IMG/VR virus record: IMGVR_UViG_3300025082_000005
Span: 1-64,000 of that record
Source of the DNA: a virus
Reading direction: 5' to 3' (one strand)
Length of the DNA: 64,000 nucleotides
Positions 1 through 64,000 of the stretch are shown piece after piece. Every line of letters begins with the position of its first letter. Position 1 is the first letter of the stretch. The translations under genes were made by a program, and so were the position numbers. The notes beneath the pieces were generated by a model. The model made no database searches. It saw nothing but the letters and a program-made list of their open reading frames with translations, and was not told the DNA's origin.

Positions 1-1
1 T

Positions 2-1180
2 ATGTTTGGTACTGGTGGAGATATGGAAGGAGGGTCTACTGAGGCTGTCCAAGAAGTGTTTAACGACCCATGGGCATGGGATTGTCTGGCTTTCCCTGAT
101 TACTATGAGGCCGATGGGGCTAAGGATATTGGGTACTTTGTATCATATGCCAAAGGCTTAAACCAATTTAAAGACAAAGAAGGAGAGACTGATCATGAGA
201 AAGCCGGTAAGTGGGTAGAGAAGAAAAGGGCTGGACTAGCTAAGGGATCATCTAAGCAACCATTGAATGATGAACTGCAGGCCAACCCAATGGTTCCTTC
301 GGAAGCCTTCCTTGTTACAAGTGGGAACATCTTCCCGATAAAGGCATTACAGGATCAATTAAACTTTGTCAATTCATCCGTAAAGGATTTCGTAAAGGGT
401 CAACTAGGTGAATTCGTTCTAGATCCAGCTTCTTCTAAAGGGGTGACTTGGATCCCAGATCTCGATAATAAACTAGAGGCAGCAGGATACCCAATTAAAC
501 GGGGAGCCACTGTGCCAGGAGCTATCCAAATTTGGGAACATCCTCCAGCAGGGCAGATACCTAATGGTATGTTCGTTGCAGGCAATGACCCTTATGATCA
601 GGATCAAGCTGAGAACTCGGCTTCCCTTGGTAGTACCTTCATCTATAAGATAGGAGATTTCCGAGAAGGAGGCCTTCGTGATATCATAGTTGCAGAGTAC
701 ACTGGAAGGCCGGAGACGGCAGAGGAACACCATGAGACAGTACGTAGGCTTCTGATGTATTACAACGCTCAGTGTCTCTATGAGAATGAGAAGAATACGA
801 TGAAGTTCCACTTTAATAATAATAATTCTTTATATTTGTTAAACAACACCCCTACCTTTCTTAAAGCAACAGAAGGGTCGACGGTGAATAGAACGTACGG
901 TTTACACATGACTGTTCCGATCAAGAGTGAACTTGAGATCTTTGGAAGGGATTGGTTAACGGAATCTATAGGAGATGGACTAACAAGAGTGAACACGATT
1001 TACTCTATAGGCTTACTCAAAGAACTTATCATGTATAATCCTTCGGGAAACTATGACCGTATAATTGCATGGTTGTTGATGATAGCGAACAAGATGCAGC
1101 ATCACAACGTTGTAGTAGAGAAGAAGAAGGAAATAGAACTAGATGAATTCTTTGAAAGAAAACACTTTGAAGGCGTATGA
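2..1180 (+). CDS. terL: Terminase large subunit (TerL), C-terminal part
   Basis: This is the packaging motor that pumps DNA into the procapsid and cuts it. Only the C-terminal 392 residues are in the window; the N-terminal ATPase part with Walker A and B lies upstream. The fragment opens inside a GTGGD segment, the usual coupling motif (motif III) of terminase ATPases, followed by a bulky aromatic stretch. The RuvC-like nuclease half follows, with a candidate metal-binding Asp cluster at residues 196-201 (GNDPYDQDQ). The stop TGA overlaps the portal ATG by four bases, so the two are translationally coupled. The order TerL-portal supports the call. The Met at base 2 is almost certainly internal and not the true start. 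Confidence 0.9.
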   Translation: MFGTGGDMEGGSTEAVQEVFNDPWAWDCLAFPDYYEADGAKDIGYFVSYAKGLNQFKDKEGETDHEKAGKWVEKKRAGLAKGSSKQPLNDELQANPMVPSEAFLVTSGNIFPIKALQDQLNFVNSSVKDFVKGQLGEFVLDPASSKGVTWIPDLDNKLEAAGYPIKRGATVPGAIQIWEHPPAGQIPNGMFVAGNDPYDQDQAENSASLGSTFIYKIGDFREGGLRDIIVAEYTGRPETAEEHHETVRRLLMYYNAQCLYENEKNTMKFHFNNNNSLYLLNNTPTFLKATEGSTVNRTYGLHMTVPIKSELEIFGRDWLTESIGDGLTRVNTIYSIGLLKELIMYNPSGNYDRIIAWLLMIANKMQHHNVVVEKKKEIELDEFFERKHFEGV

Positions 1181-3612
1181 GTAATTCAAGATATGGAGGA
1201 GAGTTTCCAACGATGCCTCCTCAAAAGATAGCCCTCGGTATGAAGGGCGACAAATGGAGGGAGATGTGCGTCGATGCTATTGATGGTCTTGCTACCTCCG
1301 TAGCCTGGGATGGAAGATCTTCCAAACAGCGTAAGCAGATTAACTATAATTTACTTAACTCCAAACTTGACGAAGGTGACTATAAGCATGTCTTAGATCC
1401 CTATGGTATAGGAGACAAGTATGGTAAGTCCCCTGCCCGTTTACATGATATTAATATTATACGCCAGAAGGTCGAGCTGCTCAAAGGAGAGGAGATTACT
1501 CGACCTTTCGACTTTATGATCATGTGTGTCTCTGGTGGTGGTGTTTCAGAACGAGAGGAATTCGAGAAAGATTTAGCTATCAAGACTGCACGTTATCAGA
1601 TGCAGAAGGAAGCAGGCCTTAATCCAGAAGAGCCGGAGGAAGGAATGCCTAAGAGCCTTAAGGATATTCAAAGCTACATGGAGAACGAGTATGTCAATAT
1701 TCGGGAAGAGTACGCTGGTAATGTCATGCGTAATGGCTTAGAAGAACAACGCCTAGAGTTCAAGTTCTCCGAAGGCTTCGAACACGCCTTGGCTGTAGCT
1801 GAGGAAGTATATTACTCGGGCATCGTTGCTAACGAACCTGTGGTAAGGGTGGTCAATCCATTATACTTCGAGTGGGAGAAAGGACCAGAAGTACGTAATG
1901 TACAAGATGCTGGTTGGGCCAGAGAGGAGCGCTACATGACTACCTCCGAAATAATTGATGAGTATTCGGAGTTCTTAACTGAGAAACAAGTAACAGACCT
2001 GGACAATGGTTTGAATAGCTATGGGATGAATCGAAATACGATGCTTCCTGGTTATGGTTATCAGATGGAAGATATGATGTCCTATGAACAGATGGACAAC
2101 TATAGTGATCGTTCTCAGACCTCTTATCTTCGTGTACTTACTGTTGTATGGAAATCACTTAAAAGAATTGGTTTCCTTCGTTACTTTGATGAAGAGGGAG
2201 AGGAGCAAGAAACGATCGTTGAAGAAGGACACAAATTGACTCCAGAAGAGGAGGAAGCAGGAGCAACTATAGAATGGCAATATATAAGTGAAGTTTGGAA
2301 AGGTACTAAGATCGGTGATGATATCTTCTTGGATATCAATCCTACTGAGAACCAAATGCGTACAATGGATAACCCATCTGAATGCAAGCTTCCTTATGTT
2401 GGAATGACATATAATAATACCAACTCAGTACAGACTTCATTGGTGGATCTATTAAAGCCTCACCAATACTTGTATAACGTTGTTTGGTATCGAATAGAGA
2501 ATGAAATAGCTAAGGCTAAAGGTAAGAAGGTTCAAATAGATTTGGCTCAAATGCCTAAGTCTCACGGTATGACTACTGAGAAGTGGATGTACTACTTTGA
2601 TAATATGGGTATCATCTATATCAACTCCTTCGAGGAAGGTAAGGCTGGTACTAGGGCTCAAGGTATGCATGCAAATCAGAACTTGGTAAGAGAGATTGAT
2701 CTAAGTTTATCCAATGTTGTACAACAATACATGATGATCCTCAATAAGATAGAGGAACTTATCGATGGTATTTCTGGTGTATCTAGACAAAGAGAAGGGG
2801 CTATCCACCAGAATGAAACCGCTGGAGGTGTAGAGAGGGCAGTTAATCAATCTTCAACGATTACTGAATACTACTTCCATCGCCATGATGAAATTAAACG
2901 AGAAGTCCTTCGCCAATATATAGAAACTTCTAAGTATGCATACGCAGGAGGAAAGAAGATACATCGTATTACTTCCGATATGCAACGTATCTCTATGGAG
3001 ATCGATGGGGAAATTTATGTAGATTCAGATTACAATCTATTCCCCACCAACGCTACTAGAGATAAGATTATGAAAGCCAAGCTTGAAGGTTTGGCTCCTA
3101 TAGCGATGCAACAAGATAAAGCAAACCTATCTGATCTTGTTAGTCTGTATAAATCGAACTCTATGGCTGAGTACGAGAAGAAACTTATTGCAAGTGAGAA
3201 AGCTAAGATTGCTAGGGATCAAGAGATGCAACAACAAGCAGAAAGGATCAACCAGGCTAATATCGAAGCACAACAAGCTGCTGATGAGAGAGAACACGAA
3301 CAGAAACTTGAGGAACTTGATCGTAAAGGTGAATGGGATGTACGTAAGGCTGTTGTAGTTGGCTCAGGGTTTGCCGAAGATAAAGATATGGATGGTGATG
3401 GTATTCCAGATATCTCTCAAGAAGGTGAACGCCAATTAGAATCTGCCCGAGTAAATGGTGAATTCCTATCTAGGGAACGCCAACGAGGAGCAGATGCTAT
3501 CAAGCACGATAAGGAACTTCGCTTCAAGCGAGATGAGATGGCATCCAAGGAACGGATGAATAAAGAGAATAATAAGACCGCACTTAAGAACAAAGTAACC
3601 GGAGAGAAATAA
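1177..3612 (+). CDS. Portal protein
   Basis: An 811-residue portal protein, the dodecameric ring at the unique capsid vertex through which DNA passes. It directly follows and overlaps TerL, and its length and content fit crAss-like portals. A conserved-looking block near residues 525-590 (ISGVSRQREG, then NETAGGVERAVNQSS) resembles the stem and clip region of portals. The last 150 residues are highly charged and probably coiled coil. Near residues 735-746 sits a DxDxDGxxD calcium-binding-like loop (KDMDGDGIPDI). The stop TAA shares its last A with the ATG of the next gene. Function is assigned from synteny plus family resemblance; the calcium loop is a motif reading only. Confidence 0.87.
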   Translation: MSNSRYGGEFPTMPPQKIALGMKGDKWREMCVDAIDGLATSVAWDGRSSKQRKQINYNLLNSKLDEGDYKHVLDPYGIGDKYGKSPARLHDINIIRQKVELLKGEEITRPFDFMIMCVSGGGVSEREEFEKDLAIKTARYQMQKEAGLNPEEPEEGMPKSLKDIQSYMENEYVNIREEYAGNVMRNGLEEQRLEFKFSEGFEHALAVAEEVYYSGIVANEPVVRVVNPLYFEWEKGPEVRNVQDAGWAREERYMTTSEIIDEYSEFLTEKQVTDLDNGLNSYGMNRNTMLPGYGYQMEDMMSYEQMDNYSDRSQTSYLRVLTVVWKSLKRIGFLRYFDEEGEEQETIVEEGHKLTPEEEEAGATIEWQYISEVWKGTKIGDDIFLDINPTENQMRTMDNPSECKLPYVGMTYNNTNSVQTSLVDLLKPHQYLYNVVWYRIENEIAKAKGKKVQIDLAQMPKSHGMTTEKWMYYFDNMGIIYINSFEEGKAGTRAQGMHANQNLVREIDLSLSNVVQQYMMILNKIEELIDGISGVSRQREGAIHQNETAGGVERAVNQSSTITEYYFHRHDEIKREVLRQYIETSKYAYAGGKKIHRITSDMQRISMEIDGEIYVDSDYNLFPTNATRDKIMKAKLEGLAPIAMQQDKANLSDLVSLYKSNSMAEYEKKLIASEKAKIARDQEMQQQAERINQANIEAQQAADEREHEQKLEELDRKGEWDVRKAVVVGSGFAEDKDMDGDGIPDISQEGERQLESARVNGEFLSRERQRGADAIKHDKELRFKRDEMASKERMNKENNKTALKNKVTGEK

Positions 3613-4763
3613 TGGCCAAGAAAAGCAAACTAAGAAGCCGTAAAGAACAGAATCGTCTGAAGGGAGCTATGGCAAGCCCAAGCCTCAAGGTACATGAAGC
3701 TACTACAAGTCCACGTATTCGAACAATAACGAAATCAAGTAGACGATATAGGTTCGGTGCCAAGGAGGTGAAGTTCCAAGAAGAACAACCTGTGCCTAAG
3801 TTTAACTTTGGTATGGGCAGCATCATGTCCATGTTCGGAGGCGGTGCCTCTGGAGGAGGTGGAGGTGGAGGTATGCTTAGTGGAATAATGGGTAAAGGCG
3901 GTGGAGACACTGGAGCAACTGCAATGAGGGCCTTATCCAAACAAGGAGAAGAGAAGAAAGAAGGAGAAGCAGCGCCCCCACAAACAGAGGGTATGCCTGA
4001 TCCAAAGGCTAATGCTGGAAGCATGCCTGGAGGTGGAGGTCGTGGTGGTCTTGCTGGTAAGATTCCTGGACCAGTAGGTATGATTATCCAAGCTGCTGAT
4101 AAGAAACTAGATGAGCAAGGGGCTGCTATCGCTCCATTAAATGAGAGAGGCAGGCGCTTGAATAAGTATAAGCAAGGTGTAAGACAGTACGAAGGAGGTA
4201 CACCATACTACACCGGCAATGAGGATATGGGCGGTATTGTGCAATTCCAAAAGAAGAACCCGCTTAAGAAGTGGAAGAATGTTGGAAAGGCAATGAAGAT
4301 TGGAAGCTCAGTGGCAAGCGTATTGAACCAACCTGTCGACAAGGTAACAGGTGGAATGGCTACCAAGGGCACGAACAACATGGCCTCATTAGGAAGCGCG
4401 ATGGGGAATACTACTATAGGGGAGAAGGATTTCGGGGGATCTGCAGGAAACAAGCCAGTAGCTGCTGCTCCTACTAACCCTGAGGCTACTCAATTTATAG
4501 ACCCAAATAAGTCCTATGGTAAACGTATGAGTACTGGTACCAAAGCAGGAGCTAGTGCAGATAATTTAATTGACAGCACTACCAACAAAGCTGGTATGGC
4601 TCCGACAACACCATTGACTACTCCTTCAAGCAAACGAGCTACAGGGGGCGCTACTAGAATTACGAATAAAGCAATTATGGAGGGTGGTCTTGATCCTCTT
4701 GGTATACCAAAGCAGAAGAAAGGAACTAGGAAACTTAAACTTAAGAAGGCTAAGCGTAAGTAG
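3612..4763 (+). CDS. Gly-rich, basic virion-associated protein of unknown function
   Basis: A 383-residue protein between portal and the putative scaffold. The first 25 residues and the last 20 are Lys/Arg rich, suggesting DNA or RNA contact. Residues about 70-100 are a low-complexity Gly tract, and a second Gly-rich segment lies near 140. The middle has the phrase NKYKQGVRQYEGG, similar in style to the NRYKAGG and NRYK phrases in the 716-residue internal protein encoded at 17945. The ATG overlaps the portal stop by one base. Its position in the head block suggests a minor structural or ejected protein. I recognise no enzymatic motif. The 89 bases after it hold no gene and no obvious hairpin. 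Confidence 0.6.
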   Translation: MAKKSKLRSRKEQNRLKGAMASPSLKVHEATTSPRIRTITKSSRRYRFGAKEVKFQEEQPVPKFNFGMGSIMSMFGGGASGGGGGGGMLSGIMGKGGGDTGATAMRALSKQGEEKKEGEAAPPQTEGMPDPKANAGSMPGGGGRGGLAGKIPGPVGMIIQAADKKLDEQGAAIAPLNERGRRLNKYKQGVRQYEGGTPYYTGNEDMGGIVQFQKKNPLKKWKNVGKAMKIGSSVASVLNQPVDKVTGGMATKGTNNMASLGSAMGNTTIGEKDFGGSAGNKPVAAAPTNPEATQFIDPNKSYGKRMSTGTKAGASADNLIDSTTNKAGMAPTTPLTTPSSKRATGGATRITNKAIMEGGLDPLGIPKQKKGTRKLKLKKAKRK

Positions 4764-4852
4764 GTATACATAGTGATATAAGAGGCCCATATAGTTTTAC
4801 AAATGTATAAGGGTTTTAATTATAATGAACAATTAGTTAATATATTAGTATT

Positions 4853-6064
4853 ATGAAGGATGAGGAAACAGTAGACGTCACCCCTGGTACGGGTGAGGCA
4901 GAAGGCGGTGGAGATAATTTCTTCGGTGCTTTCTTTAATGAGGAAGACGGTGAAGAAGGCTTAGAAGCTGAGGAAGTCGAAGAAGATCCAGAAGATCTGG
5001 AGGAAGATGAAGATTTGTCTGAGGATGAACCCGAAGATGATGAAGACGAAGCCGAGGATGAAGATGATCCTGAGGAAGAGGAAGAAGAGGATGAACCTGA
5101 AGACGAACCTGAAGAGGATGAAATCGTTGAAGAGGATAAGCCTACTAAGAAGACAAAGAAAACAAAGGAAGCAGAGCCAGAAAGCTTGAGTTTAGAAGAT
5201 ACTCTTGTAGACTTTGTTGAGAATGGGGTACTTGACGTATTAGATGAAGAGAAGGAGTATACACCGGATAACGATGGTTTTAAAGAGCTTGTTACTGATA
5301 CAGTAGAAGCAAGGGTTAAAGCTAAAGAAGACGAAAGACTTGCAAAGCAAGATCCTAGAGTTGCGGAACTCGATCAGTATCTGCAAGAGAATCCAGAAGG
5401 TGATATCTCTACTTGGGCACAAGACCAAGACCAAACGGATTACAATGAGGTAGACCATACAAACCCTGAGTACGCAGCGTACTTAATTGAAGATGATCTA
5501 ACCCTACGTGGTTATCCAGAGGATGAAATTGCAGACACTATTGAAGGCTACAAGAGGGATAAGTCCTTAGGTAGACATGCTTTAAGAGCGAAGCAAACGT
5601 TGATTAAGAAACAAGCAGCGGATAATGAAGCTAAGAGCGCAGCTCGATCTGCAGCAGAGCAACAACGGAAATCTGCCATTGTAGAGCAACAAAGGAAATT
5701 TGAACAGAAGGTTCTTAAGACTGAGAAGATTGCTGGGTTTAAGATAGACCCAAAAGAACGACAAGAGCTGGCTGATTACATTATGAAGCCTCTTGATGAT
5801 CAAGGTAATACTCAATTGATGCTTGATGAAGCTAATAACGGAGAGTCTGATTTGCTATACGCATTCATTCAGAAACGTAAGTTAAACCTTTCGAAATTAC
5901 AAAGAAAGGCTACGACTAAGGCTGCTATTAACTTTAAGAGAAAGATTGATAAGCACACAGATAAGAGTGCAAAGAAGTTGCCTAATCGAGCAGAAGAACA
6001 CCCAGACCAAGGGCAAGATAACGGAGAAATAGATGACTCTGTATTAGGCACTTGGAACATGTAA
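4853..6064 (+). CDS. Probable capsid scaffolding or assembly protein (acidic)
   Basis: A 403-residue protein just upstream of the major capsid gene. Residues about 15-95 are almost entirely Asp and Glu; the remainder is Lys/Gln/Arg-rich helix with predicted coiled coil near residues 265-300. Acidic, helical proteins encoded immediately before the capsid gene are usually scaffolds that are expelled or cleaved during maturation. That is established for many tailed phages, but here it is inferred from position and composition, with no sequence motif. The gene follows an 89-base AT-rich leader that may hold a promoter. An alternative is an internal head protein that stays in the virion. Confidence 0.55.
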   Translation: MKDEETVDVTPGTGEAEGGGDNFFGAFFNEEDGEEGLEAEEVEEDPEDLEEDEDLSEDEPEDDEDEAEDEDDPEEEEEEDEPEDEPEEDEIVEEDKPTKKTKKTKEAEPESLSLEDTLVDFVENGVLDVLDEEKEYTPDNDGFKELVTDTVEARVKAKEDERLAKQDPRVAELDQYLQENPEGDISTWAQDQDQTDYNEVDHTNPEYAAYLIEDDLTLRGYPEDEIADTIEGYKRDKSLGRHALRAKQTLIKKQAADNEAKSAARSAAEQQRKSAIVEQQRKFEQKVLKTEKIAGFKIDPKERQELADYIMKPLDDQGNTQLMLDEANNGESDLLYAFIQKRKLNLSKLQRKATTKAAINFKRKIDKHTDKSAKKLPNRAEEHPDQGQDNGEIDDSVLGTWNM

Positions 6065-6094
6065 ATTGATTAAAGATTAAATTTGAAATAAATT

Positions 6095-7561
6095 ATGGCT
6101 TATTCTAAAACCCAAGTCTCCCCGTTGCAGATATATTCAACGAGGAACTTTACGGGTCTTTCTGAGTCGAACCATTTGAGTAACGCTTACTTAACCCGAC
6201 CAGAGAAGATCGGCTCTTTGATGGCTTACGCGTATGGTTATCAGGAAGACAACGTGCTGACTTTGCTTACTGGCGGTATTGGTAATACCAAGACAGTAAC
6301 CAATCGTGAGTATGAATGGGATCTACATTCTCAATCTGAAAGAGTGATTGAAATTGTTGCCGATTCTCCACAAATTGCCTCTGGTACTCCAGGTATTGGG
6401 CAGACACCAATCCAACTTTACTTCGGTGAAAGATGGTTTGAAGAGACTGATAACATCGTAGCCGATGATCAGACTACTTATCACATTGAGGATATTTATC
6501 CAGAAGGTGCATATTATGTGTATACAGTTAGACCAAATGATCCAGATCCTACAAGCTTTGTAGAGGCCGAGGTGATCAGTACTGGTGCTGGGTTCTCGAA
6601 AGATTACTCTACTGTATCTGAATACTCTCCTAGAGGCGGTGGTGTTAGTTATGCTACTCCATACACTTTGCAGAACCAATTGACTACTTTGCGTAAGACT
6701 TACAACGTTACTCGTAACGCTGCTAAGGCTGTAATGGTATTGGAGCTATCCGATCCTAAGAGCAAGAAGAAGACCAAGTTCTGGACTAAGTTGTCTGAAT
6801 GGACTGCAATGGCAGAATGGTATAGAGAAATTGACAGATCGATGATTTACTCTGTGTACAACAAGAACCTTCGAGGGGAAGTTGCACTTAAAGGAGCGAA
6901 TTCTAGACCTGTGTATCACGGTGCAGGCTTAAGGCAACAAATTGCACCAGCGAATATTCGTTTCTATACGAAGCTGACCTTCGAGATCCTGGATCAATTC
7001 CTGCTTGATCTTTCTTACAACGCTGACAAGTGGGGTGGAAACAAGAACTTCGTAGCCTTAACTGGTAAGATGGGAATGAGAGAGTTCAACAACGCAGTCT
7101 CTGCGCACGCTACTGGTAATAACATTACTGTAACGGATTCTGGAACCTTTATCTCAGGTAAAGGAGACAGTCTGACATTCACAGGATACTTCAAAACTGT
7201 AGAGTTCTTGAACAACGTATCACTGACTGTGAAGGAATTCCCTCCATACGATGATTTGATTCGTAACCGTATACTTCATCCTAAGACTAAGAAGCCTTTG
7301 GAGTCGTATAGATTTACTATTCTTAACTTCGGTAAGAATAAAGACGGTGGATCTAACATCAGAAAGGTTGTGATGAAGGATTCTGAGATGGCCTACTGGC
7401 ATGTCGCAGGTTCTACTGATCCTTACGGTGGGGTAGGTAAATCGATCTCTACTTCTAGAGCATCGGGAATAGATGGATATGAAGTTCACTTCTTGTCTGA
7501 ATGTGGAATTATGCTTGAGGACCCAACTTCGTGTGGTGAACTCATAATGGGCTTAGCCTAA
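6095..7561 (+). CDS. Major capsid protein (HK97 fold)
   Basis: 488 residues, the usual length for crAss-like major capsid proteins, which form the icosahedral shell with an HK97 fold. Landmarks include TLLTGGIGNTKTVTNREYEW near residues 56-75, an aromatic-rich middle, and a C-terminal segment typical of this family. It follows the acidic scaffold candidate and precedes a strong intrinsic terminator at 7570-7610, which suits a highly expressed gene. The 30-base AT-rich leader contains TAAATTTG (6078-6085), matching the Bacteroidetes -7 box, but it lies so close to the ATG that I do not claim a promoter. Confidence 0.85.
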   Translation: MAYSKTQVSPLQIYSTRNFTGLSESNHLSNAYLTRPEKIGSLMAYAYGYQEDNVLTLLTGGIGNTKTVTNREYEWDLHSQSERVIEIVADSPQIASGTPGIGQTPIQLYFGERWFEETDNIVADDQTTYHIEDIYPEGAYYVYTVRPNDPDPTSFVEAEVISTGAGFSKDYSTVSEYSPRGGGVSYATPYTLQNQLTTLRKTYNVTRNAAKAVMVLELSDPKSKKKTKFWTKLSEWTAMAEWYREIDRSMIYSVYNKNLRGEVALKGANSRPVYHGAGLRQQIAPANIRFYTKLTFEILDQFLLDLSYNADKWGGNKNFVALTGKMGMREFNNAVSAHATGNNITVTDSGTFISGKGDSLTFTGYFKTVEFLNNVSLTVKEFPPYDDLIRNRILHPKTKKPLESYRFTILNFGKNKDGGSNIRKVVMKDSEMAYWHVAGSTDPYGGVGKSISTSRASGIDGYEVHFLSECGIMLEDPTSCGELIMGLA

Positions 7562-7569
7562 GATAAAAG

Positions 7570-7610
7570 AGAGAAAGGGAGACATTCTTCCTTTCTCTTA
7601 TTATATTTGA
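7570..7610 (+). terminator. Intrinsic terminator after the major capsid gene
   Basis: A perfect 9-bp stem (AGAGAAAGG at 7570-7578 with CCTTTCTCT at 7590-7598) and an 11-base loop are followed by a T-rich run (TATTATATTT). It lies 9 bases after the capsid stop and before the next gene. Confidence 0.8.
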
Positions 7611-7630
7611 AGAAAGGAATTAACAATACT

Positions 7631-8710
7631 ATGAGGAATATAAAGAATAAGAAAGAGAAATTACTATCCACGGAAGAATTAACCAATGGCGTTACGAAGT
7701 GGAAGTTAAGAAGAGCACCAAAGGAAAACTGGTCCAAGATAGCTCAGTATGACCATACTGAATTTAAGCTTGCGCCATTAGTAAGTTCACGAACTGGTAG
7801 ACCATCAACAGGCCTAACAGTAGAGACAGCAGAAAGACTTGCAGCTGCTTTAGGTTTGGAGAAGACAGAACTGTATGATCGTTCTAGTTATTGGGATGAT
7901 TTCTTCGTTGGTATAGGAGATGGTATCACTGTTTTAGATGTAACAGACGCAGAAGAAGAGTTGATCTTCTTGTTTCTCTGTGCTAACAAGTTTGTTGCCT
8001 TTGGGCATAAAGAGTTGAAGATTAATTCAAAGGCTTTATTTGTTCTCTACAATGATGTAGATGAAGCTAAAGCCCAGGTGAAGAGTAGGAACTCTAAGAA
8101 GAGAGCCTATAAGCACTTCAATGACATGGATAACCAAGAGATGATTGATACTCTGATGGTTATGGGAGAAAAGATAGTATCAACAGATCCAAGTATTGTG
8201 GAAGCAATGATGGGTAGAATCGTTGATAAACGCTCTGGAGAATTCGTAGAGATCTTCGGTGATGAGGACTTCAAGATGAAGTTATTCATTACTAAGTGCC
8301 TACACTACGATATTCTAAAGAGAGGCCAAGGAAAGACCCTTGAGGATATGAAGATGTCCTTTGGTAATGATGTTATCGGTATAGGTATTGATGAGGTTAC
8401 TGAGTTCTTGAAGAAGAAAGCAAACCAAGATACCTACTTAGCATTAGCTAAACGAATTGAAATGGCCCAAGCTGCTGGTACTCTAGCAGGAACTCCGGTT
8501 CTTTCTGGGTATGAAATAGAAGAGCAGATTAAAGCTCAACCAACTAGGAAACAGAAAACCGAACGTAAGGTAGTTTCTGTGGCCCAAACTGGGAAGATTC
8601 GTAAGGATCTTAAAGGTAAAGGCCATGAGAATGTCGTACAGAAGGGAGGCGTAAGCGAAGTTGTAGGCTCAGGCTTAGACTCTGCTGAATATGAAGAAAG
8701 CGAAATGTAA
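7631..8710 (+). CDS. Conserved head-region protein of unknown function
   Basis: 359 residues, placed between the capsid gene and the first ring protein. I take ATG 7631 as the start; an in-frame TTG at 7607 lies in the tail of the capsid terminator. No enzymatic motif is visible. The protein is mostly mixed alpha/beta with a Lys/Arg-rich segment near the C-terminus (about residues 300-335) and an acidic end. No IHF-like gene, present at this place in some gut crAss phages, is seen nearby. Role is inferred only from position: head assembly, head completion or decoration. Confidence 0.6.
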   Translation: MRNIKNKKEKLLSTEELTNGVTKWKLRRAPKENWSKIAQYDHTEFKLAPLVSSRTGRPSTGLTVETAERLAAALGLEKTELYDRSSYWDDFFVGIGDGITVLDVTDAEEELIFLFLCANKFVAFGHKELKINSKALFVLYNDVDEAKAQVKSRNSKKRAYKHFNDMDNQEMIDTLMVMGEKIVSTDPSIVEAMMGRIVDKRSGEFVEIFGDEDFKMKLFITKCLHYDILKRGQGKTLEDMKMSFGNDVIGIGIDEVTEFLKKKANQDTYLALAKRIEMAQAAGTLAGTPVLSGYEIEEQIKAQPTRKQKTERKVVSVAQTGKIRKDLKGKGHENVVQKGGVSEVVGSGLDSAEYEESEM

Positions 8711-8712
8711 GA

Positions 8713-9411
8713 ATGTTAATACCTACAGCCCATATAGAATTTCTAATTACAGTAGATAAACAATCTACCTCTCAGGTGCCAGAGATGCCTGATGAAATGG
8801 TTGATTACTTCTTAAATGAAGCATATGGTCGATTTGTTAAGACGCGCTATGCGAAGAATAACATCTATAAAGCTGGGTTTGAAGAGATACAAAAGAGAAC
8901 TGAGGATCTAAAGGGTTTAGTAGTAACAGAACTTGTTACTACTATTCCAGTTCCTTATGAACTAGATGAGACGGCCTTTCCAGCTGTTCAAGCAGTATTG
9001 ACAGATTTAACATTACCATATTGGTTCTACCTAAGAAGTAGGACTTTAGTTACAAGGGAATCATGTTCTGATAAATGGAAGAAACCTAAGCTTGTTCAAC
9101 AAGATGACTTGGAGACAGTGTTGGAAGACCCATTTAATAAACCAAGAACATATAGACCAGTGGTATACTTTGAGAATGGTAATATTCTCATAAGGACTGA
9201 TGGAACTTTTACCGTACCTAGCGTTAAGCTAACGTATATAAAAGAACCTCTTCCAGTAAACCTTGGTACTTATGGAGGAGCAGTGCAAGAGTTTGAAATC
9301 TCTGATCACACCCATAAGGAAATTGTACAGCTTGCTGCTGATATAGCTATAGAGAACATTGAGTCTCAAAGAATACAAACGCTTAAACAACAGCTTGCAA
9401 CTATAGAATAG
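8713..9411 (+). CDS. Head-to-tail ring/adaptor protein
   Basis: 232 residues, starting two bases after the previous stop. The N-terminal half is helical with the pattern of phage connector adaptors: a helix with an FLNEAYGRFVKTRY-type stretch near residues 33-46, then a hydrophobic block around residues 95-115 ending in PYWFYLRSR. The C-terminal half is beta-rich. Crassviruses encode several such proteins between capsid and muzzle that stack below the portal, and this gene sits in that place. The assignment to the adaptor or ring group rests on synteny and fold impression; I cannot tell which ring it forms. Confidence 0.6.
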   Translation: MLIPTAHIEFLITVDKQSTSQVPEMPDEMVDYFLNEAYGRFVKTRYAKNNIYKAGFEEIQKRTEDLKGLVVTELVTTIPVPYELDETAFPAVQAVLTDLTLPYWFYLRSRTLVTRESCSDKWKKPKLVQQDDLETVLEDPFNKPRTYRPVVYFENGNILIRTDGTFTVPSVKLTYIKEPLPVNLGTYGGAVQEFEISDHTHKEIVQLAADIAIENIESQRIQTLKQQLATIE

Positions 9412-9484
9412 TATCAATGGAGCTACTTAGGTCTTCCTTCGCGCTCATGATTATAATTATTGTTAAATTTTAAATTACATAACA

Positions 9485-10846
9485 ATGTCTAGTACGTTAA
9501 ATTACGTAAATACGGTACACATTGGAAGTGGTACCAACAGTGGCGCAGTAACCCTAGCTACAATTCAGCTAGGAGATATCTTGCTAGTGAATGCGAAGAC
9601 GATGGTTCCTATTACTCAAGCAACAGTAGGAGCACTTACTAAGAACGATTCCGTTTTCATTGCATCAGGTGTTGGGGGTGTTGGGGAGTTTCATCTCTCA
9701 GATGCCATTAAGGGGGACTTAGTTACTCAATATGGAGGAACTACTTTCGCTGCCCGAGCAAACCAAAGATCTTATGTTGGCTTCAATGAAGTAACAGCTG
9801 CAGGAACTCTTCCTATCTCTGCTGAGGCTGAGTATCGCTTTACAATTGTGATCAAGGATAACCAAAGAGTTCATGGGCAGAAACAAACCAGAGAGCTTTA
9901 CAACTACGAAGCTGGGCTTACGCCTACTGCCAACCAAGCAGCCTTTGCTATGGCATCCTTATTTGGGATTAGAAGCATGAATGGTAACTACAAACAATTC
10001 AACGGAAGGTTCGTTGATATGGAAGTAGTTAGTGATGCTGCTTCTCAAGGTGTTAGTGATAATGCTGTAGATGTTACTTACGGTTCTAAAAGGATTACAT
10101 ATACAACTGCTGCCGAGTATGGCGCAGGGGCTTATACTGTTGCAGTAGGAGACTACTTAACTTTCGACAATGCAGATGGTACTAAAGGCGATTACCTTGT
10201 ACAAGCTGTAGATGGTTTGATTGTTACATTGGACCAACCGTACAATGGAGCAACTAAAACGGTTGCTGCTGGAGATTCTGATTATTACCTAGAAGCGCAA
10301 GCAGTTGCTGCTAACTACGGTTTCAGAATCGATTCACAAACTGTGACTTGGAATAACATCGACACGGATGAAATCGTTGCCTTCGATGCTTCTTATTTCG
10401 ATATCTCAGATACAGATATTTCTACTCCTGTTGAAGGGGCTGCACCGTATGCAAGAACAGTTGCACCATTTGGGGGCGCTGGGCATTTCCGTCAAGTGTA
10501 TGATCTAGAGTACTTTGCTCAGGGAAATATTGGTGTGAATTCCAGAATGAGATGGTATGATAGTCTTGCTTTGAATCCTGCTGCTTTGACAGATGTAACT
10601 GGAGCTACTAGCTACAACATGTTGTCGATCACTTTCGATAAGTCGAAACTGGGGAACTTCCAAAGCAAAGATAATCATCCTTGCGCTGTGAATATCGCTA
10701 TTCCAAACATTGCTCCAGGTGGAGCGTCTGTTACGGGTAACCAAGAGCACACCGCTGCTGCTGGTACAACCGTGTTAAACCTTGCGTATATCCTTAACCA
10801 ATACTTCGCAACAACCCTTGGGTTTGTGGCCGTAGACTTCGGATAA
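9485..10846 (+). CDS. Capsid-associated structural protein (candidate decoration or head-fibre protein)
   Basis: 453 residues, rich in Ala, Gly, Thr and Val and nearly devoid of Cys, as in beta-sandwich virion proteins. It begins after a 73-base AT-rich leader and ends just before a strong terminator, so it is probably expressed as its own unit at high level, like a capsid decoration protein. No catalytic motif is seen. Alternatives are a second shell protein or a tail tube-like protein. Assignment is by position, composition and transcription layout. Confidence 0.5.
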   Translation: MSSTLNYVNTVHIGSGTNSGAVTLATIQLGDILLVNAKTMVPITQATVGALTKNDSVFIASGVGGVGEFHLSDAIKGDLVTQYGGTTFAARANQRSYVGFNEVTAAGTLPISAEAEYRFTIVIKDNQRVHGQKQTRELYNYEAGLTPTANQAAFAMASLFGIRSMNGNYKQFNGRFVDMEVVSDAASQGVSDNAVDVTYGSKRITYTTAAEYGAGAYTVAVGDYLTFDNADGTKGDYLVQAVDGLIVTLDQPYNGATKTVAAGDSDYYLEAQAVAANYGFRIDSQTVTWNNIDTDEIVAFDASYFDISDTDISTPVEGAAPYARTVAPFGGAGHFRQVYDLEYFAQGNIGVNSRMRWYDSLALNPAALTDVTGATSYNMLSITFDKSKLGNFQSKDNHPCAVNIAIPNIAPGGASVTGNQEHTAAAGTTVLNLAYILNQYFATTLGFVAVDFG

Positions 10847-10879
10847 GACCAGGTTTAAATATTGATTAATTATTAAGGA

Positions 10880-10910
10880 AGGCGAAGGGTTGTTACTCTT
10901 CGTCTTTTTT
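10880..10910 (+). terminator. Intrinsic terminator
   Basis: The stem AGGCGAAG (10880-10887) pairs with CTTCGTCT (10898-10905) with one G-T pair. A 10-base loop separates the arms and a run of six T follows. It ends the unit carrying the 453-residue structural gene and lies 19 bases before the next ATG. Confidence 0.8.
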
Positions 10911-10928
10911 CGTATTATTAGGGTCACT

Positions 10929-11615
10929 ATGCTACAGAGCGAACTTATATTTAACGTAAAGAATCTAAGGGCTGGAGGAATCCAATCCGACGATGAGAAT
11001 CTGTCTGATCATCAAATTGCCTTCATAATTAACTACTATAGGGCGAAGTTGATGAGGCAAGAGGCGATGAAGCACAAACATGTGGATCGCCAAGATATTC
11101 AAGATTTGGGGAAGGTTAACTTGATTTCAGTTGATCCCCATGAATGTGATTGTCCTTCTGATGGTTGCGTGTTAAGAACCGAATTACCTATTCCAGATAC
11201 ATTAGAGCTTGGTGGTGGGAAATCTCACGCCTTTACTTTCGTAGGAGCTTATGGTGGTACTGCTTGGCAAGAAACCACTTGGCAACGTGCGCCTTGGGAC
11301 TCTTATGCTAAATATACAGGAAAGCAGACTAAGTGGTTGATAAAGGGTCGATACATTTACATACTTAATCCTCCAACAGCTGAGATGTCTTATATGAACA
11401 TCCAAGGCTTATTCGAGGTACCAAAAGAAGCAGAGGAATTCAGAACTTGTGATTGTCCGGATAACGATGCTGATTGTAATGATGGTTTCGACTTTGAGTA
11501 TCCAATGTCCTTACATTTAGTGGATACATTAATGAAGTTAATAATGGAGAATGAGGTTAGATGGAGTGCCCTCATTCCAATAGATACAACTAATGATAGT
11601 TTAGATAGTAATTAA
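10929..11615 (+). CDS. Ring/connector-region structural protein
   Basis: 228 residues from ATG 10929. An in-frame TTG at 10890 falls inside the terminator and is rejected as start. The N-terminal part is helical (SDHQIAFIINYYRAKLMRQEA near residues 28-48), a pattern seen in crassvirus ring proteins. The rest is beta-rich, with two Cys clusters, CDCPSDGC and CDCPDNDADC. Paired cysteines could bind metal or form disulfides in the virion. It is followed one base later by the next gene. The ring role comes from synteny. Confidence 0.6.
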   Translation: MLQSELIFNVKNLRAGGIQSDDENLSDHQIAFIINYYRAKLMRQEAMKHKHVDRQDIQDLGKVNLISVDPHECDCPSDGCVLRTELPIPDTLELGGGKSHAFTFVGAYGGTAWQETTWQRAPWDSYAKYTGKQTKWLIKGRYIYILNPPTAEMSYMNIQGLFEVPKEAEEFRTCDCPDNDADCNDGFDFEYPMSLHLVDTLMKLIMENEVRWSALIPIDTTNDSLDSN

Positions 11616-11616
11616 T

Positions 11617-12162
11617 ATGGCTGAAGTTAGCAAGGGAGTAAGTTATACGCATGCTTACAAGTTTTACAAAGCACAATGCGAAATGATAGATGAGAAAGCG
11701 TTGGATGAGCGCGCATTTAAACAAGTTTGTTATGCTTTTAATAAAGCAGCAGTAGCGAATGCAATAGAGGGCTTTCATACACAGTTTCCACATAAGATGG
11801 GCTTTTTGCGTGTAGTACGAAAGAAACCCGAGGTAGAAAGGTTAGCTGTTGATTTCCAAGCAACAAAGGAACTAGGAAAGACAATCTTCCATGATAATAA
11901 ACATAGTGATGGTTGGTATGGGGAATGGAGTTGGGGTAAGATGAATATACTTACTCCCAATATGCTTCATTACTCCTTTAAGCCTACTAGAGCACTTAAG
12001 AAATTGATAACAAAGGCTTTCAGAAAAGAAGGTAATTACTATAAACGATATATGCCTTTAAAGATACGTAAAGAGCCTTGGAAAACACAGAAAGAGATAA
12101 AAGCTGCTCGTACAGCTCCGATGATTAAGCCACCAAATTCTAACTGTACTTATGATTTATAA
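11617..12162 (+). CDS. Small basic virion protein of the ring region
   Basis: 181 residues, strongly basic with many Lys and aromatic residues, and a Pro-containing tail. It lies between two ring-type genes, starting one base after the first and overlapping the second by 11 bases, so all three are probably co-translated. No motif identifies a reaction. A tail-completion (neck) role is possible on position and size, but this is inference. Confidence 0.55.
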   Translation: MAEVSKGVSYTHAYKFYKAQCEMIDEKALDERAFKQVCYAFNKAAVANAIEGFHTQFPHKMGFLRVVRKKPEVERLAVDFQATKELGKTIFHDNKHSDGWYGEWSWGKMNILTPNMLHYSFKPTRALKKLITKAFRKEGNYYKRYMPLKIRKEPWKTQKEIKAARTAPMIKPPNSNCTYDL

Positions 12163-13039
12163 ATTAACAACTATTCACCAGATAATAGGCAAGGTAGTTC
12201 GTGATCTTGATCTGAGTGATAAGGAGGTACCTTGGCAGGACATGATTGAATGGATAGCTGAGGGTTTAGAACACATAGGCTCTTACTATCAATTTGCAGA
12301 GAAGGAAGCTATTATTGTTATTGAGGACCATAAAGGAGTATTACCTTGTGATTTCCACAAATCAATTAAGTTTCTCCAAGGTTGTGATGTAGGCGGTTTA
12401 GCTAACAGTGTTCCTCTTTGGGGCCTGTTAAATAATGCTTTAGATTGTTGTGATTGGCGTACTACTAATCCAGAGGGAACGGTGGAAGAAGGAGACTGCA
12501 TGCAGATAGTGGATGCTTTGTCTTTCCAGAAGCTTCAATTGGCACAACATAGCCAGGCAACCTATGCTACTAGTTTCTATAACCATCTTCCAAATTCGCA
12601 GAATTTAATGGATCAAGGCCTTACTTATAGTGGAGCCAATGGAAATGCTTATAGGGTAAACTTTGATACAGTTACTGCTGCCTTTAGGTATGGTTTCATC
12701 TCCTTGAGATACTTAGCTATACCTGTAGATACTGTAGGGTATCCACTTGTTCCAGATGATGTATCTTTTCGAGATGCTTTGATGTGGAAGTGTGCTTATC
12801 AGTTATCTTTACGTGGGCATCAATTTAAGAACCCACAATTACAAGACTTCGAGACTTGTAAGTTCTATTGGAACCAATATTGTATACAAGCAAGAGCAGA
12901 GGCTAATGCCCCTGATCCAGATCAAATGGAAAGACTTGCACGTATATTCAATACATTGTCTGTAGATTATCATCAATACTATGATGATTTCAGAAACCTC
13001 GGAGCCCCCGAGCATTTAAACTTTGATGGAATTTCATAA
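12152..13039 (+). CDS. Ring/tail-hub structural protein
   Basis: 295 residues. The N-terminus (LTTIHQIIGKVVRDLDL, then a WQDMIEWIAEGLEHIG helix) and the following beta-rich part with VLPCDFHKSIKFLQGCD are typical in style of the crassvirus ring proteins above the muzzle. It overlaps the upstream gene by 11 bases. Its stop TAA shares a base with the ATG of the muzzle gene, consistent with stoichiometric co-assembly. Which ring it forms cannot be decided from sequence alone. Confidence 0.6.
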   Translation: MIYKLTTIHQIIGKVVRDLDLSDKEVPWQDMIEWIAEGLEHIGSYYQFAEKEAIIVIEDHKGVLPCDFHKSIKFLQGCDVGGLANSVPLWGLLNNALDCCDWRTTNPEGTVEEGDCMQIVDALSFQKLQLAQHSQATYATSFYNHLPNSQNLMDQGLTYSGANGNAYRVNFDTVTAAFRYGFISLRYLAIPVDTVGYPLVPDDVSFRDALMWKCAYQLSLRGHQFKNPQLQDFETCKFYWNQYCIQARAEANAPDPDQMERLARIFNTLSVDYHQYYDDFRNLGAPEHLNFDGIS

Positions 13040-16000
13040 TGAAAGAGGAAGTACGGTCATTTCTTGGTGGAGTCAACAAGGACTCCAATGCTTTAGTACA
13101 ACCTAAGGATACATACAGACAAGCTTGGAATCTTGTACAGATCTCCAATGAAGGTAATGTATACGCTTTGGTGAATGAAGAAGGCACAGTACAGACTACT
13201 ACAGTCTTTCCTGATGGCTTTCATGTCATAGGTAAATTTGTATTAGATACTGACCTTATTGTCGTATTGGCTCATCCGTCTGGATACTCACAGGTAGGCA
13301 TTGTAGATGCTACAGGGCTGTATGAACGTAAGGTACCAAACCCTAACGATGGGGCTCCTGGTGATGTTAATTCGGAACTAGGCTTGAATATCGATAACCC
13401 TGTAGACCTAATAGCTAGGAAACGATTAGCAGGAGATCGAATTGTATACTTCTGTGATGGACCTAATGGAAGACCTATGGGCTCTTTGAACCTAGATAAT
13501 CCACCACCTTTAGGAGATATAAGCGATAATTCAAAGGTTATCCCTGATCAGAACCTTACTCAAATTGACCTATTGGAGGTTCAAGAAGTTTCTGGAAACC
13601 TACGAAATGGGATGTACCGTTTCGTAACAAGATATTATACAGCCGACCTTACTCCTACTTCCTTGGGTATTCCTTCTAATGGGGTCCCTATAGTTGAAGA
13701 TACTCGTTCAGAGGGCAGAGACAAGTTCGATGGGGAATACCCAGACTTTGGTGCTGTGAACAAATCGATAGCCTTAACGGTAAGTAACATCGATACTTCA
13801 TATCCTTTCATGTCTTTGATTGTGATTAGGTATGAGAATATAACAAACACCCTTACTGTAGAGGAGCAACCGCTTATCAATATTACAGGGGATAACATGG
13901 TAGTCAATTATTCCGGCGATGAGACTGAGGTTACGCCGTTGACACAGGAGGAATTACAAGAGATTTCCATTTCCTACAACACAGCTAAGTGTGTGACACA
14001 GAAGGATAATATAGCTTTCTGGTCCAACTTAACGGATAGTACTAATACGTTTGATGCAGAATTACAAGAGGTAGCTAATGACATTAAAGTAGAATGGGTA
14101 GTAAAGGAGGTAGACTATGCTCCTTCTGATGCTATAACTACTTTAGATGTCTTCGAGTTACAAAGCCTTCCATATGTATTGGAGAATGATGCTACCATGA
14201 TCTTTGAGTACATAGTATTACGCTTTACTCGTTCGATCAACTTTCCGATCTCTTCGGATGTAAATAACTATACCTTTCATAGTAGAGGGGACAATGCTAG
14301 TGCTACCATACAGATAACAAGCCCAGGAGATTTCCATGATGGCTTGGTTGGTGATACTATCCTTATCGATACTGTTACCTTTGTAGCTGTTCAAGCTGCT
14401 CCAGCGTTGCCAGAAGAATTTGATGTTACATCAGCCGATACTCTTACAATCTTAGCTAATTTAAATACAGCTATAAACAATCACCCTACACTTGCTGGTG
14501 TTGTATCTTCTGGTACAGATGGTATAGATACCATTACATTAGTAGCAGATGTAGTGGGAGTTGGCGGTAATAGCATAGCCTTAACTTATACAGATATTAC
14601 AGGCGTGGCTTCAGTAGTTACTGTAGGCTTCGCTGGGGGTGCTGCCTCTGTTGCGTATACTCCAGATGATGTTGTATTGCCAGCAGGAACTGATACAGAT
14701 CTTATTTACTTGCTGTTCAATGATGCACAATTTGGTGGTACTGGTAGTGGTATACCTCCAGGAGGTACATTAGACATAGCTGGTGTTCAAGATAATACAG
14801 GACAAGTCTTTGCTGATACAGGGGTAGAGGTAAGTTCAAGCTCTACTGGAGGGGCTGCAGATGCTGCTATTGCCCTTGGTGAATTTACCGATTATAAAGC
14901 AGAGGCTATGACCTTCTATTTCAAAGGATACAGAAGGCAAGAAGTGTACTCCTTAGGTATGTTGGTTAATTTTACAGATGGTGCTCCCTCTTTTAATTAC
15001 CATATTCCAGGTAATGATAAGTCAACTGTAGCAACTACAGAGGCGGTTAGAGATGCAGCATTTCCTGACTACCATGATGAAACTTATGGACTTACAGGTA
15101 CTTATGTATCTGCTACAGATAATCCAACAAATCAACTATATCCAGGGCCTGATCCTGGGGATGATAACCTATGCTATGACTCTGTTCTCGAAACAGATGT
15201 TATACCAGCTAATAGGAAGACTAGACATCATAAGATGCCTACACTACAATTGGAGCCTCACTTTAGAGTTGATCCAACTACAGGTATTACCAAGATACGT
15301 ATCCTAGGACTTAAGTTTACCTTTAATACGCCTATGTCGGCAGGCCTTAGGGCTAATATTCAATCTATTACATTCACTAGAGAGCGTAGAGATACGGCCC
15401 AGAATCGTAGTATATGGGCGCAAGGGTTAGTAACAAGGTATGTAAATCTCTTTAGAACCTTCCCATACAAATGGGATTATGATCCATTGGAGGAAGCTAG
15501 TGATGGAAGATGGCGTAAGATGCCTTTCTATAACAACACCTTCATCAATAATCAAACTACAGATGAAGCCAAGGGGACAGCTATTATTAATGTGGCCGTA
15601 GGAACAGCTCCATCTATTGCTTATGAAGTGGCAGACGACCCTGCAGTAGACGATGGTACAACTGGAGCCAGTAATACACGTATGGCCTTCTTCTCTCCAG
15701 ATACGCAATTAGGTGTGTTTAATCCTAACTCTGCTGAAGGGACTAAACTGGTTCCACAGATGCGACTGAATGGTACTTACATTTCTGGAGGAGAAATTAA
15801 ACCTTCTCATAACTCAGAGGATGCCTTTGGTAGTGACTTGGTAGCTTCTACTACTACTACTAGATTGTATAAGTATATGCAAATCTGGACTATCGTAGAT
15901 TATACTAACTTCGAAGGGCTCGCCAATGGGGGCTCCTCTGATCCTGCGTTGAACCCAGCAATTGCTGAAGCTCGATATATACCTAAGGGAGCAGAGGTAC

Positions 16001-17943
16001 GGATATCAGACTTGATCCACAAGATCGACAACTCAACTAGTTCAAGACACTTATATATTAGAACAGCTGCAGCTCCTACCTTTGGTGTAGATTTCGCAGC
16101 AAAGCAACAGGTTAATTTCAAGGCAGAGATGTCAGCAGGGTTTAACTGGTTCTTCGATGATGGAAGTTATAGCAATGATGATAACTTCAGTGAAGGAAAC
16201 GTACACAATCATCTATTTAGTATGATTGCGGAAAACCTTAATCAATATGGTTCTCTTTCTGGCTCTGTCTATATTCCTATAGCTACAACTAGAAACCTTC
16301 CCGCGTTTGCGGGGGCGGTACCAGAACCTGAGATATTTGAAGGAGATACGTTCATATCCAAATTCGCATATCGAAACGTAGATGTAATTCCTTACAAAGG
16401 GCTACTGTCTTCTGTAGGAGGAGATATTATCACAAAGGTTAATACTGGAAATGGCTATTCTCAAGAGGATGCTACACAGCATGATGACTCTCCTATACGA
16501 GGAATGAATTTCAAAGCGATCGGGTATTTCTTTGTAGAGTCTGGTATCAACTGTGAATACAGACACCAATATACAGATCGATCTGATCCTTTAGCAGAGA
16601 TTCAAGAAGTTCCATACTTTCCAAAGGTGGACGCATATACAGCCTTGCAACAGCAAGCACAAGAAGGAGACTCCAAAGGGTATAACCTACAGTACTCCTT
16701 CGACAATGATTCCAAGACCTATTCTAACAAATCGGCTGCTCAAGTAACTGTAGGTGTATTTGAGAATAGGACTATATACTCTCAATCAGCTTTAGAGGAT
16801 GAAATACTTGATTCCTATAGAATCTACGCTCAGAACAATTTCTATGATATGCCTAAGCATACTGGTCCCATTTGGGATAACTTTGTGTATGCGAATACTT
16901 TATATTTACACACACCTAAGTCTCTATGGAGGGCTTATGTTAATGATGCAACAATGCAGGCTACTTCTATTGGAGAGGTAGTACAAGGTACAGGAGGTTT
17001 ATTCTCCATCCCGGCTAAGGAAGTAATAGTAAGTACTGGTGGTTACGCTGGCAGTATTTCCCAATTTGCTGGTGTCTTAACGCCTGTAGGTTACTTCTTT
17101 CCAGATGTATTACAAGGTAGGATATTCATGTTGGGCGGTGAACAACTTCGGGAAGTCTCTAATCGAGGTATGCAGAAGTACTTCGAGAACAACATGGCAG
17201 AGGGTTTAACTAATGGTTCCGACTACATAGATAATCCGTATACTGGTGTAGGCATCACAGGCGCTTATGATTTCAACAAACGTAGATATATTCTAGTAAA
17301 GAGAGGTACTACAAACGATTTCACATGGAGTTTCAGTTCCCTCACAGAGAAATGGATATCACAGCATAACTATTCTCCGAACCTACTCTTCTCCCAGAAT
17401 AATAAACTCTTGTCAATAGAAAACGCTACAGGGGCGAACGCAACTCTCCATGAACATAATGTGGGAGATTATGGTACATACTATGGAACTACATATGCTT
17501 CCTCTCTCCAGATGGTCTTCAATGAAGGCGCAGGCATAGAGAAGACGTATGATAATATGTTGCTCCATACCAAATCCTTAAACGGAGATACTGTAGTACA
17601 ATTTGATACTTGGGATACTTTACGTGTCCATACTGATACTAGGAACACGGCTACACATACAGTTGTGCCTACCAATGCCTATGGCACTAAAGCTGTAGAT
17701 GGTACGTTACAAGAGATACGTGCCACCAGAGTAAAGAATAAATATGCAATTGCCATCCCTGGAGATGCTGTAGTTGATGAATCATTGAGTATCTTTGATG
17801 TAGGTAACCTAGATAGTGCTCGGCCTTATAAGCCAAGAATTAAAGGAGACCACGCAACAGTAGACTTAGTGTACAACAACACAGATAATTACAAATTTAT
17901 TATTAATTTTATATCCTGTCTATTTAGACCAAACGCTTCATAA
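13039..17943 (+). CDS. Muzzle/stabilisation protein (tail tube tip)
   Basis: 1634 residues. The N-terminus (SFLGGVNKDSNALVQPKDTY and what follows) matches the signature of phage stabilisation or tail-tubular-B-type proteins, in which a 'GG-N-x-D' phrase is followed by Y-R-x-A-x-N. In crassviruses this very large protein forms the muzzle that closes the tail and is opened on infection. Residues about 425-540 appear to be an inserted beta-sandwich domain of a type widespread in phage structural proteins (D-T-V-x-F-x-A near the start, G-N-S-I-x-L-T near the end). The gene is tightly packed between a ring gene and a cargo gene. Confidence 0.75.
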   Translation: MKEEVRSFLGGVNKDSNALVQPKDTYRQAWNLVQISNEGNVYALVNEEGTVQTTTVFPDGFHVIGKFVLDTDLIVVLAHPSGYSQVGIVDATGLYERKVPNPNDGAPGDVNSELGLNIDNPVDLIARKRLAGDRIVYFCDGPNGRPMGSLNLDNPPPLGDISDNSKVIPDQNLTQIDLLEVQEVSGNLRNGMYRFVTRYYTADLTPTSLGIPSNGVPIVEDTRSEGRDKFDGEYPDFGAVNKSIALTVSNIDTSYPFMSLIVIRYENITNTLTVEEQPLINITGDNMVVNYSGDETEVTPLTQEELQEISISYNTAKCVTQKDNIAFWSNLTDSTNTFDAELQEVANDIKVEWVVKEVDYAPSDAITTLDVFELQSLPYVLENDATMIFEYIVLRFTRSINFPISSDVNNYTFHSRGDNASATIQITSPGDFHDGLVGDTILIDTVTFVAVQAAPALPEEFDVTSADTLTILANLNTAINNHPTLAGVVSSGTDGIDTITLVADVVGVGGNSIALTYTDITGVASVVTVGFAGGAASVAYTPDDVVLPAGTDTDLIYLLFNDAQFGGTGSGIPPGGTLDIAGVQDNTGQVFADTGVEVSSSSTGGAADAAIALGEFTDYKAEAMTFYFKGYRRQEVYSLGMLVNFTDGAPSFNYHIPGNDKSTVATTEAVRDAAFPDYHDETYGLTGTYVSATDNPTNQLYPGPDPGDDNLCYDSVLETDVIPANRKTRHHKMPTLQLEPHFRVDPTTGITKIRILGLKFTFNTPMSAGLRANIQSITFTRERRDTAQNRSIWAQGLVTRYVNLFRTFPYKWDYDPLEEASDGRWRKMPFYNNTFINNQTTDEAKGTAIINVAVGTAPSIAYEVADDPAVDDGTTGASNTRMAFFSPDTQLGVFNPNSAEGTKLVPQMRLNGTYISGGEIKPSHNSEDAFGSDLVASTTTTRLYKYMQIWTIVDYTNFEGLANGGSSDPALNPAIAEARYIPKGAEVRISDLIHKIDNSTSSRHLYIRTAAAPTFGVDFAAKQQVNFKAEMSAGFNWFFDDGSYSNDDNFSEGNVHNHLFSMIAENLNQYGSLSGSVYIPIATTRNLPAFAGAVPEPEIFEGDTFISKFAYRNVDVIPYKGLLSSVGGDIITKVNTGNGYSQEDATQHDDSPIRGMNFKAIGYFFVESGINCEYRHQYTDRSDPLAEIQEVPYFPKVDAYTALQQQAQEGDSKGYNLQYSFDNDSKTYSNKSAAQVTVGVFENRTIYSQSALEDEILDSYRIYAQNNFYDMPKHTGPIWDNFVYANTLYLHTPKSLWRAYVNDATMQATSIGEVVQGTGGLFSIPAKEVIVSTGGYAGSISQFAGVLTPVGYFFPDVLQGRIFMLGGEQLREVSNRGMQKYFENNMAEGLTNGSDYIDNPYTGVGITGAYDFNKRRYILVKRGTTNDFTWSFSSLTEKWISQHNYSPNLLFSQNNKLLSIENATGANATLHEHNVGDYGTYYGTTYASSLQMVFNEGAGIEKTYDNMLLHTKSLNGDTVVQFDTWDTLRVHTDTRNTATHTVVPTNAYGTKAVDGTLQEIRATRVKNKYAIAIPGDAVVDESLSIFDVGNLDSARPYKPRIKGDHATVDLVYNNTDNYKFIINFISCLFRPNAS

Positions 17944-17944
17944 T

Positions 17945-20095
17945 ATGGCAAAAGGAAATAGTAAATATACCGATCAAGGAAAGAAGAAGAATGCAAGGTA
18001 TAAACGTAAGAAGTATCCTAGTGGTGTTCAATATGCCGAAGAACAACCAGAGCCAAATGGTTATGATGTAGCAGGAGAGACTACCCAATGGGCTCAAACT
18101 GGTGGTAAGATGGCAGGACCGGGCGGTGCTGTAGCTGGTGCAGCTATTGGACTTGGTTTAAGTTTGTACAACCGAAAGAAGATCAAAGAAGCGAATCGGC
18201 AGATCAAAGCTGAGAAGGAAGCGTACGAAGAGTTCGGAGGTTATGCTACCGATCCTAAACTTATGATGGATCCGGATGCTACAGCCAAGAAAGGCTTGCG
18301 TTCATATAAAAGCAAGGTTACTAAGCTTTCCTCGAAGAAGGCTAATAAGATATTAGAAGACGGTTCTGTCTATGGCAAACGCCTATCAAGTAAACAGAAG
18401 CGATTCTTTGGTGCCATGGCTGAAGGAGGAGAATCCTCGGGCAATGGTGTAATAGAGATTGAAGGCAAGAATGGTGTTGGGGAGATCCACACTGATGCCG
18501 ATTTCAATGTTAAAAGCGTTGGAACCACTCCACATACTAAAGGTGGAGACAAGGTAAAAGCTGCTAAAGGCGATGTTGTTTTCAATACTCAAGGTAAGCC
18601 TGAGAAATTTGATAAGGTTATGGGTAAGATAAATCGCTACAAGGCTGGAGGAAGTAAGATTCCTATAGAACAAGAGAGACGTAAGTTACCAACCGACGAT
18701 GCCCCAAAGAAAGTAGATGGAGATGAGAATGTCGTTCCAGGCTCTGCTCCATTCATTCCTCAACAGGTAATGGACGACAAACGGGCTGGAGTCGCCCCTG
18801 TAGAAGATACACCAGGTAATGCTCCAGCTATGGCTCCTTTCGTAGAGAGAGGAACCTTGGATGAGGAGTTTGGTAATCCACAAGGAATTGACTATGATCC
18901 CAATAAGCAACGGTTAGTATATGACCAAGAGATGCAGAAGTCTTTCGATGATGTATATCAAACAGATAATCCATATCATGCTTTCCTAGCTAACCCAGAG
19001 AACCAAAAGCAATTTAAAGCCTTTCAGGAAACTGAGGCCACAGATCCTACAGGTACTTATAAACAATTCCAAGACTTCATGGTTGGTCAAGGAATTAACT
19101 CAGGAGATTATCTTCAATATCTTAGGGATCAAGGATTAGATCCAGGCACTGAAGGATATGGTGTTGGAGATGCGAGAAACTTGGAAACTAAGAGTTTAGC
19201 TGCTTCTTTACGATACATGGATCAATATAATAGTGATCAAAGTGTATTGGATAAAGGTTTGTATACTGTGGAGGATTTACCTCAAAGTGTACCAACAAGT
19301 CCTGCAGATGCTGCCACTCTTACTGAGGAAGAAGTAGAAACGGAAGAGAAAGAGACTGGGAAAGGGAAGGCTAAGAAGGTAGGTAAAGCTATCACTGATA
19401 AGCTTTCTCGTAATGCCAATGTCATGGGGAACTTATTGGATTCCATGGGGGGTATTGAAGGATACAACAAGAGTGCCTTGAAACTTAATCGATATAAGTA
19501 TCAAGATCTTTCTGCTCCTCAAATAAAGGAAGCCAATGTTGCTGGTGCTATTAGAAGAAAGAACCGAAGAGGTTTAGTTGGATCTAAAGGCCAACAAGTA
19601 TCCCAAGCTGCACAAGACGAAGTAATGATGCAGAAGGCTAAGGAGCGTATCCTTAATAAAGAAATTGAGAGAAAGCTTAGAATTGAGAATGCAAATGTTG
19701 ATCTTAGTAATGCTGAACGTAAGTTCGCTGCTGGAGAAGATGTTCGAGCTAAGGACATAGAACGAATGCAGAGAGCTAAGAACCGTAAGTTTGGGAGAGC
19801 TGCAACAGCAGAACTTACCCAGATGCACAACATAGACAAACAGCGTGAGTATATGATGAGCCGGGATGAGAAGCTTTACGCTCGGGATAATATGCTTGCT
19901 AGTATTCTAGGAAGTAGATCATATGATTTAAATGTTACTAGAGACGCTGAGGGTAAGTATAATAAAGATGTAGAAAAGACGCTCCGTGAGCCATATAGAA
20001 TGGGTATTGTAGAAGACGAGAAGAAAGAAGAAGCAGAAACACCTAAGACTACACAACCAGAGAAGAAGAGAAAAGGTACTAATCGATATAAGTAA
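17945..20095 (+). CDS. Internal (cargo) virion protein with Gly-zipper segment
   Basis: 716 residues. The N-terminus is very basic. Residues about 53-77 form a Gly/Ala-rich hydrophobic stretch (GGKMAGPGGAVAGAAIGLGL) of Gly-zipper type, which could insert into a host membrane. A beta-rich part near residues 160-225 has GxGEIHTDADFNVKSVG and KGGDKVKAAKGDVVF. The C-terminal half is Lys/Arg/Glu coiled coil and ends in NRYK. Crassviruses pack cargo proteins between muzzle and RNA polymerase genes and eject them with the polymerase. The place, size and composition fit, but there is no enzymatic motif. Confidence 0.65.
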   Translation: MAKGNSKYTDQGKKKNARYKRKKYPSGVQYAEEQPEPNGYDVAGETTQWAQTGGKMAGPGGAVAGAAIGLGLSLYNRKKIKEANRQIKAEKEAYEEFGGYATDPKLMMDPDATAKKGLRSYKSKVTKLSSKKANKILEDGSVYGKRLSSKQKRFFGAMAEGGESSGNGVIEIEGKNGVGEIHTDADFNVKSVGTTPHTKGGDKVKAAKGDVVFNTQGKPEKFDKVMGKINRYKAGGSKIPIEQERRKLPTDDAPKKVDGDENVVPGSAPFIPQQVMDDKRAGVAPVEDTPGNAPAMAPFVERGTLDEEFGNPQGIDYDPNKQRLVYDQEMQKSFDDVYQTDNPYHAFLANPENQKQFKAFQETEATDPTGTYKQFQDFMVGQGINSGDYLQYLRDQGLDPGTEGYGVGDARNLETKSLAASLRYMDQYNSDQSVLDKGLYTVEDLPQSVPTSPADAATLTEEEVETEEKETGKGKAKKVGKAITDKLSRNANVMGNLLDSMGGIEGYNKSALKLNRYKYQDLSAPQIKEANVAGAIRRKNRRGLVGSKGQQVSQAAQDEVMMQKAKERILNKEIERKLRIENANVDLSNAERKFAAGEDVRAKDIERMQRAKNRKFGRAATAELTQMHNIDKQREYMMSRDEKLYARDNMLASILGSRSYDLNVTRDAEGKYNKDVEKTLREPYRMGIVEDEKKEEAETPKTTQPEKKRKGTNRYK

Positions 20096-23091
20096 TGCCA
20101 GTTAACGAACATGATGAGCCGTATGTAGTTCCACACCAACAAGCTTATACAAGCCAGTATGTGCAATTACCCTTTCAACAATTACAGAACTATGCAGATA
20201 GAAGTCAACAGACCTTCGACGCTGCTGAGCAAGGAGAGAACAGTATACGCCAAAAGCTTTATGCTGCTCAGGCTTTGAATAAAGACAAAGCCCTTCGTAA
20301 TGAGATTCTGAATAAGTACGAATCAGACATGGTAAAGAACCTTGAAGCTGTAGGAGGTGACTATGCTATGGCCATACCTAGGATTAAGGAGCAAGGGCGA
20401 CAAATGAACGAAGACTTTACTCGGGGAAGGCTTGGTGCCATCGTTGGAAACCAACGCGCTGCTCAAGCGTATCAACAGGATTTACAAACTAAATATAATG
20501 ATGGGAAGATAACCCTCACTCAATATAATGGTTTGGCTGGGATGTCTATGGCCAATTACCAAGGAGTACAAGATGCCCTACAATCATCTGGTGTTTACAA
20601 TAGTTTCAGTGGTATTTCCGCTGCAAATAAAGTAGATATCGATGCAAAGGTTGAAACACTTATTAAAGACTATGCAGCAGACAAATGGGACTCAAGCCAA
20701 TACCAGAAAACCTTAGACGGGGGATATAGATTTCTTACGAAGAATGGTTGGAAAGAGGTACGAGCAGAAGATGTCTATAGAGATGTAGAAGGTTCACTTA
20801 GAAATGATAAAGAAGTAATGGATTACCTCAGTCAGCTTACTATGATTGAAGGACATCAAGCAAAGCAAGCGGGTAAACCTTTTGATGCAGAATCCTCTTT
20901 AAATAAGCACATACGTCAATATGCTTCCAGGGGGGCATCTAAAGCAGGTTTTCGTGAAGCGTATAACCAACAAGAAGACTATAAGGCTGATGAATATAAA
21001 CTTGCTCGTTTTAAGGCAGGCTTAGAACATGAGTATGAGATGGTAGCTGATGATATGCAATACCAATCGGAAACGATGTCTCAGAACAACGTCTTGACAC
21101 ATGCTACTAATTATCAAGGAGATAAGGTAGATGGAGTTGAAGGCTTAGACTTTAACCTTGCTCAATGGGACAAACAAGGAGCCAAAGCTCTTAAAGGCTT
21201 TATCCATGATTTGGATATAGACGTAGCTACACATCGAACCAGTTCTGATTATGGTAAGTATGTTGCTCAACTTGATAAGCTTAAGCAGATTATGGAAGGA
21301 GAGAATGGATACATTGAAGTATATAAGATGCTTCGTAGTCCCGATCATGGAGGTATTACCTTCCTTTCAGAAAAAGAAATTAATGAAGCTGTAGCAACGA
21401 TGGACGGCTTCATGAATAATAGGGCAGACGCGCTTAATCTTAAGAAACAAGCAGAAGCAATAGCCATGGAGAAAACTGGCTATGATCCTCAGAAAGACCA
21501 CAATGCAGGTATGGCAGCAGCAGCAAAGTATGCAGCAACTAGCCTTAAGGATCTACCAGAGGGATTAACTGCTCAGAATGTTCTTGATGCAGCCTTTGGA
21601 ACTGGTGATGGAACTTGGAAACGAGAACGAGATGCTGATTGGGTACAGAAGCCTTTAGGTAGATGGGGGACAGCTACAGGCATGGAAGGCGATACTCGTA
21701 TAGTCAACACTAAGACGGGTAAAATTTATACATTACCTAAGCGTGAAGATATGCGAGACGCTGATGGTAGAATGACAAAGAAGAACATACTTGTACAACT
21801 TGATGAGGCTTATAAAGGGGCTATTGATATAAAAGCAAGGACAAACTATAATAAAGCCGTCGACAAGTATTTAGATAGTGATGAAGTAAATGTGTACCAA
21901 GCTGGAGGAGGCCCTGTAGGAAGTATAGGCCCTGGATATGTACAGAATGGAGCAACAGGAGAATGGGAGCATAGTGAAGAGCAGGCGTTAAAGAACACTA
22001 AGGCAGCTAATAATTATTGGTTTCAAGATCCTAAGAAGGGAACACTTCATCAAGGTAATTGGATAGGCCTCAATGGTTTCATACTTACGCCTGATGGTAT
22101 GAAAGAAGGAGGCATTGTAGATCTTCTTATGGAAGAGGTTGATTTAGATCCAGATGATGCTGAGGATAGACAGAAGTTCTTTGAGAATGCTAGATCTAGT
22201 TCTCAACACTTAAGTAAGGCTCCTACTCTTAGATACCAAGGACAGCCTAGACGCTTCTATGAATTTAAAGTAAACTATGGGGGCAATACAGGTGTAGTTA
22301 AGGTTCCGGCCACTACTTCTAATATTACAAGCACCTCTATTCAAGAAATGATTAATAACCCAGCAGAGCAAATACTTACTAGGGTTTATGATATGCGATC
22401 TAAAGGAGTTAAGGTTTCTCGTTGGGACCAACATCCAGACGTCATCTTTGATATGACTAAGGAGAAGAATAAAGTAACAATGCCTAATCCTTATGTTAAT
22501 GTTAAAGGACATAAATGGCAAGGACAAGCTACAGTAACTGTAGATTTACAAGAAGCTATTCCTGCTCTTACTGGGTTTATAGAAAAGAAGAAGCATGGAA
22601 CGTTGGATAAAGGGTATCTTAATGAATTAAATGATGCCCACTTTGAAACAAATTTGGCTCCACAAGCTGATCCAAGACAAGTAACCGCTGCCTTTAATAA
22701 AGTTAAGGTGAATACACATGGAAATATAGACTTCAATAGTATGGCACATGCTAGGAATACAGCAGCAACACACCCTAATACTATTGAACCTAATTCGTAC
22801 TATCGTGTTTCAGATGAATCTGGCACTCCTCAGAATGTATTAGGGGCAGATATCTTAAGTGAAGGAAGCGGAACTCAAGAGAAACAAGATTACCGAGACT
22901 ATGTACAAGAATTGATGGATGACGGTATGAGTAAGAACTGGGCTATAAGCAGAGCAACTAAGAAATTTGGACATGCTTATCCTATTGCTGAGCCCCAAAC
23001 TGTACAAGGAGCACAAGAACGAGTAAGGAATCCTAATGATCTTTATCAATTCAGTCCATATGAGGCAGTGAAAGAAACTTTCTTAAATTAA
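20095..23091 (+). CDS. Large internal (cargo) virion protein
   Basis: 998 residues, Gln- and Ala-rich, largely helical in its first 500 residues (PFQQLQNYADRSQQTFDAAE style). A more mixed C-terminal part includes GWKEVRAEDVYRDVE-like and beta-containing sections. The start overlaps the stop of the 716-residue cargo gene by one base. Such long helical proteins next to the virion polymerase are the ejected cargo of crassviruses. No lysozyme, protease or nuclease motif could be found by eye. Confidence 0.65.
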   Translation: MPVNEHDEPYVVPHQQAYTSQYVQLPFQQLQNYADRSQQTFDAAEQGENSIRQKLYAAQALNKDKALRNEILNKYESDMVKNLEAVGGDYAMAIPRIKEQGRQMNEDFTRGRLGAIVGNQRAAQAYQQDLQTKYNDGKITLTQYNGLAGMSMANYQGVQDALQSSGVYNSFSGISAANKVDIDAKVETLIKDYAADKWDSSQYQKTLDGGYRFLTKNGWKEVRAEDVYRDVEGSLRNDKEVMDYLSQLTMIEGHQAKQAGKPFDAESSLNKHIRQYASRGASKAGFREAYNQQEDYKADEYKLARFKAGLEHEYEMVADDMQYQSETMSQNNVLTHATNYQGDKVDGVEGLDFNLAQWDKQGAKALKGFIHDLDIDVATHRTSSDYGKYVAQLDKLKQIMEGENGYIEVYKMLRSPDHGGITFLSEKEINEAVATMDGFMNNRADALNLKKQAEAIAMEKTGYDPQKDHNAGMAAAAKYAATSLKDLPEGLTAQNVLDAAFGTGDGTWKRERDADWVQKPLGRWGTATGMEGDTRIVNTKTGKIYTLPKREDMRDADGRMTKKNILVQLDEAYKGAIDIKARTNYNKAVDKYLDSDEVNVYQAGGGPVGSIGPGYVQNGATGEWEHSEEQALKNTKAANNYWFQDPKKGTLHQGNWIGLNGFILTPDGMKEGGIVDLLMEEVDLDPDDAEDRQKFFENARSSSQHLSKAPTLRYQGQPRRFYEFKVNYGGNTGVVKVPATTSNITSTSIQEMINNPAEQILTRVYDMRSKGVKVSRWDQHPDVIFDMTKEKNKVTMPNPYVNVKGHKWQGQATVTVDLQEAIPALTGFIEKKKHGTLDKGYLNELNDAHFETNLAPQADPRQVTAAFNKVKVNTHGNIDFNSMAHARNTAATHPNTIEPNSYYRVSDESGTPQNVLGADILSEGSGTQEKQDYRDYVQELMDDGMSKNWAISRATKKFGHAYPIAEPQTVQGAQERVRNPNDLYQFSPYEAVKETFLN

Positions 23092-23133
23092 GTTTATTTC
23101 TACATTACGTTATAATTGTTTATCTTTATCGCT

Positions 23134-26100
23134 ATGCCAGAAAACAATAAACCTACGAGTATAAAACCTACTGTTAATCCATTATTTGGACCAGGAGAAA
23201 CTGAACTAGCTATTAATCCTTTGACTAGGCTTCCAGTAGAGGCCCCGAAGCGAATGGATAGACGAGAGCAGGCTCATTTCCAAACCACCATGGATCAAGT
23301 CCCTGACCTACAACATGTCAAGGACTTAGGAGACTATACAGAATATGGTGTTTCTATGTTTCCACAACTGGAGCATAATTGGAAAACAGAGCAAGCCCAA
23401 AACCAATCTGGATGGGAACATGCCTTGGGCTTCCTAAACCAAGGAGTTGTAGGTGAAGTTGTAGGAGGTATGATCGAAGGCTTTGGTTGGCTTGGTGAAT
23501 ACAATACATGGGCTAATATATCTAAAGGCGAAGAGGAAGAAGTGGGCAATTTCCTTATTGATATAGGCGAAGGAATACAAGATTGGACTAAAGAGGCTAC
23601 ACCTATTTATGAAGATCCTAATGCCTCTGCTTGGAATCCTGCATCTTCTGCATGGTGGGCATCTAAAGGTACTAGTGTACTTTCATTCGCTTCTATGCTT
23701 ATTCCTGCTGCCGGGGCTGTAAAGGCCATAGGCGTTGTAGGTAAAGGCTTAGGTATGCTTGCTAAAGCAGCAAAGCTTGCCAAAGGCCTAGGGAAGTTAG
23801 GTAAAGTTGGTAAGGCTCTTAAAGGCGTTCAGATGTCTGCAAAGGGATCGAGAATGTTGAAACTGGCTGGTAAAGGTATGGCACAAGCTGTAGTTTCCAG
23901 ACACATTGAGAATAATATGGAGGCCTCAGGTGTCTTCAAAGAACAATATGATAAGTTTATCTCTGCTGGTTTAGATGATAAAGAAGCAAAGAAATTAGCT
24001 GGTGAGGCTGCACAGGATACATATGTAAGGAATTGGGCCATGCTTGCTCAAGATATTCCCCAGTATATGCTAATGGGTAGTAAAGTTAAATTAGGAGGCT
24101 TTGCCGAGAAAGCTTTAACCAAGGCAGCAGGGGCTACAGCAGCGAAGGCCTTAACTAATAAGTACCTTGTTACAGGGCTCTCAGAAGGCTTAGAAGAATC
24201 CTTCCAATTCTGGGTAGGAGAAGAAGCCAAGTATCTAACAGATGTAAAGGCTGGTATAGCTAAGGAGTCCTCACATGGAGAAAGGATGAAGAAGTATCTC
24301 AAGAATGGAGAACTTTGGACATCGTTCTTCTTCGGTGCGTTCGGTGGTATGGCTATGGAAGGAGCAGGGCCAGGTATAAAGAAAGTAACGGAAGGAGCAA
24401 CTGAGAGGTTATCTACGATGCCTGCTAAGGGCTTGCACCATCTAGGGGCTTCTATTTCTGCTATTGCTAGAAAGACAGGAAGGAATTTATTCTATAGTGA
24501 TGCTATTAAAGCTGCTGATGAATCTGGAGATAAAGAAGCTAGTACCTACTTACGAAAGAAGTGGAATATAGATACAGCTATCGACCACTTAGACCAGGAT
24601 ACATTTGCTGGCTATATGGAAGATATAGAGAACTTTAGTGAGACAAGTAAAGAAGATAAAGAAGAATTTGCTGAGAAGCATGGATTGGATCCACAACAAT
24701 TATTGGACTTACAAACTAACTATGCTTCTTATATCAAAGATGCTGGACAAGCTAAAGAAATATATGACGGGTATAAGAACGATGGCTATGCGGAAGCTAC
24801 TTTAGCTCCAATGGTTATGAGAGCTATGGATGCCCAAATCGCTTCTGATTTAAGTATTCAAGCCTCTGAACAAATAGTGAATAAGTCTGCTACCCGAGGT
24901 AAGGAATCTCTTACTCCCGGTTCAGGAGAAGCCGTTTATAGTGCGAGTATCGAAGTTCGTCGTATCAAAGAGGCTCTTAAGGTATACTCGAAGGAGGCTA
25001 AGAATAAAGGAACAGGAAAGGCTCGACAAGAAAGGGTAAGCAAACGAGTAAAGGAACTTACCTCAGAGCTTAAGGACGCAGAGAAGGTTCTAGTAGAGGC
25101 CAACGCTATTGAAAGAACTGCAAGCGAGAAACGAGCTGACGCCCGAGTAATAAAGCGTGCCCTTTCCGAAAGGGGCTTGTTCAAGGCATATAATACTAAG
25201 GAGTATAATGATATGCTAACGGAAGAGGCTCAGGATGAAATTGATCATCTTCAAGGAGATGCGATCCAGAATGAGCATAAGTATACTACCGACGTAAACG
25301 AATTAATTAATGCAAAGGATAGAGGAGAACATAATCAAGTTGTAGACAAGATAAGGGAGAAGTACGGAGAAGCTATACCAGAGCCTATAGCTAAAGCAAT
25401 AGCTGGTACTTCTAAGATGATGCAACTCAGGGAGATGCAAAGCTCTGAGAAGAAGCAAGCGAATGCAAATGAGAAGGGCATAGCTGAGAAACGTGAGGAG
25501 ATTAAGAATGAAACTGATTTAACCAAAGCCGTTATGGATGCCGATGGCATGCGTAAGGATATGGGAGAAGAAGGGGCGTCTGCCTTGGAAACGGAACAAG
25601 TAACTAGTACTGTCTCAACTAAACAGAACATAGAAGGAGCTACTAGGGCTTCTGATGCCGTAGCAGCATCTAATACGAATGATGAGAACCCAGGCTCAGC
25701 AGAACCAACAACCAATTCTGTGCCTTTGCCTAAGGTTACGAAGTCCATGAAGGATAGTATGCTTTCTTTCAATTGGACCTCGGCACGTAATGGAGGGTCT
25801 ACAGACTCTGCTAATCAAGTACTTACAGATCTATTAGAAGACCCTAAGTTCAAAGCTGTTGGTACTAAGCTTGAATTGGTAGTAGAAGGAGATGGTATTA
25901 GAGCCATACTTTTAAATGCCGATGGCGAATGGATAACAACCAACGATAATCCAGTTGGTCCTCTATTACATATGCCGATCGATCAGAAAGATAATCCTAA
26001 TTTCACTTCTGGAAAGCGGGCTGAACTAGGAGCATTGATCGCCCAAGTACGTGAGGCATCTGAGAAAGGCTTGAGAGTCTTCACAGAGATCACCAAGCGT

Positions 26101-29100
26101 ACAGGTGGACATAAGCAACTAGGATTAGAACCGATATCCATCAGGGAGATAGAAACAGCTACAGGGGCTCCTGCGAAACTTATGGTTTCCTTAGGAACTT
26201 CATTGATGTATCATAATGGTAATCCCGTAACCGATACGGATGCTACTGGTACAGGTGGGGCTATATACTTAGAAACTAGGGATATTGAAGGGAACTTGGT
26301 TCCTATGAAATTGGATGCTTCTTACTTAACCAGAGAAGAAGCAAACCTTATGGTGGATCTCTATACAGATTTCCAGAACAGGAACACCTGGTTCAATACA
26401 CCAGTAGCTGATAACCCAATGGTTGAGGGCCTTACTTATGGACAAGCTTTCGAATTGCTTGCGTATGAAGGTTCTAAGACAGCGAATACCATTATAACAG
26501 ATGAGGAAAGCGAAGATTATGGCAAGCGTAAGGATTTATACTACAATAAGAATACTAAGTCGCTTCATTTCGGAGCTAAGGCTATTCCTATTGATAAGAT
26601 AAACGAAGTTCGAGAAGACATCGTTGATTGGATGATGGCTATGGTGCCGAGATATGCTTCCATTAAGAAATTGAATCTTCCTATGAGTGAGTGGGCTACT
26701 AGAGACGGACGTACGTCTACAGCCAAATTCTCTTTCATGGGAAAGGACTATACAGTTAAGGATAAGTATAATGACTTCCTTATCGATAGTGAGAAGTACT
26801 TAACTAATCTCTCACCAAACGATGGTAAGTTATTTATCCAACCTACTATCGAATTCTCTTCTACTTTAGATATAGAAGAAGAGACAGCTCAAGAACCTGT
26901 TGTTCCTACGCCAGAACAGACAAAGGAAGCAGGAGGAGACACTAAGGAAGCCAAAGCCCCAGATAATCCATTTGGTGGAGTAAAGCGTAAGAAGACAGGC
27001 TTTAATCTAATGGCTGCACCTAGTGGAGGATATACTATAGCTAATATGGCTGAGGAAAGAGCTTGGCTTGAAGCCGTTCTTCCGAATGTTCCTGTAACAG
27101 TTATAGATGGCTTGATTAGAATGGCTAATAAAGGCGGTCGTGCTTACGGAGCCTATGTTAATGGTATGATACAACTTTCCAATATAATGGAAAAGGGCAC
27201 AGCTTACCATGAAGCCTTCCATGCAGTATCTCAATTGTACTTATCTGAGAATGAAAGAACTGAATTATATGAGGAAGCAAGATCTAAGTATGGAACTCCT
27301 ACACAAGAACAGCTTGATGCTCGAAAAGTAGAATCGGAGCAAGATTGGTTTGAGGAGAAGCTTGCTGATGATTTCAGAGCCTTTGTACACTCTGAGGGAA
27401 CCATGAGCTTCCATCCTAAGGCCAAGAGCTTCTTTGGAAAGCTATGGGAGATGATCAAACACTTGTTTGGTTCTCGTTCTAAAGTAGATCAAGTATTCGC
27501 TAAGATCAATAGAGGATACTATGCTACTGCTCCAATGTCTGGAAGAGTAGCCAAGATGACCAATAAGGCTTTATACAATAGAGCCGATAATTTAAATGTA
27601 AGTCAATTCTATGACATAGTTGATACGATTACATTCTCTGTAGTCCAGGAGTCAAAGTTAATGGAGACTGAGGATATTTCAGCTCTTACTATGGAGGCTA
27701 TCAGCACTGATGCTATTTCCGGACATCTTGCTACATACTATGATTTGGCAATGGAGGCTAATAACCTAACTACAGCCAATATCTTTATAGCTGCTAATGC
27801 TGATGTAGACGCTATAAGGTCTGCAATCTTAGATAAATTTAATGAGATGCAGTTAGAGGTCAACCCAGAGGTTCAAGCTATTCTTGATACTGATGACCTC
27901 ACAGAGGAAGAGAAGACTGAGAAACTGAATACTAAGTCAGCTTTCGAATACTCAGGTAAGGATAATGCCACTGGAAACGTTAAGCTTCTACTTTCCATGG
28001 TTCCTAAGCTTAAGAGCACAGACTTGATAGAACAAGAAGATGGTAGTGTTGTTAAGGATTACGAAATCAATCCTAACACTGGTCTTCCTAGATTAGCATA
28101 TGCTGCTTCTACTTGGGCAGCTTTGGCTAAGTCTTTATCTGGTATTGTCGATAGCTACATATATGAAACAGGAGAACTTACTACAGCTTTCGATAAGATG
28201 CTTGTAGCTATGGATGAGTTGACAACAACTCGACCAGAAATCTCCATCCTAACTGCCAAACTACGGGACCCTGCATACCCAATGCATAAGAAGATTCAAT
28301 TCTTCAGTGCCTTCTCTAAGGCTAATATGCAATACTATACAGCTAGATTTAAGAAAGAAGGACAGATCAAACAATTTGTCTTTAGTAAATCTGAATCAAG
28401 GAGCCCAGCGGAGCAAGTAAGAAATGAGTGGGTTCAGAATTTCAGAGATAAGATGTATGCTTACTCTGGAGACCATATGGCTTTAGATAGTGAACCTTTG
28501 ACCTTTGCTTACTCTCTTATGGTTTCTCTTAAGGAAGATGTATTGGAGGCGATACAAGCTCGAAAGGAACTGAATGTAGAAGTACCAGTAGAAGAATACA
28601 AAGAGCAATTGTTCCAAAGCTTGAACAGTGTTGGTATCGAGCTTTCAAGGCCTGCCTTTAATTATTGGATGGAAGGGCGTCCTGGAAACAACGAAGATCA
28701 ACGCTTGAAGAATGCTGTTACAAAGGTTGCTATTATGTTTGAAAGTCCTACAGGGCTTACTAAGGTTATTACAGATGGTGCCGAAGGTAAGAAACCTTGG
28801 GTGAAGAGCGAGAAAACCGCATTAGCTTTAGCTGAAGTAGAATCTCTATTTAGAGAAGACCTCTCAGAATCTGGAGTACTTGGAGCAGATAACTCTATGT
28901 ACTATACATACTCATTGAATAACTTCTTGATTAAGAAGATTCAAGAGATAAAGAATAACGATGAATACCTTGAGAAGTTAAGCAAGATTCCAGGTAATGC
29001 TAATGCTATTTGGATTTCAGAGCTTCTAAACAATAAGAAGACTAGAGAAGAGTTTAACTATAACGTATTCAATAACTTACGTGAGGAAGCAGCAGGAGAT

Positions 29101-32100
29101 ACGGGAAGTAAGTTCTCTGATCTTAAGCCTGCAGATGAGTTAGCTTTAAGGATTAACCAAACACTGCAAGGCAGGTACTCATTGCTTACTGCTGCGGATA
29201 AAGGTGTATACACTACCATTACTGGCTTTGCCCCTAAGAAACTTGAGTTAGATTTCAGGGGAGATGATATAATCTTCAACAACGTATCCACAGTAGATAT
29301 CATAGGGAATTACTTCATAGATGAACTTGCTAGAATGTCTCAAGCTTGGAATGAGGTACATGGGCCTAATGCTATCCCTGTAGAGCAACAAGTAGAGCAT
29401 TACCATAAAGGTAAACGTCATGCTTTCAAATCTCAATTATTTCCTTCGCTAAGCCCGATCGAAATTACCGAATCGGGAGAGGTGGTGGATAATATAGATT
29501 TGGATGTAGATACGCTTGAGCTTATTAAGACATACATTACCTCAGATAATAATAAACCTACTTGGGGAACAAAGACAGTTAATCAACTAAGACCAAAGGT
29601 AGAAGGCCTTCTTAAGCGATTAGCTGAGAAAGAGATAGACCTAGCAGTGCAGACAGGTGTCCTTCAAAAGCAAGGAGGCAACCTTATTAATGTGGGGTTA
29701 GATACTTCTGTGCTTAAGACCTTTAGAAAGAAGGGCGCTACAGATACTCAGGCAATCAAATCTATGATGGCTGATTATATGGTTAATTCGTTGATTGCCC
29801 ATGTAGAAACTGGAAAGCTATTCACTGGTGACCCTGCTTACTACAAGTCTCTCGATGACTTGAAGAAGCGTGTACCAGGAATTATAGCTCCAGGGCAAGA
29901 CCTATTCATCCATCCCGCAGAAAACGGAAGAGAGAGACAATTCTACAATGTAGCCATTGTAAAGGACATCGAAGAAAACATGGCTGTAACGCAGCCTGAG
30001 GTCTATAAAGGGTATAAAGATGCTTTAATAGAATCAGGAATGTCTGAATCTGAGGCAGAAGAAGCCTTAAGTCCTTACAGAGAAATTAATGTAGCAGATG
30101 CTCAGGCATATGTTACTATGGAACGATATAAAGACTTGTTGCAAATGCTTGGTAAGTGGAGGCCTTCTATGGAAGCCCCTTTCGATAGATTAAGCAAAGG
30201 AGAAGAAGTAGTTGCGGAAGACGTTAGCTTATTCCTTCAACCATTGAAAGGGATGTACTATGATCTAGTGCCTTCACCAACTGGTAATCGTATGCAACCG
30301 GTCTACCTTAAGTATTCTTTGGCTCCATTGATCCCTGGCATGATCCGTGGAACCAAGATGCAAGGTGTCTTGGCTGCAATGAAACGAGATAAAGTACAAG
30401 AGCTTGTATTTGAATCAGGTATCAAAGTAGGAGCAAGGGGACAAGTAGACATCAAAGATGCAGACCTCAAGTTTAATCCAATAGAACTTGATAATCGTAA
30501 CTGGAAGTTACAACAAGATCTTTCTGCTAAGTATTTGAAGAAAGGAGAAGCTATTGAAGGGTCTCAAGTACTTAAGAATGCCTTAGCGAATATCAATCCT
30601 TCGGCAATGTATGGAGATAAGGAAGGCGCTCAACTCATTGAGGAGTTTGTAGCAGCTGATAGATACCTATCTGATCTTGGTGCCGAAAGCCTTAAGAAGG
30701 AATTTGGTGTTACTTTAGATGAGAAAGGAGGTATTGTTTCTATTGATAAGAAGAAATTGTACCCAGTACTTATTAAGGAACTCAAAGCAGAAGCTCCTAA
30801 ATATGTACTAGAGGCTTTAGATAGAGGTGTAGCCTTAGATGCCATACCTCAATTCCGTAAGAAGATCCAACAGAAATTGCTCTCAATGGTTACAGCAAGG
30901 ACTGTAAGATTGAAGATGCCTGGAGGATCATTTGTACAAATGTCTCCAGCAATGTTTGAGGCAATTACTGGTTCAGATATATATAAAGAATCGGACATAC
31001 TTTGGTTAACGGATGGTACTGCGTTATTACCTCCTAGAATAGAGGACGGAATAAGTAAGCCTGGACAAGTACTTGTACCTCATAGCTTGGTTAATAAGTA
31101 TCCAGGATTTATGGATATGACTAAAGCTGAACAAATTAAGCTACTACGTCAAGCTCAAAAGGAAGGACTATTAGAGGGTGTTGGGTACCGTATCCCGAAT
31201 CAGGATATGGCTTCTACAGATTATCTGGAGGTTGCTGGTGTTCTACCAGCGTATATGGGAGATACTATCATAGCCTATTCAGCCATTACCGCGAAAACAG
31301 GCTCTGATTATGATATCGATAAGATGTACTTCATGCTTCCTAACTTTGATCTTAAGATCAATAAGAGAGCAATGAGAAAGGACTTCTTAGAAAACAATAA
31401 AGGGCTTTTCGATACATTACGTGAGGAGGCACAGATTAAGGATATGGATAATTCTACTTTGTTTAAGTCTATACAAGAACAAAGCAGAAGTGGTCTTGAT
31501 CTTACAGAAACAGAACAAGCTTTAGTAAAGGCTTGGAAAGATATGAATAAGGAAGACTATGTAAGTGGCATCACTAAGACGCCTTCTTCCTTAGACAACA
31601 AACGGTCTGCACAGAATTACAAATTAGATAGGTATAAGGAGATTCTTCTTGCTAAGGAAACCTTTACTCGATTGATTTCTCCTATCGATGCTGAATGGTT
31701 AAAGAATGACACAAAGAAGATCAGAGAACTACTTGGTCAAGAGACTAAACTTGGAGATCTTGAATTCTTTTCTGGATATGAACAATATGTAACCAAGCGT
31801 AAGTTCGCTGGGGGACAACATGGTGTAGGACAAACAGCTAATCACCTAGTTGATCATGTTCTTACTCAAATGGCTGGAGTATTCCTTACAAGAAACTTTG
31901 GCTTGGGGCATGGTTATGGGGATGCTACTTCTGTTGCCGAAACTAAGGAATTAGATGGTTCGAGATATATTACTTCAAACGTCTCTGCTTACATGAATGC
32001 GTATGTAGATATAGCTAAAGATCCATATATCTTTGATTTGAACAATAATACGTTCACAGCGAATACAGTCTTCTTGCTTATTAGAATGGGGGTAAAGCCT

Positions 32101-35100
32101 GAATGGATTAATCGATTCACGACCCAACCTATCATCAAAGAATACACAGACCTTACTTTAAATAGTGAAGGTAGAGTAAACGAAACGCAGTATGATGATG
32201 GTAAGCCTATTAAGCCTATTGATATCATTAAGCAAATGGAGAAGTATGCGGTGAAAGAGGTGATACCTTTCTCCAATGATAGCATGCCTTCTAAGAAGAC
32301 ACTAGAGGCTCAACTAAAGGATCCAACTGCAGCTACACAACGTCAATTGTTGTCCTTGTTCTTAGAACTTCAAGAGTATGCTAAGGCATTGAACCTACAA
32401 TTACGGGCATCTAAAGCAGATACCAAAGGAGCTGGAAGAACTTTAATGGAAGCCTTTATTGCACAGAATGTAAAGCTAGAAGCCTTAGCGAGTCCATTGA
32501 TAGAGAATGTCGATCGTAAGTTCGATAGCACTATGTTGGGAACATATTATGATAACTCAGTCCTTCTTTCGCTCCAAGCATTTGGTGGAGAGTTTATGGG
32601 GATGTCTAAAGCTGTACAAGGAACTGTTGAGAAGATTGGAACTATGACCGGTAAGTTTCCGGTTACTGATCTTGAGATAGCTACTCTTATTGAGAATGAG
32701 GCATACACATACCTAATGAAGGACTTTCCTTTATTCCAACATGAGAACCCACGTAGCTTATTCTTTGGTAATACAAGTACAGCTAGGGCCTTAGAAGCTC
32801 TACAGAAAGGAGAAGACTCTCCAGTTAAGGAGAATTTGCTAATTAGAAACTTACAAGTAAATCGAGGAGAAGGGCTTGATCCAGACTTCATCGACATTGC
32901 TGGATCAAGTAAGAAGGATAAGCAAGGACAAGAAGCCTTAAGTGAAGCATGGTATGATCTTATTACTCATCCAGATGAGGTTATCTCAAACTTTGGGAAA
33001 GAGTTGATTACTTATGCTTTCCAAACAACTGGTTTGAATCAGACAGCTTCTGCTTTCTTTGACTTAATGCCTCCAAGATTCTTAGAGGAGCATAAGTTCA
33101 AGGAGTATGTCAGTGGTATGAACTCTGTTGTTCAGGAGACGGCTGGAGGAGTAGGCTACCTTGATAACTTCGCTGGTCGATTCCTTCGAAATAACTGGGC
33201 CAACAATAAGCTTGTGCCTGTAGCTTCTGATATGGCCAAGCAATCAGTCAATAATTATCCTGAATCTATTGCTTTCCGTATTCATGAGAAATCGTCTAAC
33301 TATGTTGTAGGTTTAGACGAGAATGGTAGGAAGGTATTCTATCCATACCTCAAGACAAAAGCTTCTCTATTTCGTCTACAGGGATATAAAGACACACTTA
33401 AAGGTAGAACCGCTATTTATTCTAGAGCTACGAAACGTGGTCTAGATGCAGGAAGATATAAGATCAAAGACTACAATAAGCGTCCAATGGATTTGGATGA
33501 CACCTTAGGCGTTCAATTAATAGAGGGACAAGACTATACTACTAAGTATATGCCTCCTATGGAGCCTTTTACAGAGGATGAAACACAAGAACAACGTTTC
33601 TCTTCTATGGCTGCAGAAACTATGTCTGGTCTCCATACTAAGATAGAACTAGTTCAAGGGCTATTTGATGCTGATTTCGTATTGGATGAGACGCTGCCAG
33701 GAGTAGCTAATGTGAAGCCTGGAACTACAGGAAGACCTTTGATTACCATCAATCCTATCAAGATGAAGGAAGATACGGTTATCCATGAGGTAGGCCATAT
33801 CTATATCGATTCATTAGGAGGCATGGGAGACCCTTTCATACGTGCTGGGGTTGAGCAATTGAATGGTTCTGTAGCAGAACAGATTGTAACTAAGAACTAT
33901 CCTAATATGACAGGAGAAGCTAAGAGCAAAGAAGTTCTTGCTACTGCTATTGGTATGGAAAGTGCTAAGCTCTTTAATGCAGAGGTACATAAGAAAGGAA
34001 AGTGGAATAGATGGCTTGTAGGTCTATGGTCTAAGGTAAAGGCAATGTTTGGTATCAAGCCAAATGTAGCTAAGCAGATGGCTAGGGAAATCCTTACTGA
34101 TCGTATTCGAAAGGGAGAACACTCTTTATCGGAGTATACCCAAGAACAACGTGACGAGGCTGCACAAGACAATATGGATGATCTCGATGCAGTGCAATCG
34201 CTTCTAAATAGACTTAAAGCGTCTATGCGTCTTAAGATCAATATCCATGAGAAGAAGACAGAGGCTGCGCACAGTAAGGAGACTAAAGAGTTGAGAGAGG
34301 CGCACTTAGCGAAACTTGAAGAGCTTCTTGGTCAAATTGAGAAGGCTCAGAATTATGAAGGCTTGCTCTTATTTATCGAGAAAGCACAGAAGGATACTGA
34401 TGCCATACGTAAACGACTAGATAATTTCTTGGAAACTAAGGAGCCTATACCTCTCCAAAGTCTACAGGAAATGAAGACGTATATTGGTACTTATGATAAT
34501 ATTCAAGATATCAGAAGGGCCATACATAGAGTAAAAGACTTTGATTTATCTACAGTAGATGAACGTTTAGATACAATTGAACGTAACTTAAGTAGAGTCA
34601 ATCTTTCTTACGAGCTTATTGCTAAAGATAATCTTGTAGATTCCATGCTTCCATACTCTACAAGGAATGAACATATGGAATTCCGAACTAAGTATGCCGA
34701 AGAGTTCCAAACGAATATCGAACCTCAAGGAACGAAGAAAGGGAAAGAGCTTAAGAACTGGAAAGCGCGTAGAGCTGCTTACATTAATAACCGTGTGGCA
34801 GAGAACAAAGCTGAGATTAAGACCGCTGAGAGAGAGTACTTGTACCAGTTGATAGAGGAATCTAAGGCTGATTTGACATACTTCGATTCTCATATCTTAG
34901 ATCCAAGAGCTGTGAATAACCAAGTTATCCAACTTACTGTAAAGGCACTAGATAGAGCTGATTACGACAGTATGAGAAGCTTTCAAAACGCCTTCAAGAG
35001 CGTCTATACTACTTGGGAGAAGTTTATGGAAGGCAAGAAAGCTAAAGGCATTACTGATATTAAGGCTATCTATGCTCCTTTATTAACCAAGGAAACTACA

Positions 35101-37314
35101 TATGTAGGAGGAAAGAAAGAAAAGAAAGAAGTAAGCGTATATATAGAGAAACACGATTACACCTCATTCATGCGAGCAGAAGCTGTAGCAAGCAGGAAAG
35201 CAAATATGGATAAGAATAAGCATGATGAGATCATCGATGCTTTCTATGCTGAGAATGCTACACTAGTAGATGGATCTTGGGTACCAAACGATAAGTATTT
35301 GTCTAAGGAATACCAAGCACTCTCTCCGGAGAACAAGGAGATGTTGGATGCCCTACGGAAAGTGAATGCTAAAGCAGACAACCTTCTCCCTGTAGGAAGT
35401 CAACTCAAGAACCGATTACCAAGTATTCGAGCTTCTTTGATGGAGACATTCAAGACTAGTGGCTTTAAGGCTGCTATAAAGGAATGGAGGAAGGAAACCT
35501 TTACTACTGAGTCAGATGAGACTGATTTTGGTAATATGTCTATACAGAAGGAAACTAAGAAGAAGTTTGCCTTCCTTTGGGCCAATGAGAAGCTTGAGCA
35601 ATCTAAGCTTATTCCTATCTTCTTCCGAAGTGAATTAACTGAGAAGGAACAGTCCTTTGATTTGATGGGAATGGCTATGAGTAATTACTACATGGCCTCT
35701 AATTTCCATAACAAATCTAAGGTCTCAGCAAATATTGAAGTACTTAGGGATCTAATCAAGGCCTCCCGAGTAGGAGAGACTAAGGATTGGAAACGTAAGA
35801 TGGTGGCTGGTCTTGGCCTGGGTAACCTAATTCCTATAACCAAACCAGGAGGAGAGTCTAATCTTTCTAAAGCTTTGGAAAGCCTTGTAGATGATCGACT
35901 ATACGGTATACGAGAAATCGATGCAGGGTCTGTCAAGATATTAGGTAAAGAGATGAGCCTGAATAAGATATCTAAGCTGGTAGCTGGTTGGACGGCTGAT
36001 ACTACGTTGATCTTGAACTATGCTTCGGCTTCTTCTAACCTTGTAATGGGCCATGTCCAGACATTTATAGAAGCAGGAGCGAAGACCTTCTATGATCGAG
36101 GGGATGTAAAGAAAGCCTTTGGGAAATACCGTAAGGATATTAAGGATATCCTTGGTGATGTAGGTAAAGAAGAACATATCTATAAAGCTAAGACTAACCT
36201 TCTTATGGAACGCTTTGATATGCGAGGGGAATTCTCTGGACTGATCAATAGTATGCTTTCCGATACTAAGATGAAGCGGTTGTTCAGTAAGCAGACTGCC
36301 CATGGCTTGAATGGTTTGGCTGAACACAACATACAAGGTGTGCTCATGTATTCACTATTGAACAATATCCGAGTACAAAACGCTAAAGGGGAATATTTAA
36401 CCAAGGATGGCACCACTAAGGAATTTGCTGATGCTATGTCTTTGGATGAAGCTTATACTGTAGTTGATGGTAAGCTTGTAATGGATTCTAGAGTAGCCAA
36501 AACCACTAAAGATCTATCCGGTACTTCCTTTGGACAAGCAGAAGAGTCTGAGATCTCTGGATACTTGAAGTATATTAATGCTGATCTTAATGGTAACTAC
36601 GATTCAAATAACCGATCGGTTTGGCAAAGACATGTACTTGGCCAACAAGCTTTCTTAATGAAGAAGTGGATACCAAGAGCCTTCAAACGTAGATGGGGAG
36701 GAATCCAACATGCTTTCACGGATAGAGCTGATATGGAAGAACACCAAAGAAACTACAACGAGTATATCAAGATGGAGAGCGAAGGTTTATATGCTACACT
36801 TCTTCGATATATGGGCAATACAGTTAAAGCTGCTAAAGAGCATAAGTTCAAAGCCTTTAGTCTTGAGTGGGAGAAGCTTGATGATATGCAGAAAGCTAAT
36901 CTTGCTAGAGTCCAATGGGAATTCGGCATGCTTGCTTTAGGTGCATTTGGTTCTATGTTGATCGCTGGCTTAGCTGGAGGAGATGACGACAAGGATAAGA
37001 AGTCACAAGGTATATACTTTGTTGCCTACTTATTCCGTAGACTGTACTCAGAGCTTTCCTTCTTTACTGATCCTGTAGAGATGTTGAAGATGGCTGATAC
37101 TCCATTGATGGGCTTACGTACGATAGCAAACCTATTCAAAGCTTTCTATGGTTTGATGCCTTGGAACATCACAGATACGTATAAAGGAGGAAAGGATAAG
37201 GACGACCTTAAGATTTGGAATAAATTTAGTAAGACTATGCCTATTCGTACAGCCATGGGACAACTAGATCGAGACTTCGAGAAGTCTTACCATTTCCTAT
37301 TACGAGGTTATTAA
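23134..37314 (+). CDS. Giant virion RNA polymerase polyprotein with two zincin domains
   Basis: 4726 residues from ATG 23134 (an upstream in-frame TTG at 23116 is rejected). It is the largest gene here. The crAss-type RNA polymerase signature is present: D2725-Y-D2727-I-D2729-K, the metal-binding loop of the beta'-like double-psi barrel. Upstream, a beta-like barrel segment around residues 2395-2433 ends in FESGIKVG (K2431). Two HExxH zinc-protease motifs flank it: HEAFH at 1359-1363 with a downstream E-K-L-A-D-D-F helix, and HEVGH at 3551-3555 with a downstream KEVLATAIG. Hydrophobic segments occur near residues 185-230 and about 4590-4610. The polymerase is known in relatives to be packaged and ejected to transcribe early genes. 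The proteases probably process this or other virion proteins (inference). Confidence 0.88.
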   Translation: MPENNKPTSIKPTVNPLFGPGETELAINPLTRLPVEAPKRMDRREQAHFQTTMDQVPDLQHVKDLGDYTEYGVSMFPQLEHNWKTEQAQNQSGWEHALGFLNQGVVGEVVGGMIEGFGWLGEYNTWANISKGEEEEVGNFLIDIGEGIQDWTKEATPIYEDPNASAWNPASSAWWASKGTSVLSFASMLIPAAGAVKAIGVVGKGLGMLAKAAKLAKGLGKLGKVGKALKGVQMSAKGSRMLKLAGKGMAQAVVSRHIENNMEASGVFKEQYDKFISAGLDDKEAKKLAGEAAQDTYVRNWAMLAQDIPQYMLMGSKVKLGGFAEKALTKAAGATAAKALTNKYLVTGLSEGLEESFQFWVGEEAKYLTDVKAGIAKESSHGERMKKYLKNGELWTSFFFGAFGGMAMEGAGPGIKKVTEGATERLSTMPAKGLHHLGASISAIARKTGRNLFYSDAIKAADESGDKEASTYLRKKWNIDTAIDHLDQDTFAGYMEDIENFSETSKEDKEEFAEKHGLDPQQLLDLQTNYASYIKDAGQAKEIYDGYKNDGYAEATLAPMVMRAMDAQIASDLSIQASEQIVNKSATRGKESLTPGSGEAVYSASIEVRRIKEALKVYSKEAKNKGTGKARQERVSKRVKELTSELKDAEKVLVEANAIERTASEKRADARVIKRALSERGLFKAYNTKEYNDMLTEEAQDEIDHLQGDAIQNEHKYTTDVNELINAKDRGEHNQVVDKIREKYGEAIPEPIAKAIAGTSKMMQLREMQSSEKKQANANEKGIAEKREEIKNETDLTKAVMDADGMRKDMGEEGASALETEQVTSTVSTKQNIEGATRASDAVAASNTNDENPGSAEPTTNSVPLPKVTKSMKDSMLSFNWTSARNGGSTDSANQVLTDLLEDPKFKAVGTKLELVVEGDGIRAILLNADGEWITTNDNPVGPLLHMPIDQKDNPNFTSGKRAELGALIAQVREASEKGLRVFTEITKRTGGHKQLGLEPISIREIETATGAPAKLMVSLGTSLMYHNGNPVTDTDATGTGGAIYLETRDIEGNLVPMKLDASYLTREEANLMVDLYTDFQNRNTWFNTPVADNPMVEGLTYGQAFELLAYEGSKTANTIITDEESEDYGKRKDLYYNKNTKSLHFGAKAIPIDKINEVREDIVDWMMAMVPRYASIKKLNLPMSEWATRDGRTSTAKFSFMGKDYTVKDKYNDFLIDSEKYLTNLSPNDGKLFIQPTIEFSSTLDIEEETAQEPVVPTPEQTKEAGGDTKEAKAPDNPFGGVKRKKTGFNLMAAPSGGYTIANMAEERAWLEAVLPNVPVTVIDGLIRMANKGGRAYGAYVNGMIQLSNIMEKGTAYHEAFHAVSQLYLSENERTELYEEARSKYGTPTQEQLDARKVESEQDWFEEKLADDFRAFVHSEGTMSFHPKAKSFFGKLWEMIKHLFGSRSKVDQVFAKINRGYYATAPMSGRVAKMTNKALYNRADNLNVSQFYDIVDTITFSVVQESKLMETEDISALTMEAISTDAISGHLATYYDLAMEANNLTTANIFIAANADVDAIRSAILDKFNEMQLEVNPEVQAILDTDDLTEEEKTEKLNTKSAFEYSGKDNATGNVKLLLSMVPKLKSTDLIEQEDGSVVKDYEINPNTGLPRLAYAASTWAALAKSLSGIVDSYIYETGELTTAFDKMLVAMDELTTTRPEISILTAKLRDPAYPMHKKIQFFSAFSKANMQYYTARFKKEGQIKQFVFSKSESRSPAEQVRNEWVQNFRDKMYAYSGDHMALDSEPLTFAYSLMVSLKEDVLEAIQARKELNVEVPVEEYKEQLFQSLNSVGIELSRPAFNYWMEGRPGNNEDQRLKNAVTKVAIMFESPTGLTKVITDGAEGKKPWVKSEKTALALAEVESLFREDLSESGVLGADNSMYYTYSLNNFLIKKIQEIKNNDEYLEKLSKIPGNANAIWISELLNNKKTREEFNYNVFNNLREEAAGDTGSKFSDLKPADELALRINQTLQGRYSLLTAADKGVYTTITGFAPKKLELDFRGDDIIFNNVSTVDIIGNYFIDELARMSQAWNEVHGPNAIPVEQQVEHYHKGKRHAFKSQLFPSLSPIEITESGEVVDNIDLDVDTLELIKTYITSDNNKPTWGTKTVNQLRPKVEGLLKRLAEKEIDLAVQTGVLQKQGGNLINVGLDTSVLKTFRKKGATDTQAIKSMMADYMVNSLIAHVETGKLFTGDPAYYKSLDDLKKRVPGIIAPGQDLFIHPAENGRERQFYNVAIVKDIEENMAVTQPEVYKGYKDALIESGMSESEAEEALSPYREINVADAQAYVTMERYKDLLQMLGKWRPSMEAPFDRLSKGEEVVAEDVSLFLQPLKGMYYDLVPSPTGNRMQPVYLKYSLAPLIPGMIRGTKMQGVLAAMKRDKVQELVFESGIKVGARGQVDIKDADLKFNPIELDNRNWKLQQDLSAKYLKKGEAIEGSQVLKNALANINPSAMYGDKEGAQLIEEFVAADRYLSDLGAESLKKEFGVTLDEKGGIVSIDKKKLYPVLIKELKAEAPKYVLEALDRGVALDAIPQFRKKIQQKLLSMVTARTVRLKMPGGSFVQMSPAMFEAITGSDIYKESDILWLTDGTALLPPRIEDGISKPGQVLVPHSLVNKYPGFMDMTKAEQIKLLRQAQKEGLLEGVGYRIPNQDMASTDYLEVAGVLPAYMGDTIIAYSAITAKTGSDYDIDKMYFMLPNFDLKINKRAMRKDFLENNKGLFDTLREEAQIKDMDNSTLFKSIQEQSRSGLDLTETEQALVKAWKDMNKEDYVSGITKTPSSLDNKRSAQNYKLDRYKEILLAKETFTRLISPIDAEWLKNDTKKIRELLGQETKLGDLEFFSGYEQYVTKRKFAGGQHGVGQTANHLVDHVLTQMAGVFLTRNFGLGHGYGDATSVAETKELDGSRYITSNVSAYMNAYVDIAKDPYIFDLNNNTFTANTVFLLIRMGVKPEWINRFTTQPIIKEYTDLTLNSEGRVNETQYDDGKPIKPIDIIKQMEKYAVKEVIPFSNDSMPSKKTLEAQLKDPTAATQRQLLSLFLELQEYAKALNLQLRASKADTKGAGRTLMEAFIAQNVKLEALASPLIENVDRKFDSTMLGTYYDNSVLLSLQAFGGEFMGMSKAVQGTVEKIGTMTGKFPVTDLEIATLIENEAYTYLMKDFPLFQHENPRSLFFGNTSTARALEALQKGEDSPVKENLLIRNLQVNRGEGLDPDFIDIAGSSKKDKQGQEALSEAWYDLITHPDEVISNFGKELITYAFQTTGLNQTASAFFDLMPPRFLEEHKFKEYVSGMNSVVQETAGGVGYLDNFAGRFLRNNWANNKLVPVASDMAKQSVNNYPESIAFRIHEKSSNYVVGLDENGRKVFYPYLKTKASLFRLQGYKDTLKGRTAIYSRATKRGLDAGRYKIKDYNKRPMDLDDTLGVQLIEGQDYTTKYMPPMEPFTEDETQEQRFSSMAAETMSGLHTKIELVQGLFDADFVLDETLPGVANVKPGTTGRPLITINPIKMKEDTVIHEVGHIYIDSLGGMGDPFIRAGVEQLNGSVAEQIVTKNYPNMTGEAKSKEVLATAIGMESAKLFNAEVHKKGKWNRWLVGLWSKVKAMFGIKPNVAKQMAREILTDRIRKGEHSLSEYTQEQRDEAAQDNMDDLDAVQSLLNRLKASMRLKINIHEKKTEAAHSKETKELREAHLAKLEELLGQIEKAQNYEGLLLFIEKAQKDTDAIRKRLDNFLETKEPIPLQSLQEMKTYIGTYDNIQDIRRAIHRVKDFDLSTVDERLDTIERNLSRVNLSYELIAKDNLVDSMLPYSTRNEHMEFRTKYAEEFQTNIEPQGTKKGKELKNWKARRAAYINNRVAENKAEIKTAEREYLYQLIEESKADLTYFDSHILDPRAVNNQVIQLTVKALDRADYDSMRSFQNAFKSVYTTWEKFMEGKKAKGITDIKAIYAPLLTKETTYVGGKKEKKEVSVYIEKHDYTSFMRAEAVASRKANMDKNKHDEIIDAFYAENATLVDGSWVPNDKYLSKEYQALSPENKEMLDALRKVNAKADNLLPVGSQLKNRLPSIRASLMETFKTSGFKAAIKEWRKETFTTESDETDFGNMSIQKETKKKFAFLWANEKLEQSKLIPIFFRSELTEKEQSFDLMGMAMSNYYMASNFHNKSKVSANIEVLRDLIKASRVGETKDWKRKMVAGLGLGNLIPITKPGGESNLSKALESLVDDRLYGIREIDAGSVKILGKEMSLNKISKLVAGWTADTTLILNYASASSNLVMGHVQTFIEAGAKTFYDRGDVKKAFGKYRKDIKDILGDVGKEEHIYKAKTNLLMERFDMRGEFSGLINSMLSDTKMKRLFSKQTAHGLNGLAEHNIQGVLMYSLLNNIRVQNAKGEYLTKDGTTKEFADAMSLDEAYTVVDGKLVMDSRVAKTTKDLSGTSFGQAEESEISGYLKYINADLNGNYDSNNRSVWQRHVLGQQAFLMKKWIPRAFKRRWGGIQHAFTDRADMEEHQRNYNEYIKMESEGLYATLLRYMGNTVKAAKEHKFKAFSLEWEKLDDMQKANLARVQWEFGMLALGAFGSMLIAGLAGGDDDKDKKSQGIYFVAYLFRRLYSELSFFTDPVEMLKMADTPLMGLRTIANLFKAFYGLMPWNITDTYKGGKDKDDLKIWNKFSKTMPIRTAMGQLDRDFEKSYHFLLRGY

Positions 37315-37347
37315 AGTATAATAAAAAAGAGTATATTTAGAGACAAC

Positions 37348-37370
37348 ATGCAGGGGTAAAACCCTTGCAT
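37348..37370 (+). terminator. Hairpin after the polymerase gene (possible terminator or processing site)
   Basis: ATGCAGGGG (37348-37356) pairs with CCCTTGCAT (37362-37370) through a TAAAA loop, with one G-T pair. No proper T-run follows, so termination is uncertain. It lies in the 85-base AT-rich gap between the polymerase and the next gene, which may also hold a promoter. Confidence 0.35.
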
Positions 37371-37399
37371 ATACCATTATGTATTAACCCTTTTGTAAG

Positions 37400-37699
37400 A
37401 TGGCAACTACACCGGATTCACATTTAACTATAATAATCACAGGCATTGTAACTTTCATGACCGGTGGAGGCCTATATAAGTTCTATGAGGCCTGGGCCAA
37501 ACGAAAGAAAGAGAACAAAGCAGAAGAGCAAGCAGATGCTCAAGCCTTTCGATACTTACTTCTTGAAAGAGTAACAGCTTTAGAGAAAGAAGCGAAGGCT
37601 AATGCTAAGATGATACTAAAGCTTACAAAGGAGAACGCAGAATTACGCGCAGAGAATGAGAACATGCGTAAGGAAATCAGTAAATTAAGAAAAGGATAA
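37400..37699 (+). CDS. Small membrane protein with cytoplasmic-type coiled coil
   Basis: 99 residues. One membrane segment lies at about residues 9-30 (TIIITGIVTFMTGGGLYKFY). The rest is a Lys/Glu-rich coiled coil with heptads (LLLERVTALEKEAKANAKMILKL). It stands before the first tail-fibre gene, which it precedes by three bases. It could be a holin-like or chaperone-like protein, or an inner-membrane partner of the ejected cargo. The motif-free sequence does not decide. The dedicated lysis cassette lies 6 kb further on. Confidence 0.6.
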   Translation: MATTPDSHLTIIITGIVTFMTGGGLYKFYEAWAKRKKENKAEEQADAQAFRYLLLERVTALEKEAKANAKMILKLTKENAELRAENENMRKEISKLRKG

Positions 37700-37702
37700 A
37701 CT

Positions 37703-40378
37703 ATGGCTCTTGTAGATCCTAACGTATATGCTAATTTATTCAGGACAATAAACCTTATTGCTTATAAGGAACCTGTACAAAGGAAGCGCTTTAGTAGAAA
37801 GAAGCTAGAATGTGATCTTGAGCTATGGTTATCTATGATAACTAGTGCAGGAGGGCCACATAGTACAACCCATGAATTAGGGGGTGATGATGTAATAGCT
37901 GGAGAGAACCTTGGTTTTACTTATGCAGCTGTTAATTATACACCAACTTTAGCCACCATTGGAGGGCATGTTATCGGTATCGATACTGTCCTTGGTTTAC
38001 ATACCACTGATCTTACTGCTCTTAAGGGTAGAGTATTCAAAGTAACATATTATGAAGCTATCGACATTAGTGCAGGAACAGCGGGAACCCTCGCAGCAAT
38101 TCCTGCAACAGCAACAATCCAACAAGATGAATTCGGAGATGCGGGCACAGCGGTTCTTTCCACGGTTACGGGAGGCGGTAAGCCAACGTATGAAACGCCC
38201 TTGGATACAAACGGTGACGCTATTACTGTTGGGAGCCTTAATGGGGCTGGGGATTGGGTTACTACTGATACCTATGCTGACCCAGTAGTATTAATCTATA
38301 AGTTTACAATTACCCTGGAGAACTATGATAACCTTGTTGAGGACAATGTTATAGATCATGTAAGGTATAATTCATTTACTCAAGGCTCCATTCCTTTTGC
38401 TGGAGTAGATGAAGAATTAAAGGAAGATAATGCAAACTTCTTTTGGGATGAGGCGAATGCTCGATTAGGGATAGGCCTTAATGCTCCTAGATTTGATATC
38501 GAAGTGCAGCGAGTAGGCTCCGCTAACTTCTGGTTAGAAGGAACTAGTGGCGCTGGCTTCGAACTTTGTAATACCACAGGAGGGTTACATCAGAAGTATA
38601 TGCAATTCCTACAGGGGGATCAAGGAGGATTAGGACGCTTTAAATTCCGATTCCTTGGAGACGATTTCAATATTGCTAACCATGATAATGGAGGATTTAC
38701 TTACCTGTGGGATGGTACGAACAAGATAGCGTTCTGGGGAGTAAATACTGAGAATCCTACTCATACCTTTGAGGTAAATGGTGTTGATGATATTGGGTCA
38801 GAAGTTTTTGCCATAACAAATGATAGTGATGTATCAGTTTGGCAAACAGACACTTTAGGTCGCACTTTTACTGAACAAATAGTTCTTGGAGATAATGATA
38901 CTAGAGGAACTAGAAATAGTCGAATAGTTGTAGAACGAGGATCTCCTGTAGATGGGAATTCTGGAGGAGAGAATGAGGGGTTAATGGTAGTTACTAGAGC
39001 CGATGATAATGCCAATCATCGTGGTATGTATATTACGGTAGAACAGAATAACTCAGCTCAATTTAATAGGGGGTGTCAAGGGTTTAACGCTTTTATAGGT
39101 TTATATGGTGCAGGGTCTACGCATAACAATATAAGATGCGGGGCCTATGAGGTTCGATACAGAGCTGGAGACTACACGATAGTTAAAGGTGTAGCTGCTG
39201 GTGGGTTACGAAGCATGCAAGACGTTCTCACAACTGGGGGACATGTTATAGATTCTGTTGGAATTGAACTAGCTGTTTTAAAGTTTGAGGCAAACGGTGG
39301 AGCCGGGCAAGTTGACCCTACGGTTGATAACGCTAGGGGTATATGGGTTAAAGGTGCAGATTTATCATCTTCAGCTGGTGGAACATTAGATAATTATTAT
39401 GCCATCGACATAGATGCTCCAGTGGGATCTCCAACAGGAGATTTTTATGCAATTAGAACAGCCACAGGAGCAGGAATTGTAGAATTTGGAGAAGCCATTA
39501 GAATTAAAGGAGGAAGCCCAGCAGTAGGCAGGGTGTGGACTTGTACCGATGCTATAACTGGTGAGGGTGAATGGCAGGTTAATGCTCCTTTAGTTACAAC
39601 ACATAACTCTCTTACTGCTATACAAGGAGGAGCTGTTAATGAATATTATCACTTTGCTGAAAGAGAACACACTAGGTTACAGCAAATACAAGGAGGTGGT
39701 ATAACTGCTGGAGGTACAGATACATATACTGCTACAGTTAATCCTGTTTTAACCGCTTATGCTACAGGAGATGTCTTTACTGTTCGCTTTACAAACGCTA
39801 ATAGTGGAGCAGTTACTTTAAACTTAAACAGTCTTGGTGCTGTCTCAGTATTAAAGAACGGTACGTTTTCTTTAGTTAATGGAGACATTCTTGCAGGGCA
39901 GACATTTGATGTTATGTATGATGGTACTAACTTCCAGTTAATAGGAAGAGTATCAACAGGCCGTCCTATAGGTAATCTATATATATCATCATCAGCAAAC
40001 TCTCCGATAGCAGCAGCAAACACCCCTGAGAAAGCAGCAGGAACAACTACCTTGATTCCGTCTACTTTCTTTGACATGCCGGCAGATAACAGGTTGAGAT
40101 ATACAGGAATAACGACTACAAAGTTTATAATGACTGCTTCGATCTCTGTATCTTGCGCGAATAACAACAAGTTTATCAATGCTTACTTCGCTAAGAACGG
40201 AGCTGTTTTACCAGAGACTAAGATACAAAGAAAAATAGCTAATGGTGCAGATGTAGGAGAGCTAGGTCTTACTGGAACAGTGGAACTTGCTACTAACGAT
40301 TATATCGAAGTGTGGGTTGAAAATGAGACCGATGCTGGATGGGTACGATTAGACTTTATGAACTTAGTTATACAATAA
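37703..40378 (+). CDS. Tail fibre / receptor-binding protein
   Basis: 891 residues. The N-terminal 50 residues (LFRTINLIAYKEPVQRKRFSRKK...) form a likely virion-anchor module shared with the fibre gene at 41031. The middle has phrases common in Bacteroidetes phage fibres: GIGLNAPRFDIEV near 250 and a GVNTENPTHTFEV repeat near 350, which stand for triple-beta stalk segments. The last 140 residues (NLYISSSANSPIAA to EVWVENETDAGWVRLDFMNLVI) look like a TNF/C1q-type jelly-roll head used for receptor contact. No protease motif for auto-cleavage was seen. Role inferred from architecture and position. Confidence 0.75.
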   Translation: MALVDPNVYANLFRTINLIAYKEPVQRKRFSRKKLECDLELWLSMITSAGGPHSTTHELGGDDVIAGENLGFTYAAVNYTPTLATIGGHVIGIDTVLGLHTTDLTALKGRVFKVTYYEAIDISAGTAGTLAAIPATATIQQDEFGDAGTAVLSTVTGGGKPTYETPLDTNGDAITVGSLNGAGDWVTTDTYADPVVLIYKFTITLENYDNLVEDNVIDHVRYNSFTQGSIPFAGVDEELKEDNANFFWDEANARLGIGLNAPRFDIEVQRVGSANFWLEGTSGAGFELCNTTGGLHQKYMQFLQGDQGGLGRFKFRFLGDDFNIANHDNGGFTYLWDGTNKIAFWGVNTENPTHTFEVNGVDDIGSEVFAITNDSDVSVWQTDTLGRTFTEQIVLGDNDTRGTRNSRIVVERGSPVDGNSGGENEGLMVVTRADDNANHRGMYITVEQNNSAQFNRGCQGFNAFIGLYGAGSTHNNIRCGAYEVRYRAGDYTIVKGVAAGGLRSMQDVLTTGGHVIDSVGIELAVLKFEANGGAGQVDPTVDNARGIWVKGADLSSSAGGTLDNYYAIDIDAPVGSPTGDFYAIRTATGAGIVEFGEAIRIKGGSPAVGRVWTCTDAITGEGEWQVNAPLVTTHNSLTAIQGGAVNEYYHFAEREHTRLQQIQGGGITAGGTDTYTATVNPVLTAYATGDVFTVRFTNANSGAVTLNLNSLGAVSVLKNGTFSLVNGDILAGQTFDVMYDGTNFQLIGRVSTGRPIGNLYISSSANSPIAAANTPEKAAGTTTLIPSTFFDMPADNRLRYTGITTTKFIMTASISVSCANNNKFINAYFAKNGAVLPETKIQRKIANGADVGELGLTGTVELATNDYIEVWVENETDAGWVRLDFMNLVIQ

Positions 40379-40388
40379 ACAAACTAAC

Positions 40389-40691
40389 ATGGCACTAGAA
40401 AAAGAACACACATTAACAACAGGCGTAGTAGGAAACTACTGGAGATTAGACACAATAACCTATAATGCTCGTACTAAGATAGTCAGAGCAGCCTTTGGTT
40501 TATATATAGACCAAGCTGCCTCTCTTAAATACGAACCTTTACAAGTAGAGAACAAGGTATTTAGAAATGTATCAAAGGAAGTAATGATAAGTAATGCTAT
40601 GGAGGCATTATATACTCTTGCAAAGGTCTCTGTTCTCGATGAAGATGGGGAGGAAACTAATATATTTGTTAACGCTACAGATTTACTATAA
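40389..40691 (+). CDS. Small tail/fibre-associated protein, paralogue A
   Basis: 100 residues, beta-rich. It contains NYWRLDTI...AFGLYIDQ and VSKEVMISNAMEALYTLAK, a small phage structural family often found beside fibres. The next gene is a clear paralogue with NYWRIDKV...VFGLYIDK and ISKEDMDTNAIASLYTLAK, so this is a tandem duplication. Stop and next ATG overlap by one base. The exact function is unknown; a fibre-attachment or base protein is plausible. Confidence 0.65.
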   Translation: MALEKEHTLTTGVVGNYWRLDTITYNARTKIVRAAFGLYIDQAASLKYEPLQVENKVFRNVSKEVMISNAMEALYTLAKVSVLDEDGEETNIFVNATDLL

Positions 40692-41020
40692 TGGCACTAC
40701 AATTAAAAACAGATACAGGTATAGGCATCATGGCCAATTATTGGCGTATAGATAAGGTTGATTACGATGCGATAAGGAAGACGGCTACCGTAGTCTTTGG
40801 TCTTTACATAGATAAAGAGAAGGCAGACGCTGGTAAGCTTGCTCTTAAGTCTCATAATATGCTTTTCGAAGATATTAGTAAAGAGGATATGGATACTAAT
40901 GCAATTGCTTCTCTTTATACTTTAGCAAAGCAATCCATAAAAAGAGAACATATGGACTTTGGAACAGGAGAGAAGACCGCAAAAGAACTTAATATATTTA
41001 TAGACGCTATCGACGTTTAA
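40691..41020 (+). CDS. Small tail/fibre-associated protein, paralogue B
   Basis: 109 residues, paralogue of the gene just upstream, with the same order of motifs (NYWRxD, FGLYIDx, SKExM, A-x-x-SLYTLAK, then a NIFxxAxDx C-terminus). It is longer in two insertions, one around residues 42-46 and one near residue 85. Divergence suggests that the two copies fill different positions in the tail assembly. No further motif is visible. Confidence 0.65.
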   Translation: MALQLKTDTGIGIMANYWRIDKVDYDAIRKTATVVFGLYIDKEKADAGKLALKSHNMLFEDISKEDMDTNAIASLYTLAKQSIKREHMDFGTGEKTAKELNIFIDAIDV

Positions 41021-41030
41021 TCCCGTAATT

Positions 41031-42458
41031 ATGTCTTCAAGTACAATAACAGAACTTTATCGAGCTATAAATTTAATAGCCTCTGCTCCTCCTTTACAAA
41101 GAAAGGCGCATAGTAGGGATAAAATTGAGAACAGTCTTACAAGGTTATTTACGGCTTTAATAGAAGAGGTAAGTCCTCCTGCTTCTGTGGAGGCTACTAA
41201 TGGTCTTCAAATTCTTCCTTTAGGTATAGGCATAGGGGGGCCTTTAACTGAATCAGCAACTTCGGTGAATGGTGTAGCAGGTCAGTCATTAGAGTTTATT
41301 ATTCAAAAAGCAGGAATACCCCCTGTGGCCTCAACAGCAGCTATTCAATTAACGGAGACTAATGTAGCCTTTTCTGCTTTAATTGATGCTAGTGGAAATG
41401 GAGGTTATTGTACAGTGACAGAAAGCGGCACATGGCTTGGACAAAGTAATAATAGTAATCTAACAAATATCAACATAGGCAATAGTGGAGGTATTTTATT
41501 TGACGATAGTGTTGCAAACTTCGGAGCTTATTATGGAGCAGATTACTCAACAGTAGGAGCACTAAATCCTAGATGGATCCCTGATAAAGCATGGGTTGAG
41601 AGCCAAATCCCAGGAGGAGCGAATGGCTTACAGGTTGTAGGAAGCAATTTAGAACTAGGCTCAGCAATAACAAAGAACACAACATTAAGTAGAACCTTTG
41701 TTGATTTCTTTGGGGGGGAAGATGTTGACCAAACCATACAATGGTCTAATGGTTTACTTCAAATATTTGTTACAAGCAATGTAACAAATAATAGATTTGG
41801 GTATGTAATGGCAGACCCAGAAGTTGGAGATTTGTACTTTGGATACATTGAAGGAGCCACAGGGGATAGACAAGGGTTTAACTTTGGTAAGTTTACTAAA
41901 TTACAAGTTGTAGACCAAGTAGACAGTAAAGGCCCTGTAGGATTAGCTGACTATAGTACTAATGCTCTAGCTGATGATTTGGCTTATCCTCAAGTTGTAG
42001 CGGTTAAGGCCTTACTTAAAAGAACAGAAGTATTAACCTTTAGTTGGGACTCTATAGCTGAAGGAGCAAGCGTTGGGTTTCTAAATGTTATATCGGTAGA
42101 TAGCTTTACAAGCGCAAGGGCAGCAGGAAAGGCAATACCAAGTACTGCAGTAATCAAGAACATAACTGTAAACCTTCAAGGTTCTAGTTCAGCTGCTGCT
42201 GCTGGGAATGTAACTATACAATTACAAAGAAGAGAACCAGGAAATGCAGCGGTCTACACAGCAGGATCGGGGACAAATGTTGCTTCTGCTGATTATACCA
42301 TAGGAGGTGTACTAGCAGCATTACAAGATAGAGTAGAGAGAACTACAGGAATAGACACAGCAGTAGGAGGAACAACCCCAGTACTTCACGCATATGTATC
42401 TGCTATAGGGTTTGCTACACTATCAAGTCTAATTGTGGACGTTGAAATTGAATATTAA
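41031..42458 (+). CDS. Second tail fibre protein
   Basis: 475 residues. The N-terminal module (LYRAINLIASAPPLQRKAHSRDK) is homologous by eye to that of the 891-residue fibre, implying the same docking site or chaperone. Residues about 195-225 carry NGLQVVGSNLELG, a stalk phrase typical of Bacteroidetes phage fibres. The last 135 residues form a distinct beta-rich head (LTFSWDSIAEGASVGFLNVIS onwards) different from that of the first fibre. This suggests modular exchange of heads on a common anchor. Confidence 0.72.
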   Translation: MSSSTITELYRAINLIASAPPLQRKAHSRDKIENSLTRLFTALIEEVSPPASVEATNGLQILPLGIGIGGPLTESATSVNGVAGQSLEFIIQKAGIPPVASTAAIQLTETNVAFSALIDASGNGGYCTVTESGTWLGQSNNSNLTNINIGNSGGILFDDSVANFGAYYGADYSTVGALNPRWIPDKAWVESQIPGGANGLQVVGSNLELGSAITKNTTLSRTFVDFFGGEDVDQTIQWSNGLLQIFVTSNVTNNRFGYVMADPEVGDLYFGYIEGATGDRQGFNFGKFTKLQVVDQVDSKGPVGLADYSTNALADDLAYPQVVAVKALLKRTEVLTFSWDSIAEGASVGFLNVISVDSFTSARAAGKAIPSTAVIKNITVNLQGSSSAAAAGNVTIQLQRREPGNAAVYTAGSGTNVASADYTIGGVLAALQDRVERTTGIDTAVGGTTPVLHAYVSAIGFATLSSLIVDVEIEY

Positions 42459-42460
42459 TT

Positions 42461-42814
42461 ATGGGAACATTTTATTATAGAACACCAGGAGAAGGGACTA
42501 GCCCCTTTCAAATGTCCTTGGACAATTGTACGATTGATTTGATTCCTATTTCATCCTTTGATGCTTATAATGAAAACACAAGTTATAGTGCTCAAGATAT
42601 AGTAGTTTATCAAAGCAATACGTATACCTCATTAGTAGACGATAATGAAGGAATACTTCCAGACAGCGATGAAGAAAGTTGGAAGTTAGAGAATAACTAT
42701 AAAGCCTGTGTTACTAATGCAGACCAAGCTGAATTAGATGCCTTCGAAGCTAAAGTACTATTAGCGTATGGGGTTATCTCGCTTTCAGAGGTTGAGTATA
42801 ATGCACTTTCGTAA
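42461..42814 (+). CDS. Small protein with carbohydrate-binding (CBM5/12-like) motif
   Basis: 117 residues. Residues about 34-70 read AYNENTSYSAQDIVVYQSNT, then YTSLVDDNEG...SWK. This is the Y-x-x-G/S-x-x-V-x-y-x-g-x-x-Y...W pattern of CBM family 5/12 chitin-binding-type modules, often used by phage tails to hold surface glycans. It starts two bases after the fibre gene. A 60-base gap follows. Binding specificity cannot be told. Confidence 0.6.
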   Translation: MGTFYYRTPGEGTSPFQMSLDNCTIDLIPISSFDAYNENTSYSAQDIVVYQSNTYTSLVDDNEGILPDSDEESWKLENNYKACVTNADQAELDAFEAKVLLAYGVISLSEVEYNALS

Positions 42815-42874
42815 ATATGATTACTGGGTCTGCTATAAATTTCGTATTATTACAGTACATTAAATTATATTAGA

Positions 42875-43354
42875 ATGAAACAAGGGAAGATTATTGCTGG
42901 ATACGATTGTATCCGAGAGATTAAAGAAGGTTCTACGCCATTAAGCTTGGTTTTAGCTAAGAATCTTAATGCCTTCACTAAGATTGTAGAGGCCTTTACA
43001 GCTAAGAAAGAAGCTATCTTTCAGAAGAAAGTAGTGATGAAAGATGGCCAGCCTAAGTTAAAGGAAGAAGTAGAGAAGGCGATAAAGGAAGGAAAGATCA
43101 ATCCAAATAAAGGAGTTCCTCATGCTTTCTTTGAGTTCCCAAGCACACAAGATGAGACAGAATTCCAGAAGGAAATTGCAGCATTAGAGGCAGAAGAAAT
43201 TCAAATTAATATGCATGTTGTCTCTATGGGTTCCACTATTTATAGTAATGATATGGGCAATGTCCCTTTAGGCTCATTCTTGAATAGTACAGCAAGTGCA
43301 CTTTCTCCTACAACCCTATCTATACTAATAGATTTAGGGATACTTATTGATTAA
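42875..43354 (+). CDS. Conserved phage protein of unknown function
   Basis: 159 residues, between the carbohydrate-binding protein and the endolysin. It is helical in the first two thirds, with a Lys/Glu-rich linker near residues 60-90, and has a hydrophobic, Ser/Thr-rich C-terminus. I recognise no motif. It is preceded by an AT-rich 60-base leader (possible promoter) and followed by three bases to the endolysin. It could be a tail-associated or lysis-accessory protein. Confidence 0.5.
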   Translation: MKQGKIIAGYDCIREIKEGSTPLSLVLAKNLNAFTKIVEAFTAKKEAIFQKKVVMKDGQPKLKEEVEKAIKEGKINPNKGVPHAFFEFPSTQDETEFQKEIAALEAEEIQINMHVVSMGSTIYSNDMGNVPLGSFLNSTASALSPTTLSILIDLGILID

Positions 43355-43357
43355 GCT

Positions 43358-43993
43358 ATGCAAAAGATACCAACCATAGAGGAAATTAAGAAGGTCATGT
43401 CCCGAAAGGGGCATGCTTTCTTTGAATCAGGAGAGTTCAATCTCAACCTAATAGGAATCAGAAGTGCTACTAGTATTTCGGATTACTTTGATGATCTATT
43501 TGTGGTTGTGTATAAGGCTCAAGGCCTCTGGAGAAGACAAGTATATGCTTGTACAACTGATCCAGGAGAACATTGGCTATTGAACCCCTTGAATAGGGAT
43601 GGAACTATTATAATGGTACCCGGGCAATATCGAGGAGCTTTCAAGTTGGGATTACATGGTAGAACCAGTAAGCTTGGTCCTTATGATGCGCTAGAGCAAG
43701 TTAAGCCTATTGACTATGTTCGAGACAATAGTAGAGACAGCGTTCTCCACTTCGAATTGATGAAAGATCCAGCTAATATATTCTCAGCAATAGCTAAGAC
43801 TAATATCCACAGGGCTTCCAAATGGAAACGTTTATTGAATATTGGAAAGTATTCTGCTGGCTGTCAAGTAATTCAGAAACCAAAGGATTTCGAAGCCCTC
43901 ATAGGACTATGTAGGGCTCAAATAAACGAGAAGCATGGTAATGCTTTCACGTATACGTTACTTAAAGAGATTGATTTCTATGAAAAAGACTAG
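43358..43993 (+). CDS. Endolysin (L,D-transpeptidase/YkuD-like peptidoglycan enzyme)
   Basis: 211 residues. The core contains TTDPGEHWLLNP near residue 67, MVPGQYRGAFKLGLH near 86 and YVRDNSRD near 120. The catalytic-looking block NIHRAS (H151) is followed by YSAGCQV (S166, G168, C169). This H...SxGC layout is that of the YkuD catalytic fold, and the whole pattern is that of a phage endolysin family common in Bacteroidetes phages. The next gene is a holin that overlaps its end, then spanins, so the four form a lysis cassette. Cleavage specificity is inferred, not seen. There is no signal peptide, so export would rely on the holin. Confidence 0.8.
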   Translation: MQKIPTIEEIKKVMSRKGHAFFESGEFNLNLIGIRSATSISDYFDDLFVVVYKAQGLWRRQVYACTTDPGEHWLLNPLNRDGTIIMVPGQYRGAFKLGLHGRTSKLGPYDALEQVKPIDYVRDNSRDSVLHFELMKDPANIFSAIAKTNIHRASKWKRLLNIGKYSAGCQVIQKPKDFEALIGLCRAQINEKHGNAFTYTLLKEIDFYEKD

Positions 43994-44171
43994 ATTTAAA
44001 TTAGCACTTGTTTCTTTTATCTGCTTGATGATAGTTATAGGAGTTGCTATGTTCAAAGATATGGAAAGTATTGCTAGTCAAGCTTTGGCTGGTGTCATGG
44101 TAATTGTCCCTGTCTTCATTGCTGGAGATAGTTATCGTAAATCAGATAAGGATGAACCAAAGAGTATTTAA
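43980..44171 (+). CDS. Putative holin
   Basis: 63 residues from ATG 43980, overlapping the endolysin end by 14 bases; an upstream in-frame start at 43935 lies inside the endolysin and is rejected. It has two hydrophobic segments at about residues 8-20 and 31-47, a basic N-terminus and a charged tail. Size, membrane topology and place directly after the endolysin fit a small class II-like holin. It overlaps the next (spanin-like) gene by 20 bases. Confidence 0.65.
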   Translation: MKKTRFKLALVSFICLMIVIGVAMFKDMESIASQALAGVMVIVPVFIAGDSYRKSDKDEPKSI

Positions 44172-44475
44172 CGCCCTTGTTGCATTATGTACAGCAGTTA
44201 TTGTTGTGCTATGCATGCGCTTCTTTTACACAAGCGCCCCTATAGAAGAAGAAATTAACGTTCATGTGATAAAGGCTGATTCCTTGGTTCACATAATTGA
44301 TTCCTTGGGTCTCATAGTAGTACAAGATAGTTTGTTGCTTGACGCATATAAAACAAAGCATTATGAAAAGATTGATTCTATTAAGCATATGTCTACTTCT
44401 GACCTATACAGGATTTGGGCAAAGGGTCGACACCTTAGACTTGACTCCAGCGAAAGCGTACATAGAGCCCCTTAG
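44152..44475 (+). CDS. Inner-membrane spanin-like protein (i-spanin)
   Basis: 107 residues from ATG 44152. A single N-terminal membrane anchor lies at residues about 7-25 (FNALVALCTAVIVVLCMRFF). A long, probably helical extracytoplasmic part follows. Its 3' third overlaps the next gene in another frame, the classic arrangement of spanin gene pairs, which link inner and outer membranes at the last step of lysis. No sequence homology is claimed; topology and gene overlap are the evidence. Confidence 0.55.
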   Translation: MNQRVFNALVALCTAVIVVLCMRFFYTSAPIEEEINVHVIKADSLVHIIDSLGLIVVQDSLLLDAYKTKHYEKIDSIKHMSTSDLYRIWAKGRHLRLDSSESVHRAP

Positions 44476-44758
44476 TGGTGATACATGTTTCTGTTGGTGT
44501 GGAGATGCTCTTACTCGAATTACTGAGTATAAGATACAAGCAGAGGGTTGTGATTCCTTAGAGATACTATACGTAAGTTCTTTGGAAACTTGTAAGGAAG
44601 TGAATAAGCAGCGTGAGTATGAAGCCTTTGAGCTTCGACTAGCTAATAAGGATAAGGATACAGAGATCAAAGGATTGAAGCGAAAGGTCAAAAGGGGGAA
44701 GTTGATAAGTAGAGGTGGCCTTGGCCTTGTTGTCATAGTATTATTAATAGTTATTTAG
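44363..44758 (+). CDS. Second spanin-like envelope protein
   Basis: 131 residues from ATG 44363. The N-terminus is a signal peptide (MKRLILLSICLLLTYTGFGQ) with a likely cut after FGQ. A Cys-rich part (CFCWCG) and coiled coil follow, and the C-terminus is a membrane segment (LGLVVIVLLIVI). No clear lipobox Cys is present, so it is not a standard outer-membrane lipoprotein spanin. It may act as a one-piece spanin or pair with the upstream protein. The gene overlaps the i-spanin by 113 bases in another frame. Confidence 0.55.
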   Translation: MKRLILLSICLLLTYTGFGQRVDTLDLTPAKAYIEPLSGDTCFCWCGDALTRITEYKIQAEGCDSLEILYVSSLETCKEVNKQREYEAFELRLANKDKDTEIKGLKRKVKRGKLISRGGLGLVVIVLLIVI

Positions 44759-44759
44759 T

Positions 44760-46418
44760 ATGCAGCTAACAGTAAAAGTAATAGAGTGGAATGACGGTGG
44801 AGACCTTCCACAGGATCTTATAGTAGATTCTATCGATATAGGAGGAGTTGTGGCTAACACTGTAGCAACGGCAACTGAACTTGTTTCCGATGATACCAGT
44901 GTTGAAGTAGCTGTAACACATGCAGGCTACTATCCATATACTGTTACTATCGATAATGTATTCAAATCTGATCGAGAGATAGTCATTCTAATGGCTCCTA
45001 TTGATACAAATCTAGGTAGTGCAACCTATCAGAAGCCTCACCCGAGGTTCTTTTACTTTGCAGACCCATGTTCTTTCAATGTAACTGTGTACTCAGCTTC
45101 TTCATTTACTGGAGAGACTACATGGTACTTAGGGAATGCCCTACAATCGGCTTTGGATAATGCAAGTAAATTTACGTACCAAGCCCCAGCCATCGGTGAA
45201 TACCAAATAAAGATGGCCAGTAAGACATATCGAACTGATCCTACTACAAAGCTTACTACTGTAGCCTGGTTAAGGCAGTGGGCCAATTCAGAGGATGTTG
45301 CATATGTCTTCCCCGATCAAGCAATTGGAGAGGGAGAGACAGGTAATACTGTCATTAGTACTAATACAGATGCAAGTGATCTGGTTACGTACCTTGCTTC
45401 GGAAGAACTTACAAACATCACAGTTGTAGAATTTAGACCGACGATCGATCTAGTCTTCTCTACACCAACTGATGTACTTAATGATGTTAATTGCTATGCC
45501 TTGTATGAGGAAGCAACAGTAACACCAACTGTAGTATTAACTAGGCCTCTTTCAGATGAGGCCCTGCATACACTTACTTGGCAAGTAATTGATCCAAGAG
45601 GTATCGAGGTAGTTTTAACACAAAGCGTATTCTCTTTAGCTCTGCCAGCAGCATCGATGGCTATCACTTTCCCTTTAGCAGAATTGGGTACGTATACGAT
45701 CACAGCAACGGTTGATGACATAGTATGTGGTACATCCTTTGTACAGACTGATACATTACAAACCTGTAACTTCGCTGTTGTGGAGACTACTGGTACATGT
45801 GGAGAGTTCACATTGTACAACCGAAGCCCATCATTCTCTATGGATTACGATGTAAGCCTAGTAGGTGGAACATTGCCTAGCGAGTACAATGGTACACTTC
45901 CTACAGGGGAGGCTTTAACTTTCACACTAGTTGATATCGGTATACACCTTATCGAACTTAATTGGATAGATGCTGATGAAGTTGAGCAAACAATGACCTT
46001 AGTGGTGAACAATTTCTGTGTATTATGGGATTGCCTCGCTGGGTACATAAATGAAACATTATGTAATCCTGAGAACCTTTGTGATCCATGTCCGGATTCA
46101 TTAAGATTGAACCAAATGGTTCTGTTCAATATGACTTACTCAATGAAGTTACATAAGGAATATACCTTTAATAACTTCTATACCACCTTAGATGAATCTA
46201 AGTTGGCTGAATTCCAAACAATTAATGCTCTTGCAGATAAGATACGAATCTTCTGTGAGAAATTGAATTGTGCAGGCCTTTGTGCTACATTCACTCATGC
46301 AAGTAAACAATTTACTTTCGGAGTGGGATCACCTAGTGCCAAGACTTGTAGTACTTGCGGAAGTACCGCAGGCTGTGGATGTTCATCATCCACTTCACCT
46401 TGTACAACGTGTAGCTAA
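44760..46418 (+). CDS. Ig-like-domain virion/adhesin protein with Cys-rich tail
   Basis: 552 residues. The beta-rich parts have the rhythm of several Ig/PKD-like domains (for example YTITATVDDIVC near residue 320 and LVDIGIHLIELNW near 395). The C-terminal third carries many cysteines, ending in a CSTCG...GCGCSSS...CTTC run. It follows the lysis genes by one base and shares its last base with the next gene, which is also Cys-rich. It is probably a surface-exposed adhesin or fibre-base protein, with disulfides or metal holding the tail. Confidence 0.6.
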   Translation: MQLTVKVIEWNDGGDLPQDLIVDSIDIGGVVANTVATATELVSDDTSVEVAVTHAGYYPYTVTIDNVFKSDREIVILMAPIDTNLGSATYQKPHPRFFYFADPCSFNVTVYSASSFTGETTWYLGNALQSALDNASKFTYQAPAIGEYQIKMASKTYRTDPTTKLTTVAWLRQWANSEDVAYVFPDQAIGEGETGNTVISTNTDASDLVTYLASEELTNITVVEFRPTIDLVFSTPTDVLNDVNCYALYEEATVTPTVVLTRPLSDEALHTLTWQVIDPRGIEVVLTQSVFSLALPAASMAITFPLAELGTYTITATVDDIVCGTSFVQTDTLQTCNFAVVETTGTCGEFTLYNRSPSFSMDYDVSLVGGTLPSEYNGTLPTGEALTFTLVDIGIHLIELNWIDADEVEQTMTLVVNNFCVLWDCLAGYINETLCNPENLCDPCPDSLRLNQMVLFNMTYSMKLHKEYTFNNFYTTLDESKLAEFQTINALADKIRIFCEKLNCAGLCATFTHASKQFTFGVGSPSAKTCSTCGSTAGCGCSSSTSPCTTCS

Positions 46419-47026
46419 TGGGCTTTGAAGTACCAAATCCGTTTAAAGTAAACCCATCCCTCGATGATGAGTTGTTTGCAGCAACTTGGGAAATTATCGA
46501 AGAAGAAGTGATGCGTCTACTTGAGATAGGCTGGGCAGCTTCCTTAAAAGGAGATGCTACCACAGCTGTCAAGAATTATCAAGCAGCTAACATATACTTC
46601 TACTTTCTCTATCTTGCCCAGGCAGCTAGAGCAAAGTTGCATATGATAGGCTATTTGAACGAAGGTTGTAATGCTGGTACAGTTGACTGTGCTTACGGCC
46701 TCACATGTATAGAAGATAACCTCCCTTGTTTATCTACTTTCTTCGACACCGATTATAAAGAGGCTTGGGATGCAATCCTGAACCTCTTTGGTGTCGATAG
46801 AGATACTGACAATTGTGATGATTGTTGTGTAGGAATAGGAGAGATGGTAATAGAGGATCCAAATGATTGCATTGCTTTCATTATTGGACCTTGTATAGAA
46901 GATGAAGTTGAGGTAACAGATCCTCCTACTCCGGTACCACCGACAGGAGAATTTGCCCCTTGCGAGTTCGTCAAGATTGAATTTACAGAACCAGCCGGAG
47001 ACGGTGTTTATGATAGTTGTAGTTAA
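46418..47026 (+). CDS. Small acidic Cys-rich tail-region protein
   Basis: 202 residues. The N-terminal part is helical (residues 18-75). A Cys-rich acidic part follows (CNAGTVDC, NCDDCC, GPCIEDE) and the C-terminus is Pro-containing. It is coupled to the 552-residue Cys-rich gene by a one-base overlap, suggesting that the two are partners. No motif reveals a reaction. Metal binding or disulfide-linked assembly at the fibre base is possible. Confidence 0.55.
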   Translation: MGFEVPNPFKVNPSLDDELFAATWEIIEEEVMRLLEIGWAASLKGDATTAVKNYQAANIYFYFLYLAQAARAKLHMIGYLNEGCNAGTVDCAYGLTCIEDNLPCLSTFFDTDYKEAWDAILNLFGVDRDTDNCDDCCVGIGEMVIEDPNDCIAFIIGPCIEDEVEVTDPPTPVPPTGEFAPCEFVKIEFTEPAGDGVYDSCS

Positions 47027-47036
47027 TAGATAGATT

Positions 47037-49700
47037 ATGTCCGGAGAACCAACCAAGTTTACAGAAAAGCAATCCTTACTAGATAAGATAATAGAAAGGG
47101 TGTTTACCAATACTAGCTTTGCTACTACAGCAGCAGCTATACAGGCGAATGCTTGTGATATTGTGGAGTCCTTATGGGATAAGGGCACCTTTGCAGCAAA
47201 TATAACTGATGTTACATATGCTGAATTGGAAGCCTTGGTATTAGCAGAGACGGTAGTACCTCTTGCATATTACCGTATTACTGATTACCAAACGATCCAT
47301 CTGATTTATGGAACAACGGCTGAGTATAACAATACCTCAGTTATCTTTGATATCGGAGATAATACAACTGCTGCTTTCACACCTGAGACAGAGCCTTTGA
47401 TTATACAGGCTCGGAATACTACAACCTTCTTTCCTCAAGCAATTTCAGAGGCTTATCCAGAAGATAAACTTCTCTATGATTTCACGGCTAGTACTACAGA
47501 AGATGGCCTTATATCTCGCCCAGGGCTTATTACTTATCGAGAGAATATCACAGATAGTTTATCTGCGTACTTCGATTGGCGAAATACTTTGAATAGAAGG
47601 TATCTTTCGGACCAATCGATAGACTTCGCTGCTTGGGATACATATGCTGGTAACCTTTCAGATAGTATGGATTGGACACCTACTACTAATCATGCGCTTC
47701 CTAAGTGGGCAACGCAGATAGATGGCTCTGATCAATTCAATGCAGGAGGTTTTGTTACTATTGCCGATCAAGGAGGAAGAGATTTCTTAACCTTTGTAGG
47801 CTATGAAGAGGAAGTAATAGAGACACTTGCCTGGACTACTCCTTACTACAAGAACATTCATATTGCAGAGAATCACTCAGCAATTCCTTATACAGGATCA
47901 GGAAACCCATTACCAGTGCCTAACCCTACACAATTTGATAGGAATGCAAATGTGGTAATCTTTGCTCATTCTGCTTATGATATTAAGATAGGAAACAATT
48001 GTAATGGTATCACCATGACAGCTAGGGATTTCCGAAATATAGAGATAGGCTCTACTAATCAGAATATATACTTTGGAGGAGTAGAAGCTGGTCCTATTTA
48101 CACAACATCACCAGACGAGGCAAACTTTAAATCGGAGTTTGAGAACATTAAGATTGGGAACAACAACCTTAATATCGCTATGGGAGATTATCAACGTTGG
48201 GTTACAATAGGAAGCTCTAATAACGGTGTTGCTATATCAAGACATAGCACTGCGATAGAAATTGGTGACGGTAACGCTAATGTCTTCATGGCTAATTGCC
48301 ATAGGGTAACCATTAAGAACCATAATTCAGATGTTCTAATGAACCAACAAGGAGGCCTTCTTGTAGGATATGGAAATAGTAACCTAAGACTAAATGTATC
48401 ATCTAACTTTGATGCTATTTATCTTGGTCATGCTATCCCACCATTCTCTTTAACTGGTAGTTCCTACACAACTCTTCTATCGCCTACGTGTAGAATACAT
48501 AATGGTTGTTCTAACCTCGTTATACATGTTAGTGATAACTTTGATATTAGATCAAAGACTACAGATGTCCTCTTGGATCAATGTAATAATATAGAAATTG
48601 GTGTCGACTGTCAGAATATAAGTATGACAAACGTCTTCAATGGGTTTGTTGGAAGGTATTGTATTGATATTAATATTAAAGCCCTTACAGTAAGTGGATC
48701 TGGTGAGATTCTTATTGGTCAAGGGTGTACAAATATTGCTGTAGCAGGGTCTACTATTGACATAGGCGCTTCTTGCTCTAATATAGTACTGATTTCAAAC
48801 TGTATTGATGTTACAATTGGTAATACTTCTAGTGAAATTTATGCAACTTCTGCGGAAGGTTTGTCTATAGGAACTGGATGTTCTGATATCCACCTTAGGG
48901 CCTCTAATAGAAATACAATTGGAAATGACTGCTCTAATATATTCTATGAAGATTCAGATGATAACATCGTAGGGCAAGGCTGTACGAAGATCTCCTTTAA
49001 TAATATAGGACTTAATTACAAGTTCAGTCTTTCTAACTTGTTTACTAATTTCTTAATGGCTTTTAGTACACAAGGATACTCGGATGGTAGATACCCTTCT
49101 GGTAAGTTACCTTGGTTAGCTGCAAACTATGGCCTTCTTGCGCCTTCGCTTATGGCTAGGGAGAACTTTCCAGACGCATCCTTTGATGGAAGCCATAATA
49201 ATACTATAGGGCATAATTGCCAAGAGATATACTTTGTAACTAGTAATGGGAACAACATTGGAAATGGAGTAGAATTCTGTTCTTTTGGTACTAATGGGTA
49301 CTTAGGAACCGATAATTATTCTATAACCTTTGATACTACTACAGGTGTAGATAATGGTTATGTGCAAGCAACTGTTCTTGCTGATTATGTTTTCACTGGA
49401 AGAAACTGCGATGATAATAGTCTTGGCACTAAAGCAAATAATATATACTTCGATGCAGGCTTTGCCAACCCAAGTACATTAAATACCATTGGTGTTGGGG
49501 TAGGAAATCTTACAATTCAAGCAACTGGACAGCTTACACAATGTTCGATACTTGTACCAGGAGATCCATTAACTATAAATAGTATAGCGTATACTGATAT
49601 TCTGTGTAATTCAAGAGATGGCTCTGGGGAACGTTGGTATAGTGAAGTGAATACATTAGACTCTACGGATGCAGGGTATGGTAGATTTGAACAACCATAA
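47037..49700 (+). CDS. Tail spike/fibre with parallel beta-helix
   Basis: 887 residues. Residues about 55-90 contain TDVTYAELEALV...LAYYRITDY, a module frequent in fibres of Bacteroidetes phages. From about residue 310 to 800 the chain is made of short repeats of the form I-x-I-G-x-x-C/N-x-N-I (for example IKIGNNCNGI, IEIGSTNQNI, IEIGDGNANV), the hallmark of a right-handed beta-helix as in tail spikes. No catalytic residues for glycan cleavage can be assigned by eye. It probably binds or degrades host surface polysaccharide. Confidence 0.75.
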   Translation: MSGEPTKFTEKQSLLDKIIERVFTNTSFATTAAAIQANACDIVESLWDKGTFAANITDVTYAELEALVLAETVVPLAYYRITDYQTIHLIYGTTAEYNNTSVIFDIGDNTTAAFTPETEPLIIQARNTTTFFPQAISEAYPEDKLLYDFTASTTEDGLISRPGLITYRENITDSLSAYFDWRNTLNRRYLSDQSIDFAAWDTYAGNLSDSMDWTPTTNHALPKWATQIDGSDQFNAGGFVTIADQGGRDFLTFVGYEEEVIETLAWTTPYYKNIHIAENHSAIPYTGSGNPLPVPNPTQFDRNANVVIFAHSAYDIKIGNNCNGITMTARDFRNIEIGSTNQNIYFGGVEAGPIYTTSPDEANFKSEFENIKIGNNNLNIAMGDYQRWVTIGSSNNGVAISRHSTAIEIGDGNANVFMANCHRVTIKNHNSDVLMNQQGGLLVGYGNSNLRLNVSSNFDAIYLGHAIPPFSLTGSSYTTLLSPTCRIHNGCSNLVIHVSDNFDIRSKTTDVLLDQCNNIEIGVDCQNISMTNVFNGFVGRYCIDINIKALTVSGSGEILIGQGCTNIAVAGSTIDIGASCSNIVLISNCIDVTIGNTSSEIYATSAEGLSIGTGCSDIHLRASNRNTIGNDCSNIFYEDSDDNIVGQGCTKISFNNIGLNYKFSLSNLFTNFLMAFSTQGYSDGRYPSGKLPWLAANYGLLAPSLMARENFPDASFDGSHNNTIGHNCQEIYFVTSNGNNIGNGVEFCSFGTNGYLGTDNYSITFDTTTGVDNGYVQATVLADYVFTGRNCDDNSLGTKANNIYFDAGFANPSTLNTIGVGVGNLTIQATGQLTQCSILVPGDPLTINSIAYTDILCNSRDGSGERWYSEVNTLDSTDAGYGRFEQP

Positions 49701-49703
49701 TAT

Positions 49704-50336
49704 ATGTTACATAAACTTGTCGATAAGGTATTTGTTATCAATCTTCCTGCTTCGAAAGAACGGGAAATCGAGATAGCAGAGCAATGTTTTAAGCATGGAG
49801 TCCATTATGAACGCTGGGAAGCGATAGATGGAAGAGAGAAGAAGGTAGAATGGCATGAAACTAGGTACGCAAAGAACCTCCATGGTTGGACCCAAGGAGC
49901 AGCAGGCTTAGTTCATACTACAATAGCTTTGATCAAGCATGCAAAAGAAAAGGGATACAAGAGTATACTAATTCTGGAAGATGATATTATCTTTAAGCCT
50001 AAGATCTTCGAAGAGACAGAGAAAGGTTTCAAAGGGCTTCCAGAGGATTGGGAACTCTTTCACCTATGCTCACAGAACTTTAGGGTTCCAAGGAGATTAG
50101 GTAAACGGCTAGTTCGCTTAACTGGTGCTTGGTCTTGCCAAGCGTATATGGTTAGTGAGCGTGCTTATGATGAGTACTTAAGTTGGTTAGAATTGTTAGA
50201 TAGACCAATAGATGCAGTAACTAGTGGAGTCTTCCACCCGAAAGGTAATAGCTACTCTCTGTTTATCCCACAGATCATAACCAGACCTAATGACTCCACC
50301 ATACGAGGACAATTTATGAATTATAAAGTAGAATAA
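49704..50336 (+). CDS. Glycosyltransferase family 25-like protein
   Basis: 210 residues. Hallmarks of family 25 are the start VFVINLPASKER (residues 9-20), WEAIDGRE near 38, GAAGLVHTTIALIKHA near 65 (matching the usual G-x-x-G-x-x-x-S/T-H helix) and the nucleotide-sugar/metal motif LILEDDIIF (E92-D93-D94). It is flanked by fibre genes three bases upstream and one base downstream. It might glycosylate a fibre or capsid protein, or change host surface glycans. The donor sugar is not predictable. Confidence 0.85.
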   Translation: MLHKLVDKVFVINLPASKEREIEIAEQCFKHGVHYERWEAIDGREKKVEWHETRYAKNLHGWTQGAAGLVHTTIALIKHAKEKGYKSILILEDDIIFKPKIFEETEKGFKGLPEDWELFHLCSQNFRVPRRLGKRLVRLTGAWSCQAYMVSERAYDEYLSWLELLDRPIDAVTSGVFHPKGNSYSLFIPQIITRPNDSTIRGQFMNYKVE

Positions 50337-50337
50337 C

Positions 50338-51783
50338 ATGGCAAGCTTTAGAACAATAGAATGGTTCTTTATCATTACTAAAACCGCAGCAAATAAGGGA
50401 TTACGTTTACGTACAGGCGATAGACCTGAGACGACAACCTTTGCAGATTTGTTGCACTCTAGTACCATGAGAACAGAGTCGAAACATAGGGCCAAGGACG
50501 ACACAGGAGCGTTTAGCCCAGATAACAATGGGCATGTAGTACTCGCTACAGGGGCTCAGGTTAAAGACTATGAAGCTCAATCCGTTGATAGAAGTAAAGT
50601 AGTTGCTCCTGATCAAGTTACAGAGGTTTCTGGTAGTGCTCAAACAGTAGGAGGAACTGAGATGGCTCCAATTTCTGTTGTTAAGGACAGTGGACAGACC
50701 CGTAGGAATAGCTTTATACTTGGGTTTGGTTCAGAGTTCTTAACCTTAATTGATACTATTATCTCAAAATTACTTCCTCCAGGAGGCACAACAGGCCAAA
50801 TGCTTGTTAAATCTACAGATAACGACTATGAAACTGAATGGACAGACCAATGCTGTAACAACGTAGTAAGTAATGTTCTTTCCATCGCAGAAGATATTCC
50901 AGACGATGCAGATATTGTATGTATGTATGATACAACGTCTTTTATTGGGCAAGCGAGATCGGATGCTCAGAATTTAATGGAGACTTGGTTTACAAATTAT
51001 ATCTCTTCCAAGCTTTCCTTTCAAGGGAGCTTAATTCAACTTGAAGGTAACCAAACTCAAGCAGAAGAAGCTTGGTTATTGTTGGTAAATAAATATATCG
51101 ATGAGACACAAACCTGGGAAGCTACAAGAGTACATAAAATTTGGAAGCCAGACGGCCTTGGTAGTTATACTAATGAGCCTATTGCTGCTATTACAGATCC
51201 TGTAAATAAGAAAGCAGTAATAATTATCTTTATTGATGAAGCTAATAGTGTATACCACAGTGATACTGCTGGTTCTATGCAAGATCCACCAACACAAGCC
51301 TTTAAGGATGATTATGTTGATTTTGTCAATAACCAACATGCAAAGTTTGACTTCTTTAGAGCTATTCTTTATGGGGTGCAATCTGGAGGAGCTGCTGGAA
51401 GTACCGCTAACTTACACTCCAATGTAGTCCAATCGATCGAACTAAGTACACTGGTTGCTGCTCCATTCTCATACTCAGTAGCTAATGCTGCTGGCTTTGT
51501 TGGTACTGAACTTGATTTCATTACCGCTGATAACTTCTATGAACAAGCAGTAGATGGTGCAAGTCCTACAGGGTACGCCGGTTTACGGGATCTTGGTTGG
51601 ACATATGTAGTAGATATGCCAAACGGCAGTGTAGATTCTGTAACTAATAGTCAATTTGCAGCGGATATCGAGAATGCGCTATCCGGTGGTGATGGTACGA
51701 AGACGATTACTATCACTAGTACGATAACCTTAGAAGACGGAACAATAAAAGCAAGTACAATTAGTTTTGATGTTCCAATTTAA
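50338..51783 (+). CDS. Tail-fibre-like protein with possible von Willebrand A-like domain
   Basis: 481 residues, last gene of the rightward block. The fibre stalk phrase LPPGGTTGQML (residues 143-153) supports a tail role. Residues about 185-400 look like a vWA-type Rossmann domain: DADIVCMYDTTSF at the first strand, IIIFIDEAN near 300 and a further GVQSGG region. The metal site is imperfect (D-T-T-S instead of D-x-S-x-S), so the fold call is tentative. It starts one base after the glycosyltransferase gene, so the two may work together. Confidence 0.6.
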   Translation: MASFRTIEWFFIITKTAANKGLRLRTGDRPETTTFADLLHSSTMRTESKHRAKDDTGAFSPDNNGHVVLATGAQVKDYEAQSVDRSKVVAPDQVTEVSGSAQTVGGTEMAPISVVKDSGQTRRNSFILGFGSEFLTLIDTIISKLLPPGGTTGQMLVKSTDNDYETEWTDQCCNNVVSNVLSIAEDIPDDADIVCMYDTTSFIGQARSDAQNLMETWFTNYISSKLSFQGSLIQLEGNQTQAEEAWLLLVNKYIDETQTWEATRVHKIWKPDGLGSYTNEPIAAITDPVNKKAVIIIFIDEANSVYHSDTAGSMQDPPTQAFKDDYVDFVNNQHAKFDFFRAILYGVQSGGAAGSTANLHSNVVQSIELSTLVAAPFSYSVANAAGFVGTELDFITADNFYEQAVDGASPTGYAGLRDLGWTYVVDMPNGSVDSVTNSQFAADIENALSGGDGTKTITITSTITLEDGTIKASTISFDVPI

Positions 51784-51804
51784 AGTCTTAGCTTTATGAA
51801 ATAT

Positions 51805-51880
51805 TGCGGGGTAGAGAAGCGGCATCTCGCCAGGCTCATAACCTGGAGATCATTGGTTCGAGTCCAATCCATCGCAACTA
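51805..51880 (+). tRNA. tRNA-Met (anticodon CAT), atypical acceptor stem
   Basis: A cloverleaf can be drawn: D arm GAGA/TCTC, anticodon arm CCAGG-CTCATAA-CCTGG with CAT at 51837-51839, and T arm ATTGG-TTCGAGT-CCAAT. The acceptor is GCGGGG against CC(A)TCGC with one bulged A. The unpaired-looking first position and overall layout recall bacterial initiator tRNAs, but the anticodon stem lacks the full GGG/CCC. It ends in ACTA, so a CCA end is not fully encoded. Elongator Met or lysidine-Ile are alternatives. It lies 21 bases after the last rightward gene. Confidence 0.8.
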
Positions 51881-51947
51881 TACTTGAATTGTGAGAGATT
51901 TTCAGGTAATCATAGATTAATTGTCGGTAATTAATTTAGTTAAACAG

Positions 51948-51985
51948 AAGCCATATGAGGTCCCTATCATATGGCTTTCTTTGTT
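51948..51985 (+). terminator. Intrinsic terminator of the rightward block
   Basis: An 11-bp perfect stem, AAGCCATATGA (51948-51958) with TCATATGGCTT (51967-51977), has an 8-base loop and the T-rich tail TCTTTGTTT. It follows the tRNA and ends the long structural transcript. Confidence 0.85.
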
Positions 51986-51999
51986 TGAAAGGTCAAATT

Positions 52000-52033
52000 T
52001 TAAGGGTAACGCCATTACTGACGCTACCCTTAA
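52000..52033 (-). terminator. Terminator hairpin of the leftward block
   Basis: TTAAGGGTA (52000-52008) and TACCCTTAA (52025-52033) form a 9-bp stem 3 bases downstream of the stop of the last leftward gene. A weak A/T-rich tail (AAATTT) follows in the leftward direction. With the facing terminator at 51948 it insulates the two convergent halves. Confidence 0.65.
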
Positions 52034-52036
52034 TAA

Positions 52037-52468
52037 TTACCCGTTCTTTACCTCAGAGACATTCACTCGAATCTCTTGAGCTTTGTTCTTAATTTCCATC
52101 ATAGCTTTACGAACTCTCGTTCCTGCTGCTGCGTTTCCTTTGTCGTAGAACTTCTTGAAGTCTGCTTCCGACTCCACTACTAGGGCTAATAATTTGTTGT
52201 ACTCTTCCATTATATTATTTAATTTAAATTGATTACGTAATTTGTTTCCATACTCTATCATTCCTTTATCTATTTCTCTACAAGATAGACAAGTAGGAAG
52301 AAGGCATTGTTGAGCAGGGTTGTTAGAGCTATGCCTTACCCATTTCCTTACTCCTTCACAATAACGAAAGAGTATGAAGTCCTTTCTTTTGGGCCTTGGT
52401 GTGTCCTCTATTTCTTTAAGTAATTTATCTAGCTCTTCCCAAGTTATAGGTCTCCACGTTTTAGCCAT
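52037..52468 (-). CDS. Protein with C-terminal Hc1 histone-like domain
   Basis: 143 residues. The C-terminal 57 residues (from M87, EEYNKLLALVVESE...) include FYDKGNAAAGTRVRKAMMEI, close to the GNKAAGTRARK core of bacterial histone H1-like (Hc1) proteins of Bacteroidetes, which compact DNA. The N-terminal 86 residues contain CLLPTCLSC and match nothing I know. An internal ATG at 52210 sits after a very AT-rich stretch resembling the leaders of other genes here, so the histone part may also be made alone. The ATG overlaps the glycosylase stop by one base. Confidence 0.7.
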   Translation of the reverse strand: MAKTWRPITWEELDKLLKEIEDTPRPKRKDFILFRYCEGVRKWVRHSSNNPAQQCLLPTCLSCREIDKGMIEYGNKLRNQFKLNNIMEEYNKLLALVVESEADFKKFYDKGNAAAGTRVRKAMMEIKNKAQEIRVNVSEVKNG

Positions 52469-53193
52469 TACCAGGTAATTTCTCTTTGTCCTGTTTCCTT
52501 CAAGAACTTATTAGCTGTTGCGAAATGATCACAACCAAAGAACCCGGCCTCCTCATGCAGAGATACAGACTCCGCTTCTGGGTGTGCTGCTTCTAATACC
52601 AAATGAGGAGTAGGAGCATCTAAACCGTGTGTAGCTTGTAGATATGCAGACTTCGCAGCCATTCCCCAAAGTAAGAATACCTTGGGCTCTTCATCAAGAA
52701 CAAGCTTACGGATAACCCTAAGTGTAAACCATTGCCATCCTATCTTCTCATGAGACAAAGGCTTTCCTTTCTCTACAGTCAATACTGTATTCAACAATAA
52801 TACACCTTGTAAGGCCCATCGTGTTAAATCTCGTTCTCGAATCAACTCTAGTCCATCGTGTACACTTGTTTCTACTTCCTTTAATATTCCCTCCAAAGAA
52901 GGCGATACATAGTAAGGATCATGAGTAGAGAAGGCTAAGCCATCTGCGACATCTGGAGTACAATCTGGATCAAGACCAATGATTACTACCTTTGTATCTT
53001 GGAATGAAGTAAGTCTAAAGGCTCTAAAGGTGTCTTCCTTTGATGGATATACCTTGACCCCGAATGCTTTCCTTCTCTTCGTTACAAATTTAGCAACCTT
53101 CTTCATTTCAGGCTGTATAAATAACTTGCCTATCTTCCTGAACCAAGAGTACCCAAGGGTGTCTCTAAGTTTCTTCTCTGCGTTTGTGAGCAT
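52468..53193 (-). CDS. Uracil-DNA glycosylase family protein with altered pocket
   Basis: 241 residues, the length of family-1 uracil-DNA glycosylases, which remove uracil from DNA. The catalytic Asp is kept (GLDPDCTP, D75), as are the substrate Asn (LLLNTVLTV, N135), the late His (AAHPEAES, H204) and the GFFGCDHFATAN end. The usual GQDPYHGP reads GLDPDCTP, so the Tyr that keeps out thymine is replaced by Asp77 and the following His by Cys78. HPSPLS reads HPEAES. Substrate range may differ from uracil. It overlaps the MazG-like gene by 29 bases. Confidence 0.85.
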   Translation of the reverse strand: MLTNAEKKLRDTLGYSWFRKIGKLFIQPEMKKVAKFVTKRRKAFGVKVYPSKEDTFRAFRLTSFQDTKVVIIGLDPDCTPDVADGLAFSTHDPYYVSPSLEGILKEVETSVHDGLELIRERDLTRWALQGVLLLNTVLTVEKGKPLSHEKIGWQWFTLRVIRKLVLDEEPKVFLLWGMAAKSAYLQATHGLDAPTPHLVLEAAHPEAESVSLHEEAGFFGCDHFATANKFLKETGQREITW

Positions 53194-53647
53194 CTATTAT
53201 TGCTTTAAGGTTAGGTTTACTGTAGTCTGGCCCTTTCATGACCTTACCGTCTCCCCTGTAGAGGATAAACTGATCAGGTGACTTCTCTTCATAGAAGCAA
53301 TCTGGTCCATCTTGTCCGGTTCTCTCGTCGATTATGTCCTCAGCTTGTCTTCTGGTTTTACAGAGCTTACTCATATTCGAACGGTGTACTTCACAGTTCA
53401 AGTTATGCTTTAAGTCTTGTAGGCCATGTATCAGAAAACCACCGTTTAATATGTATTGAATATCCGTCAAAGCATCGGCAATCTCTACTAGATCACCATT
53501 CAATACAGCATCAGCATATTCATCTACCTCTTCTCTTAGTAACTTGATCCTGAGAGCCATAACCTCTGCTGAGGCTAATCCAGGTGTTTCTGCTATAGGG
53601 TGACCGAAGACCCTGTGAAACTCTTCTACTTGTTTAATACTACTCAT
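53165..53647 (-). CDS. MazG-like nucleoside triphosphate pyrophosphohydrolase
   Basis: 160 residues from ATG 53647 (an upstream TTG start adds seven residues and is not needed). The core VEEFHRVFGHPIAETP, then LLREEVDEYADAV and EIADALTDIQYILNG shows the two acidic helices (E-x-x-E/D and E-x-x-D-x-x-D) that bind magnesium in all-alpha NTP pyrophosphohydrolases. The later VHRSNMSKLCKT and ILYRGDGKVMKGPDYS fit the Bacteroidetes subfamily. It hydrolyses dNTPs to dNMPs, cleaning or skewing the pool next to ThyX and the deoxynucleotide kinase. Confidence 0.92.
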   Translation of the reverse strand: MSSIKQVEEFHRVFGHPIAETPGLASAEVMALRIKLLREEVDEYADAVLNGDLVEIADALTDIQYILNGGFLIHGLQDLKHNLNCEVHRSNMSKLCKTRRQAEDIIDERTGQDGPDCFYEEKSPDQFILYRGDGKVMKGPDYSKPNLKAIIDAHKRREET

Positions 53648-53651
53648 ATAT

Positions 53652-53762
53652 TTAGTTATTATGTGCAATTAAATGAAGTACCCATATAACAGCTGCAACA
53701 GGATACCATTGCCAAGGCATATCAAAGCCATGTATAAGGAGGCAAGCGATAAACAATGTCAT
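53652..53762 (-). CDS. Very small membrane protein (36 residues)
   Basis: This short gene fills the gap between ThyX and the MazG-like gene. Its ATG overlaps the ThyX stop (ATGA) and its TAA lies four bases before the MazG ATG, a packing typical of real phage genes. The translation starts MTLFIACLLIHGF and ends AAVIWVLHLIAHNN: two hydrophobic stretches around a Trp-rich middle. It may be a membrane-active or lysis-inhibition-type peptide, but this is not knowable from sequence. Confidence 0.55.
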   Translation of the reverse strand: MTLFIACLLIHGFDMPWQWYPVAAVIWVLHLIAHNN

Positions 53763-54853
53763 ACTGTTACGTTTTCGTTAGCCATTGTCTTTCTATACTG
53801 GAGGAACCCTCTGAAGTTTCCACACCAGCCTTCTTCTTCTTCCCACATACCTCCTGTTTCATCAGAAGAGGGATAAGTTTGTGTATACCTGCTATACTCC
53901 CAATCGCTCATACATTGAGCAACGTGTTCGAATGGACTAGCATGCAATGGAGGCCCTTGGAGACGTTCAAACAACTTGATATCAGCCTCATAGTCATCTT
54001 TACCCTCAAAGTTTCCATAAGATACCCTGGCACATCTGGCTATAGCTATCTTGATCTTATATTCTTGAAGCATGCTATTATACATATTCGTCATCTCACT
54101 AGGAGCAGTGGAGAACTCAGGTACAGGCACTCTATGATCTTCTATCCTATCCCCAAATGGAATATGCCACTTACCAGCTTTCAACGTTGTAGGAGCACTC
54201 TCATTACGAGCATCCCACATAGATTCAGCTAAGGCTTGGATATGGATTTCAGCTGGAGAAGTATTGTTCTTAAGCCAATCTAAGTCTGTCCAGTTGCGAA
54301 TTTCAGAGACATCGGAACCTAGAAGAGAATGTTTAAATTTCTCCATATGTGCAAGGGCATCCTTCTTGCTTCTATATTCTTGTCCAAATAGCTTATATTT
54401 AGGACACCTAAGGTGAAAGAAGTTCTCATATTCTGTAGCTGTCACCAAGCAAGTATACCACTGGAAAGGCTCTAAGAGTCTATTAGTGAGTTGTTTGGTT
54501 GCGCCTTGTTTCATCATAGATTCAGCAGTAAGGCAACTATTATTTCTAGTCGCTAGCCATAGTCTACGAGATTCCTCAAGCTCTGCTCCTTCTAAATAGT
54601 ACTTACCTTGCATTCCTTTATGTACTTTCTGGAAAGCGATGGGAATGAAGGGATCTTCCTTCACTGCTGCTATCATCTTCTCTGCTGGAATAGCTCTACT
54701 AGATGCAGCGTTTCTACTGAACATCCTATGTGTCATTACCTCAGCATGGATCATCCTCGGATAAGTGAGAACATACGTTGTTATCCTTTGGCCAAATTCA
54801 TTCTTGCTATCAGCCACAATGGTAGCCTCTATTCTTTTCTTCTTCTCTTCCAT
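53759..54853 (-). CDS. thyX: FAD-dependent thymidylate synthase (ThyX)
   Basis: 364 residues. The ThyX signature x-H-R-x7-S is seen as THRMFSRNAASSRAIP (residues 41-56, H42, R43, S51). C-terminal blocks ARCARVSYGNFEG near 275 and PLHASPFEHVAQ near 305 complete the active-site pattern. It makes dTMP from dUMP using methylene-folate and FAD. It is clearly longer than the usual 220-250 residues because of extended middle and C-terminal parts, as in some phage ThyX-like proteins. Neighbours (MazG-like, deoxynucleotide kinase, glycosylase) form a thymidine/nucleotide module. Confidence 0.9.
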   Translation of the reverse strand: MEEKKKRIEATIVADSKNEFGQRITTYVLTYPRMIHAEVMTHRMFSRNAASSRAIPAEKMIAAVKEDPFIPIAFQKVHKGMQGKYYLEGAELEESRRLWLATRNNSCLTAESMMKQGATKQLTNRLLEPFQWYTCLVTATEYENFFHLRCPKYKLFGQEYRSKKDALAHMEKFKHSLLGSDVSEIRNWTDLDWLKNNTSPAEIHIQALAESMWDARNESAPTTLKAGKWHIPFGDRIEDHRVPVPEFSTAPSEMTNMYNSMLQEYKIKIAIARCARVSYGNFEGKDDYEADIKLFERLQGPPLHASPFEHVAQCMSDWEYSRYTQTYPSSDETGGMWEEEEGWCGNFRGFLQYRKTMANENVTV

Positions 54854-54909
54854 ATAAAATTATTACAGTGTTTATATTTCCCGTTTATGGTGTGGACCAT
54901 TAATCTTCT

Positions 54910-55080
54910 TCATATAATATCTTTTTCTCTTAATCGTTCTAAGACATCTTCTTCTAAGTTATCATAGAACCAATCTATGTTTTTAATACACCACTCGACA
55001 TAATCAGGATCTTCCTCTATAACATCCTCTAACATCACTCCTTGGTGTTTACCAAAAGCCATTTCTTCTCTAAGTGTCAT
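54910..55080 (-). CDS. Small DUF3820-like protein (56 residues)
   Basis: A gene not obvious at 100-residue scale: ATG at 55080 overlaps the kinase stop (ATGA), and its TGA is at 54910. The translation begins MTLREEMAFGKHQGVMLEDV and continues IEEDPDYVEWCIKN. The F-G-K-x-x-G...V...D-P-x-Y-x-x-W pattern is that of the small DUF3820 / exonuclease X C-terminal type module. That module often accompanies nucleic-acid enzymes. The remaining 56 bases to ThyX hold only a weak hairpin (TATGGT/ACCATA). Confidence 0.75.
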   Translation of the reverse strand: MTLREEMAFGKHQGVMLEDVIEEDPDYVEWCIKNIDWFYDNLEEDVLERLREKDII

Positions 55081-56021
55081 AATATCTTCTTTACTTTCTC
55101 AACTAATTCTTCGATGGTACCTGAGTTCTCGATTACATGATCAAACCCCTCATAGCTATCTAAGGCGGTTTCTGATTCGTGTTCATCCTTTCTTACTATA
55201 ACATAGTCTCCATCTCGATAAATAAGATTATCGGGACCAAGATACGTAAATGCATCATACCCTCTGGCATCGTGTTCTGCAACACAATCTTTGATGATTT
55301 CGTCCCCAAATCTATCTTTAAGCGTGTAGGTCTCTCCGATAACAGGGACAACATCTCGATTCACTCTAATCAACAAACCCCCTCTAGCCTTGATAGCCTG
55401 GGCTTCATTTGGAAACCTGACATCTGTGATGATCCATCTAGAGGCTTCTTGTCTATACTGAAAGTCAGCTCTTTTTCCATTACTTAAAATCTTACCAGGA
55501 ACAAACTCTTGATAATCAGCAAACAAAGCATTTACCCAGATATTAGGATGTATGATCCGTCTACCACATTCAGTACCTAGGAGTTGAAGGAGTTTTCGAG
55601 GGGTTAACTTAATAAGATTGAGGCCCTTCTTCTCTTTAATAGTGTTATAAGGCTCAAGTCTATATTGATAACTGTCACCAATTACTATACACACTTTCCA
55701 GTACCACCACTCCTCACCAAGTTCCTTCTCTTTAAATTCTCGATCTTCTAAGTCAGCTCTAGTACATCCTATAAGTAGACAGACTATATCCTTGAGCTTA
55801 TCAGCATACTTCTTGATTTGGTATTCGAAGACATCCAATTCATTAGTATACCTAATATTTGCATCATAAGTATCTAACATATGTTGCATTAATAACTCCG
55901 TAACAGGTGTAGCTGTAGATGTTAATATCTGAATAAGTCTACCTACGGTGTCTTTCCCTGAGTTTATTTTACCTGAGATACCAATTAAATTATTACCATT
56001 CTTCATCATCTTCTTCTTCAA
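55077..56021 (-). CDS. Deoxynucleoside monophosphate kinase
   Basis: 314 residues (or 309-310 if one of the Mets at 56006-56009 is used). The Walker A loop GISGKINSGKDT lies at residues 14-25. A conserved R-x-x-N-E-A patch (DVRFPNEAQAIKARGG) and the closing lid region match T4 gp1-like deoxynucleotide kinases, which phosphorylate dNMPs for phage DNA synthesis. It is longer than T4 gp1 through an insertion around residues 75-130. It overlaps the exonuclease end by 29 bases and the small DUF3820-like gene by four. Confidence 0.85.
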   Translation of the reverse strand: MKKKMMKNGNNLIGISGKINSGKDTVGRLIQILTSTATPVTELLMQHMLDTYDANIRYTNELDVFEYQIKKYADKLKDIVCLLIGCTRADLEDREFKEKELGEEWWYWKVCIVIGDSYQYRLEPYNTIKEKKGLNLIKLTPRKLLQLLGTECGRRIIHPNIWVNALFADYQEFVPGKILSNGKRADFQYRQEASRWIITDVRFPNEAQAIKARGGLLIRVNRDVVPVIGETYTLKDRFGDEIIKDCVAEHDARGYDAFTYLGPDNLIYRDGDYVIVRKDEHESETALDSYEGFDHVIENSGTIEELVEKVKKIL

Positions 56022-56880
56022 TTTGTTTAGTGATCCATGGAATAGGCTTAGTACCCATCAAAGGTTCCTCCTTAGGCCAACTCCTCAATAAGAAGATTAG
56101 GCGAAAGGCTTCGTGGTATTTAATTATCCCTTTATTTAAGCCATATGCGTTGACAAATTGAGTCAATACTACGCTAGGTAGTGTATTTAAATTGGCTTCG
56201 TCTACGAGCTTCTTTGCTGCCTTAGGGCCTATGCCTTTCCTGGCGATATAAGTTCCCCCTTTCTTAGGCCCTGTTTTGTACGTCTTCGTTACCCGTTCAC
56301 CGCATCCCATAATATTATCGGTAGAATCCCCAGATAGTACTTGAGCCCAAAGAAGTCGATACCCTTCATCATTACTTACATCCCGCATTTCCTTGGTTTC
56401 CCAATTCCAATGGCGTCCAGCTTTCTGCTTGATATCCTTATCCTTAGAACACATGATGAAGTCTCTACTTCCAAATATAGTAAGCGCGTCATCTGCTTCC
56501 ATGTGTTCTAATTGATAGAATCCATATTCCTCTATAAAGTACTCTCGAATTTGGTGGAAGAACCTAGGCAATACAGTCTTAGGTCTATTTCCTTTATACT
56601 CTATAGAAGATAAAGCGGTTCTGAATACCTTGGCCCTCGGAGGAGAGAAGAATCCCATGTATTCACTTGTAAGGGTTTCCCTTCGAAGTGTCTGCATGAA
56701 ATCATCTATCTTTGCTTTAGTCTCATCCCAGGTTAATTCTTCAAAACTTTCGGCAGAGGAAGAAACACCAGAAGAGAACCCCTTTGAGAGGTCTCTTACT
56801 TTCTTCTTGGAATAGGCTATTTGATACTGAATGATATCTGCATCAATTACAGCTACCTTTCCATTGCTAGAAGTTGTCAT
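55993..56880 (-). CDS. 5'-3' exonuclease (FEN/RNase H-like)
   Basis: 295 residues. The metal-binding acidic residues of the FEN family are present: D13/D15 (VIDADII), E128-D130-D131 (MEADDAL), D147/D149 (SKDKDI) and D185/D188 (SGDSTDN). They are followed by a helix-hairpin-helix piece GIGPKAAKKL (217-226). The enzyme removes RNA primers and 5' flaps in phage DNA replication. A Ser-rich low-complexity stretch (about residues 36-45) lies before the arch region. The start overlaps the upstream gene by 14 bases, and it is one of a chain of overlapping replication genes. Confidence 0.9.
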   Translation of the reverse strand: MTTSSNGKVAVIDADIIQYQIAYSKKKVRDLSKGFSSGVSSSAESFEELTWDETKAKIDDFMQTLRRETLTSEYMGFFSPPRAKVFRTALSSIEYKGNRPKTVLPRFFHQIREYFIEEYGFYQLEHMEADDALTIFGSRDFIMCSKDKDIKQKAGRHWNWETKEMRDVSNDEGYRLLWAQVLSGDSTDNIMGCGERVTKTYKTGPKKGGTYIARKGIGPKAAKKLVDEANLNTLPSVVLTQFVNAYGLNKGIIKYHEAFRLIFLLRSWPKEEPLMGTKPIPWITKQIEEEDDEEW

Positions 56881-57730
56881 TTGGTAGTTTCTTAACGGTG
56901 AAGTTTCTATCTTTACTAGGCGCGAGAGCAGGAATTGCTAAATGTAAACCTTGTTTTACTAATTGATTATTAGTAATATCCACATTGTTCTTAATCAATT
57001 CATACGAAAAGACTGCTTGAAAGTCTTGTAGCTTTTGATATTGGTAATAATGTTGCCCCATAGTTGCTTTATAGTTCTCTAATCCTGAAGAGGCTCTACT
57101 TACTGTAATAGTAAGAGGCGTCTCTAGTTTTCCAGCTTCACTAGTTATTCTTACAAGGGTATCAGCTAAAGCACTTCCATGAAATTTATCTAGTCTCATT
57201 TGAAGGATAGCATATGTTTTAGGATTAGTGGTAGATCTTAGAATCGCCCTTACTTTCGGAAAGATAGCGCCATAAGACTCTGCATGGTAGTATTGAAGAT
57301 CTACAAGATAACCAGTAAGTTCTTGTTTACATTCATACTGCTTCTGTCCCTTATTAAACCTAAGTGTAGGTAAGGGTTGATCTGGTGGAATAGAGTTAGA
57401 CTCAGCGGTAAACAAATCTATGTAGACAAATGTCAATCCTTTGAGGTCTACAGGCTTTGCTGGTTCAACCTTCTCCACAGGGGCTTCAACGGCTAACTGT
57501 TCATGTGGTGGCTCTATCAGTGGAACCTCACCATTTACTATTAGCTCAGTAAGACCAACCAGTTTAAGGAGATCAAGTAAGAAGTAAGTAAGCTTACCAT
57601 CAATTGTTTTAAACCGTACTTCTCGATTCCCTCTTAGTTCCTTCAATATACGAGAAGGAACTAAGAGTTTAGCTTGTTCTTGGGCTACCCATAGAGGCAG
57701 TTCCTCGAACGTTAAATTCAGTGTACTCAT
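56867..57730 (-). CDS. Unknown replication-region protein
   Basis: 287 residues. The first 85 residues are helical, then a Glu/Pro linker (EPPHEQLAVEAPVEKVEPAKP) leads to a beta-rich C-terminal domain of about 180 residues. I see no catalytic motif. It lies between a RusA-like resolvase (14 bases upstream) and the exonuclease (14-base overlap), so it probably serves DNA replication or recombination, for example as a DNA-binding or clamp-like protein. This is a context inference. Confidence 0.55.
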   Translation of the reverse strand: MSTLNLTFEELPLWVAQEQAKLLVPSRILKELRGNREVRFKTIDGKLTYFLLDLLKLVGLTELIVNGEVPLIEPPHEQLAVEAPVEKVEPAKPVDLKGLTFVYIDLFTAESNSIPPDQPLPTLRFNKGQKQYECKQELTGYLVDLQYYHAESYGAIFPKVRAILRSTTNPKTYAILQMRLDKFHGSALADTLVRITSEAGKLETPLTITVSRASSGLENYKATMGQHYYQYQKLQDFQAVFSYELIKNNVDITNNQLVKQGLHLAIPALAPSKDRNFTVKKLPNDNF

Positions 57731-57744
57731 TAGGTATTAATTAT

Positions 57745-58449
57745 TTATTGGCAATATTCCTTGAATAACCTTTGTCTAGTTGGGTTATTCAAGATTCGAG
57801 GATCATCCTCTTTAAGTAGTATGAATACTAGCTTTCTTTCTTCGGTAGTATCAACAGGAATAAACAAAGGTGCCGGGGGTTTACTGATGAATAGATTATG
57901 ATCATCTGGGATGACCACAGTTCCTCTAGCAAAGCCTCTTACCTTATTTCCTGTTAATACATCTTGGAAAGCTTTCCCATACATATAAAAACGATTATCG
58001 ATATCCCATAAACTCTTTCCTTCACTAAGGATGGTATCGTGTATCTCTGCTTCTAGTCGTATGGGAAAGTCACTAATATCAATAGGCTTCATTGATTCTA
58101 CAAAGGGCATAAGAAAGGCCTTTATAGCTTGTAACATTACATTACGTTGTTCTTGAATAATCGTCTGGTTATAGATATCCTGACCATTGATAAGTTTGTC
58201 CCGAGGCGTACCAGCGGATTTAGGGTTTCGAAGGACTCTTAAGCCTGTCTTCATATCCGTCAAGAAGTATCGTTGCTTTCCTTCAATATTATGAGGCTTA
58301 AATTGATACTTCTCTTGGTTATGATACTTCTTTGCTTTGATCTTCTTCTTCCCAAATTCATAGTATTCGGGTCTCCTTGCGTTTTCTAAGCGTATTCTTC
58401 TAATATAAAGAGGAATTTCTACCCTTCTAAGTTCTTCCAATTGATACAT
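57745..58449 (-). CDS. RusA-like Holliday junction resolvase
   Basis: 234 residues. The C-terminal half has the RusA pattern: D149-I-D151-N152 (WDIDNRF), then K159 and D163 (GKAFQDVL), then P-D182-D183 (VIPDDHNLFI). These acidic residues bind metal and cut branched DNA to resolve recombination intermediates. The N-terminal 90 residues are very basic and longer than in E. coli RusA (120 residues in total), probably for DNA contact. It starts two bases after the unknown gene that follows the E1-like enzyme. Confidence 0.75.
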   Translation of the reverse strand: MYQLEELRRVEIPLYIRRIRLENARRPEYYEFGKKKIKAKKYHNQEKYQFKPHNIEGKQRYFLTDMKTGLRVLRNPKSAGTPRDKLINGQDIYNQTIIQEQRNVMLQAIKAFLMPFVESMKPIDISDFPIRLEAEIHDTILSEGKSLWDIDNRFYMYGKAFQDVLTGNKVRGFARGTVVIPDDHNLFISKPPAPLFIPVDTTEERKLVFILLKEDDPRILNNPTRQRLFKEYCQ

Positions 58450-58451
58450 TT

Positions 58452-59144
58452 CTATTGTGTTTGATATACCTTTTCAGTTATGTGCTTTGAAACAGCAGCT
58501 AGTGTCATTTCTTTAGCTATTGTACTAGTAAATGTAGGCATCCTTGCTTTACCAAACAACACATCCAAATAAGCTGCGTCCTCTATAACTGGTATATCCT
58601 TCAAAGAAGGATCAGAAATTAGGAACTCTTTATACAGCCTTGCTCCCCCTTTCCAAGGTGTTTTATTCCTAGGAAGAAGGATATCAGGGTTTATAACTAA
58701 TCGAAAGGCGTCAGGCTCTACTTTTCTACCAATCCTGGAGCAAGCTAAAACATATTCTATTTGCCCCGGAGATACACATAGACAAACTAAAGGCCTAATA
58801 ACACTGTCTACTCTTAACCAATATCCATTACTCATTACTTCATTTGTTCCTACTTGTACACATTGTCCAAGAAAACCAAAGGCACTTATATATGTTATAT
58901 CGCAGAAAGTAGCAGCAACACCATCAGTCCTATGAGAATACAGAAAGTACTCTGCTGCTTCTTGGTATGTAGTACGCCCATATACATTATCTATAGAAGG
59001 AAAGACAAAAGGAACATAAGGTCTATGCCCCTCTATATTTAAATTTAAAGCTTGTACTGGTATAAGAGATTTACGTTTACACAAAGTTTTAGGTACAAGA
59101 AGCTTCTTAGTTAGTGGCCCTCTGTGTCGTCCTGAAAGTGTCAT
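58452..59144 (-). CDS. Unknown protein of the ubiquitin-like cassette
   Basis: 230 residues, overlapping the E1-like gene by four bases (ATGA), so the two are likely co-translated. A basic, Cys-containing N-terminus is followed by FPSIDNVYGRTTYQEAAEYF near residues 48-67. Beta-rich parts hold several cysteines (LVCLCVSP near 123, VLACSRIG near 135). It shows no motif I can name. It could be a substrate, an E1 partner or an adaptor; the gene order makes a link to the conjugation set likely. Confidence 0.5.
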   Translation of the reverse strand: MTLSGRHRGPLTKKLLVPKTLCKRKSLIPVQALNLNIEGHRPYVPFVFPSIDNVYGRTTYQEAAEYFLYSHRTDGVAATFCDITYISAFGFLGQCVQVGTNEVMSNGYWLRVDSVIRPLVCLCVSPGQIEYVLACSRIGRKVEPDAFRLVINPDILLPRNKTPWKGGARLYKEFLISDPSLKDIPVIEDAAYLDVLFGKARMPTFTSTIAKEMTLAAVSKHITEKVYQTQ

Positions 59145-59830
59145 ATTTCTATCTCAGTAAAGATTAAACATGATTCATATCGAAGCTTAAAGGGTACATC
59201 TCTTAAATCCATAGCTACTTTATAGTTAGTCATATAATTATTAAAGATTTGTACCATCTTCGAACCTATTTCAGCTCCAATATGAGAAGTTGCCTTCATT
59301 GAACAAGCAAGATCCCCTACCTCGTTATCATGAAATAGAGTCTCTTTGTACCTCTCTGCTCGATCAGGAGTAACTGCATAGATTTGATAACTCTCTACAG
59401 TCATTCTACCATCGATAAAGATTGCCGGTTTTGTAGCTCTTTGGAATTGGTTCTTTTCATACCAACTAGCAAACATATCTGCTCTTGCTTCCATATTGTC
59501 GAAACCGGAAAACACAATATTTGTAAGAGGATCACCATATTTATATCTTCCCATTAGCTCAACCTCTTCTCCTCCAGAGAAGTCCTTTACCAACTCTTGG
59601 ACAACCTGTGCTTTGCTTTTCCCTATAGAAGATGTAGGATAGCATTGGCCTCCCATGTTTGTATACTCTATGAAATCGTCATCGTACACCTTCATAGGAA
59701 TACCTTGACGCCCTAGAAACATGGCTAGCCAGGAACCTATTCCTCCTACGCCTCCTACCGTTACAGCAGGGAAGTTATTTGAGAACCAGATACAATCCTT
59801 GAATCTGGCTCTATAGTTATCATCAGTCAT
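59141..59830 (-). CDS. ThiF/E1-like ubiquitin-like-protein activating enzyme
   Basis: 229 residues. The Rossmann nucleotide loop GGVGGIGS (26-33) is followed by the acidic ribose-binding strand YDDDFIEYTN (49-58), GKSKAQ (70-75), and FSGFDNMEAR (107-116) with the ATP-site Asp111. A candidate catalytic cysteine C176 lies in ACSMKATSHIGAEIGSKMVQ. This fold adenylates the C-terminus of a ubiquitin-like protein and passes it to a Cys. The usual Arg-Gln after the Asn reads NMGGQ, so the arginine finger is missing here. It overlaps the JAB gene by eight bases and lacks an extra domain. Confidence 0.85.
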   Translation of the reverse strand: MTDDNYRARFKDCIWFSNNFPAVTVGGVGGIGSWLAMFLGRQGIPMKVYDDDFIEYTNMGGQCYPTSSIGKSKAQVVQELVKDFSGGEEVELMGRYKYGDPLTNIVFSGFDNMEARADMFASWYEKNQFQRATKPAIFIDGRMTVESYQIYAVTPDRAERYKETLFHDNEVGDLACSMKATSHIGAEIGSKMVQIFNNYMTNYKVAMDLRDVPFKLRYESCLIFTEIEI

Positions 59831-61031
59831 AAGGTAATTCGGGATTTATACTTTGCATTTCTAATACATCTAAAGCGTCTTCAATTGCTTCCCATATAGT
59901 AAAGTCAGGGCCGTTTCTGTTTACTAAGGCACCACGAAAACCATCAAGAAGTCCATCTATAGTTTCTCGTTGCTCTGCTTCTGCAAATACCTTTGGAAAG
60001 AAGGCGATTAAAGAACGCCTATAATTACTTATATCCTGCTCTCTTTCAACTCTGTGTAGTACCTCTGTAAGAAGGTCTTCTGATAGCATATCCAAAGCAA
60101 GCCACTTTGCACATAATTGAGAGATTTCAAGGTTAGTCATAGCTACATCCATAAGACTATCTTCATACTTCTTCTTTTCGATGTCTTGTTTAGTGTTATA
60201 CCATCCAAATTCTTGTTTAGGCGCTTCATCAATCTTAGTAAACTGCTTCTGGAACCAATCCTCTACAGGGGCTGTCTCAATCTTCACATCACATGAAATA
60301 AGAATAAGCTTCTCTTTTCCTTTGATAATAGAAGAGATTTCTGCCCCTGTTTCATCCTTATGCGTCAGTCTTCTATCTTCCTCCTTTGCATGGATAGCAA
60401 TCTTAGCCGAATACTTCTTTCTAAAGTTCACGATCAGAGACAAATAGTAAAGGAATTGCGAAGCATTGCTATGTAATTCATTCATATCTGTCATGGAGAA
60501 CGCGGTATCCATAACATGATGAGAATGCACATGGCCCATCATCCAAGCAGGAGACTCCATTATTTGTGGGTAAATCTCCATAATATCTATGATACTAGTC
60601 CCAATACTATACTCGGTAGCACTGTGGCTACCTATATGTAAAGGAAAGACAGCATGCACATTTATTACAAGTGTCTCTGGATCAGCAATTGAGCCCTCTT
60701 TTATTTCGTAGATTAGAACGCCACTCCATTCATTATTTCCTACTTGTTTATGTAGGAAATCTACTTGCTTCTCAAAGGAAGAAAGAGAGAGGATCGTCGG
60801 GCAGGCTTTGTGCGTTATCGTTGACAGTTGCTTCGTTGGTTTCGTTGTTGCATAGCCAGCGAAGTCTAGCTCTTTGGTCTCTCCTATCTGGGATTTCCCC
60901 TGCCCTTTCTTTCTCGGATACTTCCCTTTCAACTCCGAAGGCCTTACTATCTTCGGCACTTTTAATTTCGAGGCCCGATGGGATGTTTGAGATCGCTGCT
61001 CCTTTGTATTGTATTTCTTCTTGGTTTTCAT
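59823..61031 (-). CDS. JAMM/JAB metalloprotease (deubiquitinase-like)
   Basis: 402 residues. The JAMM zinc motif is complete: E101 (NNEWSGVLIYE), then H169-S-H171 followed by seven residues, S179 and D182 (MGHVHSHHVMDTAFSMTDMNEL). Such enzymes cut isopeptide or peptide bonds after a ubiquitin-like C-terminus, maturing or removing it. The first 75 residues are Lys-rich and overlap the upstream gene by 260 bases in another frame. No later Met precedes the catalytic part, so the overlap seems real. The C-terminal 200 residues are helical and unassigned. Confidence 0.85.
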   Translation of the reverse strand: MKTKKKYNTKEQRSQTSHRASKLKVPKIVRPSELKGKYPRKKGQGKSQIGETKELDFAGYATTKPTKQLSTITHKACPTILSLSSFEKQVDFLHKQVGNNEWSGVLIYEIKEGSIADPETLVINVHAVFPLHIGSHSATEYSIGTSIIDIMEIYPQIMESPAWMMGHVHSHHVMDTAFSMTDMNELHSNASQFLYYLSLIVNFRKKYSAKIAIHAKEEDRRLTHKDETGAEISSIIKGKEKLILISCDVKIETAPVEDWFQKQFTKIDEAPKQEFGWYNTKQDIEKKKYEDSLMDVAMTNLEISQLCAKWLALDMLSEDLLTEVLHRVEREQDISNYRRSLIAFFPKVFAEAEQRETIDGLLDGFRGALVNRNGPDFTIWEAIEDALDVLEMQSINPELPYD

Positions 61032-61953
61032 AAGAATATGTTAGTAAATATTTGTTAAATGTGGTTATAATGTACTTAGCAATAGTTGGCTCAGCGTGTG
61101 TATATTCTTGCTCCTTTGCTACCTCTTCTTGTTTTGGCTTTAGTATGGTACGAACAACAGCTTTTCCTTTGAATATAAGAGCTGTAGGCCCTTTATGCCT
61201 CTTCTTTGCTCTCAACCATAGCTTTAACTTATGGTATTGTGAAGCAGCTGTAACAAATAAATTATTTACCATAACACCTTTAATTATACTTGCAGCAAGT
61301 AATTGTTTACGTAACTCCTCTCCTTCGGCCAATACTATCTTAATGCTTGTATTGCCTGAGTATTTGTATGTAAGAAGAGGAGGTTGAATACGTGCTTGCT
61401 TTAGAAACGCCTTGATACTTAATCCCTTAGCATCACTTGTATCAACTGCTGCTGGTAGTCCGATCGTACTAAGTAGTATATGAGGTGTGCCTGCTATTGA
61501 CTCCCATTCAAGATATGGTTTAAGGTGGTATAGAAAGGTTTCAAACGTGTCCCAAGTGAAATCACTACGCAACATTGTCATTAACATGTGAATAGGTGTA
61601 TTGATACCACCAAGGCAAAAGGTATTAAGAAAGTTATAATGCTTAGGAGAAAGATGAGAGTGGCCATAACCAACTAGCTCTTCTTCTAATGTAAGGGTTC
61701 CTCGCATACCTTGTAACTCTGCCATCATATGTATATGTTGATTGCCATTAAGTGCTATATAAAACCTAACATAGAGATCTCGAATTAAGTGAGATTCCTT
61801 TTCGTTCTTTATTGTTATTTCTCTAAAGCGAATAGTAACATATACTCCTGTTATTTCCTGTATAATATCTACATTCCTTTCTCCAAATAATGGGTTACAC
61901 AGATCTTTTACTTTCTTGGTAACTAAAGCTTTTCTACTTCGTATGTAGTTCAT
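60772..61953 (-). CDS. Candidate E2-like (UBC-fold) conjugating protein
   Basis: 393 residues from ATG 61953; a TTG three codons earlier is rejected because it falls in the terminator T-run. The segment of residues 37-155 follows an E2 layout: two long strands (GVYVTIRFREITI, YVRFYIALNG), then GYGHSHLSP (H98, H100), FCLGG with C113 as candidate catalytic Cys, and a helix DFTWDTFETFLYHLKPYLEW. This is like the H-P-N...C-L...W-x-P pattern of UBC folds. The C-terminal 230 residues are unknown. Position between Ubl and JAB supports the call. The fold is inferred and not proven. Confidence 0.55.
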   Translation of the reverse strand: MNYIRSRKALVTKKVKDLCNPLFGERNVDIIQEITGVYVTIRFREITIKNEKESHLIRDLYVRFYIALNGNQHIHMMAELQGMRGTLTLEEELVGYGHSHLSPKHYNFLNTFCLGGINTPIHMLMTMLRSDFTWDTFETFLYHLKPYLEWESIAGTPHILLSTIGLPAAVDTSDAKGLSIKAFLKQARIQPPLLTYKYSGNTSIKIVLAEGEELRKQLLAASIIKGVMVNNLFVTAASQYHKLKLWLRAKKRHKGPTALIFKGKAVVRTILKPKQEEVAKEQEYTHAEPTIAKYIITTFNKYLLTYSYENQEEIQYKGAAISNIPSGLEIKSAEDSKAFGVEREVSEKERAGEIPDRRDQRARLRWLCNNETNEATVNDNAQSLPDDPLSFFL

Positions 61954-61956
61954 AAT

Positions 61957-62000
61957 AGTCAAATAAAAAGGGGTTCCTACATTGCTGCAAGAACCCCTTT
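61957..62000 (-). terminator. Intrinsic terminator between the Ubl-like and E2-like genes
   Basis: A perfect 10-bp stem AAAGGGGTTC / GAACCCCTTT (61967-61976 and 61991-62000) has a 14-base loop and is followed in the leftward direction by TTTTATTTG. It ends 24 bases after the Ubl gene and only 3-4 bases before the E2-like ATG region. It should limit transcription into the enzyme genes. Confidence 0.85.
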
Positions 62001-62023
62001 GGTTTATGGTAGAAAGTAATAAA

Positions 62024-62704
62024 CTACCTTCTATTTACTTCGTCTTGAATGTCCTGCCATTCCTTATCTAAGCCTTCGAATATATCGATACGCTTCTCTA
62101 CGGTAATGGTAGTCTTGATTCTGTCTACAACAGACAGTACACCTTCTCTCATTTCTTCCATGAGAACAGAAATTTCTTCCTTAGCTGCTGCTATCTCTGC
62201 TTCAACTTCAACAGGTGCTTCTGTATTAACAGGGTCAGCTGCAACTACTTCTTCTACCTTTTCTACTTCTTTATTTGGTGTTGCTTTCTTCTTTGGCGCT
62301 AGGATATCTGCCACTTCTGCAGGAGTGTACTCAGCTTTTATACGTCTTTGTTTATCTCGTAGACGTCTAAGTAAAGCCTTCTCATCTCCAGTAGTACCTA
62401 GGTTTAAGTGCTTACAAACCTTCTTCAATTCTTTCTTCTTAAGGTTTGTGAAGGCGTCTTCCTTCTTAAGCCTTATACCAGATTTCATCTTAGTAGCAAC
62501 AATGAAGAGAGTAAATTCTGTTGCTGGTAGAATCGCTTTGTCCATATTAAGCGTGTTATTTGTTCCTTTGATAACCGCTTCAATATTTCCTTGGGCAAGC
62601 TCTCCCAATTCTGCTTTTAGTTCTCCCCAATGGGTAGCTTCTGTTTCATGTTGTTTCTTTACCCCAGTAAGGCCAGAAAACACGATAATCTTACGTTTAA
62701 CCAT
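62024..62704 (-). CDS. Putative ubiquitin-like (beta-grasp) protein fused to a SAP-like domain
   Basis: 226 residues. Residues 3-76 read as a beta-grasp: strand KIIVFSG, a second strand, helix HWGELKAELGEL, strand EAVIKGTNN, and last strand FTLFIVATKMKSG ending at G76. This resembles the small PRTRC protein C type Ubl. Residues 87-118 fit a SAP/HeH DNA-binding motif (LKKKELKKVCKHLNLGTTGD, then RRLRD). A Pro/Glu linker and a coiled coil follow. If G76 is freed by the JAB enzyme, a conjugatable Ubl would result. The fold and processing are inferred; the gene is followed by a strong terminator. Confidence 0.55.
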   Translation of the reverse strand: MVKRKIIVFSGLTGVKKQHETEATHWGELKAELGELAQGNIEAVIKGTNNTLNMDKAILPATEFTLFIVATKMKSGIRLKKEDAFTNLKKKELKKVCKHLNLGTTGDEKALLRRLRDKQRRIKAEYTPAEVADILAPKKKATPNKEVEKVEEVVAADPVNTEAPVEVEAEIAAAKEEISVLMEEMREGVLSVVDRIKTTITVEKRIDIFEGLDKEWQDIQDEVNRR

Positions 62705-63688
62705 TTAACTTATATTTAATAATTGTACAATTAATTGCTTTGTTTTGCTCAGGCCATGAGCTTTGAGATAATCACTGATATCCTTTTCCTTTCCAGGAAG
62801 GACAAAGAAAGGAATCTTATAGTGCTCACTGTTCCTCTTGGCCCACTTTATACCCGTTTCATCATTGTCGAAGAGAATGTAAAGTTCGTAATTGCTTAGG
62901 ATCTTTATAGTTTCTGAGTCTAGCAAGGCTCCCTCACTAGGAGGAGCAAAAGCTGAGAACCCCAATTTGTCTAAGACTATTACGTCCTTTAGGCTCTTGG
63001 TAATGATGATTTCATTGTTTATACCTAGTTCTAACTCGTTCCAACCCTGCATATGAGGGCCATTTGATAAGAAACGAGGGGCATTATCACCATTACGATA
63101 AGGGAAGTATATTTTATAATTTCCATTCCCGAAATAGTAGGCATAAGCTGGATCACTAGGTCTGTATTCATATTGGATAACCTCATTAATCCACAGTACT
63201 TTAATAGGCACTACATTAAACTTATTCAGATCCTTACGTGTCAAGTAGAATTGGGTCCAGAAATCCTTATCTCCAAGGGTCCAATCTCGCTTCTTGATAC
63301 TAAAGACCTTCTTTCTAGTTGTGAGGTCGGTAATGAACTTCTTATGAATATCGTATGTAATGGGGGTGTCTTGTGTTAAGGCGAAGTCTTGAGCAATAAG
63401 ATGAAGAGCTTTATTGTAGTTAAGGTTAAACTTGTACTTAACTATATCAAAGCAATCACCGTAGAATTCGCCATTGAAGTCTTTGAGGTAGATGCCAGCA
63501 TTTGTTTGCCGGAACGAACAAGACGGACGTTTGTCATTCTCTCTCAAAGGCGATTTAAAGGCTTTACTATATTGAACGGTAATACCAAGGTATCTCTGAA
63601 GAATTGCTTCCTCAGAGATCCTTGATAATATAAAATCTCGATCAACTTTAGTACGAGCCTTTGAAGGTATGTTCTTACTAGTAAACAC
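62705..63688 (-). CDS. DNA primase (DnaG-type, TOPRIM)
   Basis: 327 residues with GTG start at 63688 overlapping the upstream TAG (TAGTG); no Met lies nearby. The N-terminal part (ILQRYLG...FKSPLRENDKRPSCSF, GDCFDIVKYKF) matches the zinc-binding region of phage primases but lacks the four zinc ligands. The C-terminal TOPRIM has LFDNDETGIKWA (D-x-D, about 271-282) and KEKDISDYL. The acidic Glu of the TOPRIM start is replaced (ITKSLKDV). It makes primers for phage DNA replication or is a divergent loader-type primase. Confidence 0.82.
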   Translation of the reverse strand: MFTSKNIPSKARTKVDRDFILSRISEEAILQRYLGITVQYSKAFKSPLRENDKRPSCSFRQTNAGIYLKDFNGEFYGDCFDIVKYKFNLNYNKALHLIAQDFALTQDTPITYDIHKKFITDLTTRKKVFSIKKRDWTLGDKDFWTQFYLTRKDLNKFNVVPIKVLWINEVIQYEYRPSDPAYAYYFGNGNYKIYFPYRNGDNAPRFLSNGPHMQGWNELELGINNEIIITKSLKDVIVLDKLGFSAFAPPSEGALLDSETIKILSNYELYILFDNDETGIKWAKRNSEHYKIPFFVLPGKEKDISDYLKAHGLSKTKQLIVQLLNIS

Positions 63689-64000
63689 TAGAAGCCATCT
63701 CCATCATCGTCTCCATCCTCTCCTTCTTCGAAATCGTCGTCATCATCATCCGATATAGGAGTACTACGAGCATCTGAATCGATATCAGGTGTATCCGTAG
63801 TGTACTCAAACGAATCATAACGAGGGTCAATGCCCCAATCCAAGGGTCTAATCTCAGAAGAGATAAAGTTTGGAAAGAGAGGCAAGGCTGCAAACTGCTT
63901 CCCGTTCTTCTTGCTTGTCTTCACGACAATCTTAACGGTTAAACCCGTCTTCTTATTCGGTGAAGCTTTAACCATCTCTATAATCTGAGCAGCCCACGCT
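63688..64000 (-). CDS. Acidic-tailed ssDNA-binding-like protein, partial
   Basis: The reading frame runs off the right edge of the window, since no stop occurs before it; at least 103 residues are seen. The visible part has a basic, beta-rich stretch (MVKASPNKKTGLTVKIVVKTSKKNGKQF style) and ends in a long Asp/Glu/Gly tail (a DDDDDD run, then DGDDDGDGF). Such acidic tips are typical of phage and bacterial SSB proteins that call partners. It is directly upstream of the primase, with a TAGTG overlap. Since the N-terminus is missing, the SSB assignment is tentative. Confidence 0.55.
   Translation of the reverse strand, partial: AWAAQIIEMVKASPNKKTGLTVKIVVKTSKKNGKQFAALPLFPNFISSEIRPLDWGIDPRYDSFEYTTDTPDIDSDARSTPISDDDDDDFEEGEDGDDDGDGF

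Follow-up and report, generated by a model that had tools for sequence, protein, structure and literature searches.

The Pfam family PF07432 (Hc1) takes its name from the chlamydial histone-like protein Hc1 (HctA), and we take the family to be the N-terminal dimerisation part of that protein. According to the available text of PMC2848022, the conserved N-terminus of Chlamydia Hc1 dimerises and its Lys-rich C-terminus binds DNA. The presence of Hc1 in phages is already published: the accessible part of PMC12619734, the one paper in which our literature search met the term PF07432, describes a histone H1-like protein in four complete jumbo moraphages, whose predicted hosts are mostly Bacteroidota, and suggests that it compacts the genome during packaging. 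For crAss-like phages, the available text of PMC7886860 gives IHF as a protein thought to aid DNA compaction in virion assembly. Among the titles and abstracts listed in a literature search, none concerned an Hc1 fusion of this kind or an SSB neighbourhood, and narrow searches for functional work on Bacteroidota Hc1 listed none.

Phage T7 offers a functional parallel of another kind. Its gp4A and gp4B proteins come from one frame by means of an internal start, and the long form carries an N-terminal Cys motif that the short form lacks. No homology with the locus described here is claimed. In addition, the two T7 forms are proven, whereas the long and short Hc1 forms proposed below are ones that we infer.

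The locus lies in a stretch of viral DNA of 64,000 nucleotides, called the window in what follows, which is part of a viral contig 71,998 bases long. The features concerned are:

52468..53193, minus strand: UDG-like gene (uracil-DNA-glycosylase superfamily; PF03167, E 4.9e-10), upstream of the 143-codon ORF
52466..52470, minus strand: TAATG overlap, comprising the stop of the UDG-like gene and the start of the 143-codon ORF
52037..52468, minus strand: 143-codon ORF, with an orphan N-terminal half and a complete Hc1 module in frame; stop codon at 52039-52037
52211..52468, minus strand: N-terminal half, 86 codons, with no detectable relatives, a net charge of +6 and Cys37, Cys55, Cys60 and Cys63
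52280..52360, minus strand: Cys-containing stretch C-x17-C-x4-C-x2-C, read from the sequence, in a region of low model confidence
52211..52230, minus strand: A/T-only stretch of 20 bases, leader-like, directly before the internal ATG
52208..52210, minus strand: internal ATG, a candidate start for a short form of 57 aa, judged by its start context and by the same start being used in separate Hc1 genes
52040..52210, minus strand: Hc1 module, 57 codons (PF07432 positions 1-56 of 57), a predicted helical hairpin

Our best explanation, taken as a whole, is a dimerising Hc1 protein of the replication stage, with long and short forms, in a crAss-like phage. We hold it tentatively, at a little less than even confidence.

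The Hc1 module and the phage that carries it

The original prediction placed a bacterial histone-like (Hc1) module in the last 57 residues of the protein without naming the strand, and this was borne out on the minus strand. Against Pfam-A, the 57-aa C-terminal part matches PF07432 (E 1.4e-21, 76.5 bits, cut-off 23.5) over profile positions 1-56 of 57, so the absence of profile similarity that would have spoken against the module was not what was found. With the full 143-aa protein the match covers residues 87-142 (72.6 bits, cut-off 23.5). Since it begins at profile position 1, the start of the Hc1 domain coincides with the internal Met at 52210. The core GNAAAGTRVRK is present, and in a 46-row Hc1 alignment with the window protein as its first row ten columns are invariant, AGTRVRK among them. 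By these matches the window protein is a member of the PF07432 family. It gave no match in NCBIfam and no convincing match in PHROGs. Matches to DUF6456 (E 0.022) and zf-TAZ (E 0.097) fell under their Pfam cut-offs and were rejected.

The window protein ends with the Hc1 domain, with no residues beyond it that could form a tail, and the 57-aa form has a net charge of +2. The Lys-rich, DNA-binding C-terminus of chlamydial Hc1 (PMC2848022, available text) is therefore absent, so the protein is not classed as a DNA-compacting histone of the chlamydial type and 'histone' is used here as a family name, not as a demonstrated function.

The terminase, portal and head proteins belong to the PHROGs families phrog_6681, 6547 and 11589, whose names make no mention of crAss. 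However, the head protein shares 43% identity with that of uncultured phage cr109_1 and its other matches include CrAssphage-named and 'cr' records. It is from these head-protein matches, and not from the phrog family names, that the window phage is recognised as crAss-like (Crassvirales).

The 143-codon ORF is the last gene of a nucleotide/replication operon on the minus strand, which is convergent with the structural module. Primase, helicase and DNA polymerase A genes precede the nucleotide genes in this operon, which also includes the UDG-like, pyrophosphohydrolase (MazG-like), ThyX, dNMP kinase and exonuclease genes. The set given for Crassvirales in the available text of PMC7886860 (Thy1, UDG and dNMP kinase, together with primase and polymerase) matches that of the window phage. 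The TAATG overlap suggests translational coupling to the UDG-like gene, by which the 143-aa form would be initiated.

In a syntenic relative of 89.6 kb, the slot after the UDG-like gene is occupied by an unrelated 116-aa ORF. PF07432 was also sought in 14 related records, most of them short (nine reached via the head protein and five via the UDG), with no match. The Hc1 ORF appears to be a lineage-specific addition.

The surrounding region has some features of its own. The UDG-superfamily protein (52468-53193, minus strand) has GLDPDC where its relatives in loci L162 and L164 have QDPYH; it may be inactive or changed in specificity. The corresponding gene of the syntenic 89.6-kb relative is even further diverged. 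A tRNA-Met (CAT) gene at 51805-51878 (plus strand) lies between the convergent modules, on the 3' side of the Hc1 ORF, and a single ORF of 4732 codons (23116-37314, plus strand) occupies 14 kb of the structural half.

Hc1 relatives in viruses and cells

Two scans of IMG/VR returned at least 508 and at least 579 Hc1 relatives, each among at least 599 matched stretches. In the best 80 viral loci Hc1 is a separate ORF with no more than 18 residues ahead of the domain (ATG starts), and in-frame extensions reach at most 14 codons with ATG only or 22 codons (L083) if GTG and TTG are allowed. For a comparison of lengths, 171 loci were taken from three scans and two without the core string were removed, which left 97 distinct ORFs. 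The longest of these has 75 aa, compared with 143 aa in the window, and the joined form is thus unique among the viral loci examined, which are a part of all relatives. Relatives of the whole protein were also sought in IMG/VR; the two pattern matches obtained were not true relatives.

Three large uncultured phages also encode Hc1, as does cyanophage S-SRM01 (Kyanoviridae), whose host is a cyanobacterium. The latter has a separate 62-codon gene annotated 'histone H1' (MW015081.1 183643-183831; tblastn E 2e-9 with the protein of locus L132). The separate Hc1 genes of moraphages, S-SRM01 and IMG/VR encode the same domain as the window protein, but those of IMG/VR (no more than 75 aa) and S-SRM01 (62 codons) are short, whereas that of the window is a joined ORF of 143 codons. 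The carriers also differ: moraphages are jumbo phages and S-SRM01 belongs to the Kyanoviridae, while the window phage is crAss-like.

The cellular scan gave at least 526 relatives among at least 599 matched stretches, and the best 80 were analysed. These are mostly from Bacteroidota and 54-66% identical to the window Hc1. They share with it the whole 57-residue domain, the start Met and the AAGTRVRK core but, unlike the joined ORF of the window, are separate small genes. Each has an ATG at the aligned Hc1 start, the position of ATG 52210, or at most four codons before it, and the in-frame extension beyond the start is no longer than 25 codons (ATG only), or 67 codons (L065) with GTG and TTG. 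Tails of 15 residues or more occur in 13 of these 80 relatives (for example, the Lys/Ala/Pro tails of Hymenobacter) and in none of the best 80 viral ones. Of 296 genomes sampled from a single phylum, that of the L002 genome, 177 contain an Hc1 match above the cut-off.

Two observations concern cellular loci more generally. Among the matches listed, the longest open frames (L187-L190, 134-170 codons) have an ATG at the Hc1 start as well as earlier in-frame ATGs, and may encode longer Hc1 proteins. A class I/II aminotransferase gene is present upstream of Hc1 in all five loci (L003, L036, L071, L013 and L061) that were picked because a neighbouring ORF of roughly 400 aa precedes Hc1.

In a tree of 82 Hc1 rows and 59 columns, the window protein is placed next to a Bacteroidota MAG protein (97/85) within a mostly viral, weakly supported set, and with so few columns the tree does not allow a donor to be named. 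In our explanation, the crAss-like phage would have acquired a complete Bacteroidota-type Hc1 gene, its own start codon included, which would then have become the C-terminal part of the final ORF of the nucleotide/replication operon.

The N-terminal half and the candidate internal start

The module had been described as fused to an N-terminal half that contains Cys residues and is of no recognisable family, and this description stands. Compared alone with phage sequences, this half gives a best match of E 0.4. Weak matches in two of 395 genomes (phylum of G015) were rejected, on account of a stop inside the aligned stretch in one case and of a match of 28 residues at a contig end in the other. 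The Cys stretch is a possible metal site.

There are 86 open codons upstream of the Hc1 start, compared with 0-25 above 33 other genes of the window, and among 160 Hc1 relatives one (L017) has as many. The synonymous codon score of the N-terminal half is 0.055 (real-gene mean 0.061, wrong-frame mean -0.086), a value reached by 6.6% of wrong-frame windows, and residues 26-65 alone score 0.009, between the two means. The measure is weak at such a length, since the Hc1 half, although undoubtedly coding, itself scores only -0.014. When amino-acid composition is included, the N-terminal half scores 0.017 against 0.293 and lies under 99% of 192 real-gene windows, chiefly due to residues 26-65. It looks compositionally foreign.

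The protein was modelled with AF2 from the 46-row alignment, in which the rows other than the window protein cover the Hc1 part only. The model contains one helix from residue 61 to 110, which runs through the junction, and another from 112 to 142. Block means of pLDDT are 90-98 from residue 81 onward and 52-82 for residues 1-60. When the N-terminal half was modelled from its sequence alone, the mean pLDDT was 67, too poor for a fold search. Foldseek comparison with the PDB and with viral models gave no match at E <=0.001, and a sequence search of solved structures returned nothing credible (best E 0.02). We propose that the Hc1 hairpin would act as a dimerisation module, while the basic, Cys-containing N-terminal half would provide nucleic-acid contact or targeting, replacing the missing Lys-rich tail.

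The internal ATG at 52210 had been said to follow an AT-rich stretch like the real leaders of this DNA. The contexts of 33 other ATG starts of the window (ORFs judged to be genes, ATG starts only) served to derive a position matrix. ATG 52210 scores 6.46, which ranks it first among 413 in-frame internal ATGs (mean -3.77), and only one of the 33 other starts outscores it (leave-one-out; mean of the 33, 1.25). The start at 52468 has an own-context score of -2.7. The 20 bases preceding ATG 52210 are all A/T, which is true of none of the 33 real starts in the matrix set, and the window contains only two A/T-only runs of at least 17 bases, one of which is 52209-52230.

As a control, the residues QFKLNNI were kept and their codons redrawn at random according to the codon usage of the window. 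The recoded leaders have a mean score of 3.65 compared with 6.28 observed (using this test's own matrix); 5.1% of the draws equal or beat the observed score and 1.2% are all A/T. As so much of the score survives recoding, most of the leader signal is due to the encoded residues, and QFKLNNI may itself be a leader that is read through. The likeness to real leaders is therefore weaker evidence for a start than its rank suggests. From the sequence, two products, of 143 aa and 57 aa, are likely, and the 57-aa Hc1 form would be initiated at ATG 52210 after the A/T-only leader. Only by use of this ATG would the module occur as a small protein of its own, like its relatives.

A single product is the alternative that survives best, although we consider it rather unlikely. 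Here only the 143-aa fusion would be made, the A/T-rich stretch would simply code for the long joining helix and ATG 52210 would be an ancestral relic. The one modelled helix across the junction and the large share of the leader score explained by encoded residues are both in keeping with this. However, the relatives in the alignment behind that helix cover the Hc1 part only, and the best context of all 413 internal ATGs falls exactly at the start that is used in the separate relatives.

The separateness of all viral relatives examined also raises the question of whether these are two normal neighbouring genes whose intervening stop was recently lost, or is missing by contig error, with only a separate Hc1 of any importance. 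Several junction codons are one base away from a stop codon, and our searches found no second copy of the Hc1 region, which is known from a single metagenomic contig. Nevertheless, the frame is uninterrupted across 143 codons while each of the other five frames contains stops, and we judge this reading quite unlikely.

Genomic neighbourhood and probable role

Neighbouring genes were counted in the best 80 viral loci. RNR, DNA polymerase, gp32-like SSB or UvsX-like genes occur near Hc1 in 60 of them (23 of 32 after removal of near-identical Hc1). A wider set that also counts PhoH-like, RNA-ligase-like and D12-methylase genes raises the figures to 69 of 80 and 28 of 32. The gp32-like SSB, identified as Pfam PF08804 in the four proteins scanned, is present in 47 of the 80 loci and lies within 600 bases upstream of Hc1 in 43. 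UvsX-like genes are found in 40 loci, PolA in 30 and the RNR small subunit in 12. Because the seed proteins were drawn from these same loci and the count has no random-position control, it describes a pattern and is not a test.

A common order is DNA polymerase A upstream, the gp32-like SSB beside Hc1 and a UvsX-like recombinase downstream (for example, L094, with the SSB at 3139-3909). A 285-aa protein with no match in the phage collection is encoded between the polymerase A and SSB genes in 40 of the 80 loci (for example, L123, 578-1432).

The place of the window ORF in a nucleotide/replication operon and the similar company of its viral relatives suggest an intracellular role in preference to virion packing. 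In the explanation that we prefer, with a long and a short form of a dimerising Hc1 protein, these forms could mix with each other and also with the host's own Hc1, and the target would be phage DNA inside the cell, during replication. For the window protein, the dimerisation, nucleic-acid contact, timing and target are steps that we infer. A more general and more detailed version would make Hc1 a recurrent protein of phage replication modules beside the ssDNA-binding protein, in this case as a nested pair: a long form with a nucleic-acid-contacting Cys head and a short, dimerisation-only form that would tune it and could mix with host Hc1. With all its parts, we regard this version as unlikely.

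The original prediction had suggested that the protein could pack phage DNA or reshape the host nucleoid. We rate both suggestions below a role in replication. Pairing of phage Hc1 with host Hc1, which would disturb or redirect the host nucleoid, draws some plausibility from the 54-66% identity to the best 80, mostly Bacteroidota, cellular loci and from the 177 of 296 sampled genomes with Hc1 in the phylum of the L002 genome. It is, however, distinctly improbable as the main role: the replication operon and the SSB and recombinase neighbours in many phages point to phage DNA, and one carrier, S-SRM01, infects a cyanobacterium. A virion protein compacting phage DNA inside the capsid, as the available texts suggest for moraphage Hc1 (PMC12619734) and for the IHF of crAss-like phages (PMC7886860), is very unlikely here, given a gene outside the structural module and a tailless protein whose 57-aa form is barely basic.

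Hc1 is common in Bacteroidota and is carried by many phages, often beside SSB, recombinase or ribonucleotide reductase genes. If this neighbourhood reflects function, Hc1 would serve phage replication instead of acting as a histone of the virion, and the operons of phages would provide a route to the role of cellular Hc1. The joined gene, with its possible second start, would be a single locus in which dimerisation may be separated from nucleic-acid contact.
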